From Thermoguttaceae bacterium (GTDB lineage: Bacteria > Planctomycetota > Planctomycetia > Pirellulales > Thermoguttaceae): a DNA stretch of 64,000 bases. The notes beneath the pieces were generated by a model, which saw nothing but the letters and a program-made list of their open reading frames with translations, ran no database searches and was not told the DNA's origin. This document shows, in pieces, positions 1-64,000 of this stretch (position 1 is its first letter; the number at the start of each line of letters is the position of its first letter). Made by a program: the position numbers and the translations under genes. The stretch is from NCBI GenBank assembly GCA_029975295.1, contig JARKPK010000082.1, forward strand, positions 1 through 64,000. The letters are read 5' to 3'.

Positions 1-2
1 AT

Positions 3-563
3 GTGGTGGATGACTATTTCCGGATCGAACGCGAGGAGCCGGTTCGCGTTTTCGGCGCCATGGCAACTGAGGGACGGATCGAAACCTTCCCCGAAACCGG
101 GGCGACGATTTTCGAGCCCTGGCGCAAGGACGCGGCCGACGGCTACGAACGCGTTGAGGGCACCTTCCAGTCGATTCGGCGTCGGGCGTTGGTGAAAGTC
201 GTGCCGGCCGGCAGCGGTTATTTGGTCGAAATCAACGTGTTCAAAGAGCTCGAAGACGTGCTTCGACCCGAGTACTCGACCGCCGGAGCCGCCACGATGC
301 GCTACGAAAGCGGACTGAACCGATTGGTCAATCCCGTCGGCGACCAGCCCGCCGAACGCGGATGGATCGCCCTCGGACGCGATCCGGCCCTCGAACAACG
401 GATGTTCGAAGATCTTCAATGGAAGGTGGGGCAGCTGATCCCGCCCTCGCGTTTGCCCGGGGCGTCGGGCGGCTCGACCGACTGCGGCCCGCCGGGTTGC
501 GCTGCCCCCACGCCAGCACCAACCTCCCCCCCGGCGCTTCCCGGCCCGATGCTCGGCGGCTGA
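3..563 (+). CDS. Conserved planctomycete protein, 5' end outside window
   Basis: The frame is open from the window edge and ends in TGA at 561-563, giving at least 186 residues. The apparent first codons are GTG GTG with no visible upstream sequence, so the gene is probably truncated at its 5' end. The body (residues about 1-145) is a compact, charged domain with no membrane segment, containing a DDYFRI start and the run FQSIRRRALVKVV. The last 40 residues are a Pro/Ala/Gly-rich tail with two cysteines. I recall similar proteins of unknown role in planctomycetes, possibly cell-envelope associated because the missing N-terminus could hold a signal peptide. No catalytic motif is recognisable and no function is proposed. 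Confidence 0.6.
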   Translation: MVDDYFRIEREEPVRVFGAMATEGRIETFPETGATIFEPWRKDAADGYERVEGTFQSIRRRALVKVVPAGSGYLVEINVFKELEDVLRPEYSTAGAATMRYESGLNRLVNPVGDQPAERGWIALGRDPALEQRMFEDLQWKVGQLIPPSRLPGASGGSTDCGPPGCAAPTPAPTSPPALPGPMLGG

Positions 564-1174
564 CAACGAGCCGCTTGCAAACCGTTCGATCGGGCTTAAC
601 TTCCATCCGCCCGATTGTTTCCGCTGATTCAGCCGCGAAAGAGCGCCAGCGAGTGCTGCTGGCAACTGCGGCAAGGCTTCCCCATCGGCAAACGCCCGCA
701 GGCGCACGACACGAGCCGACACGACCCCTATTTGGCGGGAATTCGTGAGGAATGGCTGGAACGGTCGGAACTATTAGCTTGCTAAACGGTTCTAACAGTG
801 GGGTGTTAGACGCCGCCACGGATGGAATTGTCCCTCAACCGACAGCGAGTACATAGATCTGAGTACGAATGACCAGAACGAGGTTCGCAATAAACGGTCG
901 CTCGAACAGGTGTGTCCCATCCAGGGAGAGACCTGACGATGTCTGGCGGCAGAGCGCGCACTTGCCACATGCGAACCACGTAGTATCTCCCCCCGAGAAG
1001 AGCGGAACCGATCGAATCCGCCCAAAGACTGGCCAAGGAATCGGCGACACGCGAGAATAGCAGGGAGAGCCCCTGTCGCGTGATGAATGATCGGCAGAGG
1101 TTCGCTTTACGGCAAGTTGTTTATAGTAAGTGACTTGCGCATCCATTATCGCTCATTGAAGAAGTGGTCGGGCC
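564..1174. other. Intergenic spacer, no supported gene
   Basis: This stretch separates the first two genes. Composition is less GC-rich in the right half. A small perfect hairpin (7-bp arms 791-797 and 804-810, 6-nt loop) stands alone and has no T-tract on either strand. A minus-strand frame at 835-1146 encodes a CGKCALC cluster, but it has no ribosome-binding site or family resemblance. No promoter is convincing. Confidence 0.4.
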
Positions 1175-3712
1175 ATGAGCAAGCCGTTCGATCCCTATTA
1201 CACCTGGTTGGGCATTCGTCCCGAAGAGCAGCCGCCCAACCACTATCGATTGCTCGCCCTTCAACCGTTCGAGGACAACCTCGACACGATCGAGCATGCG
1301 GCCGATGCTCGGATGGCGCATTTGCGCACGCTGCAAGCGGGGCAGCATAGCGCGCACTGCCAGCAATTGCTGAACGAGGTAGCCGCCGCGAAGATCTGCC
1401 TGCTGAATCCTAGCCGCAAAGCGGAATACGATAATAGCTTACGATCACATCTTACCGGAGCTGCCGCGCGAACCGTATCCGCCAGCCCCGTCGTCGCGGC
1501 CACGGCCAGCCCAATGGTCGCCGCAGCCAGCCCCGTCGTCGCCGTGCCAATGGCCCATGCCTCCGCAGCGCAGCGATGGTCCGATCCCGTCGATGCCGCC
1601 CCGGTTGCGGTCATCGCCGCCCAGCCGGCAGGCGCGCGGCCGATCGCGGCCCAAGCGCCAACGGTTGCCGTCGGAGCAGCGACCGCGCGGCCTCATCGAC
1701 GGCCGAAGAACTCGACATTGGGAATCACCCTGGTGTTGATCGCGGCCGTTTTGGTTGTGGGCGGATTGGTGTGGGCGCTCCAATCCGGCAGCGATCAACG
1801 ACCGACGACGCAGGCCGGCAACGGGTCCAACGGCGCAGGTGCAGTGAAACCCCCCGCCCGACCGCCGACCGAACGGCAGCCGAAGGAGACTTCCACGTCC
1901 CCGCCGCCCGAGGGTGATCGGACGGGCTCGACTGCCAAGACTCCCCCAGAGAAGCCCATCGTCTCCAAGCCGGAGAATACAGGCGATCCGTCGCCGCCCG
2001 CCAAGCCTTCCGGCGCGACAACAGCGGACTCGTCGGAAGACGCCCCGGCGCCGGCCTCTACGACGAAAGACGATCCGACGGAGCCGACCCCAGCCACAGA
2101 AACCCCGAAGCCGCCGACCGATTCCCCCGCCACGACCGATCCGAGTTCATCGGCCGGCCCAGGCGCCGCTGCGGCGGATTCGATGCCGACGCCCATCTCT
2201 GCGGCCGATGCGCCCAGCATGACCGACAGTGATGAACCGACCCTTGGCGACCGACCGCCGTCGGCCTTGGCCAAGAAGAAGCCGATCCCGAGCCTTTCCG
2301 ATCAACAGAAGGTGCTCGAACAGATCGAAGATCTGTATAAGCTCAGCTCTCTAAAGAGCTCTGCCGAGAAGCTCAGGGCGGCCGGCGAGCTGGCCGAGTT
2401 GGCCAAGAAGGCGGGCAGCCAGGCCGAGGCGTTCACCCTCCGCCGCAAGGCCATGGATTTAGCCTTGGAAGGCGGCAGCCTGGACAAAGCGTGCGAGATG
2501 ATTGATGAAATCGACGCCGAGTTCCAAATCGACGTTTTGGTCGTCAAAGACAACATCCTCACGCGATTCGTCGAACGAGTGTCCGACACCGAGCGCGTGG
2601 CGGCCGCCATCCGCTTGGCCCTCGACCTGACTGACGACGCTTTGCACGAGAAACGCTACTCGCTGGCCCAGTCCGCTGTCAACTCGGGCAACCGGGCCGC
2701 GCAAAAGCCGACAGCAACGCTCGATCTGCGCAAACGAATCGCCGAGCGGCGCGTGAAGGTGCAGAAGCTTTACGAGCAGTGGCAACAAGTGGAAAAGGCC
2801 CGGGCCGTGTTGGCCGACAATCCCGACGACGCGCAGGCCAACCTGACCGTCGGAAAGTGGAAATGCCTGATCGAGGAGGATTGGACCGGCGGCGTGCCGA
2901 TGTTGGCCCGCGGCAGTGATCAAGGATTGAAGCAAGCGGCCGAGCAAGAGGCCCTCGGCGAAACCGTGCCTGCCGATTGTGTTCGTCGCGGCGACGCTTG
3001 GTACGAAGCGGCTCAGAACCGCGCGGCCGATGAAAAAGCCGCTTGGCTGCGCCGTGCGGCCTTCTGGTATCAGAAGGTCGGGGCCGAGTCCACCTCGGCC
3101 CTCGAACAGGAAAAGGCCCGCAAGCGCCTCGCCGAGATCGCTGCATTCCAAGACAGCCTGCTGCCGCCGGAAAAGTCGCCCGCCAAACCGCCCCCCGCCA
3201 CGGCGGCCAAGCCGCGCGGGGGCGCTTTGTCCGCGCGCGACGCCATGAAGCAATTCGGCATGCAGCCGCCCGTCTGGCGATTGGACGACGAAACGTTGTC
3301 GGCCGATGCCGGCCCGCGCGGCTCCGGCGGCATCTATCCGGTGTTGCAGACGCCGCGGAAAGTGTCGAATCTCGACTTCCGCGTGAAAATGCAGTCGCGC
3401 ACCCAGACGATCTTTGTGATCGTCGATGGACAACGCTATGCCTACACGCGCGGCCTGTGGCGCGGCATGGGATCGATGATCCAAACCCCCGCGGGAGAAA
3501 GCCTGCTTCCCGGCGATGCCGGGCGCGATGAGCAGTTCGCATCGTTGGCCGTGGAGCTGAACGACAACAAACTGAAGTTCACCTACGACGGCCGCGAAGT
3601 TTGGAGCGGCACGGTAGGCGGCAAGGCAGGGGCGAAACGCAACGTGGCCGTGGGCTTCGGCACGCCTCGGGGCGAACTGCGCGTTCGTGATCTCTATCTC
3701 GACGGCGAATAG
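1175..3712 (+). CDS. J-like domain membrane protein with C-terminal LamG/DUF1080-like domain
   Basis: This 845-residue protein has three parts. Residues 1-95 resemble a J-domain (PYYTWLGI, HYRLLAL, a NPSRKAEYD ending like the J-domain helix IV region), but the catalytic HPD tripeptide is absent. A long low-complexity Ala/Pro/Thr linker (about 95-370) contains one transmembrane segment near residues 184-205. A helical charged region (about 375-680) looks TPR-like. The last 165 residues form a beta-rich domain resembling the 3-keto-disaccharide hydrolase/LamG-like fold common in planctomycetes, ending in VRDLYLDG. Planctomycetes carry many such J-like proteins of unknown role; the topology suggests a cytoplasmic J-like head and an exported C-terminal domain. 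The ATG at 1175 follows GAAGTGG. Confidence 0.75.
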   Translation: MSKPFDPYYTWLGIRPEEQPPNHYRLLALQPFEDNLDTIEHAADARMAHLRTLQAGQHSAHCQQLLNEVAAAKICLLNPSRKAEYDNSLRSHLTGAAARTVSASPVVAATASPMVAAASPVVAVPMAHASAAQRWSDPVDAAPVAVIAAQPAGARPIAAQAPTVAVGAATARPHRRPKNSTLGITLVLIAAVLVVGGLVWALQSGSDQRPTTQAGNGSNGAGAVKPPARPPTERQPKETSTSPPPEGDRTGSTAKTPPEKPIVSKPENTGDPSPPAKPSGATTADSSEDAPAPASTTKDDPTEPTPATETPKPPTDSPATTDPSSSAGPGAAAADSMPTPISAADAPSMTDSDEPTLGDRPPSALAKKKPIPSLSDQQKVLEQIEDLYKLSSLKSSAEKLRAAGELAELAKKAGSQAEAFTLRRKAMDLALEGGSLDKACEMIDEIDAEFQIDVLVVKDNILTRFVERVSDTERVAAAIRLALDLTDDALHEKRYSLAQSAVNSGNRAAQKPTATLDLRKRIAERRVKVQKLYEQWQQVEKARAVLADNPDDAQANLTVGKWKCLIEEDWTGGVPMLARGSDQGLKQAAEQEALGETVPADCVRRGDAWYEAAQNRAADEKAAWLRRAAFWYQKVGAESTSALEQEKARKRLAEIAAFQDSLLPPEKSPAKPPPATAAKPRGGALSARDAMKQFGMQPPVWRLDDETLSADAGPRGSGGIYPVLQTPRKVSNLDFRVKMQSRTQTIFVIVDGQRYAYTRGLWRGMGSMIQTPAGESLLPGDAGRDEQFASLAVELNDNKLKFTYDGREVWSGTVGGKAGAKRNVAVGFGTPRGELRVRDLYLDGE

Positions 3713-3742
3713 GTTTTCGCTCGGTCGCCGCAAAGCCACCGA

Positions 3743-4633
3743 CTAACACCGGGGCGGATCGCCCGCCGGATCGAATCCGCCCCAGACGATCCCTTCGACG
3801 CCGCCGAATCGTCGGGCCATCACCTCCAGCGCGGCCGGGTTGTTGTCGATCAGGATGAAGCGCCGGCCGCACTCCAGCGCAGCGGCCCCAGTGGTGCCGC
3901 TGCCGGCGAAAAAGTCGAGAACCACCCCGCCCGGCCGCGACGACGCCACGATCGTCCGGCGAACGATCCCTAAGGGTTTTTGCGTCGGGTAGCCCGTCTT
4001 CTCCTTGCCGTTGGTGGGCACGATCGTGTGCCACCAGGTGTCGGTGGGCAGCTTGCCGCGGGCGGCCTTCTCCGCACCAACCAAGCCGGGCGCCATGTAG
4101 GCAATGCGGTCGATTTCGTCTGAGTTGAACAGGTAGCCGCGCGGCGACTTGACGTAGAGCAAGATATTGTCGTGTTTCGGGGGCCAGCGATTTCTCGGCC
4201 GGCCGCCGTAGTCGTAGGCCCAGATGATCTCGTTGAGGAAACAATCGCGGCCGAAAATCTCGTCCAGGAGGACTTTGCAATAGTGGACTTCGCGGTAATC
4301 GACGTGGAAGTAGAGCGACCCGTGATCGGCGAGAACGCGACGGGCCTCGACCAGCCGCGGCTCGAGAAATGCCAAGTAGTCGCTGAACGCGTCGGCAAAG
4401 CTCTTCGTTTCGACCACGGTGCTGCGATAGCGGCGCCCCTGGAATCCCGTCCGATCGCCGTCGTCGGCGCGCACGGTTTTCAACCGTGTGCGGCGCATCT
4501 GTTTGCCGGTGTTGAACGGAGGGTCGATGTAGATCAGATCGATCGATCCGGTCGGCAGCGTCCGGAGGATTTCGAGATTCTCCGCCAGATGGATGCGACC
4601 CACGGTCTGGGCATCGAAAAGACGCTCGGACAT
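3743..4633 (-). CDS. Site-specific DNA methyltransferase (beta-class adenine-N6 or cytosine-N4)
   Basis: The 296-residue product methylates an exocyclic amino group of DNA using S-adenosylmethionine. The catalytic motif IV reads DPPF (residues about 37-40), directly after the N-terminus, and the SAM-binding motif I reads DFFAGSGTTG near residue 246. That order (IV before I) defines the beta class, as in CcrM and many N4-cytosine enzymes. The ATG at 4633 is preferred over a longer frame because GAGG lies 5 nt upstream and the extra 23 residues are unlike the family. The C-terminal CcrM extension is missing. No restriction endonuclease is adjacent, so it looks like an orphan methyltransferase with an epigenetic or protective role. 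The target sequence cannot be read from the gene. Confidence 0.88.
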   Translation of the reverse strand: MSERLFDAQTVGRIHLAENLEILRTLPTGSIDLIYIDPPFNTGKQMRRTRLKTVRADDGDRTGFQGRRYRSTVVETKSFADAFSDYLAFLEPRLVEARRVLADHGSLYFHVDYREVHYCKVLLDEIFGRDCFLNEIIWAYDYGGRPRNRWPPKHDNILLYVKSPRGYLFNSDEIDRIAYMAPGLVGAEKAARGKLPTDTWWHTIVPTNGKEKTGYPTQKPLGIVRRTIVASSRPGGVVLDFFAGSGTTGAAALECGRRFILIDNNPAALEVMARRFGGVEGIVWGGFDPAGDPPRC

Positions 4634-4921
4634 TCCATCCTCGGTTGACGATGGTGATCGGCCGGCCCAACCGACGATCGATTTGTCGGCCCGGCGGCGC
4701 AAGGCGGCCGAGCGGCTTCGACGATGGCTGAACGAGGCCGTCCTTCGCCCACAGCGCGTCGGTTGCGATGAAGGTTGTCTCGACGAATCCGCGGAAGAAA
4801 GGCGCCCCGGTCGGCTGGAACGCGCATTTCGGCCGCTTCGCCGTGCCGGCAGACGCCTTCCCCGTTGCCCGAATCTGCGCGGCGGAGGATCGATCCCGTT
4901 CGATCAACCGACGCCCATCGG

Positions 4922-6988
4922 CTACTTGGCTTGGGCGACCAAGCGGAGGTTCAAGTAGTCGGCGGTGATCGCCAGCACTTCATCGAGATAGTAATCCCGC
5001 TCGATCGTGTTCTGATTCGAGCTGTTGTTGAGTTCCTCGATCTTCTTCTCTTCTTCCTTCTCGGCGTTGACTTCGGCTCGCTCCTTGAGGAACTTCTCTT
5101 CGTTGAGCGAGATGCTCTTTCGGGCCTTCTGATCGAGGTAGCGCGAAATGTTCTTGCGCACTTGCTGGAACTTCTCCGTCTGAGCGATGCGTTGATCGCT
5201 CTGCCGCCGCAGTTGCTCGATGATCGCGGGCGAAACATAGCCGTAGGCCTTGAACTTCATCGGTTCGACCTGATCGAACGGCAGGGGGAAATCGAGATCG
5301 GCTTCGGCCACGTCGAGATGCGTGGTCAAGGCCGGCAGCTCGATGTCGGCCAACACGCCGCGGCGCTGCGTGCTTTCGCCCAGGGGCCGATAGAACTGCT
5401 GCATGGTGATCTTCAGCGCACCCATCGGCGGCGCGTTGGGCACGCGGAACAACTGCTGCCCCAAATCGAGCAGGCTTTGCACGGTTCCCTTGCCGTGCGT
5501 GGCATGGTCGCCGACGATCAGCCCGCGGCCGTAATCCTGGATCGCTCCGGCGAGGATTTCGCTGGCGGAGGCGCTGAACTTGCTGGTCAGCACGATCAGC
5601 GGCCCGGCCCAAGCCATTCCCGGCTCCAGATCGAAATAGGGCTGCACGCGCCCGTCGGCGTCTTTGACCTGAACGACGGGGCCTTCGCCGATGAACAGAC
5701 CGGTCAGGTTGATCGCCTCGGTCAGCGAACCGCCGCCGTTGCGGCGCAAGTCGAGCACAACCGCGTCCACGCCGTTCTTCTTGAAGTCTTCGAGGATCGC
5801 CCGCACGTCGCGGGTGGTGCTCTTGTAATCCGGCAGCCCGCGCCGGGCCCCGCTCATGTCCATGTAGAAGCTGGGCAAATCGATCACGCCGATCTTGCAG
5901 GGCGAGCCGTCGGGCTTGCGGCCCGACTCGAACACTTTGGCCTTCGCCTCGCTGTCCTTCAACTCGATCTTCGCCCGGCGGATGCTGTACACCTTCGACT
6001 CGGTGGATCCGACCGGAATCACCGTCAGCCGGACAGTGGTGCCCTCTTTGCCGCGGATCAGCTTGACGACCTCGGAAAGCTTCATATCGACCACATCAAC
6101 CGACTCGCCCTGTTCGTCTTGGCCGACGGCGACGATCTTGTCTTCCGGTTTCAATCGCCCGTCTTTGTCGGCCGCGCCGCCGGGCACGATCTTGTTGACC
6201 ACGGTGTAGCCGTCGATCGATTGCAGCGAAGCACCGATCCCTTCGAGTTCCAGCTTCATGGCGATCTCGAAATTCTCGACGGACGCCGGCGACATATACG
6301 TGGTGTGCGGATCGAAGGCGGAGGTGAACGACGTGAGGAACATCTCCAACAACTCGTCGTTGTCGGTTTGGTGCATCCTCTTGGCGAAGCTCCGGTAGCG
6401 CTGCCGCAGCTTGTCCAACGCCGCCTGCCCTTCGGTCTTGTCCGCCTTAAGAAGCAGCAGGTCGTACTTGATCCGCTTCCGCCAGCGTTCGCGGGCCTCT
6501 TGCGGCGTCTTCGACCAGGCCATCGCCTCCTTGTCGATCGACATCTCTTCATCGGCCGCGAAATCGTGCTCGGAACTGAGCAGTTCTTCCACCATCTTCA
6601 CCCGTTCGTCGATCCGAGCCAGAAACGTCTTGAACACCAGGTAGGCGAAGCTTACGTCGCCCCGCTTCACCATGTCGTCCAAGTCGTTCTTGTACTTGTC
6701 GAAGGCGTCGATGTCGGATTGGTAGAAGTAGAGCTTCCACGGATCGAGCATCTTCAGAAAGATCGTTTCGCAGCGTTGCGAGATTTCGTCGTCGATCGCG
6801 TGCTTGGTCAGATGCTCGCGCCGCAACAGCGAACTGACCGCCAGGGCGATGTGCCGTTCGGATTGCGTCGGGCCGGTCGGTTCGGCTGCCACGGGCGCGG
6901 CCAAACCTGTCAGTCCGATGACAACCGCGAGCATCCCTACCACAACCGCCCGCCGCGGCCCATACAGCGACAATCCGATCGATTTCAT
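4922..6988 (-). CDS. prc: Tail-specific protease Prc/Tsp (S41A family)
   Basis: This 688-residue periplasmic protease degrades proteins from exposed C-terminal tails. A signal peptide (residues 1-35, ending PVAAEP) is followed by a helical N-domain, a PDZ domain at about 220-310 and the S41 protease domain at about 330-540. The catalytic Ser is in SASASEI near residue 474 and the Lys in HGKGTVQ near 500, spaced as in E. coli Prc. The C-terminal 150 residues are a helical, Lys/Glu-rich DUF3340-type region. The ATG at 6988 is chosen because it opens a proper signal peptide; a longer frame to 7048 adds an unlikely leader. Likely roles are envelope-protein turnover and peptidoglycan hydrolase control. 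Confidence 0.92.
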   Translation of the reverse strand: MKSIGLSLYGPRRAVVVGMLAVVIGLTGLAAPVAAEPTGPTQSERHIALAVSSLLRREHLTKHAIDDEISQRCETIFLKMLDPWKLYFYQSDIDAFDKYKNDLDDMVKRGDVSFAYLVFKTFLARIDERVKMVEELLSSEHDFAADEEMSIDKEAMAWSKTPQEARERWRKRIKYDLLLLKADKTEGQAALDKLRQRYRSFAKRMHQTDNDELLEMFLTSFTSAFDPHTTYMSPASVENFEIAMKLELEGIGASLQSIDGYTVVNKIVPGGAADKDGRLKPEDKIVAVGQDEQGESVDVVDMKLSEVVKLIRGKEGTTVRLTVIPVGSTESKVYSIRRAKIELKDSEAKAKVFESGRKPDGSPCKIGVIDLPSFYMDMSGARRGLPDYKSTTRDVRAILEDFKKNGVDAVVLDLRRNGGGSLTEAINLTGLFIGEGPVVQVKDADGRVQPYFDLEPGMAWAGPLIVLTSKFSASASEILAGAIQDYGRGLIVGDHATHGKGTVQSLLDLGQQLFRVPNAPPMGALKITMQQFYRPLGESTQRRGVLADIELPALTTHLDVAEADLDFPLPFDQVEPMKFKAYGYVSPAIIEQLRRQSDQRIAQTEKFQQVRKNISRYLDQKARKSISLNEEKFLKERAEVNAEKEEEKKIEELNNSSNQNTIERDYYLDEVLAITADYLNLRLVAQAK

Positions 6989-7703
6989 GCGAGTCTCGCT
7001 CGAGGAAGAACAGAAAGGGTAGTGAAGGGGGCCGGCCACCGGGCTCACCCGGCCCTGTCAGCCGAGGGCCTTTCCGACATCGGGCCGGCCCAAGCGGCAT
7101 CTAAGGCGGAAGTTGCCGATCGTCGGTGGGAACCGGCAAACACTACTGGCGAATCGCCCCGCCCTTTCGGCAAAGGCGACACAACTTCCGTCTATTCGTC
7201 ATCTTATCGGTTCGCAGTGACCAAAACAAGATCGTTCAACCCCCCGTCCGCGGGACTGGCTCTGCCGCGAGCGAGCCCGAGTTGGCGTTCTTCCCCGCAT
7301 GATGAGTCGCTCTGGGCAGACAGCAGCGACACGCGGATCGGCAGGTCGAACGTCGCGGCGTAATTGTCTGCAAAATAGAGACTTGAAGATCGCCAATCGT
7401 CTCGGTCGTCCTACGCGGGCCTTGCGTGCATGACCATTCGAGCCGAGCGACGAGCGCGCCCCGCATTGCATCTGCCCACAGATGTGTTGCCCATCGGGCC
7501 CGGCCGGCCGACGGCGAGGCGGACCAGCTAGGTTAGAGACGAAGCGGCGGCCAAGGCCCCGAACTTCATCGCACCTTTTCTTGGGCAGAAGAGCCGACGG
7601 CCCCGCGGGCGGGCTCAATCGCCGGCAGGTGGCCAGGCAGGCTCTTGTCATAGCTGCATTGAGCCGATAAACTACGGGTTTCCCAAATGATCGGATCAAT
7701 GAC
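6989..7703. other. Divergent intergenic region between prc and rplM
   Basis: This is a 715-bp spacer between oppositely oriented genes. The right end carries the rplM promoter described separately. The rest shows no convincing coding sequence, RNA fold or repeat. It must also contain the prc promoter, which I could not identify. Confidence 0.4.
7645..7673 (+). promoter_or_regulatory. Sigma70-type promoter for rplM-rpsI
   Basis: TTGTCA (7645-7650) and TAAACT (7668-7673) are separated by 17 nt. This puts transcription start near 7680, about 24 nt before the rplM ATG. The -35 differs from consensus at one position. The location just ahead of a ribosomal protein operon supports it. Confidence 0.55.
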
Positions 7704-8150
7704 ATGGTTACCATTCAAAAGAGCTACATGGCGCGGCCGGCCGAGGTCGCACAGAAATGGTGGCTGGTTGATGCCAGCAACAAGGTGGTCGGTCGGTTGG
7801 CCAGCCAGATCGCCATGGTGTTGATGGGCAAGCACCGGCCCGATTATACCCCGCATGTGGACAACGGCGATTTCGTCGTCGTGGTCAATGCCGAGAAGAT
7901 CGTGTTCACCGGCAAGAAGTGGCAGCAGAAGCGCTACACTTGGAACACCGGCTACCCGCGGCAGCGGAGCGAAACGGCAGAGCATCGCTTGGCGACCAAG
8001 CCCGAGTTGATCATCCGCGAGGCGGTCCGCCGCATGCTGCCGAAGAACAAGCTGAGCTTCCAGTTGTTGCGGAAGTTGAAAGTCTATTCCGGCAGCAGCC
8101 ACCCGCACCAAGCGCAGCAGCCGGTGGCCGCCGATTTGGGCAACAAGTAG
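7704..8150 (+). CDS. rplM: 50S ribosomal protein L13
   Basis: The 148-residue protein is an early-assembly protein of the large ribosomal subunit that binds 23S rRNA. Family signatures are clear: WWLVDASNKVVGRLAS near residues 19-34, GKHRPDYTPHVDNGD at about 42-56, AVRRMLPKNKL at about 107-117 and KLKVYSGSSHPH at about 123-134. The start at 7704 matches the usual N-terminal length. It is followed 118 bp later by rpsI in the conserved L13-S9 pair, and the two are probably cotranscribed from the promoter at 7645-7673. Confidence 0.97.
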   Translation: MVTIQKSYMARPAEVAQKWWLVDASNKVVGRLASQIAMVLMGKHRPDYTPHVDNGDFVVVVNAEKIVFTGKKWQQKRYTWNTGYPRQRSETAEHRLATKPELIIREAVRRMLPKNKLSFQLLRKLKVYSGSSHPHQAQQPVAADLGNK

Positions 8151-8268
8151 GGCGCCGTCGGGGGCGGGCGAATTCGGTCGAGGCCGCCGCCCGATTCTCT
8201 CGGCCGCCGCAAAGAACGCACATTGAAATCCCGCGAATAAGTCCGTCGAAGAGAGCAGCGAATCGATC

Positions 8269-8673
8269 ATGTCGAACACAGCCGCGAGCAACGAAATCGT
8301 CGCCACGGGCCGTCGCAAAACGGCCGTCGCTCGGGTCCGCATTCGTCCCGGCCAGGGGAAGATCACCGTGAACGATCGCCCCATGGAAGAATTCTTCTGC
8401 ACGGTGCAGCAGCGGATGGCTGTCGTGGCTCCGCTGGATATCGCCGGCTTGCGCGAGCAACTCGATGTCCGCATTCGTGTCGATGGCGGCGGGCCGACGG
8501 GCCAAGCCGACGCCTGCAAATTGGGCATCGCCCGCGCTCTGAAGTTGTATCGCGAGGATCTGCTGCAAACGCTGCGCGACTCGGGCTTCCTAACCCGTGA
8601 CGGACGGATGAAGGAACGCAAGAAGTACGGCCTCCGCGGCGCACGCCGGGGCACGCAGTTCTCCAAGCGTTAG
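8269..8673 (+). CDS. rpsI: 30S ribosomal protein S9
   Basis: The 134-residue protein is the small-subunit protein whose C-terminal tail reaches toward the P-site tRNA anticodon loop. Hallmarks are TGRRKTAVARVRIRPGQGKITVN near residues 10-32 (seen across the segment), GGGPTGQADACKLGIARAL at about 73-91 and the basic C-terminus ending in SKR. A GAGAG element precedes the ATG. It is the second gene of the L13-S9 operon. Confidence 0.97.
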   Translation: MSNTAASNEIVATGRRKTAVARVRIRPGQGKITVNDRPMEEFFCTVQQRMAVVAPLDIAGLREQLDVRIRVDGGGPTGQADACKLGIARALKLYREDLLQTLRDSGFLTRDGRMKERKKYGLRGARRGTQFSKR

Positions 8674-8698
8674 CCGCTCATCCGGCCGTGTCGCGAGC

Positions 8699-8721
8699 GC
8701 CCGGCGAAACGACCGCCGGGC
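8699..8721 (+). terminator. Hairpin after rpsI, possible terminator
   Basis: Perfect 8-bp GC arms (8699-8706 and 8714-8721) enclose a 7-nt loop, 25 nt past the rpsI stop codon. No T-tract follows, so it may instead be a transcript-stabilising or rho-assisted 3' structure. Confidence 0.35.
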
Positions 8722-8867
8722 CCGCGCCGCCCAGGCGTTGGGCAGTTCGATTCTCCGCACGGCGGCTCGCCCTTCGGCCGCGCGGGGTTGCGCCGTGTTC
8801 GGCTCTTCGGTGGATCGGATCGCCGGCGTCTTGTGCAGCGCGAAGCGCCGCTACGGAGTGAGCAACC

Positions 8868-10253
8868 ATGCCGCGCCGCAATCTCATCGTGCTGTTCGTC
8901 GTCGCGGTGGTTTCGTTGATCTGCTATCAGCGAACGCCCCGCAATCGCTATGGCGAAACCGTGGCGCGGGCGATCGACCTGGTTTCGAGCCACGCATTGG
9001 AACCCCTGCCGGCCGACAAACTCTACGAAGCGGCCATGTCGGGCATGATGGCGGGGTTGGACGACTATTCCGGATTCGTTCCGGCCGAGCGGCTTCAGCG
9101 ATTCACCGAAGAGATCGACCAGGAGTTCGCCGGCGTCGGCCTCGAAGTGCGCCGCGACGAGAAGTCGGGCGAGTTGATCGTGGGAAGCCCGTTGGTCGGT
9201 TCGCCCGCCCAACGCGCGGGCATTCGCGCGGGCGACCGGATTGTGCGCATCGACCAGCGCCCGACACGCGATCTGTCGCTCGACGATGCGGTTCGGCTGA
9301 TGCGCGGCCGGCCCGGCGCCCGAGTTGCCCTGGCCATTCTCCGACCCGGCGAGGAGGAGGAGAGAGTCGTCGAGCTGGTCCGCGAAGTGGTCCAAGTCGA
9401 TACGGTATTGGGCTGTTCCCGCAACGCCGACGGGTCGTGGAATTATCTGCTGCCCGATCACCCGCAGATCGCGCTGGCGGCGATCAGCAGCTTCGGCAAG
9501 GAGACGGCGCAAGAACTGCAACGGGTGCTCGACGGCCTTGGCGCCCGCGGCATGAAAGCCCTGGTGCTCGATGTCCGCGACGATCGGGGCGGGCTGCTCC
9601 GCGCGGCGATTGCCGTGTGCAATCTCTTTCTCGAAGAAGGCGTGATTGTCACCACGCGCGGCCGCAGCGGCGATCACGTGCGCGATGAATACCGTGCCGA
9701 GGGCAAGGCCCCATTCGCGAAATTGCCCTTGGCCGTGCTGATCAACGGCGATACGGCCAGCGCCAGCGAGATCGTGGCGGCCTGCTTGCAGGATCACGCC
9801 AGGGCGGCGATTGTCGGGCAGCGGAGCTACGGCAAGGGCACCGTGCAGGAAATCTTCGAGCTCGAACCGGGCCGCGGCGCGCTGCGGCTGACCACGGCCA
9901 GCTACTGGCGGCCCAGCGGGCAGAACATCCATCGCCGGCGCAACGCCCAACCCGACGAAGCCTGGGGCGTGATGCCCGACGAAGGGCTTCAAGTCGTCTT
10001 CGACGCCGAGGAATTAAAACGATGGCGGCTGAGCCGACTGAAAGCCGCCTCGCCCGCGCCGGCCGAATCACCCGACGAAGACGCCGGGGAACCGTTCGTC
10101 GATCGGCAACTTCAGGCCGCCGTTGATTACTTGCTCGAACGCCTCGGCGAAGCCCCGCCCCGCACGCCGCCCGATCCGCCGAAAACCGCAACGACCGACG
10201 ACGCCGCCCCTGCGGCAACGGAACGGCCCTCGGAAAGCAACGCCGCACCGTGA
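8868..10253 (+). CDS. S41 family C-terminal processing peptidase (CtpA-like)
   Basis: The 461-residue protein is a CtpA/CtpB-type serine protease. An N-terminal membrane anchor or signal (residues 4-20, LIVLFVVAVVSLICY) is followed by a short helical cap, a PDZ domain at about 85-165 (GVGLEVRRDE, then GSPAQRAGIRAGDRIV) and the protease domain at about 180-375. Catalytic Ser lies in SASASEI near residue 298 and Lys in YGKGTVQ near 322. The C-terminal 60 residues are Pro/Ala-rich and probably disordered. It lacks the DUF3340 extension of the Prc protein encoded at 4922-6988, so the two are different S41 subfamilies. GGAG lies upstream of the ATG. It probably processes or degrades an envelope protein. 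Confidence 0.9.
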   Translation: MPRRNLIVLFVVAVVSLICYQRTPRNRYGETVARAIDLVSSHALEPLPADKLYEAAMSGMMAGLDDYSGFVPAERLQRFTEEIDQEFAGVGLEVRRDEKSGELIVGSPLVGSPAQRAGIRAGDRIVRIDQRPTRDLSLDDAVRLMRGRPGARVALAILRPGEEEERVVELVREVVQVDTVLGCSRNADGSWNYLLPDHPQIALAAISSFGKETAQELQRVLDGLGARGMKALVLDVRDDRGGLLRAAIAVCNLFLEEGVIVTTRGRSGDHVRDEYRAEGKAPFAKLPLAVLINGDTASASEIVAACLQDHARAAIVGQRSYGKGTVQEIFELEPGRGALRLTTASYWRPSGQNIHRRRNAQPDEAWGVMPDEGLQVVFDAEELKRWRLSRLKAASPAPAESPDEDAGEPFVDRQLQAAVDYLLERLGEAPPRTPPDPPKTATTDDAAPAATERPSESNAAP

Positions 10254-10259
10254 TAGAAT
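10251..10259 (+). promoter_or_regulatory. Possible extended -10 element for the SGNH hydrolase gene
   Basis: TGATAGAAT combines a TGn extension with a TAGAAT -10 box (10254-10259). It overlaps the stop codon of the preceding protease gene and lies about 190 nt before the hydrolase ATG. No good -35 box is present. Confidence 0.25.
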
Positions 10260-10447
10260 AGAACCCAACCGAAACGAACCGCGACCAACCGCCCTGACGC
10301 CGGACCGCAACAGACTCGCGGCTGAATGCAATGGGCGAAATCGATCGCGGCCGGAAGCCGTCGTCGCCCGCCGTCCGGCCGTCGCACCAAACGTTATCGC
10401 CTTCCGGCGCCGAACATTATCTTCAGCACACTCTGAGGGCCGAATCA

Positions 10448-11257
10448 ATGAACCATTGCTCCAACGTTCTCAATGAAATTGCGGACATCTCGAGTCGGCC
10501 CAAGCGGGCGACATACACAACGGGCCGCATCGTTGCGATGGCGGCCGCTTTCCTCGTCGTGTGCGCCTGTTTCAGCGCGTCGCATTGCCTCGTTTCGACC
10601 GCCAGCGCTGCCGCCGCCGAGCCGGCCGCAGCCAACGCGAATCGTTGGGAACAAAGCGTTGCCAAGCTCGAAGAAGGCCTGCGAGCAAACCCTCCGCCCA
10701 AGGGCGCAGTCCTCTTCTTGGGCAGCTCGAGCATTGTCGGCTGGAATGTTAAAAAGTCGTTTCCCGACTTGCCCACGGTGAACTGCGGCTTCGGCGGCTC
10801 GCAGATGGCCGACGCCGCGCGCTATGTCGATCGCTTGGTCGTGCCCTGGAAACCGCGGATCGTGGTGGTTTACTCGGGCGACAATGATTTGAAGGCGGGC
10901 AAGTCGCCCGAGCAAGTCCGCGACGACTTCGTGACGCTGGCCGAGAAAGTCCATGCTCAGTTGCCGCAGACGAAGATCGTGCTGATCGGCGTCAAGCCGA
11001 GCATCGCCCGATGGAGCCTGATCGAGAAGATTCGGGCGACCAACAGACTGCTGGCGGCTGCTGCCGCACAAGCCCCCCAGAATCGGATCGTGTTCGTCGA
11101 TGTCGAGCCGCTCATGCTCGACGCCGCCGGCCGACCCCGCGCCGAAATCTTCAAAGACGACGGACTGCACCTGAACGCCGAGGGCTACGCCTTGTGGGCG
11201 AAGAAGATCGCCCCGTTGATCGAGGCGAAGGCTTCGGCCGGCACGCCGGACAAATAG
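10448..11257 (+). CDS. Secreted SGNH/GDSL-family hydrolase
   Basis: The 269-residue protein is a predicted exported esterase or lipase-type hydrolase. The SGNH blocks are visible: LFLGSSSIVGW (nucleophile Ser), GFGGSQ (oxyanion Gly), YSGDND (block III Asn) and DGLHLNAEGY (catalytic Asp-His). A hydrophobic signal segment is at about residues 30-58. Start choice is uncertain: the ATG at 10448 gives a long charged stretch before the signal, while the ATG at 10538 begins directly at the hydrophobic core. The substrate is unknown; planctomycete relatives are often linked to acetylated polysaccharide breakdown. It is convergent with the large Tat-exported protein downstream. Confidence 0.85.
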   Translation: MNHCSNVLNEIADISSRPKRATYTTGRIVAMAAAFLVVCACFSASHCLVSTASAAAAEPAAANANRWEQSVAKLEEGLRANPPPKGAVLFLGSSSIVGWNVKKSFPDLPTVNCGFGGSQMADAARYVDRLVVPWKPRIVVVYSGDNDLKAGKSPEQVRDDFVTLAEKVHAQLPQTKIVLIGVKPSIARWSLIEKIRATNRLLAAAAAQAPQNRIVFVDVEPLMLDAAGRPRAEIFKDDGLHLNAEGYALWAKKIAPLIEAKASAGTPDK

Positions 11258-11299
11258 CTCCCGCGCTCCGTTCCGCCCGCACCGGCGGCGCGCACGCGA

Positions 11300-13903
11300 T
11301 CACCACGAGATGACCAGCTCGCCAGTGATGCCGCGGCCGACCACGCGCCGGCCCTCGTCTTCGATCGTTACCGGGTGGAATTTCGTGTTGGTGATGGCAA
11401 CGTTGTTGACGGCAAATGTGACCTTGGCCGCATCCGCGCCGGCTTCGGGCAGAAAGTGAACCGTCGCCTCGCGCAGGCCGCGGAGATGCAACCGGCGGCG
11501 AACACCTACCTGCCCGCTATACCGCTCGATGCACGAGATTTCGCCGTCGGCCTGCTGATCGAGCAGCACACGCACCTCGTGATGCCAGGCCCGGGGCAAG
11601 CGGTAGTATGCCGTGCCGCCGCGCAGCAGGCCGTCGTGTCCCACCAGCACCGGCGCCCCCAACGGCCAACGCAGGCCGATCTCGACCACCGTCGAGGGGC
11701 AGTAGCCGGAAATGTAGTACCCGTTGCGACACCGGGCGGCCAGCACCATCGGGCTGCGCGTGGTCAGCCCCGGCTTATCGAACGAAACCGTAACGCCCAG
11801 CCGCGGCAGCATCCAGCGCAGCAACCGTTCGGAAAGGAACAGCTTCCGCGGATCGTGCGGCACGGGCAGGCGGGCGTTGGTGACCGCGGCCGAGAAGCTG
11901 CCCCGAACCCAGGCCAACCGTCCGCGGCCCAACGTGCGGCACACGGCGTACGCGCGGGTTTGGTCGCCTTGGCGTACCAGGGCGCACACTTCATCGGCGG
12001 CCGAGGCCCGATAGTCGGGATCGACCACGGCCTCGACCCCGCCGGCCGAAACAACCGCGTTGTGCTCGATGCGGTCGGGCACGGCATCGGAGCCGAATCG
12101 GTCGGCCGGAAGGCCGTGTTCCAGCGTGAGCGCGCCTTCGATCGGCTCCGCCCGTTTCAAACCGAGCGCCGCCAGCATTTTCGGGCCAGCGTGGGTCAGT
12201 GGACCGTAAAGCAGCACGCGCGCGCCCTCGGTCGCGGCGGCCGTCAATTCGGTTTCGAGGGCCGAGTCGGCGTCGGGCACGGGCGCCAGCAAGATCGTTT
12301 CGGCCAACACCTCCGGCCGCGCGCGGCGAACCTTGAGAAAGTTTTCGGTGCTCACCACCGAATTGAGCGGCAGCCCGTCGTTCAGCGCCCCGCGAAGGAA
12401 CCAATCGCCGAAAAACGCCTCGGCCGGGCGGCTCTGCTCGAACACGCGGCGATGATTCTCGGCGAAGGGGTAAATCCAAGTCATCAGCCCGGGCGCGTCG
12501 CTGTAGTTTTCGAGCCCGCGGACGATGTGCGGAATGACCTCGATCGGACATTGATCGGGCAGATGGCCGAACGAGTCGTCAATGGTCAGCAGCGCGACAT
12601 GCGACGGTCGGGAGATTTCGCCCTGGGCGTCGATGCGGGCCACGGCCAACGGCAGGTAGATGTCGTGCGGTGAGCGCCCGTAGCGGTCGAACCACGGGCT
12701 GTTGAGCCACCAGGGATCGTGCGTGTAGAAGCGGAAGGGAAACCGGCCGTTGGGCGGCAACTCGACGATCCGCGAAAGGTATCCGACGATCTCGAGTCCG
12801 AAATCGCTATCGAGCGCTCCCCACGGCGAATTGGGCGGGGCCACCATGTTGAAGTCGCCCGAGTAAATATCGGCCAGCGGCGTAGCGGCGGTGGCCAGGT
12901 CGGTGCCGGTGGCCAGATTCGTGCCGCGGGTTTCCAGCGGCAGGTCGCAGTGGCGGCGGAAGTCGCGACAGAAGCCGAGGATCGCCTGCCGGGCCGATTC
13001 GGCCTTGGCAGTGTCGAACCGCTGCCCGTCGAAAAGGATGCCCTTGGTGCTCCAAGCCGTCAGCGAAAACCCGAACCCATTCGAGAGCCAGAGGTAGTCG
13101 AAGCCCAGATCTCGGGCGAAGTGGGTCGTCTGCTTGCCGAGAAACGTGCCCAACGAGGTGCCCTCGGCAATGCCGTTGGGAAAGCCGGCGTAGGGCCGGT
13201 CGTCGGCGTGGAGCACGGCCGCGCACGAAACCCAGCGGCCCTTGCCGGCCGTATCGCCCTGGGCGATCTCTTTGTGTCGCTCGTACTTGAACGGCGACCG
13301 GGCGAACTCGGGCCCCGGATCGAAGGTGGCCCCGACGAACACCGGCTTGCCGGTCATTTGTCGGCCGACCTCCTTGAGCGAAGCGACGATGCGAGCCAAG
13401 TCGCCGTAGGTGATCCGCGGCGGATCGGCCATGTAGAGCTGCGGTTTCGAGTGCAGCGACTGGCCCGCCGGATCCCAGTGCAACGGTTCATCGGCCGGAT
13501 GGGCCATGCCGAGGTAGCGGGCCCATTCGATCTCGTCGTCGTTTCGGCCGCGATATTCGAGGATTTCGCTGCCGTCGGCGATCCACAGCAGCACGGCCGT
13601 CGATTCCGCCCGGCGAATCAGCGGCAGCCATTGCTCGAAGGCTTTCGCGGCCACGGCGCGGAGCGTCGCGCCGTCGAGCTTGCGATACGGCTTGAGGCTC
13701 ATCTCCAGCACCACGCGGCGGCAAAGCCGATCGGGCACAAGCGACGGGGAGGGCTGGGCCACCGGGATTTCGGGCCGAGCCTCGGCCCCCAGCAGGGCTG
13801 ACTGCGGCCCCGTCGCGCCGAACAACAGCGCAGCCGGCCACGCGGCCCCCATGCCCGCCATCGACGCCTTTAGCCAACTCCTCCGCGACCAGCGCGACGA
13901 CAT
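11300..13903 (-). CDS. Large Tat-exported protein of unknown function
   Basis: The 867-residue product starts with a twin-arginine signal (RRSWLKAS at about residues 7-14, then an Ala-rich hydrophobic stretch). I do not recognise a named family. The central region is rich in aromatic and acidic residues, such as LWIADGSEILEY, DDEIEWARYLGMAHP and FDYLWLSNGFGFSL, a texture typical of TIM-barrel glycoside hydrolases. The region at about residues 520-730 resembles a Rossmann-like GATase-type domain, and the C-terminus is beta-rich. A role in carbohydrate processing is inference only. The ATG at 13903 has AGGG 8 nt upstream; an alternative ATG lies at 13918. It converges with the SGNH hydrolase gene 42 bp away. 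Confidence 0.75.
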   Translation of the reverse strand: MSSRWSRRSWLKASMAGMGAAWPAALLFGATGPQSALLGAEARPEIPVAQPSPSLVPDRLCRRVVLEMSLKPYRKLDGATLRAVAAKAFEQWLPLIRRAESTAVLLWIADGSEILEYRGRNDDEIEWARYLGMAHPADEPLHWDPAGQSLHSKPQLYMADPPRITYGDLARIVASLKEVGRQMTGKPVFVGATFDPGPEFARSPFKYERHKEIAQGDTAGKGRWVSCAAVLHADDRPYAGFPNGIAEGTSLGTFLGKQTTHFARDLGFDYLWLSNGFGFSLTAWSTKGILFDGQRFDTAKAESARQAILGFCRDFRRHCDLPLETRGTNLATGTDLATAATPLADIYSGDFNMVAPPNSPWGALDSDFGLEIVGYLSRIVELPPNGRFPFRFYTHDPWWLNSPWFDRYGRSPHDIYLPLAVARIDAQGEISRPSHVALLTIDDSFGHLPDQCPIEVIPHIVRGLENYSDAPGLMTWIYPFAENHRRVFEQSRPAEAFFGDWFLRGALNDGLPLNSVVSTENFLKVRRARPEVLAETILLAPVPDADSALETELTAAATEGARVLLYGPLTHAGPKMLAALGLKRAEPIEGALTLEHGLPADRFGSDAVPDRIEHNAVVSAGGVEAVVDPDYRASAADEVCALVRQGDQTRAYAVCRTLGRGRLAWVRGSFSAAVTNARLPVPHDPRKLFLSERLLRWMLPRLGVTVSFDKPGLTTRSPMVLAARCRNGYYISGYCPSTVVEIGLRWPLGAPVLVGHDGLLRGGTAYYRLPRAWHHEVRVLLDQQADGEISCIERYSGQVGVRRRLHLRGLREATVHFLPEAGADAAKVTFAVNNVAITNTKFHPVTIEDEGRRVVGRGITGELVISW

Positions 13904-14074
13904 CGTCTCGGCCCTCATCAAGAATGTCCGTCGATCACTCGCAAGCGTTCGTTGATCGATGTCACTGAGCCACACGCAAAACAGACGCATCGCCCGCCCG
14001 TTTCAACCGCGGAGGCCCGTCAACCGCCAAAGCATATCATCGTCCAACGTCTTCCGGCAACCGAAAACCCAACG

Positions 14075-14374
14075 TCAACAGAAGCGCCCAACTGCCGACG
14101 ATTCCATGAAATCGAACCTTTCGCAACAACGGCGACGGCCGTCTCGCTCGGCGCAGATCGGGCAACCAAGCAGGGGAATGATGGCTTCCGGCCGCAGGCG
14201 ATTGCCGCAAGCCGGGCAGTTCGCTATCGTGGGCGATGCGCCGCCGTTGCGGCCTTTGTGTAAAGACGATCGATATTTCGAGAAACAAGGCCGAACCGGC
14301 TGCGCATCGCCCTCGGCGAATCGGCCGCCCGAGCGTCGGCGTGAACCGCAACTTCTTTCAGCGGCAAAAGGCAT
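14075..14374 (-). CDS. Possible small zinc-ribbon protein, divergent from archease
   Basis: This open frame of 99 codons has its ATG at 14374-14372, overlapping the archease ATG on the other strand, with AAGGTGG just upstream. Residues about 50-75 read NCPACGNRLRPEAII then GCPIC, a typical two-CxxC zinc ribbon, followed by a basic stretch and another Cys pair. The N-terminal 45 residues are Arg/Ser-rich and look poorly conserved. The spacer it would occupy (13904-14372) is otherwise empty. It may be genuine with a different start, or a chance frame. Confidence 0.25.
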   Translation of the reverse strand: MPFAAERSCGSRRRSGGRFAEGDAQPVRPCFSKYRSSLHKGRNGGASPTIANCPACGNRLRPEAIIPLLGCPICAERDGRRRCCERFDFMESSAVGRFC

Positions 14375-14783
14375 GTTCACCACCTTCGAGCACACGGCCG
14401 ATTTGGGCTTGCGCGTGCAGGCCGATTCGATCGAGTCGCTATTTGAAGAAGCGGCCTTGGGGCTGATGTCGATCGTGTGCCGCAATCCCAGTTCGATCGA
14501 AACGCGGCAAACGCGGCCGATTCGCATCGCGGGAACCGACTGCGAGGAGCTGCTTCACGATTGGCTCGACGAGTTGCTCTATCTGTTTTCGGCCGAACAT
14601 TGGCTGGCGGCCCGGTGCCGCGTCGCCTTCGACGCCGAAGGGCTGACGGCCGAAGCGAACGGCGAGCCGGTCGATCGCCGGCGTCATGAGTTGGGGCAAG
14701 AGGTCAAGGCGATCACCTACCATGGGCTGCGAGTCGCCCGCCACGACAACCAATGGTTGGCCGAGGTGATCGTCGATCTATAA
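14373..14783 (+). CDS. Archease (RtcB cofactor)
   Basis: The 136-residue SHS2-fold protein assists RtcB by promoting guanylylation and multiple turnover of the RNA ligase. The family signature opens at MFTTFEHTADLGLRVQADS, followed by LFEEAALGLMSIV, and the C-terminus carries VKAITYHGL and a terminal AEVIVDL. The metal-site residues Asp in EHTAD and the C-terminal Asp are present. Length matches the family (130-145 residues), so the ATG at 14373 is preferred over longer upstream extensions. The rtcB gene follows 142 bp later on the same strand, the classical functional pair. Confidence 0.92.
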   Translation: MFTTFEHTADLGLRVQADSIESLFEEAALGLMSIVCRNPSSIETRQTRPIRIAGTDCEELLHDWLDELLYLFSAEHWLAARCRVAFDAEGLTAEANGEPVDRRRHELGQEVKAITYHGLRVARHDNQWLAEVIVDL

Positions 14784-14925
14784 TTCCCTGCCCAGCGCTT
14801 TCGCGCCGGCGTGGGCCGCCTGCGGAAACCGGTGCGGGCGAGTGCGCGGGGTGCGGGCAATGCGCCGCGAGGTTCGGACGATCGCCCGAGCGGAACGGTG
14901 TTATCGTTGCGATGGAGAGTCGGTC

Positions 14926-16389
14926 ATGGGCAAAGAAGGCTTCACCGGACCCTTGGAACAGATCGACGAATGCACTTGGCGGATTCCGTCCGACTACAAG
15001 GCGGGAATGCGCGTCGAGGGGCGGATTTACGCCGATCATCGGCTCCTCGATCAGATTCGCTCCGATCAGGCGCCCGAACAAGTGGCCAACGTGGCCTTTC
15101 TGCCCGGCATTCAGCAGGCCAGCTTGGCCATGCCCGACATCCATTGGGGCTACGGCTTCTGCATTGGCGGCGTTTGCGCGACCGATCCCGAGGAGGGCGG
15201 AGTGATTTCGCCGGGCGGGGTGGGCTACGACATCAACTGCGGCGTCCGCCTGATTCGCTCGAACCTGCAATACGAAGAAGTCCGCCCCCGACTGAACCCA
15301 TTGATCGACGCGCTGTTCCGCCGCGTGCCCGCCGGTGTGGGCGAGGGCGGCGAGTACCTGTTCGGCGGCAGCGAAATGAAGGACCTGCTGCGCCGCGGGG
15401 CAGAACATCTGCGCGCCAAGGGCCTGGCCACGCAACGCGACCTGGAATTCACCGAAGCCGGCGGATGCCTGCCCGACGCCCGGCCCGAGTTCGTCAGCGA
15501 CCGCGCCCTGGCCCGCGGCGGCGACCAATGCGGCACACTGGGCTCGGGCAACCATTTTCTCGAAGTGCAGGTGGTCGAGGAAATCTGCGACCCGGCCGCG
15601 GCCGAGGCGATGGGCCTGACCCGCGGCTCGCTGGCGGTGATGATTCACTCGGGATCGCGCGGGTTGGGCTATCAGGTTTGCGACGACGCGCTGCGCGACA
15701 TGCGCGACGCTCCGCGACGGTACGGCATTTCGCTGCCCGACCGCCAATTGGTCTGCGCTCCGGTGCGCAGCGACGAGGGCCAACGCTACCTCGGCGCGAT
15801 GCGCTGCGCGGCCAACTTCGCCTGGGCGAACCGCCAGTTGCTCATGTGGCAAACACGCGAGGTGTTCGCCGAGTTCTTCGGCGCCGATTGGGAGCAGCTC
15901 GATCTGCAACTGGTGTACGACGTGGCCCACAACATCGCCAAGATGGAACGGCACGTGATCGACGGCCGCGAGAAACTGCTGTGCGTGCATCGCAAGGGTG
16001 CGACTCGGGCGTTCCCGGCCGGGCACCCCGAACTGCCCGAGGCCTATGCCCGGACCGGTCAACCGGTGATCATCCCCGGCGACATGGGCAGGGCAAGCTG
16101 GGTGTTGGCCGGCGAACCGGCGGCGATGGAAAAGACCTTCGGCACCTCCTGCCACGGCGCCGGGCGAGTGATGTCGCGCACCGCGGCCGTCGCCCATGCC
16201 CGCGGCCGCCGAATCGAACAGGAATTGGCCGATCGCGGGGTAGCCGCCCGATGCCGCCACTGGAAAGGCCTGGCCGAAGAACAGCCCGCCGCATACAAAG
16301 ACGTGAGCGTGGTGGTCGATGTGGTGCATCGGGCCGGGCTGGCCCGCAAGGTGGCACGGCTTAGGCCGGTTGGCGTGATCAAAGGCTGA
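14926..16389 (+). CDS. rtcB: RNA-splicing ligase RtcB
   Basis: The 487-residue enzyme joins 2',3'-cyclic phosphate (3'-phosphate) and 5'-OH RNA ends using GTP and Mn2+. Metal-binding motifs include GVGYDINCGVRL (Asp near 102, Cys near 105), GSGNHFLE near 205 and IHSGSRGLG near 240. The guanylylated His is in CHGAGRVMSR near residue 410. The ATG at 14926 has GGAGAG about 8 nt upstream and gives standard length. In bacteria RtcB repairs cleaved tRNA or rRNA, for example after toxin or stress damage. No RtcR regulator or RtcA is adjacent; only archease is. Confidence 0.95.
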   Translation: MGKEGFTGPLEQIDECTWRIPSDYKAGMRVEGRIYADHRLLDQIRSDQAPEQVANVAFLPGIQQASLAMPDIHWGYGFCIGGVCATDPEEGGVISPGGVGYDINCGVRLIRSNLQYEEVRPRLNPLIDALFRRVPAGVGEGGEYLFGGSEMKDLLRRGAEHLRAKGLATQRDLEFTEAGGCLPDARPEFVSDRALARGGDQCGTLGSGNHFLEVQVVEEICDPAAAEAMGLTRGSLAVMIHSGSRGLGYQVCDDALRDMRDAPRRYGISLPDRQLVCAPVRSDEGQRYLGAMRCAANFAWANRQLLMWQTREVFAEFFGADWEQLDLQLVYDVAHNIAKMERHVIDGREKLLCVHRKGATRAFPAGHPELPEAYARTGQPVIIPGDMGRASWVLAGEPAAMEKTFGTSCHGAGRVMSRTAAVAHARGRRIEQELADRGVAARCRHWKGLAEEQPAAYKDVSVVVDVVHRAGLARKVARLRPVGVIKG

Positions 16390-16453
16390 ACCTTGGGCGT
16401 TCGGCCGCCGAAAGCGCCGCAAGTGAAAGGCTCGCCCTGCCGTGGGCCGGGGC

Positions 16454-16552
16454 CAGTTGCGCTGCAGGCCGTCGACCACAACGTCTTAAAGCTGGCATCG
16501 TAGTGTTATCGCAACGGGTGGCAGGCCGCACACTGCAACGCAACCGGCTCCC
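16454..16552. repeat. 99-nt structured repeat, copy A
   Basis: This element matches 57852-57950 without gaps at about 73% identity. Terminal arms GTTGCGCTGCAG (16456-16467) and CTGCAACGCAAC (16533-16544) pair at 11 of 12 positions. It lies in the spacer between rtcB and the PEBP gene and has no conserved reading frame. Confidence 0.6.
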
Positions 16553-16620
16553 ATGGGCCGAGGTGCGCTTCAATCGAGTCGTCGCCCGTGGTACAACGAA
16601 ATCCAGGTGGGAGAAAACCG

Positions 16621-17238
16621 ATGAACCGGCGATTCCCGGCCGCCGTTGTTGCGGCGGCCGTTGCGTGGTTGGGAACCATGGGGTGCGGTCCGCGGGCGGC
16701 CGAGCGCGCCGCGCCGCCGGCCGGGCCGAAAGGCGTTCAAACCGAGGGGGTGCGAACCATGACCATCGAAATCACCAGCACGGCATTCAAGCAAGGCGAC
16801 CCGATTCCCAAGAAGTACACCGGCGAAGGCGCCGACGTTTCGCCGCCGCTGGCGTGGAAGAACCTGCCCGAAGGAACGAAGGAGTTGGCGCTGATTTGCG
16901 ACGATCCCGACGCCCCGACCGAAGAACCGTGGGTCCATTGGGTGATCTACAAGATTCCGGCCGGCGAGAAGGGCCTGCCCGAGGGCGTGCCGCGCGACCT
17001 GCGGCTGAAACAACCCGCCGGTGTAATGCAAGGGCGCAACTCTTGGCCGAAAGAGAACGTCGGGTATCGCGGCCCGATGCCGCCGCCCGGCCACGGCACG
17101 CACCGCTACTTCTTCCGGCTCTTCGCCCTCGACGGACATCTGACCATCGAGCCGGGCGCCACAAAAACCAAGCTGCTCGAAGAAATCCGCGATCACATTC
17201 TCGGCGAAGGGGTGCTGATGGGCACCTACGAACGCTGA
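16621..17238 (+). CDS. YbhB/YbcL family (PEBP-like) lipoprotein
   Basis: The 205-residue protein is a member of the phosphatidylethanolamine-binding/Raf kinase inhibitor-like superfamily. An N-terminal signal ending in LGTMGC is a lipobox-like site, with lipidation expected near residue 21. The PEBP core spans about 50-203, with DDPDAPTEEPWVHWV near residues 98-112 (ligand-site Asp and His), GPMPPPGHGTHRYFFRLFAL at about 155-174 and the C-terminal GEGVLMGTYER. Bacterial members have no firmly established reaction. The ATG at 16621 has GGGAG upstream and opens the signal peptide, so it is preferred over 16588. A second internal ATG at the start of the core (MTIEIT) would give a cytoplasmic form. 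Confidence 0.88.
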   Translation: MNRRFPAAVVAAAVAWLGTMGCGPRAAERAAPPAGPKGVQTEGVRTMTIEITSTAFKQGDPIPKKYTGEGADVSPPLAWKNLPEGTKELALICDDPDAPTEEPWVHWVIYKIPAGEKGLPEGVPRDLRLKQPAGVMQGRNSWPKENVGYRGPMPPPGHGTHRYFFRLFALDGHLTIEPGATKTKLLEEIRDHILGEGVLMGTYER

Positions 17239-17537
17239 CCGCCGCCTCGGCCGATACAATCGGCGCCATCGCTTCCGCTGGCACAGCCCGCCCGCATCGC
17301 TTTGCCGGGCGGCGGATTCGGCCGTTCCAAATCACCCCCGCTGCGCTGCGGCAAAGCTAAGTTTGTATGGCCCTTCAGGAACGCTCGGCCGGGGGCAGTC
17401 TTCGGTCGATCGATCCCTGTTGCGGTCTTGCCGAGCGTGGTTGTTCTTGCCTCAGCAATGCTCGGCGGCAACGCGGTTCGCCGCCGCTTTGACCGAGCAA
17501 CTGGTTTGCAAGGGGTTCGTCCCCGGGAGCCCAAGTC

Positions 17538-17774
17538 ATGTCCGAAACCCTCAATGCCGCCGCCGAAACCTTCGTCGATCGCCGGTCGTCGCATCCCTCA
17601 GGCGGCGCCATCGGCATCGAACGCCGCCAATTCGCCGACAGCCACGATGGCCTGTCGCCCGACGCCCGCGAACTGGCCCAAGCCATCGATTCGTACAAGC
17701 TCTTGCATCGGCGCCGCTTCATCACTTACGAGGAAATGCTCGCGGTGATCAAGCAATTGGGCTACCACAAGTAG
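17538..17774 (+). CDS. Small conserved-looking helical protein
   Basis: This is a 78-residue soluble protein with no signal peptide or membrane segment. GGGAG lies about 8 nt before the ATG. The C-terminal half (LSPDARELAQAIDSYKLLHRRRFITYEEMLAVIKQLGYHK, read as separate segments) is predicted helical and basic, and looks like a small DNA- or RNA-associated or regulatory domain. The N-terminal half is polar and likely flexible. It stands alone, convergent with the ABC permease gene. I recall similar short planctomycete proteins ending in LGY-K but no assigned function. Confidence 0.65.
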   Translation: MSETLNAAAETFVDRRSSHPSGGAIGIERRQFADSHDGLSPDARELAQAIDSYKLLHRRRFITYEEMLAVIKQLGYHK

Positions 17775-17844
17775 CGCGCCGATTGCCGACGGCCTTCTTC
17801 CTATTAAAGCCGGAGCGCATCGCTCCTTCGCCGCCGCTGCCCGC

Positions 17845-19662
17845 CTAATCGCTGCGCCCGGTGGCCGCATCAAACTCGTACACGGCCGGCACGAGCATCG
17901 CGGCAGTTGCAAAGCCGTACGCCGCCGACGTCACCAAAAAGACGCCCAGCGTGGCGCCCAGCAAATAGCTGGTCAAGGCGTAGAACGTGGCCAACGGGCA
18001 GGTGAACGCGGCCACGGCCAAGGCGGTGGACGGGTTGCGGGCGCCCAGCGCCAGATAGAGCCCTAGACCGCCAAACACCCCCAGCGCGGCAAACGGCAAG
18101 AGTTGAGCGTGGAACGATCCGCTAAAAGCCACCATGATCCTCATGCAAGCGGCCACGCCCAGGAAAAGAAAGAACACAGCCCCCAAGCTGGTGGCCGCGG
18201 CGATACGGGTGTTCTCGTAAATCATGCCCGTATGCAAGCCGACCACCGCCACGAAGACGTACAACACCCCGCCGCCGCCAACCAGGTACAGCAGGTTCTC
18301 CGTCCCGATCCCGCCGCGCCACCACACGTAAAGCAGCAACAGCAGCGGCGCGGCAATCATCTCTTTGACGTTGTAGAACACACCGCCGAGTTTGCCGAAA
18401 ACGATTTCCGCCGGCGTCAGATCGGTGACCAACAGCAAATCGAGCGATTTCCCGTCGCGCTCGGCCGTCAGCGAACTGACGGCCTGGGCGTTGACCAACA
18501 CAAGGCTGAGCAGCACCAACGGCACAAGCACGGCCGCCCCGTGCCCGTACTCGGCCAACCGCCCGCTCTCGATCATCAACTGAATCCCCATCGCCGCCAG
18601 CGCGCAAAGCGCCAAATACCCGAGGCGAACCGCCAGCACCTTGCGGCCGTAGGCCCAGGTGCGCATTTCGCGCCACAGCACGGGATTGTCCCAAACAGGC
18701 CGCGATTTCGACACGACCGCCTCGGTCCCGCCCACCGTCCGTGTCGGTTGTGCCTCCGACAACGAAGCCGATTCCCCCGAGTCCGGAGTTTCGGCGTCGT
18801 CGGTTTGGGCTGCCGCTCGGGCGCTCTGCTCGTCGCGCACCACATGCCAACGGCGAACAAACACCACCGCCGTTGCGTTCAGCGCCGCTGTTGCCGCCAA
18901 AGCGAACAGCAGGAACCCCATCGTCGGACCCGCGACCCAATGTGCGCCGCCCGTCAACGCGGCGCCTCCGACGCCGGCCGGAAACGGCTGCATCGCAGCC
19001 AGCAGCGCCCGCCACGGGCTCAGCGAGGCGGCGTATTGTTCGACCGCGGTCCCGAGGCCCAACGCCTGAATCGCCCCCCCGGCGGCCAATTCGCCCAACG
19101 CCACCCACACCACCAAACCCAAAAGGGTGACGGCCAGAGCCTGAAAGGTCTTCTCGCGCCAAAGCGCAATGGTCGATCCCAAGCTGCCGCAAACCAGTGC
19201 CGTCGCCACGGTCACCAAATACACTCGTCCGATCTGCTCGAACGACACCCCGCCGAACAACGTGATCAACAGGAACACCGGCAACGAGGCCGCAAGCATT
19301 ACGCCCACGGAAAGCAAGCTGGCCAGCAGCTTGCCCAGCACCAGCTCGCTATTGGTCAAATGCGTCAGCAGCAGCAGCACGAAGGTGCGGCGGTCTTTTT
19401 CGTGGGCCACGGCCCCGGCCGCCGAAAGCGCCGCAATGAACCCCACCAATGCCCATTGCAGCGGAGCAAGGAGCTGGAAGACCAGCGCGCCGAAACGGGC
19501 TAAATCGCCCACGTCGCGCACCAGTTGCGTTCCGGTCAACACCAACCAAGCGGTCAGCATCAGCACCACGAGCATTCCGGGATAGGCCGCCCGAACCAAA
19601 TACAGACGCGGCCGTCGCGGCGCTGTGGCCAACTCGCGAGTGAACAACGGACCGATAATCAC
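17845..19662 (-). CDS. ABC-2 type transporter permease
   Basis: The 605-residue polytopic inner-membrane protein has about 12 hydrophobic segments in two halves. Each half opens with an ABC-2 pattern of a cytoplasmic helix followed by six membrane spans (first half about 20-290, second about 350-600). The GTG at 19662 is chosen because GAGGAG lies 9 nt upstream; longer frames begin without any ribosome-binding site. A soluble acidic linker (about 295-350) separates the halves. KDRRTFVLLLLTHL and DGKSLDLLLVTDLTPAEI are duplicated elements, typical of NatB/GldF-like permeases. No ATP-binding subunit lies nearby, so its partner must be encoded elsewhere. The substrate is unknown. Confidence 0.8.
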   Translation of the reverse strand: MIIGPLFTRELATAPRRPRLYLVRAAYPGMLVVLMLTAWLVLTGTQLVRDVGDLARFGALVFQLLAPLQWALVGFIAALSAAGAVAHEKDRRTFVLLLLTHLTNSELVLGKLLASLLSVGVMLAASLPVFLLITLFGGVSFEQIGRVYLVTVATALVCGSLGSTIALWREKTFQALAVTLLGLVVWVALGELAAGGAIQALGLGTAVEQYAASLSPWRALLAAMQPFPAGVGGAALTGGAHWVAGPTMGFLLFALAATAALNATAVVFVRRWHVVRDEQSARAAAQTDDAETPDSGESASLSEAQPTRTVGGTEAVVSKSRPVWDNPVLWREMRTWAYGRKVLAVRLGYLALCALAAMGIQLMIESGRLAEYGHGAAVLVPLVLLSLVLVNAQAVSSLTAERDGKSLDLLLVTDLTPAEIVFGKLGGVFYNVKEMIAAPLLLLLYVWWRGGIGTENLLYLVGGGGVLYVFVAVVGLHTGMIYENTRIAAATSLGAVFFLFLGVAACMRIMVAFSGSFHAQLLPFAALGVFGGLGLYLALGARNPSTALAVAAFTCPLATFYALTSYLLGATLGVFLVTSAAYGFATAAMLVPAVYEFDAATGRSD

Positions 19663-20008
19663 AACCAATCGCTCCTCGTGCTGAATGCGTTTCGAGATTG
19701 CCCGGCTTCCTCGGCGCAACCGTAGGCGGGGCGAGTTCACTGCGCTGCACCGACCGCGAATCCCAGCGCCGACCATGCGAAGACAATTCTCCCCAGACGC
19801 TTCCCCCAGTGTACGCCGATGAGCGGCGGGCGATCAATCGGACTTGCCCCGCACCTCGCAGCCGCCCGAACGCGTCCGGAGAGATGATACCCCAGTTCGA
19901 TGAGCGGAGCATGAGCGCCCGTTTTGCTCATCGCAGGGCGCAATGGCCGGCTATCCCTGCCCGCCGCTGCGGCAACGGACGGTTTGTTCGATCCGCATGA
20001 GGGCTTCG
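19663..20008. other. Divergent spacer between the ABC permease and trxA
   Basis: Nothing coding is supported here. The permease ribosome-binding site lies at the left end and the trxA promoter begins at the right end. No repeat or stable hairpin stands out. Confidence 0.4.
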
Positions 20009-20036
20009 TTGACGCCATGTGACTGCCTTCTATAAT
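20009..20036 (+). promoter_or_regulatory. Strong sigma70-type promoter for trxA
   Basis: TTGACG (20009-20014) and a perfect TATAAT (20031-20036) are separated by 16 nt. It is the best sigma70 match in the window. Transcription would start near 20043, leaving a leader of about 178 nt before the trxA ATG. Confidence 0.7.
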
Positions 20037-20220
20037 GGCAAGCTGAGTTGGAGGTTGTGCCGCGCATCGCGGCCGGCGCGGATCGGTTTGCGGCAACGCG
20101 TCTTCAAAAGGCCGAGGCCCTGGCGAAAGCGGCGCGTGCGACGCGCGGCCGCCCCGAAAGGCCGTTCGCGCCCCGCCGCCGACAACGGTTTGGCACAAAA
20201 CAATTTAGGGAGAGAGTCTG

Positions 20221-20547
20221 ATGGGCAAAGCCGTCGAAGTGACCGATGCCAATTTTCAATCCGAAGTTCTCCAAGCCGATCAGCCGGTGCTGGTGGACTT
20301 CTGGGCCCCGTGGTGCGGCCCGTGTCGCATGCTCACTCCGGTGATCGAGGAATTGGCCACGGAGAACGCCGGCAAGGCGAAGGTTGTCAAAATGAACATC
20401 GACGACAGCCCCACCACGCCGGCACAATACGGCATCAGCAGCATTCCCACGCTGATCGTGTTTTCGGGCGGCCAAGTTGTCGACCGCTTCGTCGGCGTAC
20501 AACCGAAGAACCGCCTGCAAGCCGCCTTGGACGAAGCGGGCAAGTAG
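20221..20547 (+). CDS. trxA: Thioredoxin
   Basis: The 108-residue cytoplasmic disulfide reductase has active site WCGPC at residues 31-35 and the family features VDFWAPW, DDSPTTPAQYGISSIPT (cis-Pro loop near residue 76) and the GGQVVDRFVG turn. Length is standard. GGGAGAGAG precedes the ATG. It has its own strong promoter and is followed 139 bp later by an FHA-domain gene in the same direction, which may be cotranscribed. Confidence 0.96.
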   Translation: MGKAVEVTDANFQSEVLQADQPVLVDFWAPWCGPCRMLTPVIEELATENAGKAKVVKMNIDDSPTTPAQYGISSIPTLIVFSGGQVVDRFVGVQPKNRLQAALDEAGK

Positions 20548-20686
20548 CCCGCAGTCCACGCAGGGGGCTAGCGGGCGGCCGCACGCTCGCTGTTGGGCCC
20601 CACATGGCAAGAGGGGAACGGGGCGAATCGCGGCCGCAGCAGTCGGCTCGGCTCGCTCCGCCACATCGCAGCGCAGGGGACGGTCT

Positions 20687-21367
20687 ATGGCGCGGGTGAC
20701 GTTGCGCGTGCTCGATGGGGCCGATCGCGGTCGGGCCTTTGAAGACCTGCCCACCCCGGTCACAATCGGCCGCGAAGACGGCAACACCGTGCAATTGAAC
20801 GATGAACGGGTCAGCCGCTTCCACCTGAAGATCCAAGAAGACGCCGGCCGCTTGGTTCTGACCGATCTGCAAAGCACCAACGGCACGAAGATCAACGGCG
20901 AAAGCGTCCAGATTTGGGTGCTGCGGCCCGGCGACGTGATTCAACTGGGGCGCAGCATGCTCTTGTTCGGTTCGCGCGAGCAGATTGCCCGGCGGTTGGC
21001 CTCGCTGCGCGACGCCGAGCTTTCCTCCGGCATCGCGCTCGATGTGGAAGACGCCGGCCCCGAAACCAGCTCGGTTTTGCTCGACGACGAGCTGCGCACG
21101 TTCGGCGACGCCGAAACCCGCGCTCGGCTGCACACCTTGCTTCCGCCCGAGTTGCCCGACGACCTTTCGCCCGCCCAGGCCGCCCAGTTGGCTGAATTGC
21201 TCTTGTATTTGCAACTCCGGCTTCGGCAGGTCATTTCGGCAGCCCGCGCACAACCGAAGAGCGACAAGGTGACGCTCGAAGCCCATCCCTGGCAGGGCAT
21301 CGTCGATCTGCAAGACCGCTTGGCCCGATACCTGCGAACGGTTGGCGAACCGAATAACGACTTCTGA
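20687..21367 (+). CDS. FHA domain protein
   Basis: The 226-residue cytoplasmic protein has an N-terminal forkhead-associated domain (about 1-95), which binds phosphothreonine peptides. The conserved residues are visible: TIGRE (Gly-Arg), SRFH (Ser and His) and STNGTKING (Asn-Gly). The remaining 130 residues are helical with an LPPELPDDLSPAQAAQLAELL segment and no recognised domain. AGGGGA lies upstream of the ATG at 20687. A natural partner is a PknB-type Ser/Thr kinase such as the one at 47762-49288, but no link is shown by the sequence. It follows trxA, probably in the same transcript. Confidence 0.88.
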   Translation: MARVTLRVLDGADRGRAFEDLPTPVTIGREDGNTVQLNDERVSRFHLKIQEDAGRLVLTDLQSTNGTKINGESVQIWVLRPGDVIQLGRSMLLFGSREQIARRLASLRDAELSSGIALDVEDAGPETSSVLLDDELRTFGDAETRARLHTLLPPELPDDLSPAQAAQLAELLLYLQLRLRQVISAARAQPKSDKVTLEAHPWQGIVDLQDRLARYLRTVGEPNNDF

Positions 21368-21417
21368 GCTGCGCCGCCGAACAGTGAACGCGGCCGCTGT
21401 CGCAACAAGGCCGCCGA

Positions 21418-22752
21418 TCAGATCACTTTCGTGAAGCCCGGCATGGCGATCGGGTATTTGCCGTGTTCGTCGGGCACAACCGGCGGCGGCGTATCGAGCG
21501 TAAACTGCTCGATTCCCGGCGCCAGTTCCACCGTGCTCGCCAAGGCCTCGTTCCACGTAATTTCCTTGCCCGACTCGCACGCCATGCGGCCCAAAATGCC
21601 CGTCATCGCCGCGTAAGCGCATCGCTCGGCTTCGTTGTACGGGCGGTCTTCGCGGATGGCCGCAAAGAGCAGATCATGCTCGTGCTGATAGTGATTATGC
21701 GGCGGCCCCTGATAGCGCCAAATCACATTCTCCGGCGCGATACGATGCCCGCGGTAGATCTTCGGGTCGGTGATGCCCTCGCCCAACACGGCCGCCCCCT
21801 TGGTGCCGTGAATCACGTCGCCGAAAAAGCCCCAGCAGTTGGCCATGTGCCGGCCCTGAGCAAAGAGCCGTGTGCCATCTTCAAAGCTGTACTCGACGGC
21901 GTAGTGGTCGAACAATTGATCAGGCTCGGTGCGCTGCTGGCGTCCGCCCTGGCCTTGGGCCGAAACCGGCCAACCGTTCTTCACCCAGCAGCAGACATCC
22001 AAATTATGGATCAGCCAGTCGAGCAAGAAGCTGCCGTTGAGCCACGTGAAGCACGAGTAGTTGCGGACCTGATGGGCCATCTCCGTAGCGCCGGCCGGTT
22101 TGGCCGCAAAACCCACCGGACCATGGCAACGATACGCCCAACAGGTGATCACATCGCCGATCAATCCCTGGTGGATTTGCGCGACGGCCTCTTCCAGCGG
22201 CCGGTAGTGCCGGCTCATCAAACCGCCGGCGATCTTCAGGTTCTTCGCCGCGGCCGCCTCGCCCGCCTTCAGCACCCGGCGCACGCCGGGGGCATCGACG
22301 CCGAACGACTTCTCCATGAACACATGGCAACCGCGCTGGACGGCATACTCCAAGTGCATCGGGCGAAAGGCCGGAGGTGTGCAAAGCAGCGCCACGCCGC
22401 CGGGGGCGATCGCGTCAATCGCCTTGCGATAGGCGTCGAAGCCCACGTAGCGGCGGTCTTCCAGGGCCATCTTGTCGGCGTGATTCTTCTCCAGGTTGCC
22501 AACGCTGCCCTTGATCCGATTCTCGAAAACGTCGGCCATCGCCCACAACTTGGTCGGCCCTTTCGTCGAAAGCGCGTTGTGCGCCGCGCCGGTGCCGCGC
22601 GAGCCGCAGCCGATCAGTGCCACTTTCAGTTCGTTGTTCTCCGCGGCAAAGGCCCGGGGAAGCCAGGCCGAGGCCAAGGCCGAACCGGCCGCCAGCCCGC
22701 CCGTTGCGCCTAAAAAACGACGACGTGAACCCTGGTTGCTGCGTTCGGTCAT
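21418..22752 (-). CDS. Gfo/Idh/MocA family oxidoreductase, Tat-exported
   Basis: The 444-residue NAD(P)-dependent dehydrogenase-like protein carries a twin-arginine signal (SRRRFLGATGG at residues 9-19, cleavage near AFA-AE). The Rossmann fold begins at KVALIGCGSRGTG (about 43-55). The EKP motif of the family reads EKSFGVD near residue 145. The C-terminal alpha/beta domain carries substrate residues such as the VRNYSCFTWLNGSFLLDWLIHNLDV stretch near 230 (listed as a region) and ends FTKVI. Exported members are abundant in planctomycetes and are thought to act on sugars or cyclitols. GGAGAG lies 7 nt before the ATG. It is apparently monocistronic. Confidence 0.92.
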   Translation of the reverse strand: MTERSNQGSRRRFLGATGGLAAGSALASAWLPRAFAAENNELKVALIGCGSRGTGAAHNALSTKGPTKLWAMADVFENRIKGSVGNLEKNHADKMALEDRRYVGFDAYRKAIDAIAPGGVALLCTPPAFRPMHLEYAVQRGCHVFMEKSFGVDAPGVRRVLKAGEAAAAKNLKIAGGLMSRHYRPLEEAVAQIHQGLIGDVITCWAYRCHGPVGFAAKPAGATEMAHQVRNYSCFTWLNGSFLLDWLIHNLDVCCWVKNGWPVSAQGQGGRQQRTEPDQLFDHYAVEYSFEDGTRLFAQGRHMANCWGFFGDVIHGTKGAAVLGEGITDPKIYRGHRIAPENVIWRYQGPPHNHYQHEHDLLFAAIREDRPYNEAERCAYAAMTGILGRMACESGKEITWNEALASTVELAPGIEQFTLDTPPPVVPDEHGKYPIAMPGFTKVI

Positions 22753-22951
22753 GATTCAACTCTCCGAAGAATGCGTGCGTGCTGCGCACGCGGAATGCGG
22801 GGCAATGGCAGGGGCGACGGGAAAGCCTTGGTCAAGTCCAAACGCGTCTGAACTTCCCGATCGCATCACTGCCGCATCGTAATCCACCGCTTTTCGGGAG
22901 TCAATCAAACGCTCGATTTCGCAGCAACCCGAGAATCGCCCAGCCGCGCCA

Positions 22952-23851
22952 TCAACCGCGACGGCGGCGATGCCAATACCACGTCCCGCCGAACAACGCC
23001 GACGCCAACAGCGCCCACGCGCTCGGCTCGGGCACAGGATTGACGATCACGTCGTCAAGCACCAGTTCGGTCGTCACCATCTTGCCGAACGGCGTCAAAT
23101 CCACATGTCCCCAGTTGTAGAACTCGATGTCGATCGGCAGCAGCGGGTTCAGCGGCGTCATGAGGAACTCATACCGAGTCGAGGCGCCGAAAACGCCCAC
23201 CGTCGAGTCGGGCACGGCGAAATACTGGATCGGGTCGCCCGCCAACACGTTCGTAACCCGCAGCCCGAAGATCCCCTCTATACCGGGCATCGGATTCAAC
23301 GCCGCGTCTTCGCCCGAAACCCAGAAGCTCAACAGGTAGGCCGGAGCCGGAGCAAGGTGGGTCGGCACAGACTGCCTCAGCACGACCGGCGCGCCGTGGA
23401 TCGGCGTGAACGTCGGCGAACCGGGAAAGACCACTTCACGCGATGGCAAGAATGTCGGCGGCATATCGACAAACGCGCCGCCATTGCCGAAGTACAGGGC
23501 GGCCTCTCCATGAGGCAACGTGTCGGACTGAACCAAGCCCGACGGCGGCACCGTACCATCGGCGCCCCAAAGCGCGTAGTTCGCCGGCGGGCCGAACGAC
23601 GTCCACCCGGTCGGCACCGCGAACGGCATCGAGGTTGTGCCTGTCGCCCAGAACAAGAACGGTGGGCCCGGCGGCGGCGCGCCGATCTCGAAACTGCCGT
23701 TGGCCACCAGGTTGCCTACGTGCGAACCGAGCATTGGGCCGGCCGGCAACAATGTCATCGCTCCCAATGCCGGCCACGCCGCACTGAGCAAAACCGTCAG
23801 CATGGCAACCGACATCACTCCGCCTTTCACTCCCAACTTGCGCAACTTCAT
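22952..23851 (-). CDS. PEP-CTERM sorting domain protein
   Basis: The 299-residue exported protein is predicted to be processed by an exosortase. A signal peptide spans residues 1-31 (ending PALGA). The C-terminus has the tripartite sorting signal: VPEPS at about 273-277, a hydrophobic helix and a terminal RRRRG. The body reads like a carbohydrate-binding or lectin-type beta-sandwich: LVANGSFEIG near residue 48, then VLRQSVPTHLAPAPAYLLSF, matching the DUF642-like texture. An ideal AGGAGG is 7 nt before the ATG. No exosortase or regulator is in the window. Ligand and surface role are unknown. Confidence 0.87.
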   Translation of the reverse strand: MKLRKLGVKGGVMSVAMLTVLLSAAWPALGAMTLLPAGPMLGSHVGNLVANGSFEIGAPPPGPPFLFWATGTTSMPFAVPTGWTSFGPPANYALWGADGTVPPSGLVQSDTLPHGEAALYFGNGGAFVDMPPTFLPSREVVFPGSPTFTPIHGAPVVLRQSVPTHLAPAPAYLLSFWVSGEDAALNPMPGIEGIFGLRVTNVLAGDPIQYFAVPDSTVGVFGASTRYEFLMTPLNPLLPIDIEFYNWGHVDLTPFGKMVTTELVLDDVIVNPVPEPSAWALLASALFGGTWYWHRRRRG

Positions 23852-24510
23852 CGGAGCACCTCCTGAGGATCAAGAACGTTGGTCGCCGCAGAACGATCAA
23901 ATCCGGGTCGGCGTCGAGAAGCCGTCCGCAAGCCGCGGCGACGAAGAGCGAACGGAAAACGTCTCGACACCCGGAAAGCGGGAACGCAAACGCTTTCTGA
24001 AGAAAACGCCTCGTTGCAATTCGCTAAGGGTGAATCACGCTTTTCGTTCGACCAAACCCGTCCCGACAAGAAAATACGCCCGCCGCAAATCAAAACGGTG
24101 GGCGACGCAGGCGGATCGCGCCTACAGCTTTGGGCGGCAAATTGCCCGGCGCTAATTCGGCCCAGCGCCAGGCACGCCACGATGACAAGCCTGCTCTTGG
24201 GGCACTGCCCCAAGTCAGTCTAAAAAATCCTACAGCCGGGCCCATGAGCGTCAATTCCCACTGACACAAACGTAATAATGCCGTTTTCCCGTTGTCTTGC
24301 TCGAGCCACAGGTGGGGTTGCTCCAACAGACTATTGGGACAACAAGTTGCGTTCGCTCGCGCCGCCCGACTGAAGGAGGCAAAACGGGCCCGGACGGACC
24401 AAATGGACACTTTGGACGACGACAATCTCCAAGGATTCCGCCGCTTCCAGCATCGCGTTTAGGCCTGCGAATGGGAGTCGGGGCGCGCGTTTCCGCGGCC
24501 GCTTTTGCTC
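23852..24510. other. Divergent spacer between the PEP-CTERM gene and waaF
   Basis: This is about 660 bp without a supported gene. It holds a perfect inverted repeat (8-bp arms 24196-24203 and 24207-24214, 3-nt spacer) next to an A6 run, which could be an operator. No sigma54-type -24/-12 element was found upstream of the PEP-CTERM gene. Confidence 0.35.
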
Positions 24511-24540
24511 TTGGCTTGATCCCCGTCTCCGCGGTATCTT
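24511..24540 (+). promoter_or_regulatory. Candidate promoter directly before waaF
   Basis: TTGGCT (24511-24516) and TATCTT (24535-24540) are separated by 18 nt. The predicted start site falls at or next to the GTG start codon at 24548, which lacks a Shine-Dalgarno sequence, so the mRNA could be leaderless. Confidence 0.3.
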
Positions 24541-24547
24541 CCCCGCT

Positions 24548-25600
24548 GTGAACATCGTGGTTTTCTTGCCTAATTGGCTCGGCGATTTGGTGATGGCGAC
24601 GCCGGCGCTTCGCGCGTTGCGCCGTTTGTACGGGTGCCGCGCGCAGATCATCGGCGTGGTTCGCCCCCATCTGCACGAAGTGCTTGCCGGAACCGACTTT
24701 CTCGACGAGCAGCGCCCGTTCGATCCCCGCTCGCCCGACCGCGAGCAGCGCCGCTGGGCGCTGCTTCGTTGGATGCGCGGGCGGCAGTTCGACCTCTGCC
24801 TATTGCTGACCCACTCGTTCGACACCGCCCTGATGGCCCGATTAGGCGGGGCGGCAGTCCGTGTCGGATACGCGCGCAATGCGCGCGGCTGGCTGCTCAG
24901 CCAAAAGCTCACCCCGCAGCGATCGGGCGGCCGAATCGTGCCGGAACCGAACGTGCAAACCTACTTGGCCTTGGCCGAGGCAATCGGCTGTCCGCCCGAG
25001 CCGCCGAAGTTGGAATTGCGGCTCACTCCCGAGGAGAGCGCCCTGGGCGACCGCGCGTGGCAATCGCTCGATTTGCGCGGCGACGGGCGCGTTGTGGCGT
25101 TGAACAACAGCGGAGCGTACGGGGCGGCCAAACGCTGGCCCGGCGAGCACTGCTCGACGCTGGCCCGGCGAATCGCCGACGAACTCGACTACGACGTGCT
25201 GGTCATCTGCGGACCGGCCGAACGCGAGGCGGCCCGACAGATCGCCGAAAGCGCCGGGCATCGCCGCGTGAAATCGCTCGATTCGCTGCCGCCGAGCATT
25301 GGGCTGACCAAGGCCTGCCTGGAACGATGCCGTTTGACCATCTCCACCGATAGCGGCCCGCGCCACGTGGCCGCCGCCTTCGGCCGACCGGTTATCACGC
25401 TGCTCGGCCCGACGCTGCCGATTTGGATTGAAAACCCACTGGTTCGCAGCGTCGATCTGCGCGTGCCGCTCGATTGTTTGGGCTGCGGACGTCGGACCTG
25501 CCCGCTGGGTCATCATCGCTGCATGCGCGAACTGACGCCCGAACTGGTGTTTCAACACACGGCCGACGTGCTCCGCCGCGAAGCCGCCCGCGCCGCCTGA
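24548..25600 (+). CDS. waaF: ADP-heptose:LPS heptosyltransferase II (GT9)
   Basis: The 350-residue GT9 enzyme transfers heptose from ADP-heptose to the LPS inner core on the cytoplasmic face of the inner membrane. Signatures are the N-terminal LPNWLGDLVMATPALRALRR (residues 7-26) and the C-terminal nucleotide-sugar site STDSGPRHVAAAFGRPV near 265-280, followed by LLGPT. A CGRRTCPLGHHRC cluster near 310 is common in this family. The start is GTG at 24548 with no Shine-Dalgarno site. A GT4 glycosyltransferase gene follows 31 bp later, forming a small LPS-core operon. Acceptor specificity (first versus second heptose) is not certain from sequence. Confidence 0.88.
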   Translation: MNIVVFLPNWLGDLVMATPALRALRRLYGCRAQIIGVVRPHLHEVLAGTDFLDEQRPFDPRSPDREQRRWALLRWMRGRQFDLCLLLTHSFDTALMARLGGAAVRVGYARNARGWLLSQKLTPQRSGGRIVPEPNVQTYLALAEAIGCPPEPPKLELRLTPEESALGDRAWQSLDLRGDGRVVALNNSGAYGAAKRWPGEHCSTLARRIADELDYDVLVICGPAEREAARQIAESAGHRRVKSLDSLPPSIGLTKACLERCRLTISTDSGPRHVAAAFGRPVITLLGPTLPIWIENPLVRSVDLRVPLDCLGCGRRTCPLGHHRCMRELTPELVFQHTADVLRREAARAA

Positions 25601-25631
25601 CCCGCTTCCCGTCCTTTGCCGGAGTCTGACG

Positions 25632-26786
25632 ATGCGTATCGGCGTGGCGATCGCCCAATTCGACCCGCAACGCGGCGGCGCCGAGTATTGGACATTCCGC
25701 CATGTGAAACAATTGCTCGCCGACGGGCATGAGGTTCACGTGGCCGCTCTCGGATTTGCCGAAGGGCATGGCCTGCCGATCACGGCCCACCGCATCGCGG
25801 CCGGCGTTTCGCCCTTGGCCCGCGCCGCAGCCGCCGAACGAATCCTCCGTCCCCTGCAACTCGACGTTGTCCACGACATGGGCCTGGGCTGGTTCGGACG
25901 GGTGTTCCAATCGGAAGACGGCTCGCGGGCCGCACAATGGGAGTGCAATCTGAAGCTGCTGCCGCCGGCTCTGCGGCCGATCAAGCGACTGCTGATGCGA
26001 TGGCTTCCGCGCTACGTCGGACAACGCCGTTTGATGGCCCGGCAGTACTCCGACCCGCAGCGATTGATCATCGCCATCTCGCAGATGTGCGCCGACGACT
26101 ACCGGCGGCGGCACGGTGTGGCCGACGAGAGGGTTCGGGTGGTGTATCATGGGGTCGAGACCGATCGCTACTCCCCCGACCGCGCCGCCGCGTTGCGCCC
26201 GGCGGCGCGCCGCGCGCTGCAATTGCGCGACGATCAACTGGCCGTGTTGTTCGTGGGTCACGACTTCCGCCGTAAGGGACTGGCCACGGCCGCCGGCGCG
26301 GTCGAACGACTCGCCGCCAGCGGAACCGACGCGCGATTGTTGGTCGTCGGCGGCAATCATCGCGGGCAACGCCTGCCGCTGCGCGCCGGCAAGGCCGGTT
26401 TGCTCGTGCCCCTGGGGCCGCAAAGCGATCCGCTGCCCTACTACGCCGCGGCCGACGTGTTCGCCCTCCCCTCATACTACGATCCCTTCGGGCTGGTCGT
26501 GCTGGAAGCGGCGGCGTGCGGCTTGCCGGTGGTCACCACCCGCAGCACCGGGGCGAGCGAACTGCTCCGCGACGGCCGCGAAGGCTTTCTCCTCGAGGAT
26601 CCCGGCGACGCGGCCGCCTTGGCCCAACGGCTGGCGCTGCTGACCGACCCGCAACGCCGCGCTGCCATGGGCGAGGCCGCACGGCGCACCGCAGCGATGT
26701 TCGGCGTCGATCGCAACTACCGCGAAACGCTGGCTGTTTACGCCGAGACGATCGAGCGTCGAGAAGCGCCGTTGCGGGCGGCCTGA
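25632..26786 (+). CDS. Glycosyltransferase family 4 (WaaG-like)
   Basis: The 384-residue GT-B fold glycosyltransferase resembles WaaG/RfaG, the LPS core glucosyltransferase. The N-terminal domain has QFDPQRGGAEYWTF (acceptor loop) and VVHDMGLGWF; the hinge carries VYHGVETDRYSP near residue 175. The donor domain has LFVGHDFRRKGL near 215 and the family motif SYYDPFGLVVLEAAACGLPVV near 280, with its acidic pair. It follows waaF by 31 bp on the same strand, so a role in LPS core assembly is likely. The sugar and linkage are not known. Confidence 0.87.
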   Translation: MRIGVAIAQFDPQRGGAEYWTFRHVKQLLADGHEVHVAALGFAEGHGLPITAHRIAAGVSPLARAAAAERILRPLQLDVVHDMGLGWFGRVFQSEDGSRAAQWECNLKLLPPALRPIKRLLMRWLPRYVGQRRLMARQYSDPQRLIIAISQMCADDYRRRHGVADERVRVVYHGVETDRYSPDRAAALRPAARRALQLRDDQLAVLFVGHDFRRKGLATAAGAVERLAASGTDARLLVVGGNHRGQRLPLRAGKAGLLVPLGPQSDPLPYYAAADVFALPSYYDPFGLVVLEAAACGLPVVTTRSTGASELLRDGREGFLLEDPGDAAALAQRLALLTDPQRRAAMGEAARRTAAMFGVDRNYRETLAVYAETIERREAPLRAA

Positions 26787-26892
26787 AAACGCCGGAAGAA
26801 TCGGCGAGACGGAGCGGCAGCGCTGCCGACGCCGGAAGCCGGCCCGTTGAGCCTGCCGCGGTTGTTGCGACGGTTGAAGTCGTTCCGCGTGT

Positions 26893-27858
26893 TCAGCCGC
26901 CCATCTTCGGGAAGAGTTCGCGGGCCATGGTGATGGCCGCCGGGCCGACCAGCACAATGAAGATGCCCGGAAAGATGAACAACACCAAGGGGAAGATCAG
27001 CTTCACGGCGGTTTTGGCGGCTTTTTCCTCGGCCAGTTGCTGGCGGCGCGTGCGAAGCGCGTCGCTTTGCACGCGCAGCGCCTGCGCCACGCTGCTGCCG
27101 AATTTGTCGGCCTGAATCAACACGGCGCCCAACGCGCGCAAATCGGGCACATCGGTGCGGTTGCCCAGTTCGTGCAGCACTTCAGCGCGGGGACGGCCCA
27201 TCTGCAACTGAAAATTGGCCAGGGCGAACTCTTCGCAGAGCACCGGGTAGCTTTCCTTCATTTCGTCGGCCACGCGGCGCATGGCCTGATCGAGGCCCAA
27301 GCCGGCTTCGACGCAAACGACCATCAGGTCGAGCGCGTCGGGCAGAGCGAGGAAGATCGCCTGCTTGCGCTTCTTGCCCAAGTAGCCGATGATCAGATCG
27401 GGCAAATAGAAGAACCCGCCGGCCAACAAGACGGTGTACAATCCGGCCTTCTGCGTTAGCCCGTGCCACAACACGCTCGCGCCGCCGAAGGCGAACAGCC
27501 CGACCACCAGCCCGGCGAACTTCAGCCCGAGAAACACGGTGACGGCCGATTCGTTGCGAAACCCGGCGACGGTGAGCTTTTTCCGCAAGGTGCTCACCTC
27601 GGCTTCGTTCTTCGGTTGCAGCGGTTTGGCCAGGGCCGGCGCGGCCTGTTCCAACGCTCGGGTAATGGCGTTGCCGCCCGCGTTGCCCGCCGCCGAGCGG
27701 CGCTTGCCGGGCGAGCGCAGTTCGGCCAAGCGCTCGATGGTCCGCGAGTTGCCCGCCGCGGCCCAGTCGAGGCCCCACCACGCCAGCGCGGCAATCGCGC
27801 CGAAGACGGCCACGGGAGTCAAGGTCGATAGATTGACGATTTCGACGGCAAAGATCAT
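26893..27858 (-). CDS. tadC: Tad pilus inner-membrane platform protein TadC
   Basis: The 321-residue T2SSF-family protein is one of two platform subunits of the Flp pilus machine. It has an N-terminal membrane segment (about 10-30), two central segments (about 105-150) and one near the C-terminus (LIFPLVLFIFPGIFIVLVGP). The T2SSF domain spans about 170-300, with DALDLMVVCVEAGLGLDQAM and ADKFGSSVAQALRVQSDALR. AGGTGA lies upstream of the ATG. It is the last gene of the Tad locus, 114 bp after tadB, the usual TadB-TadC order. Confidence 0.92.
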   Translation of the reverse strand: MIFAVEIVNLSTLTPVAVFGAIAALAWWGLDWAAAGNSRTIERLAELRSPGKRRSAAGNAGGNAITRALEQAAPALAKPLQPKNEAEVSTLRKKLTVAGFRNESAVTVFLGLKFAGLVVGLFAFGGASVLWHGLTQKAGLYTVLLAGGFFYLPDLIIGYLGKKRKQAIFLALPDALDLMVVCVEAGLGLDQAMRRVADEMKESYPVLCEEFALANFQLQMGRPRAEVLHELGNRTDVPDLRALGAVLIQADKFGSSVAQALRVQSDALRTRRQQLAEEKAAKTAVKLIFPLVLFIFPGIFIVLVGPAAITMARELFPKMGG

Positions 27859-27972
27859 CGACGTTCACCTATCAATCGTTCGCGGAATCGCCGCGCTCGG
27901 TTCGCTTCGGGGCCGACAAGCGGGATTGCTCGTCGGCGGGCGTGGTCGCCCTGCATTTCACAGAGGCCGTTG

Positions 27973-28941
27973 TTACACCTGGATATTGACGATCTTGCGA
28001 ATCACCGCCGCACCGAGCAATTGCATGACGATCCCGCCCATCAACAACTTTTTGCCCATCGGATCGGTGAAGAGCACCATTACGTAATCGGGATTGAGGT
28101 ATAGCACGACGAAGAACAAAAGCACCGGCAGCGCCAGCAGCACGATGCCCGACAATCGCCCTTCGCCGGTCAGCGCCTGCACCTGCCCCCAAATGCGGAA
28201 GCGGTCGCGGATGAGCGAGCCGATCTTGTCGAGAATTTCGGCCAAGTCGCCGCCCGTCTGCCGCTGCAAAATCACGGCCGTGGCGAAGAACCGCAGGTCG
28301 AGGTTCGGCACCCGTTCGGTCATCGCCCGGAGCGATTCCTCCAAGGGCACGCCGAGGTTCTGTTCTTCGAAAACGCGGCCGAACTCGCGCGAGATGGGAT
28401 TGGGCATCTCGCTGCCCACCATGTTGAATCCGTAGGCGATGCTTTGCCCGGCCCGCAACCCGCGGGCAAGCATTTCCATGGCCTCGGGCAATTGGGCGCC
28501 GAACTTCTTCAGCCGCCGTTTCCGCCGCCACAACAGCCACATGATCGGCAACGCACCGAAGAAGATCGCCGCCAGCGGCAGCAGCGCCGGATGAACCCTC
28601 AATGCGCCCAACAGGGCGGCGCCGCCCACCGCCAGGCCGCCGCTAATCAGAGCCAAACGCGCCGCGGTGAGCGAAACGTCGGCCTGCTCGAACAGCAAGC
28701 GCACATCGCCGAACCGTTTGAACAGCGATTCCCAGATGCTGGGCCGATCATCGAGGGGTTCGGCCAGCAGATTGCCCGGCTTCAGCCCCTCTTTGCTTTT
28801 CGTGCTGTGCGAGGTGATCGAGTGCAGCCGGTCTTCCAAACGCCCGCCGACGCGGTCGCGCAGCAACATCGCCACGCCGGCCACCAGGGCCGAAACGGCG
28901 ACAAACGCCGCGACAGCGATCAAAATCATGCCGGTGCTCAT
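27973..28941 (-). CDS. tadB: Tad pilus inner-membrane platform protein TadB
   Basis: The 322-residue partner of TadC anchors the CpaF ATPase to the membrane. It has an N-terminal membrane segment (2-24), a pair of segments at about 95-135 and two near the C-terminus (about 265-315). The T2SSF domain contains LPEAMEMLARGLRAGQSI near 155 and LDLRFFATAVILQRQTGGDL near 215. It sits 172 bp after cpaF in the Tad operon. Confidence 0.92.
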   Translation of the reverse strand: MSTGMILIAVAAFVAVSALVAGVAMLLRDRVGGRLEDRLHSITSHSTKSKEGLKPGNLLAEPLDDRPSIWESLFKRFGDVRLLFEQADVSLTAARLALISGGLAVGGAALLGALRVHPALLPLAAIFFGALPIMWLLWRRKRRLKKFGAQLPEAMEMLARGLRAGQSIAYGFNMVGSEMPNPISREFGRVFEEQNLGVPLEESLRAMTERVPNLDLRFFATAVILQRQTGGDLAEILDKIGSLIRDRFRIWGQVQALTGEGRLSGIVLLALPVLLFFVVLYLNPDYVMVLFTDPMGKKLLMGGIVMQLLGAAVIRKIVNIQV

Positions 28942-29113
28942 GAGTCCGTTTTCCGTCTTATCTCATCGCGGTGGACCGCGGCGCCGTCGGGCCGCAGCCA
29001 TCACCGCTCGAACCAGGTTTGCACAATACGCCAACCGCGGCCGCCGGCAAAGCGAAGCGGCCGATCGCCGCATTTCGCCCGCGCGGGCCGCTGTTCCCCA
29101 TCGGCGGTTTCGT

Positions 29114-30433
29114 TCAGTCCTCGAGCATCACCCGTTCACGGAAGGCGCTGGCGGGCAACCGCACGCCGGCCGATTCCAACCGGTTCATAAACGTGGGCCG
29201 AATCCCCGTGGCGATGAATCGCCCATGGGCCCGGCCGTTTTCGTCCACGCCCGTTTTCTCGAAGCGATAGATGTCTTGCATCACCACGGTGTCTTGCTCC
29301 ATGCCCACCACTTCGGTGATGTAGGTGACTTTTCGCGGCCCGCCCTGCAACCGGCTGGCCTGCACGATCAGATCGACCGCGCTGGCGATTTGCGTGCGCA
29401 TCGCCTTGAGCGGCAATTCGAAGCCGGCCATCATGATCATGGTTTCCAATCGGGCGATGGCGTCGCGCGGCGTGTTGGCGTGCAGCGTGGTGAGCGACCC
29501 CTCGTGGCCGGTGTTCATCGCCTGCAACATGTCGAGCGATTCGGGTCCGCGGCATTCGCCGATGATGATTCGTTCCGGCCGCATACGCAGGGCGTTGCGC
29601 ACCAAGTCGGTGGCCGTCACCGCCCCTTTGCCGTCGACGTTGGGCGGCCGGGTTTCCAAACGGACCACGTGCTCCTGCTGCAACTGCAATTCGGCAGCGT
29701 CTTCAATCGTCACAATGCGGTCGGTATTGGGAATGAAGCTCGAAAGGGTGTTCAACAGCGTCGTTTTACCGGACCCGGTTCCGCCGGAGACGATGATGTT
29801 CAACCGCGCCTTGATCGCCCCTTCCAATAGCATCACCATTTCCGGGGTGAACGCTTTGTAGTTGAGCAGGTCTTCCAGCTTCAGCGGGTTCTTGCCGAAT
29901 CGGCGGATGGAAACGGCCGCCCCGTCCAGCGCCAAGGGCGGAATAATCGCGTTGAAACGCGAGCCGTCGGCCATGCGGGCGTCGACCATCGGACACGATT
30001 CATCCACTCGCCGGCCCACCTTGGAGATGATCCGATCGATGATTTGCATCAGGTGGTCGTTGTCGCGGAAAGTGACGTTCGTCTTCTCCATTCGGCCGCG
30101 ACGTTCGACGTAAACGTTCTTCGGGCCGTTTATGAGAATGTCGCTCACCGAGGCGTCTTTGAGCAGCAGTTCGAGCGGGCCCAGCCCGAACGTTTCGTCG
30201 AGAACTTCGTTGATCAGCCGATCGCGCTCGGCGCGGTTGAGCAACGTGTCTTCGCTGTCGCACAGATGCTCGACAACCAAACGAATCTCGCGGCGGAGGA
30301 TTTCGCCTTCCAATTCGCCGATCTTCGACATGTCGAGCTTGTCGACCAATTTGCCGTGGATGCGCTGCTTGAGCTGCTCGAAGGTCAGGTCCTTCGGCTC
30401 GTTCGTGCGGGGAGCGACGGGAAGCTTAGCCAT
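29114..30433 (-). CDS. cpaF: Tad pilus secretion ATPase CpaF/TadA
   Basis: The 439-residue hexameric ATPase powers Flp pilus assembly (and retraction in some species). The helical N-domain (about 1-150) is followed by the VirB11/GspE-type catalytic domain. Walker A is [12 protein letters not shown] near residue 215, the Asp box is [12 protein letters not shown], Walker B is [10 protein letters not shown] near 290 and the His box is [11 protein letters not shown] near 320. The canonical GEVRG is replaced by GECRG. Transcription comes from cpaE, with an unusually large 633-bp gap. tadB and tadC follow. Confidence 0.95.
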
Positions 30434-31066
30434 GGGATGCCGTTCGCGGTTCTACTTCGGTGTATCGATGCCGATCGCGGCGGGCCTCGGCGCGCCAAGG
30501 CGGCCGGGGCGACTCTGCCGAATCAAATGCTTTGCCGACGCGGCCGTGCTCGTCGGCAACTCGATCGACCCGCGGCCGCCGGCGCCGAGTGCATCCGGCC
30601 GGGCCGAACTCGTCAATCGGGGAGTGTTGCCAAGGCAGCACCGCGCTGCCGACAATCTCCCCGGCAAACATAGCTTACAGCCGAAGCGCGCGTGTGGCAG
30701 AAAAACACCAATTCTCCTTCGGCCGCCGCTGGTGGCTCGGGCGGCGCCGGACAAAATGCCGCTTGGCGGCGCACGCCCCCCCGCGCGTAAAGGCGGAAGC
30801 GAACGATTTTGCCGAAGAGACCGCATGTGCTGTTTGAAACAGGCAACAGAAAGCAGCGCGCCGTGCTCTACCGGAACGCGCCGTCCGCCAATCTCATTGC
30901 TGAAATCGACGGAGCGAAAAACGACGCCGAACCGGCCGACGCATCGCAGGCAGGGGCATAAGGCGCAAGACGCTCGGCGCAGGCGTTCACCGATGCCGGC
31001 GGAGTGCTGTCGCTGCGGGTGGCGCCCAACTGGAACGGAATCGCGCGACGCGAGAGCCGTCGAGCG
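30434..31066. other. Unusually long gap inside the Tad locus (cpaE to cpaF)
   Basis: Neighbouring Tad genes here are normally tightly spaced, yet 633 bp separate these two. No minus-strand frame has a ribosome-binding site plus family resemblance. A minus-strand frame at 30613-30846 starts well but is featureless. A separate cpaF promoter may lie here; none is convincing. Confidence 0.35.
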
Positions 31067-32281
31067 TCACTTCGATGGTTTCGAGCTCATCTTGAACAAC
31101 CGGCCGAACAGCGAGTTCTTGGCGGTTGTCTCGGCGGATTCGGCCTTCGGCTCGCCGCACAATCCCTCGGCCAGCCCGACGACCGCCTGGGTGACGGCCG
31201 CCCGCGGATACTGCTCGATCAGCGGCACGCCGTTGTTGCGCACCTCCGCCATCGTGCGGTAGTCGTTGGGCAACTGCCAGAAGATCGGCTTGCCCATCGT
31301 TTCTTCGGCCTTTTTCAAGCTGATTTGCCCGCCGTCGAGCCCTACCCGATTGACCACGATCTTCACGCGATCGGCCAGGTTTTCCATCTCGCCAAGCGAC
31401 ATCATCAGCCGCACCACGTTGCGCAGGCAGGGCAGGTCGAGCTGCGTGACCAGCACGATATGCGTGGCCATCTCCAACGCCACCATGTCGATCGGCGTGT
31501 ACGCCTTCGAAAGATCGAGCACGACGTGGGTGAACGTGGCTTTGAGCAAGCCGATCACCCGTTGCAGATCTTCGGGCGTAATCAGTCGGGCGTCTTCGAT
31601 GCGCACCGGCCGCGGCAGAAGATACAAGCCCGACGAATGCTTCGTCAGCGACCGCTTCAGAAGCGAGAAGTCGAGCCGCATCACATTCTGGGCGACATCG
31701 ACCAGCGTGTAGTCGGGAATGGTGTCGAGGAAGACGTCGGCGTCGCCCAGGCAGAGATCGAGATCGACCAGGGCCACGGAGTTGCGTTGATCGCGGGCCA
31801 ACGCGCAGCCGAGGTTGACGGCGATGCTCGTCGAGCCCACGCCGCCGATCGCACCGGCCACGGCAATCACCTGGCTGCCGCGGGGCCGGCCGTCGCCCTT
31901 GCCGAAGCGCCGTTCGCTAATGCGCCCCAGCGCGGCCAACAGGTCTTCAATGCGCACCGGCTGCGTAAGGAATTCCTTCGCGCCGGCGCGCAGCGCCTGG
32001 AGAATCAGATTGCTGTCTTTCGAGCTGCTGACCACCAACACGGCGCACTGCGGGGCCTGCTCGCCGAGCCGCTCGACCAGATGCAGGGCCTTCTCCGGGT
32101 CTTCGTCGACGGCCACCAACCCGATGTCGGGATTGGTTTGCGCCACCACGTCGGAAAAGAACTCGTAGCGCGAGCACTCGGCTTCGAGCCAAATCATGTC
32201 CATGCCCAAAAGCATGCTCTTGAGCGACTCGCGTTTGGCGTCGTTAGGATCGACCAGGGCTAGTCGAAGTACATTGCTCAT
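31067..32281 (-). CDS. cpaE: CpaE/TadZ pilus localisation protein with degenerate P-loop
   Basis: The 404-residue protein belongs to the CpaE/TadZ branch of the MinD/ParA superfamily, which positions Tad pilus machinery at a pole. Residues 1-125 form an atypical receiver-like domain (LRLALVDPNDAKRESLKSML, then LVAVDEDPEKAL). The ATPase-like domain starts near 138. Its P-loop reads GAIGGVGSTS, lacking both lysines of the ParA deviant Walker A (KGGxGKT/S). Downstream VALVDLDLCLGDADVFL and VVLDLSKAYTPID correspond to the switch/Walker B regions. TadZ proteins are known for altered Walker A motifs, so the protein may bind nucleotide without hydrolysing it. Confidence 0.9.
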   Translation of the reverse strand: MSNVLRLALVDPNDAKRESLKSMLLGMDMIWLEAECSRYEFFSDVVAQTNPDIGLVAVDEDPEKALHLVERLGEQAPQCAVLVVSSSKDSNLILQALRAGAKEFLTQPVRIEDLLAALGRISERRFGKGDGRPRGSQVIAVAGAIGGVGSTSIAVNLGCALARDQRNSVALVDLDLCLGDADVFLDTIPDYTLVDVAQNVMRLDFSLLKRSLTKHSSGLYLLPRPVRIEDARLITPEDLQRVIGLLKATFTHVVLDLSKAYTPIDMVALEMATHIVLVTQLDLPCLRNVVRLMMSLGEMENLADRVKIVVNRVGLDGGQISLKKAEETMGKPIFWQLPNDYRTMAEVRNNGVPLIEQYPRAAVTQAVVGLAEGLCGEPKAESAETTAKNSLFGRLFKMSSKPSK

Positions 32282-32558
32282 ATCGATTGCCCAGCGCTCG
32301 ACACAGCGACAGACTCAACGTTGCGCGCCGAACAGCACCCCCGCGCTTGCAGCTTCCCACCACCGTTTGGCGCCGATTTCTCCCTGCCGCAACGCTATTG
32401 CCCCGCGGCGATCCGCGATTCGCGCTGCGACCGCTGATGGCTGCGGCTCGCTGTCGGATGAGGTCGGCCGCGCTGCCGACCGCGACCGCGAAGTCTGTGC
32501 GGTGCGGTCGCGGCGAGGCAACTCGTTTCTCCGACAGCAAATCGGCATCTGAGAAATG

Positions 32559-34349
32559 TTAGTTCACCAGATCGTAGCCGATCGGACCAATGAAGCCCGG
32601 CTCCGCGGTTTTCGGCGCGTTTCGTTGCGGATAAACCGATTTCTGCGGCTGAGTCGCGATAGGCCGGTTTTGCGGCTTTTGCGAACCGCTGCCCCCGAAG
32701 ACGCTGGGGCGCTGGGCCGTCAGCGGCACGGATACCGGGGCACGGCCCGAGACCGCCCCTTGGGGCGGCGGAAGCGGCAGAACCTCGCCGGGGCCGATCA
32801 TGCCCGGCATCGACTCGCTTTCCGGGGTGTTCGGGGGGCATAGCTCCGTTGGGCAGTCCATCGGGCAGGGCCGAGGCACTTCGAGATGCCCTTTGAAGTA
32901 CAGATCGCAGTCGCTCGGACTCATGGTGTGCTGCCCGGGGCCGCACGGTGGAACCTGGCCGGGATTCATCGGCTCGACCAGTTCCGGCGTCACCATGATC
33001 AACAGTTCGATCGTGTTGGTTTCCTCATTCACCTTGCGGAACGCCGTGCCCAAATAGGGCACCTCGCTGATCAAGGGCAGTCCCCGATTCTGAGCCTCGG
33101 TGCGTTCATACACCAATCCGGCGATGGCCAGCGTTTGCCCGGCCCGCATTTCTACGCCCGTCTCGACCTCGCGGGTGCGCAGCCCCGGTACGGTGGTGCC
33201 GGCCACGGTGACGCTGCGGCTGCGGTCGATTTCGCTCACCCGCGGGCGAACCTCGAGGCGGATGCACCCGTTGCCCAGCACGATCGGCACGAAGTCCAAC
33301 TGGGTGCCGAACTTCTTGAATTCGATCGAGATGGTGCCCAAACTCTGGGGCACGGGCACGGGAAATTCGCCGCCCGAGGTGAACTGCGCCGGCCGGCCGC
33401 TGACGGTAACCAGCGTGGGCTCGGCGAGAATCTTGGCCAAGTCGTCTTGCCGCAGGGCTTCGAGCACGCCGAAGAACGCGCTTGCCCCATCGACCACTCC
33501 AAAGCTGAACGTTTGGTTGCCGCTAGTGGCAATTCCGCCGACGCCGGCCGACGTGATCAGCCCGCTGATCCCCGAAACCACCGAATTGCCCCCGCTGAAA
33601 TTGGCGAAGTCGAATCCCAAACGGCGCAACTTGGTGCGGGAGACTTCCATCACTTTCACGTGCAGCAGCACTTGCTGCGCGCCGCCGACGGTGATGGCGT
33701 TGATGACTTTCGGATAGAACTCCTCGGCGATCCGCACGATCAAGTCGATGTGCTCCGGCCGATCGACGAAGCCGGAGATCAGCACCCCGTTGGCCACGGG
33801 CACCACTTTCAGAGCGGCCGTGGGAAACTGCGTGGCCAACAGATGACTGAGCGCTTGCGCATCGCCCATCACGATCACGTCGATCGTGTAAACTCGACGG
33901 TCTTCGCCCCAAAGATTGACTTGCGTTACGCCCGGTTTTTTGGCCGAAATCTGGATTTCGCCCGGCGACAACGGCGTGACATCGAGCAGATCGGGATTGT
34001 TCACCTGCGCCTGCGGGATCTTCTGGTCCATCGTCAGGATCCGGCTGGTGTTCACCGTCATCTCCAGGCGTTCCGACGCGGTGCGCACTTTATGGATGAT
34101 CGAAATCCGCGGCACGCCCGGCGCGGCCTCTGCGGTCGAGACGGCCGCGCCCGAAGCAATCGAAGGCTCGGCCAAGGGTGCTTCCGTCACCGGTTGCGGC
34201 CGAGGCCGCGGATCGGCCGTCAGCGGAAGCGGTCCCGGCTGAGCCGCCGCGGCTGAGATGGCGCCGAAGCAAACGGCGACGGCCGCTGTCCAAAACGGCC
34301 CGGTCACCAAGCGAAACGAACTTCGCCAAGCGCGCATTGATGCGAACAT
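32559..34349 (-). CDS. cpaC: Tad pilus secretin CpaC/RcpA
   Basis: The 596-residue outer-membrane channel protein of the Flp pilus has a signal peptide at about 1-37 (ending AAAA). The pilus-type N-terminal domain at about 80-165 (VNTSRILTMDQKIPQAQVNN, then KKPGVTQVNLWGED) is followed by a BON-like segment (about 165-230). The secretin barrel region spans about 280-455, with LAEPTLVTVSGRPAQFTSGG and ISEVPYLGTAFR. Beyond the barrel, residues about 469-504 carry five cysteines in a Pro-rich stretch (PPCGPGQ, RPCPMDCP, ELCPP), and a Pro/Gln-rich tail ends the protein. AAGGAAG lies upstream of the ATG. RcpB or a pilotin is not visible. Confidence 0.93.
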   Translation of the reverse strand: MFASMRAWRSSFRLVTGPFWTAAVAVCFGAISAAAAQPGPLPLTADPRPRPQPVTEAPLAEPSIASGAAVSTAEAAPGVPRISIIHKVRTASERLEMTVNTSRILTMDQKIPQAQVNNPDLLDVTPLSPGEIQISAKKPGVTQVNLWGEDRRVYTIDVIVMGDAQALSHLLATQFPTAALKVVPVANGVLISGFVDRPEHIDLIVRIAEEFYPKVINAITVGGAQQVLLHVKVMEVSRTKLRRLGFDFANFSGGNSVVSGISGLITSAGVGGIATSGNQTFSFGVVDGASAFFGVLEALRQDDLAKILAEPTLVTVSGRPAQFTSGGEFPVPVPQSLGTISIEFKKFGTQLDFVPIVLGNGCIRLEVRPRVSEIDRSRSVTVAGTTVPGLRTREVETGVEMRAGQTLAIAGLVYERTEAQNRGLPLISEVPYLGTAFRKVNEETNTIELLIMVTPELVEPMNPGQVPPCGPGQHTMSPSDCDLYFKGHLEVPRPCPMDCPTELCPPNTPESESMPGMIGPGEVLPLPPPQGAVSGRAPVSVPLTAQRPSVFGGSGSQKPQNRPIATQPQKSVYPQRNAPKTAEPGFIGPIGYDLVN

Positions 34350-34635
34350 CCTTGTTCTTCCTTAGCTTGTTTCGCGCCAGCGCGGCCGATGACGGTCGCG
34401 CAAATCGTTCTTCTGAGGCAGTCGTCCCTGTCCGGCCTCTCCGCACCCAAGCGGGCACGGCTTGGCGTCGCGGCCCGCGTTCGCTTCAGAACGGCGGCCG
34501 CCGGCGTTGATTGATCGTCACAAACACAAGGCTCAGCGCGGCTGTCGTTCGTTGGAACGACTCGGCCGCATGTTGGCCGGCCTCGCACCATCCACTCTTC
34601 TCACTCTCTTGAGAATCGATCGACTTGTCTTGTTT

Positions 34636-35823
34636 TCATTCCTTGGCCGACGCCGGTTCATCGGAAGACGGCTCTACTGGCGTCTTCTGCGGCGGCAATC
34701 GGCCCGAATCCTTCCCGCCCACACCCGCGTCACTCGGTTCCCCGAGGGGCCCGCTCGGCGCCGATTTCGCGATTCGGCTTACCGCGGCGCCGCCCGTCCC
34801 GGCCGCCGCAGCCGCCCCCGAATGAGAGCGCCAGCGGTCGGGCGACGAACGAGGCGACGGGTGGCTGTCGGCCTCCCGTTCCAAGGTCACATCCTCCACG
34901 CCGTTGGGCGATAGGATGCGCATGTTCCATGTTTCCGTCTGCGGCGTCGGGGCGATTCGTTCCAGAGGATTGGGACCGGCGTCCGGTTTCGACGATCGGC
35001 TGGCAGCGGCCTTCATGATGTCCAACAGGCTCACGCCACCCTTGGCGCTGCCCGGATCCTCCGGCACGAGCGATTCTTTTTCCGACTTGCCGGAATCGCT
35101 CTTGCCCAGCAGGTCCCGCGGCGTCACTTCGATCACGCCTTTAGTCGTGTTTTCATCGGGGGCGCGGAGGGCGAGTTTGATCGGGCCCAGTTCCGCGGCC
35201 AGGGCAAGCTTGGCGGCTTGCTCGGGCGTGACCAACAGCGACACTGTGGCCGCCTTGATCGTGCGCGATTCCTTTTCCGAACCAACTTCCACGATGTCGT
35301 TGACGGCAAACACCTTGATGTTTTCGAGCACCATCCGCATTCCCGTGGTTTCGATCTCGAACTGCGGATTGCGCGTCAGATAGGCCATCACATCGACGCG
35401 ATCGCCCGGGTTGAGCAGATTTCCGCCGACCGTGTCGGTCGTGGCTTTCACCGCAACCACGCGAAAGCCTTTGGGAATGAGCGATGTGGGAATGTATTCT
35501 TCGCCCTTGCGAAACAGCTTGTCTTCAAGAATCGGCTCGCCGGCGAAGAGCTTCACCTTGGTGCGACGACCGTCCAAATCGTCGAGTTTGATAATCGCGC
35601 CGGGGGGAACTTTGTCTTTCGGCCACGGCTCCAATCGCACCAGTTGGGCCGAAAGCATGTCGCCCATCGCCACTTCATTCAGAGCGACGAAGATCGTCTC
35701 GGTTTCGCCCGTGACCAGTTGCACCTCGGGCGAGCGCGTGGCCAGCACCTGGGTAATGCCGATCGACGCCACCAACCCGCACCCCAACGCCACGGCCAAC
35801 AAGGCAATCGATTTGGTCCGCAT
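34636..35823 (-). CDS. cpaB: Flp pilus assembly protein CpaB/RcpC
   Basis: The 395-residue periplasmic protein is thought to gate or stabilise the secretin. A membrane anchor or signal is at residues 5-25 (IALLAVALGCGLVASIGI), then a SAF domain at about 38-110 (VALNEVAMGDMLSAQLVRLE, KLFAGEPILEDKL) and the RcpC domain at about 115-240 (NPGDRVDVMAYLTR, VSLLVTPEQAAKLALAAELG). The last 130 residues are low-complexity and Ser/Pro/Gly-rich. GAGGAG precedes the ATG at 35823; a longer frame to 35880 lacks such a site. It lies 64 bp after tadE. Confidence 0.92.
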   Translation of the reverse strand: MRTKSIALLAVALGCGLVASIGITQVLATRSPEVQLVTGETETIFVALNEVAMGDMLSAQLVRLEPWPKDKVPPGAIIKLDDLDGRRTKVKLFAGEPILEDKLFRKGEEYIPTSLIPKGFRVVAVKATTDTVGGNLLNPGDRVDVMAYLTRNPQFEIETTGMRMVLENIKVFAVNDIVEVGSEKESRTIKAATVSLLVTPEQAAKLALAAELGPIKLALRAPDENTTKGVIEVTPRDLLGKSDSGKSEKESLVPEDPGSAKGGVSLLDIMKAAASRSSKPDAGPNPLERIAPTPQTETWNMRILSPNGVEDVTLEREADSHPSPRSSPDRWRSHSGAAAAAGTGGAAVSRIAKSAPSGPLGEPSDAGVGGKDSGRLPPQKTPVEPSSDEPASAKE

Positions 35824-35887
35824 ATGCTCCTCGCGTCCCTCAATCGCCCGCCCCGGTCGCCGCGTTTCTGCGGCCGGCAACGCGAGC

Positions 35888-36412
35888 TTATTGCACTGTT
35901 TCGCGCCGCATGACGGCGGAAGCCTGCAAGGTGAGGGCTTTTAGGTTCACGTTCGAAAACGGAATCGTCGGCAGCGGCACCCAGCTCACCTGACCAAACG
36001 GGATCGAAACCCGCACGGTCACCGGCTGGCCGAAGCCCGCTGTGGCCGGTTCGGTCGGCGTAATTTGCACCGTCGCTCCGGCAATGCCCGAGTTGCTCAA
36101 GTAGGTCGTCACGCTGTTCCGCACGCCGTTAGCTGTCGCGCCGTCGAGCACGGCCGCTCGCGCGCCCTCGCGGGCGGCGTTGGTGAGGATTTGCTGAACC
36201 ATCACCGCGCGGCCGAACTCCAACATCCCGACAATCAACAGGAAGAACAGCGGCGCAACCAGAGCGAACTCGACGGCTGCCGCGCCTCGTCGCTTTCTTC
36301 GGCACGACCGAGAAAGATTCTCTAGTTTCACTTCGCAAAGTTGCGATTTGGGCGACTCCGCAGGCAAGCCGCTTGGCGATATAGGGGCTTTGGGCAATAT
36401 GCGGCCGATCAT
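35888..36412 (-). CDS. tadE: TadE-like pseudopilin
   Basis: The 174-residue minor pilin-like protein has a prepilin signal near residue 42: RRGAAAVEFALVAPLFFLLI, where cleavage after Gly leaves Glu at +5 and Phe at +6, as in Flp-type substrates. The hydrophobic helix follows, then EFGRAVMVQQILTNAAREGAR, the TadE signature. The rest is a beta-rich periplasmic domain. The ATG at 36412 overlaps the TGA of cpaA (ATGA), implying translational coupling. GGGGA lies about 9 nt upstream. It probably primes or caps the Flp fibre and is processed by the adjacent CpaA peptidase. Confidence 0.88.
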   Translation of the reverse strand: MIGRILPKAPISPSGLPAESPKSQLCEVKLENLSRSCRRKRRGAAAVEFALVAPLFFLLIVGMLEFGRAVMVQQILTNAAREGARAAVLDGATANGVRNSVTTYLSNSGIAGATVQITPTEPATAGFGQPVTVRVSIPFGQVSWVPLPTIPFSNVNLKALTLQASAVMRRETVQ

Positions 36413-36975
36413 ATCAGCATCCCCATCCAAAGAAAGTAACCGATCGTTCCAATGGCAATCGGGATCCCGTAAGGCAGCAGGAGCATCGAGCTTTTTCGTT
36501 CCGCCGCGATGGCCGACAGGGTGTTGGGGTCGCGGATTTGCACGATCTCGTTGACGATCTGGCGGAATTGGTCGGCATGCCGAGTCCATGCCCGACGCCA
36601 CAGCACCATAGCCACGGCCAGCACGCCGCCGACCACGGCCGAGCAAGCGAAGGCGTAGAAGGTTGTTGTGCCCCAAACCCAGGCGCCAACGCCGCCGAGC
36701 AGCTTCACGTCGCCCGCACCCATTCCGCCAATGGCGTACGCCGGCAACAGCAGGCCCAAGCCGACGGCCGTGCCCACCAAACTCCAGCCGAAGCCTTCCC
36801 AGCCATAGTTGGCCGTGCTGTAAATCCAACCGCTGATGATCAGCGGGAAGGTGATCCAATTGGGCACTTTCAACTTCCAGCCGTCGATGACCGCCGCCAC
36901 GACAAGGACGACCGTCACCAGCCAGATGGGCCAATTCTCTTCTAGCGAAACGTTCAGATCATGGAAGAGCGACAT
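36409..36975 (-). CDS. cpaA: Prepilin peptidase CpaA/TadV
   Basis: The 188-residue A24A-family aspartic protease of the inner membrane cleaves Flp and TadE prepilins. Catalytic Asp31 is in AAVIDGWKLKVPN and Asp89 in GMGAGDVKL. About six membrane spans are present. It lacks the N-methyltransferase domain of PilD, as expected for the Tad subgroup. A cytoplasmic loop at about 120-155 is longer and more charged than usual. The stop codon overlaps the tadE start codon. GGAAAG lies 8 nt before the ATG. It is the first gene after the flp1 terminator, so it likely has its own promoter. Confidence 0.93.
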   Translation of the reverse strand: MSLFHDLNVSLEENWPIWLVTVVLVVAAVIDGWKLKVPNWITFPLIISGWIYSTANYGWEGFGWSLVGTAVGLGLLLPAYAIGGMGAGDVKLLGGVGAWVWGTTTFYAFACSAVVGGVLAVAMVLWRRAWTRHADQFRQIVNEIVQIRDPNTLSAIAAERKSSMLLLPYGIPIAIGTIGYFLWMGMLI

Positions 36976-37395
36976 CGTCAGGTCTTTCCTGCTTCAAAAT
37001 GGTTCCTTGAGCGTCGCCGGCCCGGCGGCGATTGCCGTCGGGCCCGCTGCGGCAACAGCGGCTGTCTTCTCCGAGGCAACGCGCGCAAGCACGGCCGACC
37101 TCCGCGCGGTGCGGGGTCTCTCTAATCAATAGATAGGTTGCAAACAGCGTTGGGGACGGATGAAAACCAGCCGCATTGCCATCGGCTCCATTCTTCCGTT
37201 TCCCGCCGGAAGGGCCGCCCGGCCTGCCCGTTGCGCCCAGCCCCGCCGCGACGCTCACGAACGCGGCATCCCCCTCTGTTGAAGGAGCCTGCCCACCGAA
37301 ACACGCGGTTTCTCCAGCCGCGGCGATGGTGCGGCGACCGACCGCCGATGATCGGCAGGAACGGATCGCCGGCCGACTGCTCGCACATGGCGCGG
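36976..37395. other. Spacer between cpaA and the flp1 terminator
   Basis: This 420-bp stretch should hold the promoter of the Tad machinery operon on the minus strand, because a terminator lies immediately upstream of it. An AT-rich patch at 37118-37140 contains TTGCAA on the minus strand but no well-spaced -10. Nothing else is recognised. Confidence 0.35.
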
Positions 37396-37445
37396 CCAAG
37401 AAAAACCGCGTTCCCTCGGCACGCACTGGCGCACCGAGGGAACGC
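37396..37445 (-). terminator. Rho-independent terminator downstream of flp1
   Basis: Perfect 12-bp arms (37434-37445 and 37408-37419) enclose a 14-nt loop and are followed on the minus strand by GGTTTTTCTT. It lies 235 nt past the flp1 stop and separates pilin transcription from cpaA and the rest of the Tad operon. Confidence 0.8.
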
Positions 37446-37680
37446 ACCGACAGGGGTTGATCAATCCTCGGAAGAGGAGGCCGGCGACGGGCTCCGTTGG
37501 GCCCGACGAACCGGCCGCAGGGCGGTGGGCCCTGTTGCAAAGCCTCTCCGCGAGGGGCCAGCTTGGACCTCGGGCGGGCAGGGCGACGTGGGCGACTCAG
37601 GCCGTCCCGAAGGACCGGCCTGTTGCGGGTCGCCCATGTCGCGCGGTGCCTCCCAGCGCCAAGACCGGTGCAGCCGTCGA

Positions 37681-37866
37681 CTAGCTGCCGGTGCCCGCCA
37701 ACGATTGCGCCACCGTGTTGAAGGTGGCGTTGGCGTTCGTGCCGATGGCGCTGATGGCCGCCAAGCAGACGATGATAATCAACGCCAGCATGACGGCGTA
37801 CTCAACGGCAGTCGGGCCGTCTTCCGCCACAAGGAAACGACGCAGTTTTTGGGTGAACGACTTCAT
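37681..37866 (-). CDS. flp: Flp pilin 1
   Basis: The 61-residue major pilin precursor has a basic leader (residues 1-16) ending in EDG, then PTAVEYAVMLALIIIVCL. Cleavage after Gly17 leaves Glu at +5 and Tyr at +6, the Flp family signature. The mature pilin is about 44 residues with a short polar C-terminus (ATFNTVAQSLAGTGS). AGGAG lies 5 nt before the ATG. It is about 85% identical to the second pilin encoded at 38913-39101. Longer frames upstream are not supported. A strong terminator follows at 37396-37445, so it can be expressed at high level apart from the secretion genes. Confidence 0.95.
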   Translation of the reverse strand: MKSFTQKLRRFLVAEDGPTAVEYAVMLALIIIVCLAAISAIGTNANATFNTVAQSLAGTGS

Positions 37867-38824
37867 AACACTCCTTTCGTCCCGCGCCGGCGCGAACAGC
37901 CGCGCCGGCGCGGCCGGGAAGATGAGACGAGACCTTTGGGACGGCTCGCCGCGCAAAATCGCGCGGCGTTGGCCTGCCGGCCGTCCTGCCGATCTCAAAA
38001 CCAACCTGGCGGCGCCTCAGCCCTCGGATTCACCGACTCACTCACCCTTTCGGCAACTCGGCCGCGGACGTGCCGCAACGCGGTCGTTCCGCCCGGAGCT
38101 TTGCGCGGCGCCCGACGACGCACGGTTGAGCGACCGGTCGCGGCGGCCCAGTCTGGCCCACCGACCACCGGCGCGCAACAACGCCGACAAACGCCTTGCC
38201 TTTATCGAGGATGAGGCTACAAGGCCCATTCGTCGATCTCTCGCCCCCCGTCCGCACCCGGCCGCGCCCCGCCGGCCCGACGCTCGCCCAACGCAGGCGA
38301 ACAACTGCCGACAGCCGCGCCGCCCACGTTCAACGGCAGGCGAAAGCCCAAACGCTTGTTGTACGCTTCGTTATTGGATTTCACGCTGGAACGCGCGCGC
38401 GTTTTGCGAAGAAACCGGCTGTTTCGCGCAAGAACATGCGATCGTTCCCGCAAGAACCTGCATCGAGCCACTTGGGGCGAACGCCCCATCACCATTGCCA
38501 TCGACCGCAACGGCCAAGCGGCGCTGCGGGCAATCGCGTTGTGCGCTGCCGACGGGGGCGGCCGATAAGTCGTGCGCCGCTCTTGGGGCGCTTCGAGGCC
38601 GCGGGGAGATTCCCGCCTGCAATCATTCCGTCACTCATTCGTCGGGCGGCCTTCGTTTCGCGCCGCCCTCTATTGTGAACCGTAGTGCGCCGGTGCCGTT
38701 TGTCAAATCGCTTTTTCGAAAGAGACGTCAATTCGCGTTCATTTGCGCCGATCGGCGCGCCGCGGCTGGGCTGCGTGGCCGGCGCGCGTCGTTGTTTTTC
38801 AGAGTCGGAGGGCAAGAAACGAGA
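37867..38824. other. Long spacer between the two flp genes
   Basis: This forms most of a 1046-bp gap without a supported gene. It holds a candidate minus-strand promoter (38679-38706), a GGGGCG/CGCCCC palindrome near 38473-38486 and two copies of GTTCTTGCG-GAA (minus strand) about 25 nt apart near 38430-38460. If the promoter is real, flp1 would carry an mRNA leader of about 800 nt, or a separate small RNA is made. Confidence 0.4.
38679..38706 (-). promoter_or_regulatory. Candidate promoter between flp2 and flp1
   Basis: On the minus strand a perfect TTGACA (38706-38701) is followed after 16 nt by TACGGT (38684-38679), which keeps the key T, A and T of the -10 box. It lies downstream of the flp2 terminator and points toward flp1. 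Confidence 0.4.
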
Positions 38825-38854
38825 CTCGGCGCGGCTTTTCAGGGCCGCGCCGAG
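38825..38854 (-). terminator. Terminator-like hairpin downstream of flp2
   Basis: Perfect 11-bp GC-rich arms (38844-38854 and 38825-38835) enclose an 8-nt loop, 58 nt past the flp2 stop codon. The minus-strand tail TCTCGTTTCTTG is moderately T-rich. Confidence 0.65.
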
Positions 38855-38912
38855 CCGGTGTCCGGTTCCCCTGTTCGCTACGGGTCTTTTCAAACCCTGT
38901 CGGGTGCGCGGG

Positions 38913-39101
38913 CTAGCTGCCCGAGCCGCTCGACAGCGACTGAGCCACGCGGTTGAACGTGGCGTTCGCATTGGTGCCGATGGCGCTGATCGCCGTCAAG
39001 CAGACGATGATGATCAGCGCAAGCATCACGGCGTACTCCACTGCGGTGGGGCCATCCTCCGAAACGAGGAAGCGACGCAACTTCAGAGCAAGCGACTTCA
39101 T
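38913..39101 (-). CDS. flp: Flp pilin 2
   Basis: The 62-residue pilin precursor is nearly identical to Flp pilin 1. It differs mainly at leader residues 4-6, Ala14 to Ser, Ala36 to Thr, Thr51 to Arg and in the Ser/Gly-rich C-terminus. The processing site EDG/PTAVEY is intact. GGAGGA lies just upstream of the ATG. It is the first gene of the Tad locus and is bounded by its own hairpin terminator. The duplication could allow mixed fibres or dosage control; which is not shown by the sequence. Confidence 0.95.
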   Translation of the reverse strand: MKSLALKLRRFLVSEDGPTAVEYAVMLALIIIVCLTAISAIGTNANATFNRVAQSLSSGSGS

Positions 39102-39407
39102 AATGTTCCTCCGTTCCAGGGTAAGGAGTCGCCCGAAGACGCCTCCTCGACCGGAACAAAACAAGGGTTGCAGCCGGCGGCCACTCGACCGCCGCGACTG
39201 CCGACGAAACGGGCCTTGCCAGACCCGTCTGTCTGCCAAAAGGTAGGTCATCTCTGGCATTAGTCAAACCGCAACGCCGCAACGCCGGACATAAGGTAGG
39301 GTTGTAGCGGCCGCACCGGCACGTGACGGCCCAAGATACAGGCCCGCAACGCGGTTGCGGCCTGATCCCCATAGAGCACTACCGCACCACGCCCGCCCGT
39401 ACGGCCC
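39102..39407. other. Divergent spacer between flp2 and the YfhO-like gene
   Basis: This 306-bp region should hold the flp2 promoter (minus) and the promoter for the membrane protein (plus). TTGACT at 39262-39267 on the minus strand could be a -35 box, but no matching -10 sits at the correct distance. Nothing else is recognised. Confidence 0.3.
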
Positions 39408-41840
39408 ATGGCCTTCGCCCCAATTCGATCGCCTGAAGATTTCATTGCTGCGCGCGCCGGCACGGCCAACGCCTGTTGGTTCGTCGCGGCGGCGCTGATG
39501 GTTTTTGCGGCGCTGGCAGGCCCCTGGGCGCTCGGCTACGACTACGTCCGCGATGATCTCGGCGCATTCCATGCGCCGCTGCGCGCCTTTTATGCTCAAC
39601 AGATCGCCCGCGGGCAGCCGTTCGATTGGATGCCCGACCTGTTCTGCGGGTTCTATCTGACCGGCGAAGGGCAACTTGGCGGCTACCATCCGCTCAAATG
39701 GTCGCTTTATCGGTTTCTGCCGCTTCATGGGGCGATGGGCGTCGAGTACCTTCTGCCCTACCCGTTGCTCGCGCTGGGAGCTTGGTTTTGGCTCGCGCGA
39801 TTGCTCAGACGCGGCGATGCCGCGGCCTTCGGGGCGTTGGTTGTCGGTTGCAGTTCGTTCGCTCTGATGCGATTGATCCATCCCCATGCCGTGGCCGTGG
39901 TGGCGCATCTTCCGTGGTTGCTTTGGCTGACCGAGCTGCTTTTCGACGCCCGCCGGCATGGTCGCCGTCGCGCTGCGGCGGCGCAGGCCGGCATCGCACT
40001 GCTGACTGCTTCGCAGTTGCTCCTCGGCTATCCGCAATATGTTTGGTTTACATGGCTCGCCCTGGGGTTTGTGTGCCTATGCCGTGTCGGATCGCGCCGA
40101 GCGTTCGACCCCAAGGTCCACCGCAACACCGGGCGGACTTGCTTAGGCGCCTCGGCCGGCTTGCCCTGGGCGGCGGGGCTCGGCGGCGCGGTCGCGCTGG
40201 CAGCGGCCGTGGGGTGCGGCCTGTTGCTGGCCGGCATTCAACTCCTGCCCACCGTCGATGCCCTCGGCGAAAGCGTCCGTCGCTCGGCCGGCGCCGAGTT
40301 CAGCGCGGCCGGCTCCTGGCACCCGCTCAATGCCGTTCAATGGATCGCGCCGTATCTGTTTGTTCATCGCGTTGTCGGCGAAAACACGCATGAGCTGGCG
40401 GCCTATCTTGGGGCCGCTCCGCTATTGCTGGCGGTTTGGGCCTGTTTTTCGCACCGCAACGATCGCCTCGGCCGCTTGGTTGTGGCGGCGCTGGCGGCCG
40501 CATTGCTGGCCCTGCTGGCGGCCCTGGGAGAGTTCGGGCCGCTGCACGCGGCATTGGCCAAGATTCCGTTGCTCGGCAGTTTCCGCTTCCCGTGCCGAGC
40601 GATGGTGTTGTTTCAATTGGCCGCAGCCGTGCTGGCGGCCGTGGGCTACGCCCGAGTATTCTCCGCACCGCCAACCGAGCAGTGTTCCGCGGTGAACGAC
40701 GCTTCGACAAAGCGACGTTTGCCCGGCGATCCTCGGGCTGTGTTGACGTCCGCGCCGATGCGGGCTGTTGTTCTGCTTTGCGGCGCTTCGTGGCTCGTCG
40801 CCCTGTGGGCATTGGTCTGGGGGCCGGCCGAGATCATCGGTTCGCCCGCGGCCGTGCTTGCCGGCCCGGCCCTGCTTTCGTTGGCCGCTGGGCTGATCGT
40901 CGCCGGGTTGATCGGTCGGCCCTGGGCGGCCGCTGCCTTGGCGCTGCTCACCGCCGCCGACTTGGGCTTCAGCGGATTGAGCTATTCGGTTTACGCGCCC
41001 GGCGCGCTGGCCCGTCGCCCGGCAACGCCGATCGGCCTGCCGGCCGCTCCCGCGCGTGTCGTTTGCGACTTAGCCCTGGGGCAATTACCCCAACGGCGCA
41101 CCGGCAATCAATTACTCGCGGTTGGGTTTTCGCGGGCCGATGGCTACGCCGGCCTCGAGCCGCAGCGGCCGTGGTGGCCGTGGCCCGCTGCGTTTCCGCC
41201 CGAGGCCGGTGTCGAATTGTTGCGCCGCGCCTCGGTGCATTGGATTCGCCAATCAGAAGAAGCCCGCCGGCTCGGCCTGCCCAATGCCGCCACGCCCGCC
41301 GCCGATGCCAATCCGTCATTTGACCATCCGATTCGGCCGTGTTCGGCCGGCGCAACCGTCGCCACGGCACCGCCCGCCGGTTGGCTGGCCGTTCCCGACC
41401 CATTGCCCAAAGCTCGGCTCGAATCGCCCGCTCGCCAAGCAGACGAGTCGCCCGCCAAGCCGCCCGCGGAATCGCCCAAAGCGTTGCCGGCCGCGGGCCG
41501 CGTCGAAGTGGCGTTCGAGCGGCCCGGGCAAATGCAGTTCCATGTCGAATCGCCCGCCGAGGCGCGGCTCGTCGTTGCCGAAAGCTGGCATCGCGGCTGG
41601 CAAGCCTGGGTCAACAATCGGCCGACGCCGCCAGCCGCCACGGCCGACGGCTTCCTTGCCGTTGACGTGCCGGCCGGGAGCCATGTCGTCTCACTGACGT
41701 TCGATCCGCCGAGCCTCCGCGTCGGCCGGCGGCTGAGCCTGTGCGGAGTGATTGCCTTGTTTGCACTGATTGTCGTTGGCGGCCTGCGCCGGCGCCCCGC
41801 GCGGCAACGCACCGCCCCACCGAAAGCACCCATCCGATGA
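39408..41840 (+). CDS. YfhO-like polytopic membrane protein (GT-C type)
   Basis: The 810-residue membrane protein has about 12 transmembrane spans (residues about 20-545) and a C-terminal exported domain. The first periplasmic loop carries DYVRDDLGAFHAPLRAFYAQQIARG (region), with acidic residues positioned as in GT-C glycosyltransferases, and PDLFCGFYLTGEGQLGGYHP. The C-terminal beta domain ends in VVAESWHRGWQAWVNN and DVPAGSHVVSLTFDPPSLR, the YfhO pattern, followed by a last membrane helix. YfhO in Gram-positives glycosylates lipoteichoic acid with a GT2 partner. Here the stop codon overlaps the start of a GT2 gene, which supports a comparable two-step lipid-linked sugar transfer. No Shine-Dalgarno site is seen before the ATG. 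Confidence 0.8.
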   Translation: MAFAPIRSPEDFIAARAGTANACWFVAAALMVFAALAGPWALGYDYVRDDLGAFHAPLRAFYAQQIARGQPFDWMPDLFCGFYLTGEGQLGGYHPLKWSLYRFLPLHGAMGVEYLLPYPLLALGAWFWLARLLRRGDAAAFGALVVGCSSFALMRLIHPHAVAVVAHLPWLLWLTELLFDARRHGRRRAAAAQAGIALLTASQLLLGYPQYVWFTWLALGFVCLCRVGSRRAFDPKVHRNTGRTCLGASAGLPWAAGLGGAVALAAAVGCGLLLAGIQLLPTVDALGESVRRSAGAEFSAAGSWHPLNAVQWIAPYLFVHRVVGENTHELAAYLGAAPLLLAVWACFSHRNDRLGRLVVAALAAALLALLAALGEFGPLHAALAKIPLLGSFRFPCRAMVLFQLAAAVLAAVGYARVFSAPPTEQCSAVNDASTKRRLPGDPRAVLTSAPMRAVVLLCGASWLVALWALVWGPAEIIGSPAAVLAGPALLSLAAGLIVAGLIGRPWAAAALALLTAADLGFSGLSYSVYAPGALARRPATPIGLPAAPARVVCDLALGQLPQRRTGNQLLAVGFSRADGYAGLEPQRPWWPWPAAFPPEAGVELLRRASVHWIRQSEEARRLGLPNAATPAADANPSFDHPIRPCSAGATVATAPPAGWLAVPDPLPKARLESPARQADESPAKPPAESPKALPAAGRVEVAFERPGQMQFHVESPAEARLVVAESWHRGWQAWVNNRPTPPAATADGFLAVDVPAGSHVVSLTFDPPSLRVGRRLSLCGVIALFALIVVGGLRRRPARQRTAPPKAPIR

Positions 41841-42868
41841 CTTCCATGAACAAACGTCGCCCCTTGTTGAGCATTGTTCTTCCGGTGTTCAACGAAGAAC
41901 TGGTTTTGCCGTTGCTCATGTCGCGCGTGGCCAAGGCGGCCGAGGCGTGCGACCTCGAATACGAAATCGTTTTTGTGGACGACGGCTCAACCGATGCCGG
42001 CGGGCAACTGCTCGACGACTTCGCCCTCTCGCAATCGCAGGTTCGCGTGATCCATCTGTCGCGCAACTTCGGTCACCAAGCGGCGGTGCTTTGCGGGCTG
42101 CACCATGCCCGCGGCGATGCCATCGTGTTGATGGATTCCGACTTGCAAGACGCTCCCGAGGCGATTCCTCGCTTCGTGCGCGCTTGGAAAGAGGGCTACG
42201 AAGTGGCCTACGCCGTTCGCGCAAAACGCAAAGAGAACCTTGTGAAGCGCGGTTTGTTCGCAGCGTTCCACCGGCTGCTTTCGCGGGCGGCCTCTACGCC
42301 GATTCCGGCCGAGGCGGGGATTTTCGGATTGATCGACCGCCGTGTGGCCGACGAAATCATTCAGCTCCACGAACGCGATCGGTACTACCCGGGCCTGCGC
42401 AGTTGGGTGGGCTTCCGCCAAATCGGCATCACCGTCGAGCGGCTCGCTCGATACGACGAAAAACCCCGGGTGTCGCTGGGCGGGTTGTTCCGTTTGGCGA
42501 AAACAGCATTGTTTTCCTTTTCTCAGTTGCCGCTCTGGTGCTTTTACCTGATCGGCGCGGCCGCCGGCACAATCTTTCTGGCCCTCAGCGGTTATGCCCT
42601 CTATGCCCGGTTGTTCACCGATTCGGCCATCCCCGGTTGGACAACCCATGTGTTGGTGGGCAGCTTCTTCGGCGCGCTCAACGCGCTGGGAATCGCCATT
42701 TTGGGAGAATATGTGGTGCGGATTTACGATCAGGTTCGCGGGCGCCCGCACTACATCGTCGCCCGCCGCGTGAATTGCCCCGACCACGACTCTCTGCCTG
42801 AGACAAACGGCCCGACCGACCACGACCGGAACATCTGCCCGACCGTGCCCGGCGGGCGACGATCGTGA
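41837..42868 (+). CDS. Polyprenyl-phosphate-type glycosyltransferase (GT2, GtrB/ArnC-like)
   Basis: The 343-residue GT-A enzyme is predicted to move a sugar from a nucleotide donor to undecaprenyl phosphate at the cytoplasmic face. The catalytic domain (about 1-230) has SIVLPVFNEE near 13, VFVDDGSTDAGG near 45, the DXD-like LMDSDLQD near 97 and the interface-helix pattern KRKENLVKRG near 130. Two transmembrane helices follow at about 236-260 and 275-310. The ATG at 41837 overlaps the TGA of the preceding YfhO-like gene (ATGA), so the pair is translationally coupled. The lipid-linked sugar it makes is the likely donor for that protein. Confidence 0.88.
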   Translation: MTSMNKRRPLLSIVLPVFNEELVLPLLMSRVAKAAEACDLEYEIVFVDDGSTDAGGQLLDDFALSQSQVRVIHLSRNFGHQAAVLCGLHHARGDAIVLMDSDLQDAPEAIPRFVRAWKEGYEVAYAVRAKRKENLVKRGLFAAFHRLLSRAASTPIPAEAGIFGLIDRRVADEIIQLHERDRYYPGLRSWVGFRQIGITVERLARYDEKPRVSLGGLFRLAKTALFSFSQLPLWCFYLIGAAAGTIFLALSGYALYARLFTDSAIPGWTTHVLVGSFFGALNALGIAILGEYVVRIYDQVRGRPHYIVARRVNCPDHDSLPETNGPTDHDRNICPTVPGGRRS

Positions 42869-43004
42869 ACCCAACCGGCTTGCCGGAAACGCACGGCGGA
42901 TTGGGCCGCGGGGACGATCTCGCCCTTTTCCGAGGCTTCTGTCGAGCCTCTTGCCGAACACCTTCCGGAATCGCTTGCGCGGCCCTTGAGCGATTGGCCC
43001 GCAA

Positions 43005-44246
43005 TCAGGACGTACCGAGAGCCTCGGCGCGGGGCGCGGCGGCGGGCTTCGTGCGACGGGCCGCTGAAATCAAATCTCGGAACACTGCGGGGAATCGCGC
43101 CGCACCGAAACACCAGAGCGGCGCGACAAGGGCGCCCCAGTATTGATTGAACTCTTGCCCCACCAGCGACAACCCCACAGCATAGCCGGCCGTGGTTGCG
43201 GCAACGCGCCTTCCAACCGGCGAATCCCAGCCGACAAGCCCAATCATCGCCGCCGCAAACCACAAGCCCGAAACCCATTGCGGCAAAACGAGCAGGTAAG
43301 CGTTGATTTGCACCGTGGCCAGCAGAAAGCCCAGCCCGCCACAGCGCACCCAGCCGTGCGCGTGGGCGGTGTCGTCAGGACGAATCCAGCCGGAAACCGT
43401 CGCCGCGTGCAACGCATAGCCCGCCGCGTAGGCCGACATTCCCAACAACCAGCCGTACATTTCGCCTCGACGCCGCTCGCGCCAGGCCCAGGCCAGACAA
43501 AGCAGAGCGTAGGGCAACGCCAACTCGCGCACCGCCAAAGCCGCCAAACCGCACACAACGGCCCAACCGCGGCGCTCGATCCCGTAAAGACAAAGCGACA
43601 GCGCGATCAACACGCCCGCCCAAAGCTCAGGCATTAAATAGATGTCGCCCAACATGCAAAGCAACAACGGGCCCGACAACGCCGCGGCCAACAGCGCGCC
43701 GGTCGGCGAGAACGGCCGATTCCCCGCCGAGCCGGCCGAGCCGGCAGCAGGCGAATCGGACGCCGACGGCCCACTGGCGGCCGCGATTGTCGGCAGCCTT
43801 GCGCCGGAAGGGGCCGGTTTGCCGGTTGTTTCGTCGCGGGCCGCCAGCGCATAGGCCAACGCCGTTAGCAACAACCCCAACCCGATCAACAGGGCCTTGC
43901 CCCAACGAGGATCGGGCCATTGGGCGAACATCCACAACGGCAGCGGGGTGCGCCAGTTGAACACGCTGCGGGTGGGATAGCCGCGGAGCCGCAGTTCGGC
44001 CGCGGCCGCCGCATAGTAGCTTTCGCCCGAGGCCATCCGCGCAACTTCCGCCCGATACAGGTCCACATCGCTGGCCCGACCGGTTTCCCTCCCCGCGCGA
44101 TTGTTCGCCCAAGGGGAAAAGGTCCACAGCGCCGCAAGGCACGCCAAAAGAACAACGCCGGCCAACGCCGCCCGCGCAGCAAGCGGCGACAAGCGGCGCA
44201 CCGGGGTGGGCGGCCCCAACGAGAATTGCATCGGGCGGGCAAACAT
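43005..44246 (-). CDS. Polytopic membrane protein, possible GT-C family
   Basis: The 413-residue protein has about 10 hydrophobic segments (from LAGVVLLACLAALWTFSP near residue 30 to a last segment near 375). The first external loop contains DVDLYRAEVARMASGESYYAAAAAELRLRGYPTRSVFNWRTPLPLW (region), with the acidic residues and WRTP element seen in DUF2029/GT-C-type mannosyltransferases. A low-complexity Ala/Ser/Gly loop lies at about 140-175. It is opposite in direction to the neighbouring YfhO-GT2 pair and could be another envelope glycosyltransferase. The start may be the ATG at 44246 or 44231; neither has a clear ribosome-binding site. Confidence 0.65.
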   Translation of the reverse strand: MFARPMQFSLGPPTPVRRLSPLAARAALAGVVLLACLAALWTFSPWANNRAGRETGRASDVDLYRAEVARMASGESYYAAAAAELRLRGYPTRSVFNWRTPLPLWMFAQWPDPRWGKALLIGLGLLLTALAYALAARDETTGKPAPSGARLPTIAAASGPSASDSPAAGSAGSAGNRPFSPTGALLAAALSGPLLLCMLGDIYLMPELWAGVLIALSLCLYGIERRGWAVVCGLAALAVRELALPYALLCLAWAWRERRRGEMYGWLLGMSAYAAGYALHAATVSGWIRPDDTAHAHGWVRCGGLGFLLATVQINAYLLVLPQWVSGLWFAAAMIGLVGWDSPVGRRVAATTAGYAVGLSLVGQEFNQYWGALVAPLWCFGAARFPAVFRDLISAARRTKPAAAPRAEALGTS

Positions 44247-44442
44247 CGGCGGCGGCCTCGAGGATCAACCATGTCTGACGGCGCACACTGAGCCATCCGA
44301 CAAGTCTAGCTTGCCCGAACGTTCACGGCGGCCGGCAGCGGCGACCCTGCCGAGGCGAACCCCCGGCAAGGCCGACCAACGCGAGGTCGGTCTCGGCCGA
44401 CTTCATCGCTGCCGCGGAGTCGCGTCGGCCTTTCTGAGGCAA

Positions 44443-45834
44443 TCAGGGCTTCGGGGGAATGACCGGGTAGAACGCCACGGCCAACAACACCGCGGCGGCT
44501 GCGGTAATCGCCAGCGGCACCGTCCAGATGCGCGGCCACTGGAACTGCCCGTCGCGCCCGTAGCGATCCATCGTCCAACCGGCCAACTGCGTGCCCAAGA
44601 ACAATCCGATGCCGTTGGTCGCCAAGATCAACACCGATTGGGCCGAGGCCTTGATGGACTCGGGCGCCACCAAATCGGCGAACATCCATCCTCCGTTGAT
44701 GAAGAACACATAGGCCAAACCGTGCAGCCCTTGACCGGCAACGATCAACCCCCGCGGCTTGCCCGCCACGTAGATCACGTACAGAGCGGCCCAACAGGCC
44801 GCCCCGAGGGCCAGCGTCCACTTCGGACCGGCTTGGCTCCACAGAGCGCCCAAGATGAACCAAGTGGCCACCGCTTGAACGGCCTGAGCAATGGCCATCG
44901 TGGCCGATACGTTCTTGCCGTCGATCCCCATGGCCTGCATGAACGGGGCCGAACCGAGAAAGTAGAACTGCATTGTCCCGGCCGCGCAAAGCGAAACCAA
45001 GATGAACAACAAGTAGTACGGCTGACCCAGCATCCCCAACGCGAGAAGAAGCGGACTTCCTTCGCCGGCGGCGCCCGTCGCGGGCTTCTTGGCGGCTTCG
45101 GCAGGCTGGGCAGCGGCCGGGCGATCCGCGCCGGCGCCTGCGGCCGCAGCCATTTCCGCTTTATCACCCGACGGCTCCGTCGCTCCGTCGGCCTTGGCCG
45201 CCGCTTGTTCCGCGCCGCTATCGCTCGGCTTGGCGTCGGCCGCTTGCTGGCCCGCCGCTTTGCCATCGGCGATTTTCGAAGCCGGCGGCGTGGCCGGCTG
45301 GAACAGGCACACCACGGCCAAGATCAATGAGAGCACGGCCGCCAGGTTCAAGGCGTCGGCGCCGCCTGCCTCGCCGCCGCGGGCTTGCCGCAAACCGGTC
45401 AAGAACCATCCGATGGCCGCCCAACCGATCGGGGCCCAAATGAAGACCTTCGGCGCCTCGGCGCCGGCAACATTGCGGAAGACCATGGCATTGACCAGGG
45501 CCAACGTCGCTGCATAGAAGAACGTGTAGCCCAGCATGGTGAGGAACATGCCCTTGAACTGCGTTTGTCGGGCGGCGGCATAAAGCAAAACCGCCCCAAT
45601 CACATGGCAACAGGCCAAGAGCCATTCGACATTGATCCAGGTGTCGGCCAAGTAGCCGAAGATCAGCGGCGACACCATGCTGGAAAGCGGCAGCGTGGCG
45701 TACACCCAACCCGTTTGCTTGCCGCTGAACTTCAACGGGCCCAGCAGCCGCGCGGCGAGCACGGGCATCCAGGCGCCCCACACCGCGAACTCGAAGAACC
45801 ACAGCGCGCTGAGTTGCAGATAGGTCCAATCCAT
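44443..45834 (-). CDS. MFS transporter, nucleoside:H+ symporter-like
   Basis: The 463-residue transporter has 12 predicted membrane segments in two bundles. The N-terminus (YLQLSALWFFEFAVWGAWMP) and the A-motif-like GYLADTWINVEW resemble the NupG/XapB nucleoside:proton symporter branch. A 90-residue Ala/Lys/Asp/Glu-rich cytoplasmic insert (about 195-280) separates the two bundles and is much longer than usual. The ATG at 45834 is chosen because it directly precedes the first helix; the upstream extension is Arg-rich and unlike the family. Only a weak ribosome-binding site is seen. The true substrate is uncertain. Confidence 0.8.
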   Translation of the reverse strand: MDWTYLQLSALWFFEFAVWGAWMPVLAARLLGPLKFSGKQTGWVYATLPLSSMVSPLIFGYLADTWINVEWLLACCHVIGAVLLYAAARQTQFKGMFLTMLGYTFFYAATLALVNAMVFRNVAGAEAPKVFIWAPIGWAAIGWFLTGLRQARGGEAGGADALNLAAVLSLILAVVCLFQPATPPASKIADGKAAGQQAADAKPSDSGAEQAAAKADGATEPSGDKAEMAAAAGAGADRPAAAQPAEAAKKPATGAAGEGSPLLLALGMLGQPYYLLFILVSLCAAGTMQFYFLGSAPFMQAMGIDGKNVSATMAIAQAVQAVATWFILGALWSQAGPKWTLALGAACWAALYVIYVAGKPRGLIVAGQGLHGLAYVFFINGGWMFADLVAPESIKASAQSVLILATNGIGLFLGTQLAGWTMDRYGRDGQFQWPRIWTVPLAITAAAAVLLAVAFYPVIPPKP

Positions 45835-46236
45835 GTCCGTCTCTTTCCGCGATTCGTTTCCCCCGGCGCCCAACAGCCGCGCCGCGTACGCCGCGGCGCG
45901 TTTCGCCCACGGAGTCGGGCGACTCGGACGGTCCGATCGATTGCGCCGATGGGGCCTATTGTAGGGGCTTTTCGCCCTCATGCAATCACGCCCGGTCCGA
46001 AAGGGCCGGTCGCCGTTGCTGGGCTTGCCGCCTGAAGCCGATCATTCTTTTAGGGCTCTGCCGCCCCGTGGAATGACGGCCCGCCGCAAACGCCAGACGC
46101 CGGACAACTGCCGGCAGGCGTATCCGCAATCGTTCGTTCAGCGCGGCCGCCGGCAAAACAACAAACAACACTGCTGAGAAAGCGGCCGCCGTCGCCGAAA
46201 CCGCCCAGTGCGATCCTTTCGTCGGGAGACGCCTTC
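45835..46236. other. Divergent spacer, nothing recognised
   Basis: About 400 bp lie between the MFS gene and the HEAT-repeat gene. A small imperfect hairpin (AGGGGC/GCCCT) lies near 45965-45980. No coding frame, promoter or repeat is supported. Confidence 0.35.
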
Positions 46237-47271
46237 ATGCCTTATGCGATTTCGTTTGCTGCCCGCCCCTTTCGTTGGCTTGGTCGGCATGCGCCCACCG
46301 AGCGGCGATTGGCCGTCGCTCTGCTTCTCGCGTTTCTGAGCCAGCCGATTGCCGGCGCCGCAGAGGCGTTGCCCGCCAAGCCCGAATCCGGATCGGCCGT
46401 GGCCGCCACGCTGACCGCGGCCTTGGCCGACCCCGATCGGCAGGTCCGCTTGGAGGCGGCTCGAGCCTTGGAACGAATTGGTCCCGGCTGCACCGACATG
46501 GTTGCCCGGTGTTTGCAGCACGGCGACGCTAGCGTTCGCGTCGGGGCAATCATCGTCTTGGCCCGTTTCGGCGCCGAGGCGAAACAGGCCGTGCCCGCCC
46601 TGATCCAATGCCTGAGCGACCCGGTGGTCGAGGTTCGTTTTGCGGCGGCTCGGGCGCTGCGCGCTGTGGGCCGCGAGGCCCAAGCAGCGGCGCCGGCGTT
46701 GTCGCGGTTGCTGGCCGACCCCGACCGCTTGGTGCGCATGAACTCGGCCGACGCGTTGGAGGCAATCGGCCCGCCGGCCGTTGCCCCGACAGCGGCGATG
46801 CTCGTTTCGTCGCCCGACGCCGCCGCGCGAATGGCCTCGGCGGATGTTCTCCGCCGAATCGGCGCCGAAGCCGCTCCCGCCGTGCCGGCGTTGGCCGGCG
46901 CGATGAGCGATCCTGCCCCCGAGGTGCGCAATGCCGCCGCCCAAGCGTTGCGGGCGATCGACCGAGCGTCGCTCCCGGCCGCCGCCGCCCTGGCAGCCGC
47001 CATGAACGATCCCGATCGAACCGTCCGGCTTTCGGCCGCCGGGGCCCTGGAGCGCCTGGGCACCGCCGCCTTGACCCATGTTGCGGCTCAACTGAACTCC
47101 AACGACTGGCAAACGCGCGCGCTGGCCATTCGCGTAATTGAGCTTTATGGCCCCGACGCCCGAGACGCCGCCCCCGCCCTTTCCGCCCGATTGCTCGACC
47201 CCGAGCCAGCCGTCCGCGAGGCCGCCGCCCGAGCCCTCCGGGCGGTTTTGGGGAAGGAGAGCTCGCCCTAA
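46237..47271 (+). CDS. Exported HEAT-repeat protein
   Basis: The 344-residue protein has an N-terminal signal (about 20-45, VALLLAFLSQPIAGAAEA). The rest is a solenoid of about eight HEAT/PBS-lyase-type repeats with consensus LADPDRQVRLEAARALERIG. Repeats recur about every 36 residues (for example SDPVVEVRFAAARALRAVG, ADPDRLVRMNSADALEAIG, NDPDRTVRLSAAGALERLG). Such arrays are scaffolds for protein binding rather than enzymes. GGGAG lies 8 nt upstream of the ATG. No neighbour suggests a partner. The repeats are close copies, which points to recent internal duplication. Confidence 0.85.
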   Translation: MPYAISFAARPFRWLGRHAPTERRLAVALLLAFLSQPIAGAAEALPAKPESGSAVAATLTAALADPDRQVRLEAARALERIGPGCTDMVARCLQHGDASVRVGAIIVLARFGAEAKQAVPALIQCLSDPVVEVRFAAARALRAVGREAQAAAPALSRLLADPDRLVRMNSADALEAIGPPAVAPTAAMLVSSPDAAARMASADVLRRIGAEAAPAVPALAGAMSDPAPEVRNAAAQALRAIDRASLPAAAALAAAMNDPDRTVRLSAAGALERLGTAALTHVAAQLNSNDWQTRALAIRVIELYGPDARDAAPALSARLLDPEPAVREAAARALRAVLGKESSP

Positions 47272-47525
47272 CGCAGAATTAATCGATGCCGCCCACGAAG
47301 TGAAGCTCGCCGTTCTTCCGTGATTCGGTCCGCCAAGCGGCGCGCAAGCGCAGGCCCCGACGCCGGAACCGTTGAGCAACCAAGCGGCTGTAAGCGCACG
47401 ATTGCGGGCCAGCTTGAACTAAACCGCTATCGCCCGAAACGCGGGTTCGCGCCGCCGGTTCCTGGCGGCTGGTGATCCCCCATTCGGCCGCAGGGCCGGT
47501 CGCCCCAAGCGAAACCTGAAAACGC
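47272..47525. other. Spacer upstream of the kinase promoter
   Basis: This is the left half of a 490-bp gap. No gene, repeat or terminator is recognised after the HEAT-repeat gene. Confidence 0.3.
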
Positions 47526-47554
47526 TGGCAGACCACCGGTGCGGCTGCTATGAT
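47526..47554 (+). promoter_or_regulatory. Candidate extended -10 promoter for the Ser/Thr kinase gene
   Basis: TGGCAG (47526-47531) and TATGAT (47549-47554) are 17 nt apart, with a TGC extension directly before the -10. The start site would be near 47561, about 200 nt ahead of the kinase ATG. Confidence 0.4.
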
Positions 47555-47761
47555 AAAGCCGGTGAGCGGAAACGGTCTTTCCAATCGGGCGTTCGCGCCG
47601 GCGCGGAAAACGTTCGACAAGGCGTGCGAACGAACCGGCGAGGGGAATCCTGTCGCCGGCGCTGCATCGCGGCGCCCCGGGAATGGCCGCTGTTGAGATA
47701 GCCGTTGCCGGAAGCCGAGATATTTAACGGCGACGACGGCCCTCCGCGGGGGCGGCACCTT

Positions 47762-49288
47762 ATGCCCAAACCCAACGTCCAAACTTTCGTCGATCTCGTG
47801 GAACGAAGCGGTCTGGTCGACAAAGACCAACTGACCGATGCGCTGATCGAAGCGAACAAAGCCACCGAGGGTCGGGCGCAAGACGACGTCGATCTGCTCG
47901 CCGAGCAGTTGATTTCGCGCGGGCTGATCCCCCGTTGGCAGGCCGAGCGCCTGCTCGAAGGCCGTTACAAGGGCTTCTTCCTCAAGCAGTACAAGCTGCT
48001 CAGCCAATTGGGCCGCGGGGGAATGAGCGCGGTCTATCTGGCCGAACACGTGCTCATGCATCGCCGCGTGGCGATTAAAATCCTGCCGAAAGACCGCGTG
48101 GCCGATAGTTCGTACCTCGCCCGCTTCCACCGCGAGGCCCAGGCCGCCGCCGCGCTCGATCACCGGAACATCGTTCGCGCCTACGACGTCGATCAGGACA
48201 ACGGCCAGCACTTCATGGTGATGGAGTACGTCGAAGGGCGCGATCTGCAACAGATCGTCAAACAAGAAGGCCCGCTCGACTATCCCACGGCCGCCGAGTT
48301 CATCCGCCAGGCGGCCGAAGGTTTGGCCCATGCCCATCAGGCCAACTTGATCCATCGTGATGTGAAGCCGGCCAATCTTTTGGTCGATCGGCGAAACGTG
48401 GTCAAGCTGCTCGACTTGGGCCTGGCGCGGTTCACGGACGAGGATCGCGCGTCGCTCACCGTGGCCTACGACGAAAACGTGCTCGGCACGGCCGACTACC
48501 TTGCGCCGGAACAGGCCATCGACAGCCATGGAGTGGACGCGCGCGCCGACATCTACAGCCTCGGGTGCACCTTGTACTTCTTATTGACCGGCCACCCGCC
48601 TTTCGCCGAGGGCACGCTGCCGCAACGGTTGATGGCGCACCAAAAGCAGCAACCGCCGAGCATCTACAACGATCGGCCCGACGCCCCGGCCGATCTGGTC
48701 GAAATTTGCATGAAGATGATGGCCAAGCGGCCGGAACGCCGCTACCAATCGGCGCGCGAGGCGGCTCAAGCGCTGGCTCAATGGCTGACTTCGCGCGGGC
48801 ACAAGATTCGCGCGTCGGAATCGAGCGCCGAATTGCCTGTTGCCCAAGTGTTGTCGATCAACGAGTCGGGGCGCGGTTCCGCTCTCGATCCGCGGCGGCC
48901 CGACTCGAAATCGGCGAACTCGGGCGATTCCGGCTCGGGCGGGCCGGTGCGCCGCCGCGATTCGAGCGTCGTGGGCCGCCCGCGAGAACTGACCGACACC
49001 GTTTCCCACCTCGAACATCCGACGGTCAAGGGTTTGCCGGGCCGCCGGGCTGATTCGCGCAGTTCCGAAAACGTGCTTTCCGGCAACCGCCCATCGGCAT
49101 CGAAAATCGTCGTTGCCGACGACCGCTCGCCCAGTTCGCGGGTGAAAAAGAACCCGTTGACCGATGAGCAACTGGCCGCCTACCTCCGCAAGCGCAAACA
49201 ACCGCCGGTGGTGCTCTACGCGATGATCGGCGCCGGCGCGCTGGTCGCGGTGATTCTGCTGATCCTGTTGCTGATTCGCAGTTTGTAG
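47762..49288 (+). CDS. PknB-type serine/threonine protein kinase, membrane anchored
   Basis: The 508-residue kinase has a planctomycete-style N-terminal segment (1-70, VQTFVDLVERSGLVDKDQL) before the catalytic domain at about 77-340. The glycine loop is LGRGGMSAVYLAEH, the ATP lysine is in VAIKIL near 105 and the catalytic loop is HRDVKPANLL near 198. The metal motif reads DLG instead of DFG, and the activation segment ends GTADYLAPEQ. A Ser/Arg/Asp-rich linker (about 345-470) leads to one C-terminal membrane helix (about 482-506). No PASTA or other sensor follows the helix. The ATG at 47762 has GGGGGCGG upstream. Confidence 0.9.
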   Translation: MPKPNVQTFVDLVERSGLVDKDQLTDALIEANKATEGRAQDDVDLLAEQLISRGLIPRWQAERLLEGRYKGFFLKQYKLLSQLGRGGMSAVYLAEHVLMHRRVAIKILPKDRVADSSYLARFHREAQAAAALDHRNIVRAYDVDQDNGQHFMVMEYVEGRDLQQIVKQEGPLDYPTAAEFIRQAAEGLAHAHQANLIHRDVKPANLLVDRRNVVKLLDLGLARFTDEDRASLTVAYDENVLGTADYLAPEQAIDSHGVDARADIYSLGCTLYFLLTGHPPFAEGTLPQRLMAHQKQQPPSIYNDRPDAPADLVEICMKMMAKRPERRYQSAREAAQALAQWLTSRGHKIRASESSAELPVAQVLSINESGRGSALDPRRPDSKSANSGDSGSGGPVRRRDSSVVGRPRELTDTVSHLEHPTVKGLPGRRADSRSSENVLSGNRPSASKIVVADDRSPSSRVKKNPLTDEQLAAYLRKRKQPPVVLYAMIGAGALVAVILLILLLIRSL

Positions 49289-49401
49289 AACCGCGAGCAA
49301 ACCGCCGCGATCGCCGCCCGCGGTGCGCGGTCCGGTCGCACCGGCAAGGTCTGTTGGTCTTGGGAAGGGCGCGAACCGAATTCCCTCCGCCGCGGCGATC
49401 G

Positions 49402-51981
<2,580 letters not shown>

Positions 51982-52068
51982 TCAACTCGCCCCAAACACG
52001 CCCGACTCGGCAAGCCGCCTGAGTCAATGATGTTCATTCGGCAGCTCGTCGGGCCGGCCGGCGCGGCA

Positions 52069-52380
52069 TCACGACAGTTTGCCCACTCGGAACCGCAAAT
52101 CGACCACCGGCCCGCCGGGCAGTCGGGCATTCAGCTTGGCGATGATCTCCGCTTTCATAAACCCCAACTCTTGCAGCAGCGCCGAATGAGCGGCCAACAC
52201 CTCGAGCTTGCCGCCGCGAAACGCCCCCAGGCGGGTTTGTTCGGCCAACCAGGGCCCTACCGCCTCGCGCCAGGCTGCTTCGCACTCCTCGGCCGTGCGC
52301 GTCCGGTTCAATCCGCGCCGAGCCATCAATTCGGCCACGACATTCCCAATCGGCTGCGGTTCGCCGCGTTCTCGGCCCAT
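52069..52380 (-). CDS. dciA: DciA-like replicative helicase loader (DUF721)
   Basis: The 103-residue protein belongs to the DUF721/DciA family, the ancestral bacterial loader of the DnaB helicase in species without DnaC or DnaI. The core has PIGNVVAELMARRGL near 8-22, the conserved Trp in AAWREAVGPWLAEQTR near 46-61, and FRGGKLEVLAAHSALLQELGFMK (region) at about 63-85. The start codon overlaps the dnaN stop (TGATG), so translation is coupled. Its place between dnaN and gyrB, near dnaA, is classical for DciA. Confidence 0.88.
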   Translation of the reverse strand: MGRERGEPQPIGNVVAELMARRGLNRTRTAEECEAAWREAVGPWLAEQTRLGAFRGGKLEVLAAHSALLQELGFMKAEIIAKLNARLPGGPVVDLRFRVGKLS

Positions 52381-53495
52381 CAGCCTTTTCCTCGCAACAT
52401 CGGCATGACCACGTACTGATAGTTGTCGCCGGCGGTAAAGAGCACCGGCGCATCCAAATCGCGCAACTCAACGCCCACAGACGTTTGCGATTCGAGCACC
52501 CGAAGGAACTCCGCCACGTACAACGGATCGAGCTCGACGCTCTGCCCCGGGCCCTCGTAGCTGATCGGCAGTTCCACCTGCGCGTCGCCAAGGTTCGGCC
52601 CCTGGCTGCTCAACACCAATCGCCCCGTCTCAAAGTTGAACTCTACCCCTCGATGCTCCTTATCGGTCACCACCGCCGCCTGCCTGACGCTGCGCAACCA
52701 CTGATCCACCGGCAGCTCGACGCGCAACTTGGCCGGGCTCTTCGGCAGCACGTCGCGCCATTGCGGAAACCGTCCCTCGAGCAATCGGCCGAAAAAGAGC
52801 ACCTTCGCCCCTTCCACCCAGAGACTATTGCCGTCGGCCGCAAAACGCACCTCGCCGTCCTCGTCGGCCAGCACCCGCTCCAACGATTGCATCGCTCGGG
52901 CGGGAACGATCGGATTGTTCCCGGCAGCGGGATTCTCCGCGCCGCCGCGCGCCGGACCATACAATGTTGCCAGCCGCCGACCATCGGTCGCAACGGCCGT
53001 CAGCTTCTCCGGCTCGATCTCCCACAACACGCCGCCCAACGCGTAGCGCCCGCTGTCGGTTTCAACGGCGAAAATCGTGCGGCGAATCATCTCGCGCAGC
53101 AAGCCCGCCGAAACGAAGCAACCGCCCTCGGGCGGCTTATCGAGCTCGGGAAACTCTCGCGGATCGATCGTCGGCAATTGGTACTTGCTCCATCGCCCGC
53201 GAACCAGCATCTTTCCGCCGTCGCCTTCGATGGTCACTTCGTCTTCCGAGCTTTCCCGCAAAATGGCGCCCATCGTGCTCAAAGGCAAAAGCGCTTCGCC
53301 GCCGGCGGCCACCTGCACGTTTTCCACCGCGACGCGCACGCCGATTTCCAAGTCGGTGCCAGTCAGCGTTGTTGCCTCGTCGCCGGCGACCAGTTTCAAG
53401 CAACTCAGGGCCGCCTTGGGCGAACGCGCCGAAGCGGCGGTGGCCGCCAAACTGAACGATTCCAACAGCTTCGCTCGATCACACGTGATCTTCAT
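52380..53495 (-). CDS. dnaN: DNA polymerase III beta subunit (sliding clamp)
   Basis: The 371-residue protein forms the dimeric processivity clamp. The N-terminus (MKITCDRAKLLESFSLAATA) and the end of domain III (LDAPVLFTAGDNYQYVVMPM) match the family, and three clamp domains of about 120 residues are evident. GGGA precedes the ATG. It ends overlapping the dciA start. A 432-bp spacer separates it from dnaA, so it may have its own promoter, although a shared transcript is possible. Confidence 0.96.
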   Translation of the reverse strand: MKITCDRAKLLESFSLAATAASARSPKAALSCLKLVAGDEATTLTGTDLEIGVRVAVENVQVAAGGEALLPLSTMGAILRESSEDEVTIEGDGGKMLVRGRWSKYQLPTIDPREFPELDKPPEGGCFVSAGLLREMIRRTIFAVETDSGRYALGGVLWEIEPEKLTAVATDGRRLATLYGPARGGAENPAAGNNPIVPARAMQSLERVLADEDGEVRFAADGNSLWVEGAKVLFFGRLLEGRFPQWRDVLPKSPAKLRVELPVDQWLRSVRQAAVVTDKEHRGVEFNFETGRLVLSSQGPNLGDAQVELPISYEGPGQSVELDPLYVAEFLRVLESQTSVGVELRDLDAPVLFTAGDNYQYVVMPMLRGKG

Positions 53496-53927
53496 GGTTC
53501 CCGTCTCGCTTTCTTCGATCCATCAACGTCTTCAGAGCCTTTTGTCCATTCGCTTTCGTTCTAAGATTCTCGGGGGCAATCCTGCCGCAAGGATCCTACT
53601 CTCTCCCGCCCGGCATCGATGTCTTGAGTTGTTCGCCCGCGGTTTGCTGCTTCGTTGCGGTTGCAATCAGCACATCTTTCCGGCCTGCTTCCTTCTTGCT
53701 TCTTGTTCTTAAGAAACAGAAGCAGTAGTAGGGCGACGGCCGAAAGTGATAGTCTTTTGCGATTCGTTGCCGCAATCGTCTCCGGGCCATGCAGTTGGCG
53801 GGCGACTCCTGCCTGGGAAAACCTGTCTGCCTCGCGTCAGTGATTTGTCGATCGCGTGTCGATGATGTTGGCAAGTGCCGCGTCCGACGGACGAAACCGG
53901 GTTTTGCCTTCGCACATTGAAACGCGA
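53496..53927. other. dnaA-dnaN spacer with AT-rich palindrome
   Basis: This 432-bp non-coding stretch contains a 26-nt imperfect palindrome at 53698-53723 centred on TTCTTAAGAA. No TTATNCACA-type DnaA boxes were found by eye on either strand. It is a candidate for part of the replication origin or for dnaN regulation. Confidence 0.4.
53698..53723. repeat. 26-nt AT-rich imperfect palindrome
   Basis: Outer arms GCTTCT and AGAAGC flank the perfect palindrome TTCTTAAGAA, with two mismatched pairs between. It is markedly AT-richer than its surroundings and lies midway in the dnaA-dnaN spacer. Confidence 0.55.
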
Positions 53928-55010
53928 TCAACACTCCTTCAACATGTTTTGCACGGCCGACACCGCTTGTTGCACTTCGACTTCCGTGAGCAGCATTTGC
54001 TTCAGCTTGTGATATCCGTGCGAGATGGTTGTATGATCTCGGTTGCCGAAATAGCGGCCCAACTCGGGCAACGTGCTGCCAGCGATCTCACGTGCAAGGT
54101 AGATGGCCGTGTCGCGGGCAACGACCACCGCGCGGCGCCGCGACTTGCTGCGCATTTGCCCCAAAGTAACCCCGAAGTGGCGAGCCGTTGCTGCCGCGAT
54201 TTCTTTCACAGAAGGCGTGCTCTTCCCGCCGAAGGTGGCCAGGAACCGTCGTGCTTGTTCCAGCGTGATCGGCCGACCTTCCAACGTCGCGCGCTCGCCA
54301 AGCTGTATCAGCGCGCCGAGAAGTTGCGGAGCGCTAAGCGGCAACCGATCGGCCAACAAGGCCACCGCGGCCGAGTCGATGACCAAACCCAAGGTGGCCG
54401 ACCAACGCTCGAGCAGCAACCGCCGCACCTCGTTGCCGGGCAACCGCACAGGCACGAGCAGCCCGCCATGAAAACGGCTGCGAAGCGCTGCGGCAACTTC
54501 CAACCAAGTCGAGGGCGGGCTCAATGCCGTGCCGATCACGCGCCGTCCGTCGGCGATCAATGCGTCGATCGTGTGCAACAGTTCCTCTTGTGCGGCCGTC
54601 TTGCCGGCCAAACGAGGAATGTTTTCGATCACCAGCAACTCCGCTTCACGATACTTCCGGCGAAAGTCCGTTGTGGCCTGGGCGGCGATCGCTTCGTGCA
54701 ATTCAAGGGCGAATTCGTCAGCCGCCACGCACTGAACCCGCCGCCGCTGACGCCCACGAGCCGACCATCCGGCGGCGATCCCCAACGCCAGATGCGACTT
54801 GCCCGAGCCGCTCGGCCCGAAAAAGAGCAACGGGTTGAAATGATCGTGCCCGTCGCCTTCGAGGACCGTTTGCACGGCCACCTCAGCCAAGCGGTTTTCC
54901 GGCCCGACGAGAAATTCCTCGCCGCGGCTGCTTGGTCGGCCACGCAAGGCCCCGCCCGTCAGGGTTGGGGTTGGGCCGGGCAACGGAAGCGAAACAACTC
55001 CGCAATCCAC
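53928..55010 (-). CDS. dnaA: Chromosomal replication initiator DnaA, short form
   Basis: The 360-residue initiator lacks the usual domain I and most of domain II. It begins shortly before GPENRLAEVAV and goes straight into the AAA+ domain (about 35-240). Walker A is FGPSGSGKSHLALG near 66. The Walker B region reads LLVIENIPRLAGK, where most DnaA proteins have DDIQFLAGK-type residues. Domain IV (about 265-360) has ARDTAIYLAREI and the DNA-contact signature FGNRDHTTISHGYHKL. The GTG at 55010 has GGAG 6 nt upstream; a TTG at 55037 is an alternative with a badly spaced site. Short DnaA forms of this kind occur in planctomycetes to my knowledge. dnaN follows. Confidence 0.9.
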   Translation of the reverse strand: MDCGVVSLPLPGPTPTLTGGALRGRPSSRGEEFLVGPENRLAEVAVQTVLEGDGHDHFNPLLFFGPSGSGKSHLALGIAAGWSARGRQRRRVQCVAADEFALELHEAIAAQATTDFRRKYREAELLVIENIPRLAGKTAAQEELLHTIDALIADGRRVIGTALSPPSTWLEVAAALRSRFHGGLLVPVRLPGNEVRRLLLERWSATLGLVIDSAAVALLADRLPLSAPQLLGALIQLGERATLEGRPITLEQARRFLATFGGKSTPSVKEIAAATARHFGVTLGQMRSKSRRRAVVVARDTAIYLAREIAGSTLPELGRYFGNRDHTTISHGYHKLKQMLLTEVEVQQAVSAVQNMLKEC

Positions 55011-55552
55011 TGGCGGCTCCGTCCTTCGGAGAATCAAACCTTCTCAGAACCAGCAAACGATTGGCCGACGAACACAAGCAAAGAACCGTTCACGGACACC
55101 AACCGCGCAATGCGCCCACCGGCTGGCCGTCTCTCTTGGCAACACGGGGAATAAACCGCTATTCTAACGGTTGATCGGCCTTTTCGGTAGTTGCCCGACC
55201 GTCGCCCCAAGGGCCTTTTTTTGCCGTCTCCTGCTCAGCAAATGCGCGATGCCGCCGGGCTAACAGGTTGGAGCGAGGTTCTCTCCAGACGGCCGTGCGC
55301 GCGGCGAATTGTTCGCTCGTTGAAAATTGCGCAATAGTGCGGTTTTCGCCGGCAAACGCCCCGCAAAGGTGGGTTCCAACAGCAGCCCTCGCCGGTGCCC
55401 GGTTCGAAAAAACGCCCGGCCGCAAACGGCCGCCCGAAGACGGCGACCGTCACTGGCCCGACCGGCCCGGGCAAAGGCGCGTGGATGGGCCCCGGCCTCC
55501 CCGTCCGAGGCGACTGCGTTGGCAACTGCCCTCTGATGACGAAAGACGATTG
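55011..55552. other. Divergent spacer between dnaA and rlmN
   Basis: This is about 540 bp. An AT-rich inverted repeat AACCG-N9-CGGTT (55154-55172) could be an operator for dnaA; on the minus strand its centre reads TTAGAATAG, a possible -10. No DnaA-box cluster was found. The remainder is GC-rich and featureless. Confidence 0.35.
55154..55172. promoter_or_regulatory. Inverted repeat upstream of dnaA
   Basis: Five-base arms AACCG (55154-55158) and CGGTT (55168-55172) flank a 9-bp AT-rich centre containing TAGAAT on the minus strand. The position fits an operator or -10 region of dnaA. No -35 match was found. Confidence 0.3.
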
Positions 55553-56629
55553 ATGCTCGACCCCCCGAACCAGCCCTGCCCATCTGCCCCGGCGCTCCCC
55601 CATTTCCGCGATCAAAGCGACGCCCAACTGCGCCAGTGGCTGGCCGATCGCGATGCGCCCGGCTTCCGGCTCGGACAGATTCTTCGCTGGGCGTACACGC
55701 GAGCGATCCCGGAGTTCGCCGCGATGACCGATCTGCCGGCCGACTTGCGCGCCCATCTGGCCGGCGCATTCCGTTTGTGGGTGTCGAAACCGGTCGCCCA
55801 TCGCAAGGCCGACGACGGCAGCGAAAAGCTCCTGCTCGAACTCGACGACGCGGCAACCATCGAGTGCGCCGTGCTCCGCGACGATCGCGGGCACTGCACC
55901 GCATGCATCAGTTCGCAAGTGGGCTGCGGAATGGGCTGCGCATTCTGCGCCAGCGGAATCGACGGCGTTGCCCGAAATCTCTCGACCGGCGAAATTGTCG
56001 AACAACTCCTGCAATTGAACTGCGCCGTCGCCTCGGCCGTCCCCCCGCAACGGCTCACGCACATTGTGGTGATGGGCATGGGCGAGCCGCTGGCGAACCT
56101 CGACGCCGTTTGGAACGCCCTCGAACGCGGCCGGGTCGCCCTGGGCATCAGCGCACGGCGAATCACGATTTCCACCGTCGGCCTGCCCCAGGGAATCCGA
56201 GAGCTGGCCCGACGGGGAAGCCAATACCACCTGGCCGTTTCCCTCCATGCCGCCACCGACGAACTGCGCAGCCGGATCGTGCCGGCCAACCGCCGCATCG
56301 GGCTGGCCGAGGTCATGGCCGCCGCCGACGAATATTTCAATATCACCGGCCGACGGGTGATGTTCGAATACGTCATGTTGGCTGGCTTGAACGATCAGCC
56401 GTCGCACGCCCATCAGTTGGTGGCCTTGCTGAAAGGGCGGCCGGCGCTGGTCAACCTGATTCCGCTGAACTCCGTGCCCGAGCTGCCCTACCAAACCCCC
56501 GAGCCTTCCGTCGTCGAGCAATTCGCCGCTATCCTCCGCCGGGGTGGGTTGAACATCGAAGTTCGACGCCGCAAGGGCGACCAGATCGACGCGGCCTGCG
56601 GCCAGCTCCGCCGCCGGCGCTCGCCGTAG
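55553..56629 (+). CDS. rlmN: 23S rRNA (adenine-2503-C2)-methyltransferase RlmN
   Basis: The 358-residue radical SAM enzyme makes m2A2503 in 23S rRNA and m2A37 in some tRNAs. The [4Fe-4S] motif is CGMGCAFC (near residues 124-131), preceded by the conserved ACISSQVG. MGMGEPLAN and TISTVGLPQGI follow in order. The methyl-carrying Cys is in DQIDAACGQL near the C-terminus. An N-terminal helical accessory domain (about 12-85) is present. The ATG at 55553 gives normal length; upstream extensions are not conserved-looking. It stands alone, divergent from dnaA. Confidence 0.95.
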   Translation: MLDPPNQPCPSAPALPHFRDQSDAQLRQWLADRDAPGFRLGQILRWAYTRAIPEFAAMTDLPADLRAHLAGAFRLWVSKPVAHRKADDGSEKLLLELDDAATIECAVLRDDRGHCTACISSQVGCGMGCAFCASGIDGVARNLSTGEIVEQLLQLNCAVASAVPPQRLTHIVVMGMGEPLANLDAVWNALERGRVALGISARRITISTVGLPQGIRELARRGSQYHLAVSLHAATDELRSRIVPANRRIGLAEVMAAADEYFNITGRRVMFEYVMLAGLNDQPSHAHQLVALLKGRPALVNLIPLNSVPELPYQTPEPSVVEQFAAILRRGGLNIEVRRRKGDQIDAACGQLRRRRSP

Positions 56630-56776
56630 TCGGTCCCCAGGCTGGGCAGAATGAACCGTTGATGGTTCTGCCAAACAGAAGCAACTCGCCGCCAACGAGT
56701 CGGGGGCGAACACCGGCGCCGGCCCTGCCGGCACAGCCCAGATGCCGACTTGTCTGGCGGAAGGGGAAATGGGCTT

Positions 56777-56855
56777 CTCTTGGCTCGAAGGGTGCAGCGG
56801 CTCGTCTCGGCTCATAGAGCAAAGCACGGCGGGACAAGCCCGCCGTGGCACCCGC
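56777..56855. repeat. 79-nt direct repeat copy 1 with terminal hairpin
   Basis: This copy matches 57101-57179 without gaps, with only scattered differences. Its right part holds a perfect hairpin, arms 56825-56833 and 56839-56847 (CACGGCGGG/CCCGCCGTG), with a 5-nt ACAAG loop. Confidence 0.75.
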
Positions 56856-56886
56856 TAGGTTTGCTGTGGCAGCCGCTTGTTTTGCG

Positions 56887-56938
56887 GCTGGGTGGCCGCG
56901 ATAGCTCGGCCATTGCGGGGCCGTAAGGCACAAGAGGG
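56887..56938. repeat. 52-nt direct repeat unit 1 with hairpin
   Basis: This unit is 45 of 52 identical to 56959-57010. Arms 56896-56904 and 56910-56918 form an 8-of-9-bp stem (one G-T wobble counted as paired) with a 5-nt loop. It ends in GGCACAAGAGGG like the second unit. Confidence 0.7.
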
Positions 56939-56958
56939 CGGAAACGTGCGACACTTTC

Positions 56959-57010
56959 GCTGGGTGGCCCCGATAGCTCTGCTATCGGGGTGCCGTGAGG
57001 CACAAGAGGG
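56959..57010. repeat. 52-nt direct repeat unit 2 with perfect hairpin
   Basis: Arms 56968-56976 (CCCCGATAG) and 56982-56990 (CTATCGGGG) pair perfectly around a 5-nt loop. Compared with unit 1, the third base pair is swapped from G-C to C-G, a compensatory change. Confidence 0.75.
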
Positions 57011-57063
57011 TTGGTTTGAAAGGCGTACCACCGGCGGCAGGGCAGCATCGGCCGATTGTGTGC

Positions 57064-57086
57064 CACTGCCGGCTTGCCCGGCAGTG
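57064..57086. repeat. 9-bp/5-nt hairpin
   Basis: CACTGCCGG (57064-57072) and CCGGCAGTG (57078-57086) pair perfectly around CTTGC. The geometry is the same as the other hairpins in this cluster, although the stem sequence differs. Confidence 0.65.
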
Positions 57087-57100
57087 CGGGGACTTGGTTG

Positions 57101-57179
57101 CTCTTGGCTCGGAGAGTGCAGCGGCTCGTCTTGGCTGTTGGAGTGAAGCACGGCGGGACAAGCCCGCCGTGGCACCCGC
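57101..57179. repeat. 79-nt direct repeat copy 2 with terminal hairpin
   Basis: This is the partner of 56777-56855. Hairpin arms lie at 57149-57157 and 57163-57171, with a stem and loop identical to copy 1. Confidence 0.75.
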
Positions 57180-57430
57180 CACGGCCCGGTTTGGGCGAAC
57201 TGCGGGCCGTCTGCCGGCCGGGCCTGGCTCAGCGCACAAAGTCTGGGAATCTGCCAGTTTCGGCCGCCCGTCGCCGTTTTCAACGGGCCTCGACAGGGGG
57301 AGCAATGTTCAGAGAGTACGGCATCAGAGACTTCGGGCGAAAAACGATCGGCGCAACTGGCAAATCAGGTTGGTAGCGAACAATGGTCGAACCGAGTTGC
57401 CGATTGAAAGCCGAACCCGGCTGCCGGTGG

Positions 57431-57467
57431 AAAAGAGAAAGCCCGTTGACAAGGGCTGCCAACGGGC
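57431..57467 (-). terminator. Rho-independent terminator of tRNA-Val
   Basis: Perfect 8-bp arms (57460-57467 and 57441-57448) with an 11-nt loop are followed on the minus strand by TTTCTCTTTT. It begins 9 nt past the tRNA 3' end. Confidence 0.8.
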
Positions 57468-57475
57468 CTTGCGAG

Positions 57476-57549
57476 TGGGCGGCATTGGACTCGAACCAAC
57501 GACTTCCACCGTGTGAGGATGGCGCTCTAACCAACTGAGCTAGCCGCCC
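57476..57549 (-). tRNA. tRNA-Val (anticodon CAC)
   Basis: The 74-nt cloverleaf on the minus strand has acceptor stem GGGCGGC/GCCGCCC, D-arm GCTC-AGTTGGTTA-GAGC, anticodon stem CCATC/GGTGG with loop CTCACAC, and T-arm containing GGTTCGAGTCC. The discriminator is A. The CCA end is not encoded. Anticodon CAC reads GUG (valine). A promoter lies upstream and a terminator directly downstream. Confidence 0.95.
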
Positions 57550-57701
57550 GGCAAAACAGCCAAAGCAGAGTCTCCATCGCCCTGGCGAGCCTGCTGCGCC
57601 AACGTCGAAGGCGTTGCCGGAGAAGGCGAACCAAGGCCCGCCGCACCAAGCCGTAACTCGGGCAAGCTGCGTAATGGAATCTGCAAGGGCCTTATTCTCA
57701 A
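57550..57701. other. Leader between the promoter and tRNA-Val
   Basis: About 150 nt separate the promoter from the tRNA. No second tRNA or coding frame is visible. It would be removed as a 5' leader by RNase P. Confidence 0.35.
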
Positions 57702-57730
57702 AATGTTCCAGAAGAGCGATTCGATGTCAA
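57702..57730 (-). promoter_or_regulatory. Sigma70-type promoter for tRNA-Val
   Basis: On the minus strand a perfect TTGACA (57730-57725) is followed after 17 nt by AACATT (57707-57702). Transcription would start near 57694 and read through the tRNA to its terminator. Confidence 0.55.
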
Positions 57731-58338
57731 GGGGGCCGACAAGACCCCAAGTCCGTCTGTCCGTCTGAAGGCTGTTGAGGGCGGTTGAAAACGGCGGTGG
57801 CAGGCGGCCGAAAACGGGCTGCGCAGAAATGGGAATGCCCCCGGGGAAAGGCAGTTGCGTTGTTGGGCCTCGATCACAACTCCTTGAAGCTACAGTCCCA
57901 TGGCTATCGCGGCGGGTAGTGGGCCACACGCCACAACGCAACCGGCTCCCCCAGGGGCGGTTGCTCGGGCGGCAGTTGACGACCGCAACGGAGCGAGCGA
58001 CGGACGATGGCGTTGCCTGGTCCTCGGCTCGGCGAGGAAGAATCGTTCTGGGCGATTCGATCTCTTGCTGCGAGAATGGTTTACGCCGGCTGCACTTCGA
58101 TTGACCTGGCCGTTTCGGGCAACTATGCTGGGCAAAGCGCCTTTTGGGAACCGGGCAAGAGGCCCGAGAGGGTGATTTGAGAAGCAGATCGTGGCGGCGG
58201 TCGTGGTGCCGCGATTCGCGCGAGTGCTGCGGATAGCGGCTGGTGCGTTTGAAGTGCGGCCGCGGTCGATCCGATTGCACACCGTTGCTGTGCCGTTTGT
58301 GTGGGACTGCTGAGCGTCAACCGCGGGAGGTTTTGGGC
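57731..58338. other. Spacer containing repeat copy B, otherwise no gene
   Basis: The stretch holds the 99-nt structured repeat at 57852-57950. No reading frame with a ribosome-binding site and family likeness is present. The right end supplies the ribosome-binding site of the downstream oxidoreductase gene. Confidence 0.4.
57852..57950. repeat. 99-nt structured repeat, copy B
   Basis: This is the partner of 16454-16552. Terminal arms 57854-57865 and 57931-57942 pair at 11 of 12 positions. The tenth pair is T-A here and C-G in copy A, a compensatory difference. Confidence 0.6.
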
Positions 58339-59268
58339 ATGGAGTCGTCGAATCGTCGCGAGTTTTTGCACCAAGCGGCCGCGTTGCCGGCGGCGTTGGC
58401 TGCGGCCCATCGCGTTTTGGCGGCCGAGAGCGGTTCGTCATCGGAGGCCGGGGCGTCGTTGCCGCAAATCATGTTGGGCAAGTATTCGATTTCGCGGTTG
58501 ATTTGCGGCGCCAATCCGTTCAATGGGGGGTCGCACCTTTCGGTGTTCGTCAATCAGGAGATGAAGGCCTACTACACGCCCGAGCAAATCCTGAAAACCT
58601 TGCGACGTTGCCAACAGGTGGGCATCAACTGTTGGCAAGCGAGCCTGAGTCGATACGATCTGTTCCGCCGTTTCCGCGATGAGGGCGGCCAGATGCACTT
58701 CCTTTCGATCGAAGCCCGCGATCCGGGCGTGCTCAAAAAGCTGGCCGAGGGCGGCGGATGCATTGGGGTGGCGCATCACGGCGAGGTGACGGACAAGTTG
58801 TTCAAAGAGGGGAAGCTGGACGAGGTGAACGACTACCTCAAGCGGATTCGCGACTCCGGCTTCTTGGTGGGTGTTTCGACACACATGCCCAACGTGGTTG
58901 ACGCGATCGAGTCGAAAGGGTGGGATCTCGACTATTACATGACGTGCGTTTACGAACGGCATCGCAGCGAGGAGGAACTGAAGAAGCTGCTCGGCCACGT
59001 TCCGTTGCCGCCGCGCGAGGTCTATCTGATGGAAGATCCGCCGCGGATGTTCAAGGCGATGCGTCAGACGAAGCGCCCCTGCCTGGCGTTCAAGATTTTG
59101 GCGGCCGGGCGGCTTTCGGAGCGTAAGGACTTGGTCGAACGGGCGTTTCGCGAAACGTTTCAGTCGATCAAACCGAACGATGCCGCGATCATCGGCATCT
59201 ACGATCGCTACAGCGATCAACCGGGCGAGGGCGCGGCCCTGGTGCGCCGGTTCGGCAGCGCCTCGTAG
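58339..59268 (+). CDS. Tat-exported aldo/keto reductase-like protein
   Basis: The 309-residue protein has a twin-arginine-type leader (SNRREFLHQAAALPAALAAAH, within residues 4-25; the RR is followed by EFL). The mature part looks like a TIM barrel: KYSISRLICGANPFNGGSH near 47 resembles the opening of aldo/keto reductases, followed by TLRRCQQVGINCWQAS and LSIEARDPGVLKKLAEGGG. The classical AKR catalytic tetrad cannot be placed with confidence. GGGAGG lies upstream of the ATG at 58339. The family is common in planctomycetes without a known substrate. It is apparently monocistronic. Confidence 0.75.
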   Translation: MESSNRREFLHQAAALPAALAAAHRVLAAESGSSSEAGASLPQIMLGKYSISRLICGANPFNGGSHLSVFVNQEMKAYYTPEQILKTLRRCQQVGINCWQASLSRYDLFRRFRDEGGQMHFLSIEARDPGVLKKLAEGGGCIGVAHHGEVTDKLFKEGKLDEVNDYLKRIRDSGFLVGVSTHMPNVVDAIESKGWDLDYYMTCVYERHRSEEELKKLLGHVPLPPREVYLMEDPPRMFKAMRQTKRPCLAFKILAAGRLSERKDLVERAFRETFQSIKPNDAAIIGIYDRYSDQPGEGAALVRRFGSAS

Positions 59269-59388
59269 GCGGCAGGCGCGAAGACGCTGTGACTTCCGTG
59301 GCGACAGTTTGCGTTTGGGCGCGGGCGATCGAACCACCCGGCGGTTCGTCGCCCGACTAGCTCTGAACGGCCTCTGGCCCATTCCACG

Positions 59389-60219
59389 TTATCGGTGCGC
59401 CTCGGGCGGCGCCTGCCCGCTTTCGCGTTGCCGCAGGGCTTCGTAGAAGAGTACGGCCGCAGCGGCCGAGATGTTCAAGCTGTCGGCTGTGCCGCGCATC
59501 GGCAGGCGCACGGCGGTGATGTCGGCCGCACGCCACAGCGGCGAAAGCCCCTCGGCCTCGCTGCCGAGCACGAGGGCCGTCGGGCGGCGGTAGTCGATCT
59601 GCGTGTAGTCGGCGGCGCCGTCCACCCGCGCGGCGACGATGTGCAGCCCCTGCCGCCGCGCCCACGCCAAGGCGTCGTCCGGTGCGGCCTCGGCCGCCGG
59701 CAGCGAGAACACCGTGCCCAAGCTGGCGCGAATCGCGTTGGGGTTGAACAGGTCGGGGTTCCGAGCGGCGACGACGACGGCCGACAGGCCCGCCCCGTCG
59801 GCGCTGCGGAACACCGCCCCGACGTTGCCCGGCTTCTCCACGTCTTCGAGGATCGCCACAAGCGGATCGGGCGGAAGGGTCAGGGCTTCCAGCGGGCGCG
59901 GCGGTCGCTCGGCCGTGGCCGCTACGCCTTCGTCGCGCTGCCCGAAGGCGACCTTCGAGAACACCTCGTCGGGCAACTCGAACAACGCCGCCCCGCTGCC
60001 GACGATCGTCGGCCATTCGGGCGATGCCTCCAGTCGGCCTCGCCTCTGTTCGCAAAGAAACACCTCGGTCAACCGCACGCCGGCAGCAGCCGCCCGAGCG
60101 ATTTCGCGCAGCCCGTCGATGATGATCCGCCCTTGTTTGCGGCGATGCCGCGCGTCGCGCAGTCGAGCAGCCTGTTTGATCCGCGGATTCTGCGCACTGG
60201 TGATGCGGGCTACCGACAT
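59389..60219 (-). CDS. TrmH/SpoU family RNA 2'-O-methyltransferase
   Basis: The 276-residue SPOUT-class enzyme uses S-adenosylmethionine to methylate ribose in tRNA or rRNA. The N-terminal substrate-binding domain (about 1-95, with ITSAQNPRIKQAARLRDARH) is of the RlmB type. Motif 1 is ILEDVEKPGNVGAVFRSADG near 105-124, motif 2 ALVLGSEAEGLSP near 216 and motif 3 SLNISAAAAVLFYEALRQ near 246. AGGAG lies 8 nt upstream of the ATG. It follows the class I methyltransferase gene by 11 bp on the same strand, so the two are cotranscribed. The exact target nucleotide is unknown. Confidence 0.9.
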   Translation of the reverse strand: MSVARITSAQNPRIKQAARLRDARHRRKQGRIIIDGLREIARAAAAGVRLTEVFLCEQRRGRLEASPEWPTIVGSGAALFELPDEVFSKVAFGQRDEGVAATAERPPRPLEALTLPPDPLVAILEDVEKPGNVGAVFRSADGAGLSAVVVAARNPDLFNPNAIRASLGTVFSLPAAEAAPDDALAWARRQGLHIVAARVDGAADYTQIDYRRPTALVLGSEAEGLSPLWRAADITAVRLPMRGTADSLNISAAAAVLFYEALRQRESGQAPPEAHR

Positions 60220-60230
60220 TCGGGCGACTC

Positions 60231-61346
60231 CTACGGGCGCAAGGCCGACTTGGGAGGCTGGGGTGCGTTCACACTATACGTGCTCGAAGAAGCGACGGGA
60301 CCATCGAACGCCGACGCCCGCCACGCGGCCATCGCTCCGCAGGGCAGGCGTCGGCCGTCGGCCGCACTCAACCAAAGCGGTTCGGCCTGTACTCGGCCCG
60401 GTGGGCCGTTGGCCGCAGCGGCGGAAAGCATCTCGGCCAGCCGCGCCGGACCGTAGCCGGGCGTGTGGCAGGTGAGCACGATCAGGCGTCGGCCCGCGGC
60501 GGTCAGCTCGGCGCATAGGTCGAGCAGCCGCGGCAAGTGCTTCGCAAGCCGCCAAACTTCGCCGCGCGGGCCGTGGCCGTAGCTGGGCGGGTCGAGAATC
60601 ACGGCCTCGTACTCCGCGCCGCGGCGCAGCTCTCGCTTGACGAACTTCAATGCGTCTTCGGCGATCCAACGGATCGAGGCGGCGTGCAGGCCGGAAAGCT
60701 CGGCGTTGGTTCGGGCATGGGCGAGCATGTTCTTGGCGGCATCGACATGAACGACCTCGGCCCCACAACGGGCGGCCGCCAACGTGCCCGCCCCCGTATA
60801 GGCGAACAAGTGCAGCACCCGCAATCGCGTGGGCGCCGCAACGGCCTCGTGCGGCACGGAGCTTTCCGCCGCTGCCAGGGCAATGGGCGGGGCGGACGCA
60901 TTCGGCGTTGCCGACGCATCGGGCACGGCAGATGTGTTCTCGCCGGCCGGCGCGCTACGCGGCACAAGGGCGCTTGTGGATACAGCGGGCTGAGCCCCGG
61001 CGGAGGCGAGCCACTCGGGCAGGCGCCACCACCAGCGGGCGTGTTCGGGGAAAAGGCCCACTTGGCCGAACGGCGTGCAGCGCAGCGCCAGTCGCAGCGG
61101 GCCGACCGCCATCGTCCACGGCTCGGGCAGCGCGGCGGCGAAAGTCCACCGGCCGTGTTGCGCGCCGGGCTCGCGATCGAAGCGGGCTATCGCTTCGCGC
61201 CATTGCGGCAGAGCGCGCCGCGCAACGCCCTCGGCTGTCGGGCAGGGCCGATCGACGATCACCCCGGCGAACCGTTCCAGCCGCCGACCGTCGCCGAAGT
61301 CGATCAATTCGTAATCGGCCGGTTCGAAGGCTTCCGCGTCGCTCAT
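60231..61346 (-). CDS. Class I SAM-dependent methyltransferase, RlmI-like
   Basis: The 371-residue enzyme resembles 23S rRNA (cytosine-C5) methyltransferases of the RlmI/RlmK type. SAM motif I is LHLFAYTGAGTLAAARCGAEV near residues 182-202, with VVHVDAAKNMLAHARTNAELS following. The catalytic motif IV reads ILDPPSYGHGPRGEVWRL near 247. An Ala/Pro/Ser-rich insert (about 115-175) interrupts the N-terminal part, which lacks an obvious PUA domain. It lies between the SEC-C protein gene (21 bp) and the TrmH gene (11 bp), so all three likely form one operon devoted to RNA modification or ribosome function. Confidence 0.8.
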   Translation of the reverse strand: MSDAEAFEPADYELIDFGDGRRLERFAGVIVDRPCPTAEGVARRALPQWREAIARFDREPGAQHGRWTFAAALPEPWTMAVGPLRLALRCTPFGQVGLFPEHARWWWRLPEWLASAGAQPAVSTSALVPRSAPAGENTSAVPDASATPNASAPPIALAAAESSVPHEAVAAPTRLRVLHLFAYTGAGTLAAARCGAEVVHVDAAKNMLAHARTNAELSGLHAASIRWIAEDALKFVKRELRRGAEYEAVILDPPSYGHGPRGEVWRLAKHLPRLLDLCAELTAAGRRLIVLTCHTPGYGPARLAEMLSAAAANGPPGRVQAEPLWLSAADGRRLPCGAMAAWRASAFDGPVASSSTYSVNAPQPPKSALRP

Positions 61347-61367
61347 GGCCGACCCGCCCCGCCGATG

Positions 61368-63539
61368 CTAATCGGGCACCCACAGCTTGCCGCCGCCGCT
61401 GCCTCCGCCGGCGGCCGGCGCGGCCGAATCGGGCGTCCACAGCCCAGGCGGCTCTTGGCTTGCCAACGATTCGGCCATCGGGCCGGCCTGCTGGAACATT
61501 TCCGGCGGCACCAACCCCAGGCTGAACGCCATTCGCAGTAACGCCTCTTGCTGGTTGGGATCGCTCCGATTTGACTCAAACTGCTCTTGGAGCATTTCTG
61601 CCGCGCGCTTGGTGTTGCCGCGGCGCAGATGCCAACGCGCCTCCAACAGCGACCAACCCCACGGAGGATTTTCCGCTTTGTCATTCGCGCTGAGCCCGCG
61701 GGCCAACTCGATCCACTCGGCCGCATCGTCGCGATCGTCCAATTGGAGGATGAAGGTATAGCTTACGAACTCCAGCATGTCTTGTGCGCGCACCAATTCC
61801 CCCCGCGATTCGCGCTGCAAGAACGCCGGCGCCAGATGGCCGAACGCCGGTTTGTCTTGATGGACGTCGGCCAAGACCAGCAACCGGATCAATTCGTTTT
61901 CCGAGAGCGCATCGGCATCGGTGTAGCGGCTCAGCAACGCCGGGAATCGCTTCGAGTTCGAGCGGCCGTCCTCCATCGGAGTCAACACTCCCAGTTCGCT
62001 CCGCAGTTCGGCGAACAAGGGCGCGAATCGCTGCGTCGGAAGGAGCCGTTCTTCCAGATCGATCAACGCCAACAGCCTCATCCTGAGCGAGGGATCAGCG
62101 GCCGCCTCGAAAAACGTCCGCCCGCCCAGGCAATCAACCTGATGGTTCGGCCAACGCCGCAGCACGACCTCGCGGGCATGCGCCAGTGTGAGTTCCCGGC
62201 GACGCGAAAACGAAAGGCCCTTGGGCCATCGGAACGTCGGCACAAGCTGTGTGCTCAACCAGGAGTGTTCGTCGCCGTCTGCTTCGACGGACATCTCGGT
62301 GATCAGATTGCCGCAAATCTGTTCAACCAAGGCCACATAGGGCTCGATGTCTTCGCCAACGGACGAAAACGTCAACGTCGCGTCGCGATCGGTCTGTTTG
62401 CCGAAGAGAAGCAAATGGCCGAGGGAGAAGGGCGCCTGCTCCGCCGAAGTCAACTCCGCGTCCTCCGGCAACGGCCCGGCCTGAAAGAGCTGGGCCGCAA
62501 CGCGCGGGCGAACTTCCGCTGAATAACGGGCGAAAGTCGATTCGTCCACCAATGCACACCGCGCGTCGGAGATAATCGCTTCCTGCACGCGGTCGACGTC
62601 CAAAACCTTCCATTTCCGCCGGTGTAAAGGAACCCATCCGAGGTCGCGGCGCGGGCCGATGCTCAAAAGCAGAAGCTCGGCCTCAAAAACGTCGGCCGAC
62701 GAGGGCCATTTCTCGATATAGGCCCGCAGCGCCGCGCGGGCTTCCTCGGTCTTTCCCAGCAACAGGCGGGCTTCGGCCAACAGCCGCCAGGCCGCCACCG
62801 GGGCGTCGCTGCGGCCGGTCAGTTCCGTCAACTCGCGCTCGGCTCGCCGCCAATCAAAATTGAAGATCTTCAACCAGGCTTCGCTCAGCGCCGGCGACTG
62901 CTCCACCTCGGGCCATGAGCCGAAGTTCTCGAACCACCTCAACACCAGGGGGATCGACTCGTCCGACTGCAAATCGTTGTACAGGCGCGCAACCCATTCC
63001 GGCGGGTTTCCGCTGGTGGCGAGCACTGTCAAGATGAACACCGCCGGCCGAAACCATTCGTGATCGATCATCGTCTGGGCCAACATCAACGTCAGCGCCA
63101 ACCACTCTCCCGGCGGTTCATCGCACGCCTCGCGCGCGCTCGACCATCGATCCAGCGCCGCGCGGAGGTGTTCCTCGGACGAATCGGCCTCAGCTTGCCC
63201 CGGCTGATTCCCGGCGTCGAGCAGCCTGATCCCCTGCCATGTGATCGCCCGCGCGTTCTCGGGAAACAACGCGGCGAATCGGTCGGCCTCGTCGTGCCAC
63301 TGATCGCGATCCAATTTCCGCAACGTTGTGATCCGTTCGGCCAACAGGGCGGGATGGTCGGGCTTGCCCTGCCGCGTCCGTTGATCGATCACTCGGTTGA
63401 GATACTCCAGAGCACCGACGGTTTGATCGGCCTCCAATAAACGTCGAATCTTCTCCCAGTCTGCGGCCAAGTCGGGGCAACAGAACTTCATTTTCTTGCC
63501 GCTGCCGCAGAAGCAGGGTTCGTAAAGCATTTGGTTCAT
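61368..63539 (-). CDS. SEC-C motif protein with long helical repeat region
   Basis: The 723-residue cytoplasmic protein has its zinc-binding SEC-C motif at the extreme N-terminus (PCFCGSGKKMKFCC, residues 7-20) rather than at the C-terminus as in SecA. The remaining 700 residues are helical and look like degenerate tetratricopeptide repeats (for example LEYLNRVIDQRTRQGKP, AWRLLAEARLLLGKTEEARAALRAYIEKWP as a region, and WSLLEARWHLRRGNTKRAAEML). A Gly-rich C-terminus ends KLWVPD. AGGAAAG precedes the ATG at 63539. It heads the operon with two RNA methyltransferase genes. Function unknown; SEC-C motifs bind ribosomes or SecB in other proteins. Confidence 0.75.
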   Translation of the reverse strand: MNQMLYEPCFCGSGKKMKFCCPDLAADWEKIRRLLEADQTVGALEYLNRVIDQRTRQGKPDHPALLAERITTLRKLDRDQWHDEADRFAALFPENARAITWQGIRLLDAGNQPGQAEADSSEEHLRAALDRWSSAREACDEPPGEWLALTLMLAQTMIDHEWFRPAVFILTVLATSGNPPEWVARLYNDLQSDESIPLVLRWFENFGSWPEVEQSPALSEAWLKIFNFDWRRAERELTELTGRSDAPVAAWRLLAEARLLLGKTEEARAALRAYIEKWPSSADVFEAELLLLSIGPRRDLGWVPLHRRKWKVLDVDRVQEAIISDARCALVDESTFARYSAEVRPRVAAQLFQAGPLPEDAELTSAEQAPFSLGHLLLFGKQTDRDATLTFSSVGEDIEPYVALVEQICGNLITEMSVEADGDEHSWLSTQLVPTFRWPKGLSFSRRRELTLAHAREVVLRRWPNHQVDCLGGRTFFEAAADPSLRMRLLALIDLEERLLPTQRFAPLFAELRSELGVLTPMEDGRSNSKRFPALLSRYTDADALSENELIRLLVLADVHQDKPAFGHLAPAFLQRESRGELVRAQDMLEFVSYTFILQLDDRDDAAEWIELARGLSANDKAENPPWGWSLLEARWHLRRGNTKRAAEMLQEQFESNRSDPNQQEALLRMAFSLGLVPPEMFQQAGPMAESLASQEPPGLWTPDSAAPAAGGGSGGGKLWVPD

Positions 63540-64000
63540 TCGCGTCTTTCCTTTCGGGTCGCCGTCGGACGAATCCCCGCCCAACGTCAGACCGCTGTTC
63601 GTTCGACAACGCCCATCCCGCCCTACTCAGACGGCCCCCCTCTGGAGAGCCGTTCTTTGCGGGCGTCTGCCACCCGAGTGGGCTCGGTTGGCGGACGGCG
63701 CTGTGGGTTCCTGTCCCGAGATTGGGAGCCTTGAGTCTAAATAAAACTGAGAGAAAGCGAAAGCGGCGCAAAGGTTATTGATCTTCAGAAAACGGCGAGG
63801 CAACGGGGCTCGTCTCCTGACTATTCAAGATTGATCGTTATGGGTGGCCCAACGGCACGGCCAATAATCAACCAGCCGCGGTTGCGAAAAATGCGGGCTT
63901 CGCGCGGCATCGGGCGATTCGCGGTGTTCGAGCCCGGCGGCGGAGTTTTTGGGCACTGAACTCGAACGAAAACGCCGCCTGAGTGAGTTGGTATTGGGCT
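63540..64000. other. Right-end spacer, AT-rich promoter-like region
   Basis: No gene is supported in the last 460 bp. The stretch 63730-63840 is AT-rich by local standards and probably holds the promoter of the SEC-C operon on the minus strand, but no well-spaced boxes could be assigned. Confidence 0.3.

Follow-up and report, generated by a model that had tools for sequence, protein, structure and literature searches.

Rickettsia palindromic elements are about 100 bp long, palindromic and able to enter coding genes. Type II MITEs, as a review describes them in its passages on this class, resemble autonomous insertion sequences (ISs) at their ends only and carry direct repeats that decay with age; in the same passages, MITEs are given as typically AT-rich and as lying mostly outside genes (PMC10969869). 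Among autonomous elements, IS1272, which has been put in the IS1182 family, is reported in the account cited here to replace a stem-loop and to make no target duplication (PMC5678879).

The window, by which we mean the whole stretch of 64,000 nucleotides that was analysed, holds a repeat that we identify as a type II MITE; the family is new, its kind well known. Among the titles and abstract openings listed for openly licensed papers, we found no account of this 101-bp MITE family or of MITEs in Pirellulales. The initial annotation had reported two structured stretches of about 73% identity, and this is borne out: positions 16454-16552 and 57852-57950, each a stretch of 99 bases, match without a gap at 72 of 99 positions, the chance of an equally good pair anywhere in the window being about 1e-10 (binomial estimate with a base match of 0.28). 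The stem of 12 positions is likewise present in both copies and paired at 11 of 12, with left arms GTTGCGCTGCAG and GTTGCGTTGTTG; it begins 2 bases inside the left end of the 99-base stretches and finishes 8 bases before their right end. While the 99-base stretch is real, its coordinates were slightly off, for the element itself spans 16450-16551 and 57848-57948, limits that are set by the terminal repeats and the flanking duplications. The statement that neither copy lies in a gene holds as well, in that no recognised gene contains copy 1 or copy 2: seven mechanical open reading frames overlap them, and none has a Pfam match (E ≤ 0.001). Copy 1 has two gene neighbours, RtcB at 14842-16389 (PF01139), whose best hits place the organism near Pirellulales, and a gene for a phosphatidylethanolamine-binding protein at 16621-17238 (PF01161); a tRNA-Val(CAC) gene is found at 57475-57549, some 300 bp from copy 2.

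Copy 1 (16450-16551, plus strand) consists of 101 bp followed by an additional C (16551) that precedes the right duplication; it was aligned to the 101-bp family consensus, and its profile match covers 16451-16550 (E 7.3e-22). The left terminal inverted repeat (16450-16465, plus strand) is GGGCCAGTTGCGCTGC and agrees with the right arm at 13 of 16 positions, and the right one (16535-16550, minus strand), GAGCCGGTTGCGTTGC when read inward, agrees at 15 of 16 with the consensus end GAGCCGGTTGCGTTGT. The target duplications, which have no strand, are CGTGGGCCG on the left (16441-16449) and CATGGGCCG on the right (16552-16560). These match at 8 of 9 positions once the right end is shifted by one base, a shift that was picked after inspection of the flanks, and the pair is weak on its own because only 4 of 9 positions match without it. 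Copy 2 (57848-57948, plus strand) is 101 bp long and aligned to the family, with a profile match at 57849-57948 (E 6.5e-19). Its left terminal inverted repeat (57848-57863, plus strand), AAGGCAGTTGCGTTGT, agrees with the right arm at 13 of 16 positions; the right one (57933-57948, minus strand) is identical, read inward, to the consensus end. Its duplications, CCCCGGGGA at 57839-57847 and CCCCAGGGG at 57949-57957, match at 7 of 9 positions with no shift.

Copies 1 and 2 are members of a dispersed family. In the window's own genome (G000; 5.0 Mb, 190 contigs), 13 places were found with copy 1 as the query, 17 with the consensus as the query, and 17 rows, all distinct, with a sequence profile of 45 copies. 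In a genome from another genus of the same family (G029), the profile gave 73 rows, which amount to at least 49 distinct places when the two strands of the palindrome are counted once. Since 150 candidates were scored per genome (from 1827 in G000 and 958 in G029), at least 17 and at least 49 places are lower bounds. The genome-wide search for relatives that had been suggested as a check has returned more than random matches. A third, partial copy lies on the window's own contig, just beyond the window (G000:C103:73060-73147).

Among the 119 genomes of the same family, BLAST matches occur in G000 and G029 only (up to 7 candidates being scored in each genome), and the profile gave no match in G028 and G030, congeners of G029, with 150 candidates scored in each. 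In G085 the profile found six matches, all of them weak (E 1e-5 to 5e-4; 150 candidates scored). BLAST across the 396 genomes of the order, 2 candidates being scored in each, gave G000, G029 and partial hits in G165 and G391; the G391 hit (L152) is regarded as chance. With so few candidates scored per genome (7 or 2), weak members may be missed, as those of G085 were. Plasmid records gave no match to copy 1. The distribution of the 101-bp element is patchy, as for mobile DNA.

When copies are aligned and oriented, the unit is 101 bp long, with 16-bp terminal inverted repeats that are exactly complementary in the G029 consensus; the consensus ends read GAGCC..GGCTC. The consensus of each of the two genomes is an imperfect palindrome that folds end to end. 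The detailed measurements come from a set of 45 hand-picked, non-duplicate loci whose matches span at least model positions 8 to 90; the half copy C108 (L016) and the diverged copy C145 (L018) were left unlisted, and L127 was dropped by coverage. In this set, element length ranges from 90 to 111 bp and G+C content is 58.8%. Mean pairwise identity is 0.797 among 32 G029 copies, 0.766 among 13 G000 copies and 0.64 between the genomes.

The flanks show how these copies arrived. Across the 45 copies, the 9-bp flanks match at 61.7% of positions, where shuffling the right flanks between copies gives 26.5% (z 15.3), and every other flank length from 3 to 13 gives z of at most 4.9, the runner-up being 10 bp (z 4.9). 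Copy by copy, the 9-bp match is at least 6 of 9 in 26 of the 45, perfect in 4, and at most 3 of 9 in 11. Twenty further places, added later, include the truncated copy L214 and the diverged copy L215, both of which were counted, as well as L197, which is the same as L173, seen earlier but outside the 45-copy set. There the 9-bp flanks agree at 59.4% of positions and at 30.6% when shuffled, with none of 3000 shuffles as high, and three places match at all nine positions; for the six places in G085 taken by themselves, the observed and shuffled figures are 53.7% and 35.3% (8 of 3000 shuffles). Repeated insertion with a 9-bp staggered cut is thereby shown. The duplications match at 62% and the copies among themselves at 77-80%, a comparison from which we draw no inference on selection, since misplaced ends depress the 62% figure.

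An empty site is available for one insertion. The copy at G000:C185 splits the reading frame of a transposase gene, which we take, from its motif, to be of the IS3 type, and joining its flanks with a single 9-mer restores an uninterrupted frame (..NAAMERFIRSFKHEWTNHQRF..). A natural uninterrupted version occurs in the same genome (G000:C156:3-254), gapless at the junction and with one 9-mer, TGGTCGTTG; it aligns to the joined flanks with a score of 437, against 385.5 with the element retained, and the alignment has a 21-base gap about 60 bases from the junction, elsewhere in the gene. A more diverged uninterrupted version, in G006, is likewise better aligned without the element. The MITE is found at the same position in two copies of this gene, at G000:C185:2745-2845 and G000:C129:21406-21504, whose flanks are identical at 112 of 150 and 140 of 150 bases without gaps, and for this reason the insertion is probably older than the split of the two gene copies.

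What enzyme could have moved an element without a gene? The end pattern, with at most one mismatch, was matched in 51 of the 396 genomes of the order, with 39 sites in G029, 24 in G002, 13 each in G000 and G229, and 5 each in G001 and G401, while the control, the pattern reversed, matched 0 to 2 times on each strand of a genome. Twenty end-bearing stretches were retrieved, and three of these, from G044, G001 and G401, contain full elements. The G044 element (L160, 549-2409) is 1861 bp long, its ends matching at 14 of 15 and 15 of 15 positions, and is flanked by a perfect 9-bp duplication (GTGGACCAA/GTGGACCAA). The G001 element (L156, 523-2476; 1954 bp) has both ends at 15 of 15 and a duplication at 6 of 9, and the G401 element (L172, 587-2404; 1818 bp) has each end at 14 of 15, its right flank being lost at the contig end. 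The long open reading frames of L160 and L172 match DDE_Tnp_1 (PF01609) and DUF772 (PF05598) above the cut-offs. Their best NCBIfam model is IS1182 (NF033551), at 110.2 and 81.4 bits and hence below its cut-off of 270, followed by IS5 (NF033581), at 72 and 57 bits against a cut-off of 140; since it falls under both cut-offs, the partner transposase is placed in an outlying subgroup. The L156 transposase, on the minus strand and without stops, is 74% identical to that of L160. A transposase of the IS256 type (PF00872) had been considered as the partner and was found in none of three genomes.

At E ≤ 1e-20, this transposase is found in 7 of the 119 family genomes, G001 and G002 among them, and is absent from G000 and G029, the MITE-rich genomes. 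No searched genome combines the 101-bp MITE with an intact transposase; the nearest case is G085, with its six weak MITE copies, whose congener G086 has the transposase. A full-length partner was also sought in G000 and G029 through isolated ends; those retrieved, a part of the matches listed, looked by eye like matches arising by chance, like copies that are truncated or diverged, or like short variants. In G229, three contigs (C49, C313 and C331; L167-L169) end about 125 bp inside an insertion-sequence end, and two of the three are identical in sequence, a pattern like that left by the assembly collapse of a multi-copy element.

The similarity between the MITE and these ISs is confined to the ends. 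When MITE copies are compared with the autonomous elements by BLAST, the 25 best hits listed all touch an end, over 16-30 bp, and interior-only hits number 45 for 45 queries at E ≤ 1, which is about chance; the interior thus does not appear, by sequence comparison, to derive from the autonomous elements in any way that we can see. Because the autonomous elements share the ends, and BLAST similarity is found only there, the 101-bp element is a type II MITE. The other traits of that class are present too: a length below 500 bp without a coding gene, terminal inverted repeats, a duplication of fixed length and multicopy dispersal.

Several related elements were seen along the way. Two are longer, with related ends and other interiors: one of 206 bp at G000:C90:30316-30521 (L139) and one of 136 bp at G085:C558 (L174 603-738), the latter with a flank match of 7 of 9. 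At G000:C169:14752 (L137 7253), the 25-base sequence GAGCCGGTTGCGTTGCAACCGGCTC is two element ends overlapping, with no interior. A single-copy palindromic element in G165 (L151 1465-1577; G165:C56:7554-7666) has other terminal repeats (TTGTGAATTTTTTGC..) and matches the MITE core over 46 bp at 80% identity, with E 4.2e-5 for one genome where 396 were searched. The interior core (TTGAAGCTAGCATC..GATGCTATCGCAA..) might itself be a unit exchanged between MITEs with unrelated ends, which we consider unlikely; were it true, the core may serve some separate function, such as maintaining the hairpin or providing a binding site for a host factor.

We propose, with a probability of roughly 0.94, that the gene-less 101-bp element was moved in trans by the transposase of an autonomous IS with the same ends. 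An autonomous IS of 1.8-1.95 kb, with one IS1182/IS5-like DDE transposase of about 480 amino acids, would supply the enzyme in trans; the transposase would bind the ends and move the 101-bp unit, and repeated rounds would spread it through the genome, after which each copy would drift alone. The hairpin would then be a by-product of the end-to-end palindrome borne by the copies that spread. On the strength of the shared ends, the transposase lineage of the same-ended ISs may well have done the moving; its role in G000 and G029 is one that we infer, since the gene was not found there. The source IS may later have been lost from both genomes, or it may be hidden in unassembled repeats. Movement appears to have ceased in G000 and G029, and the copies look like relics, because the transposase is absent from these two genomes at the threshold given above. 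The copies have diverged from one another, which suggests that the burst was old. The initial annotation had offered a palindrome-ended mobile fragment as one of two readings, and it is this one that the dispersed family, the terminal inverted repeats, the 9-bp duplication, the empty site and the autonomous elements with the same ends uphold. The result is a MITE family in Pirellulales that is linked to an insertion-sequence lineage through its ends and its duplication length, and annotators can mask its copies and avoid calling them RNA genes.

The other reading was selection for a folded RNA, that is, a conserved regulatory element or small RNA kept in many copies in the genome. Some observations lean this way. 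Thirteen copies folded singly give stable hairpins on either strand, a result obtained without a shuffle control; RNAalifold predicts 26 pairs, 5 of them changed on both sides, in the first 12 copies; and the cells of the terminal stem that are changed on both sides number 9 against 5.6 shuffled (44 of 500 shuffles), the sole measure of five to lean toward covariation. The RNAalifold signal is gone in the larger set, where 45 copies yield no predicted pair (alignment gaps may contribute), and of the cells that make up the 16-bp terminal stem in that alignment, 84.8% are paired, against 84.4% shuffled. If the arms are taken to change independently, pair by pair in the consensus hairpin, 8.3 compensating two-sided changes are expected among the 32 G029 copies and 10 are seen, beside 166 one-sided changes that break a pair; for the 13 G000 copies the figures are 9.0 expected, 11 seen and 61 pair-breaking. 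Compensating changes are therefore about as many as independent drift of the arms would produce, single changes that break pairs are many, and the further covarying pairs that had been named beforehand as the test of an RNA do not appear beyond that drift. The compensatory change noted at the outset, C-G in one copy and T-A in the other, is true of the two window copies but unremarkable once many copies are counted; since covariation is not above expectation, we attribute it to independent drift. The case shows cleanly why such a change, seen when two copies of a palindromic mobile element are compared, is no evidence of an RNA under selection. Rfam has no gathering-score match near either copy besides the tRNA-Val, and the target duplications and the empty site speak of insertion, not of vertical retention. 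Selection for a folded RNA is thus largely refuted, and we hold it to be very unlikely.

Movement by a transposase would also be expected of a REP/REPIN-type repeat, for which the enzyme would be a single-strand (Y1, RAYT) transposase. The element is indeed a short palindrome in many copies, and REPs occur in Planctomycetes according to the cited paper, whose definition, as far as it is drawn on here, describes units of 20-40 bp with a GTAG or CGTC tag, whereas our unit is about 101 bp and its consensus end has neither tag (PMC3733652). The 9-bp target duplication is present, moreover, and the autonomous elements with the same ends encode a DDE transposase. Y1 transposases are not known to make a target duplication, and an origin as a REP or REPIN seems extremely improbable. 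The repeat might instead be a duplicated fragment of a protein-coding gene, one frame reading ..ALDHNFLKPASQ.. by eye. In 17 of the 45 copies this forward frame stays open from one end of the element to the other, and at least one of the six frames is open in 37; it is, however, closed in 28, any single frame is open in 22 copies at most, and an open frame of 33 codons is not unusual. Lengths of 90 to 111 bp, palindromic ends and target duplications, together with the lack of a Pfam family in the overlapping window reading frames, also count against a gene fragment, to which we give next to no credence.

How does this MITE compare with the systems described so far? Like REPs and REPINs, it is a short palindrome in many copies, and it departs from the cited definition of these in length, tag, duplication and DDE partner (PMC3733652). 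The IS1182 and IS5 insertion sequences (NF033551, NF033581) are close to its partner, whose transposase matches both models and carries PF01609 and PF05598, yet scores below both cut-offs, including that of IS1182, the best-scoring model. A further difference from IS1272, as the cited account presents it, is that the element here gives a 9-bp duplication (PMC5678879). With the Rickettsia palindromic elements it shares a length of about 100 bp, a palindromic form and entry into a coding gene; the difference is that the in-gene copy at C185 disrupts the frame in which it sits. The element also resembles the prokaryotic type II MITEs, such as ERIC, Correia, Chunjie and QMITE, which, in the review's description of them, are below 500 bp and multicopy, with terminal inverted repeats of 4-30 bp, decaying direct repeats and similarity to ISs at the ends only; from these, the 101-bp element differs in a G+C content of 58.8%, where the review speaks of AT-rich elements, and in its host group, the Pirellulales (PMC10969869).
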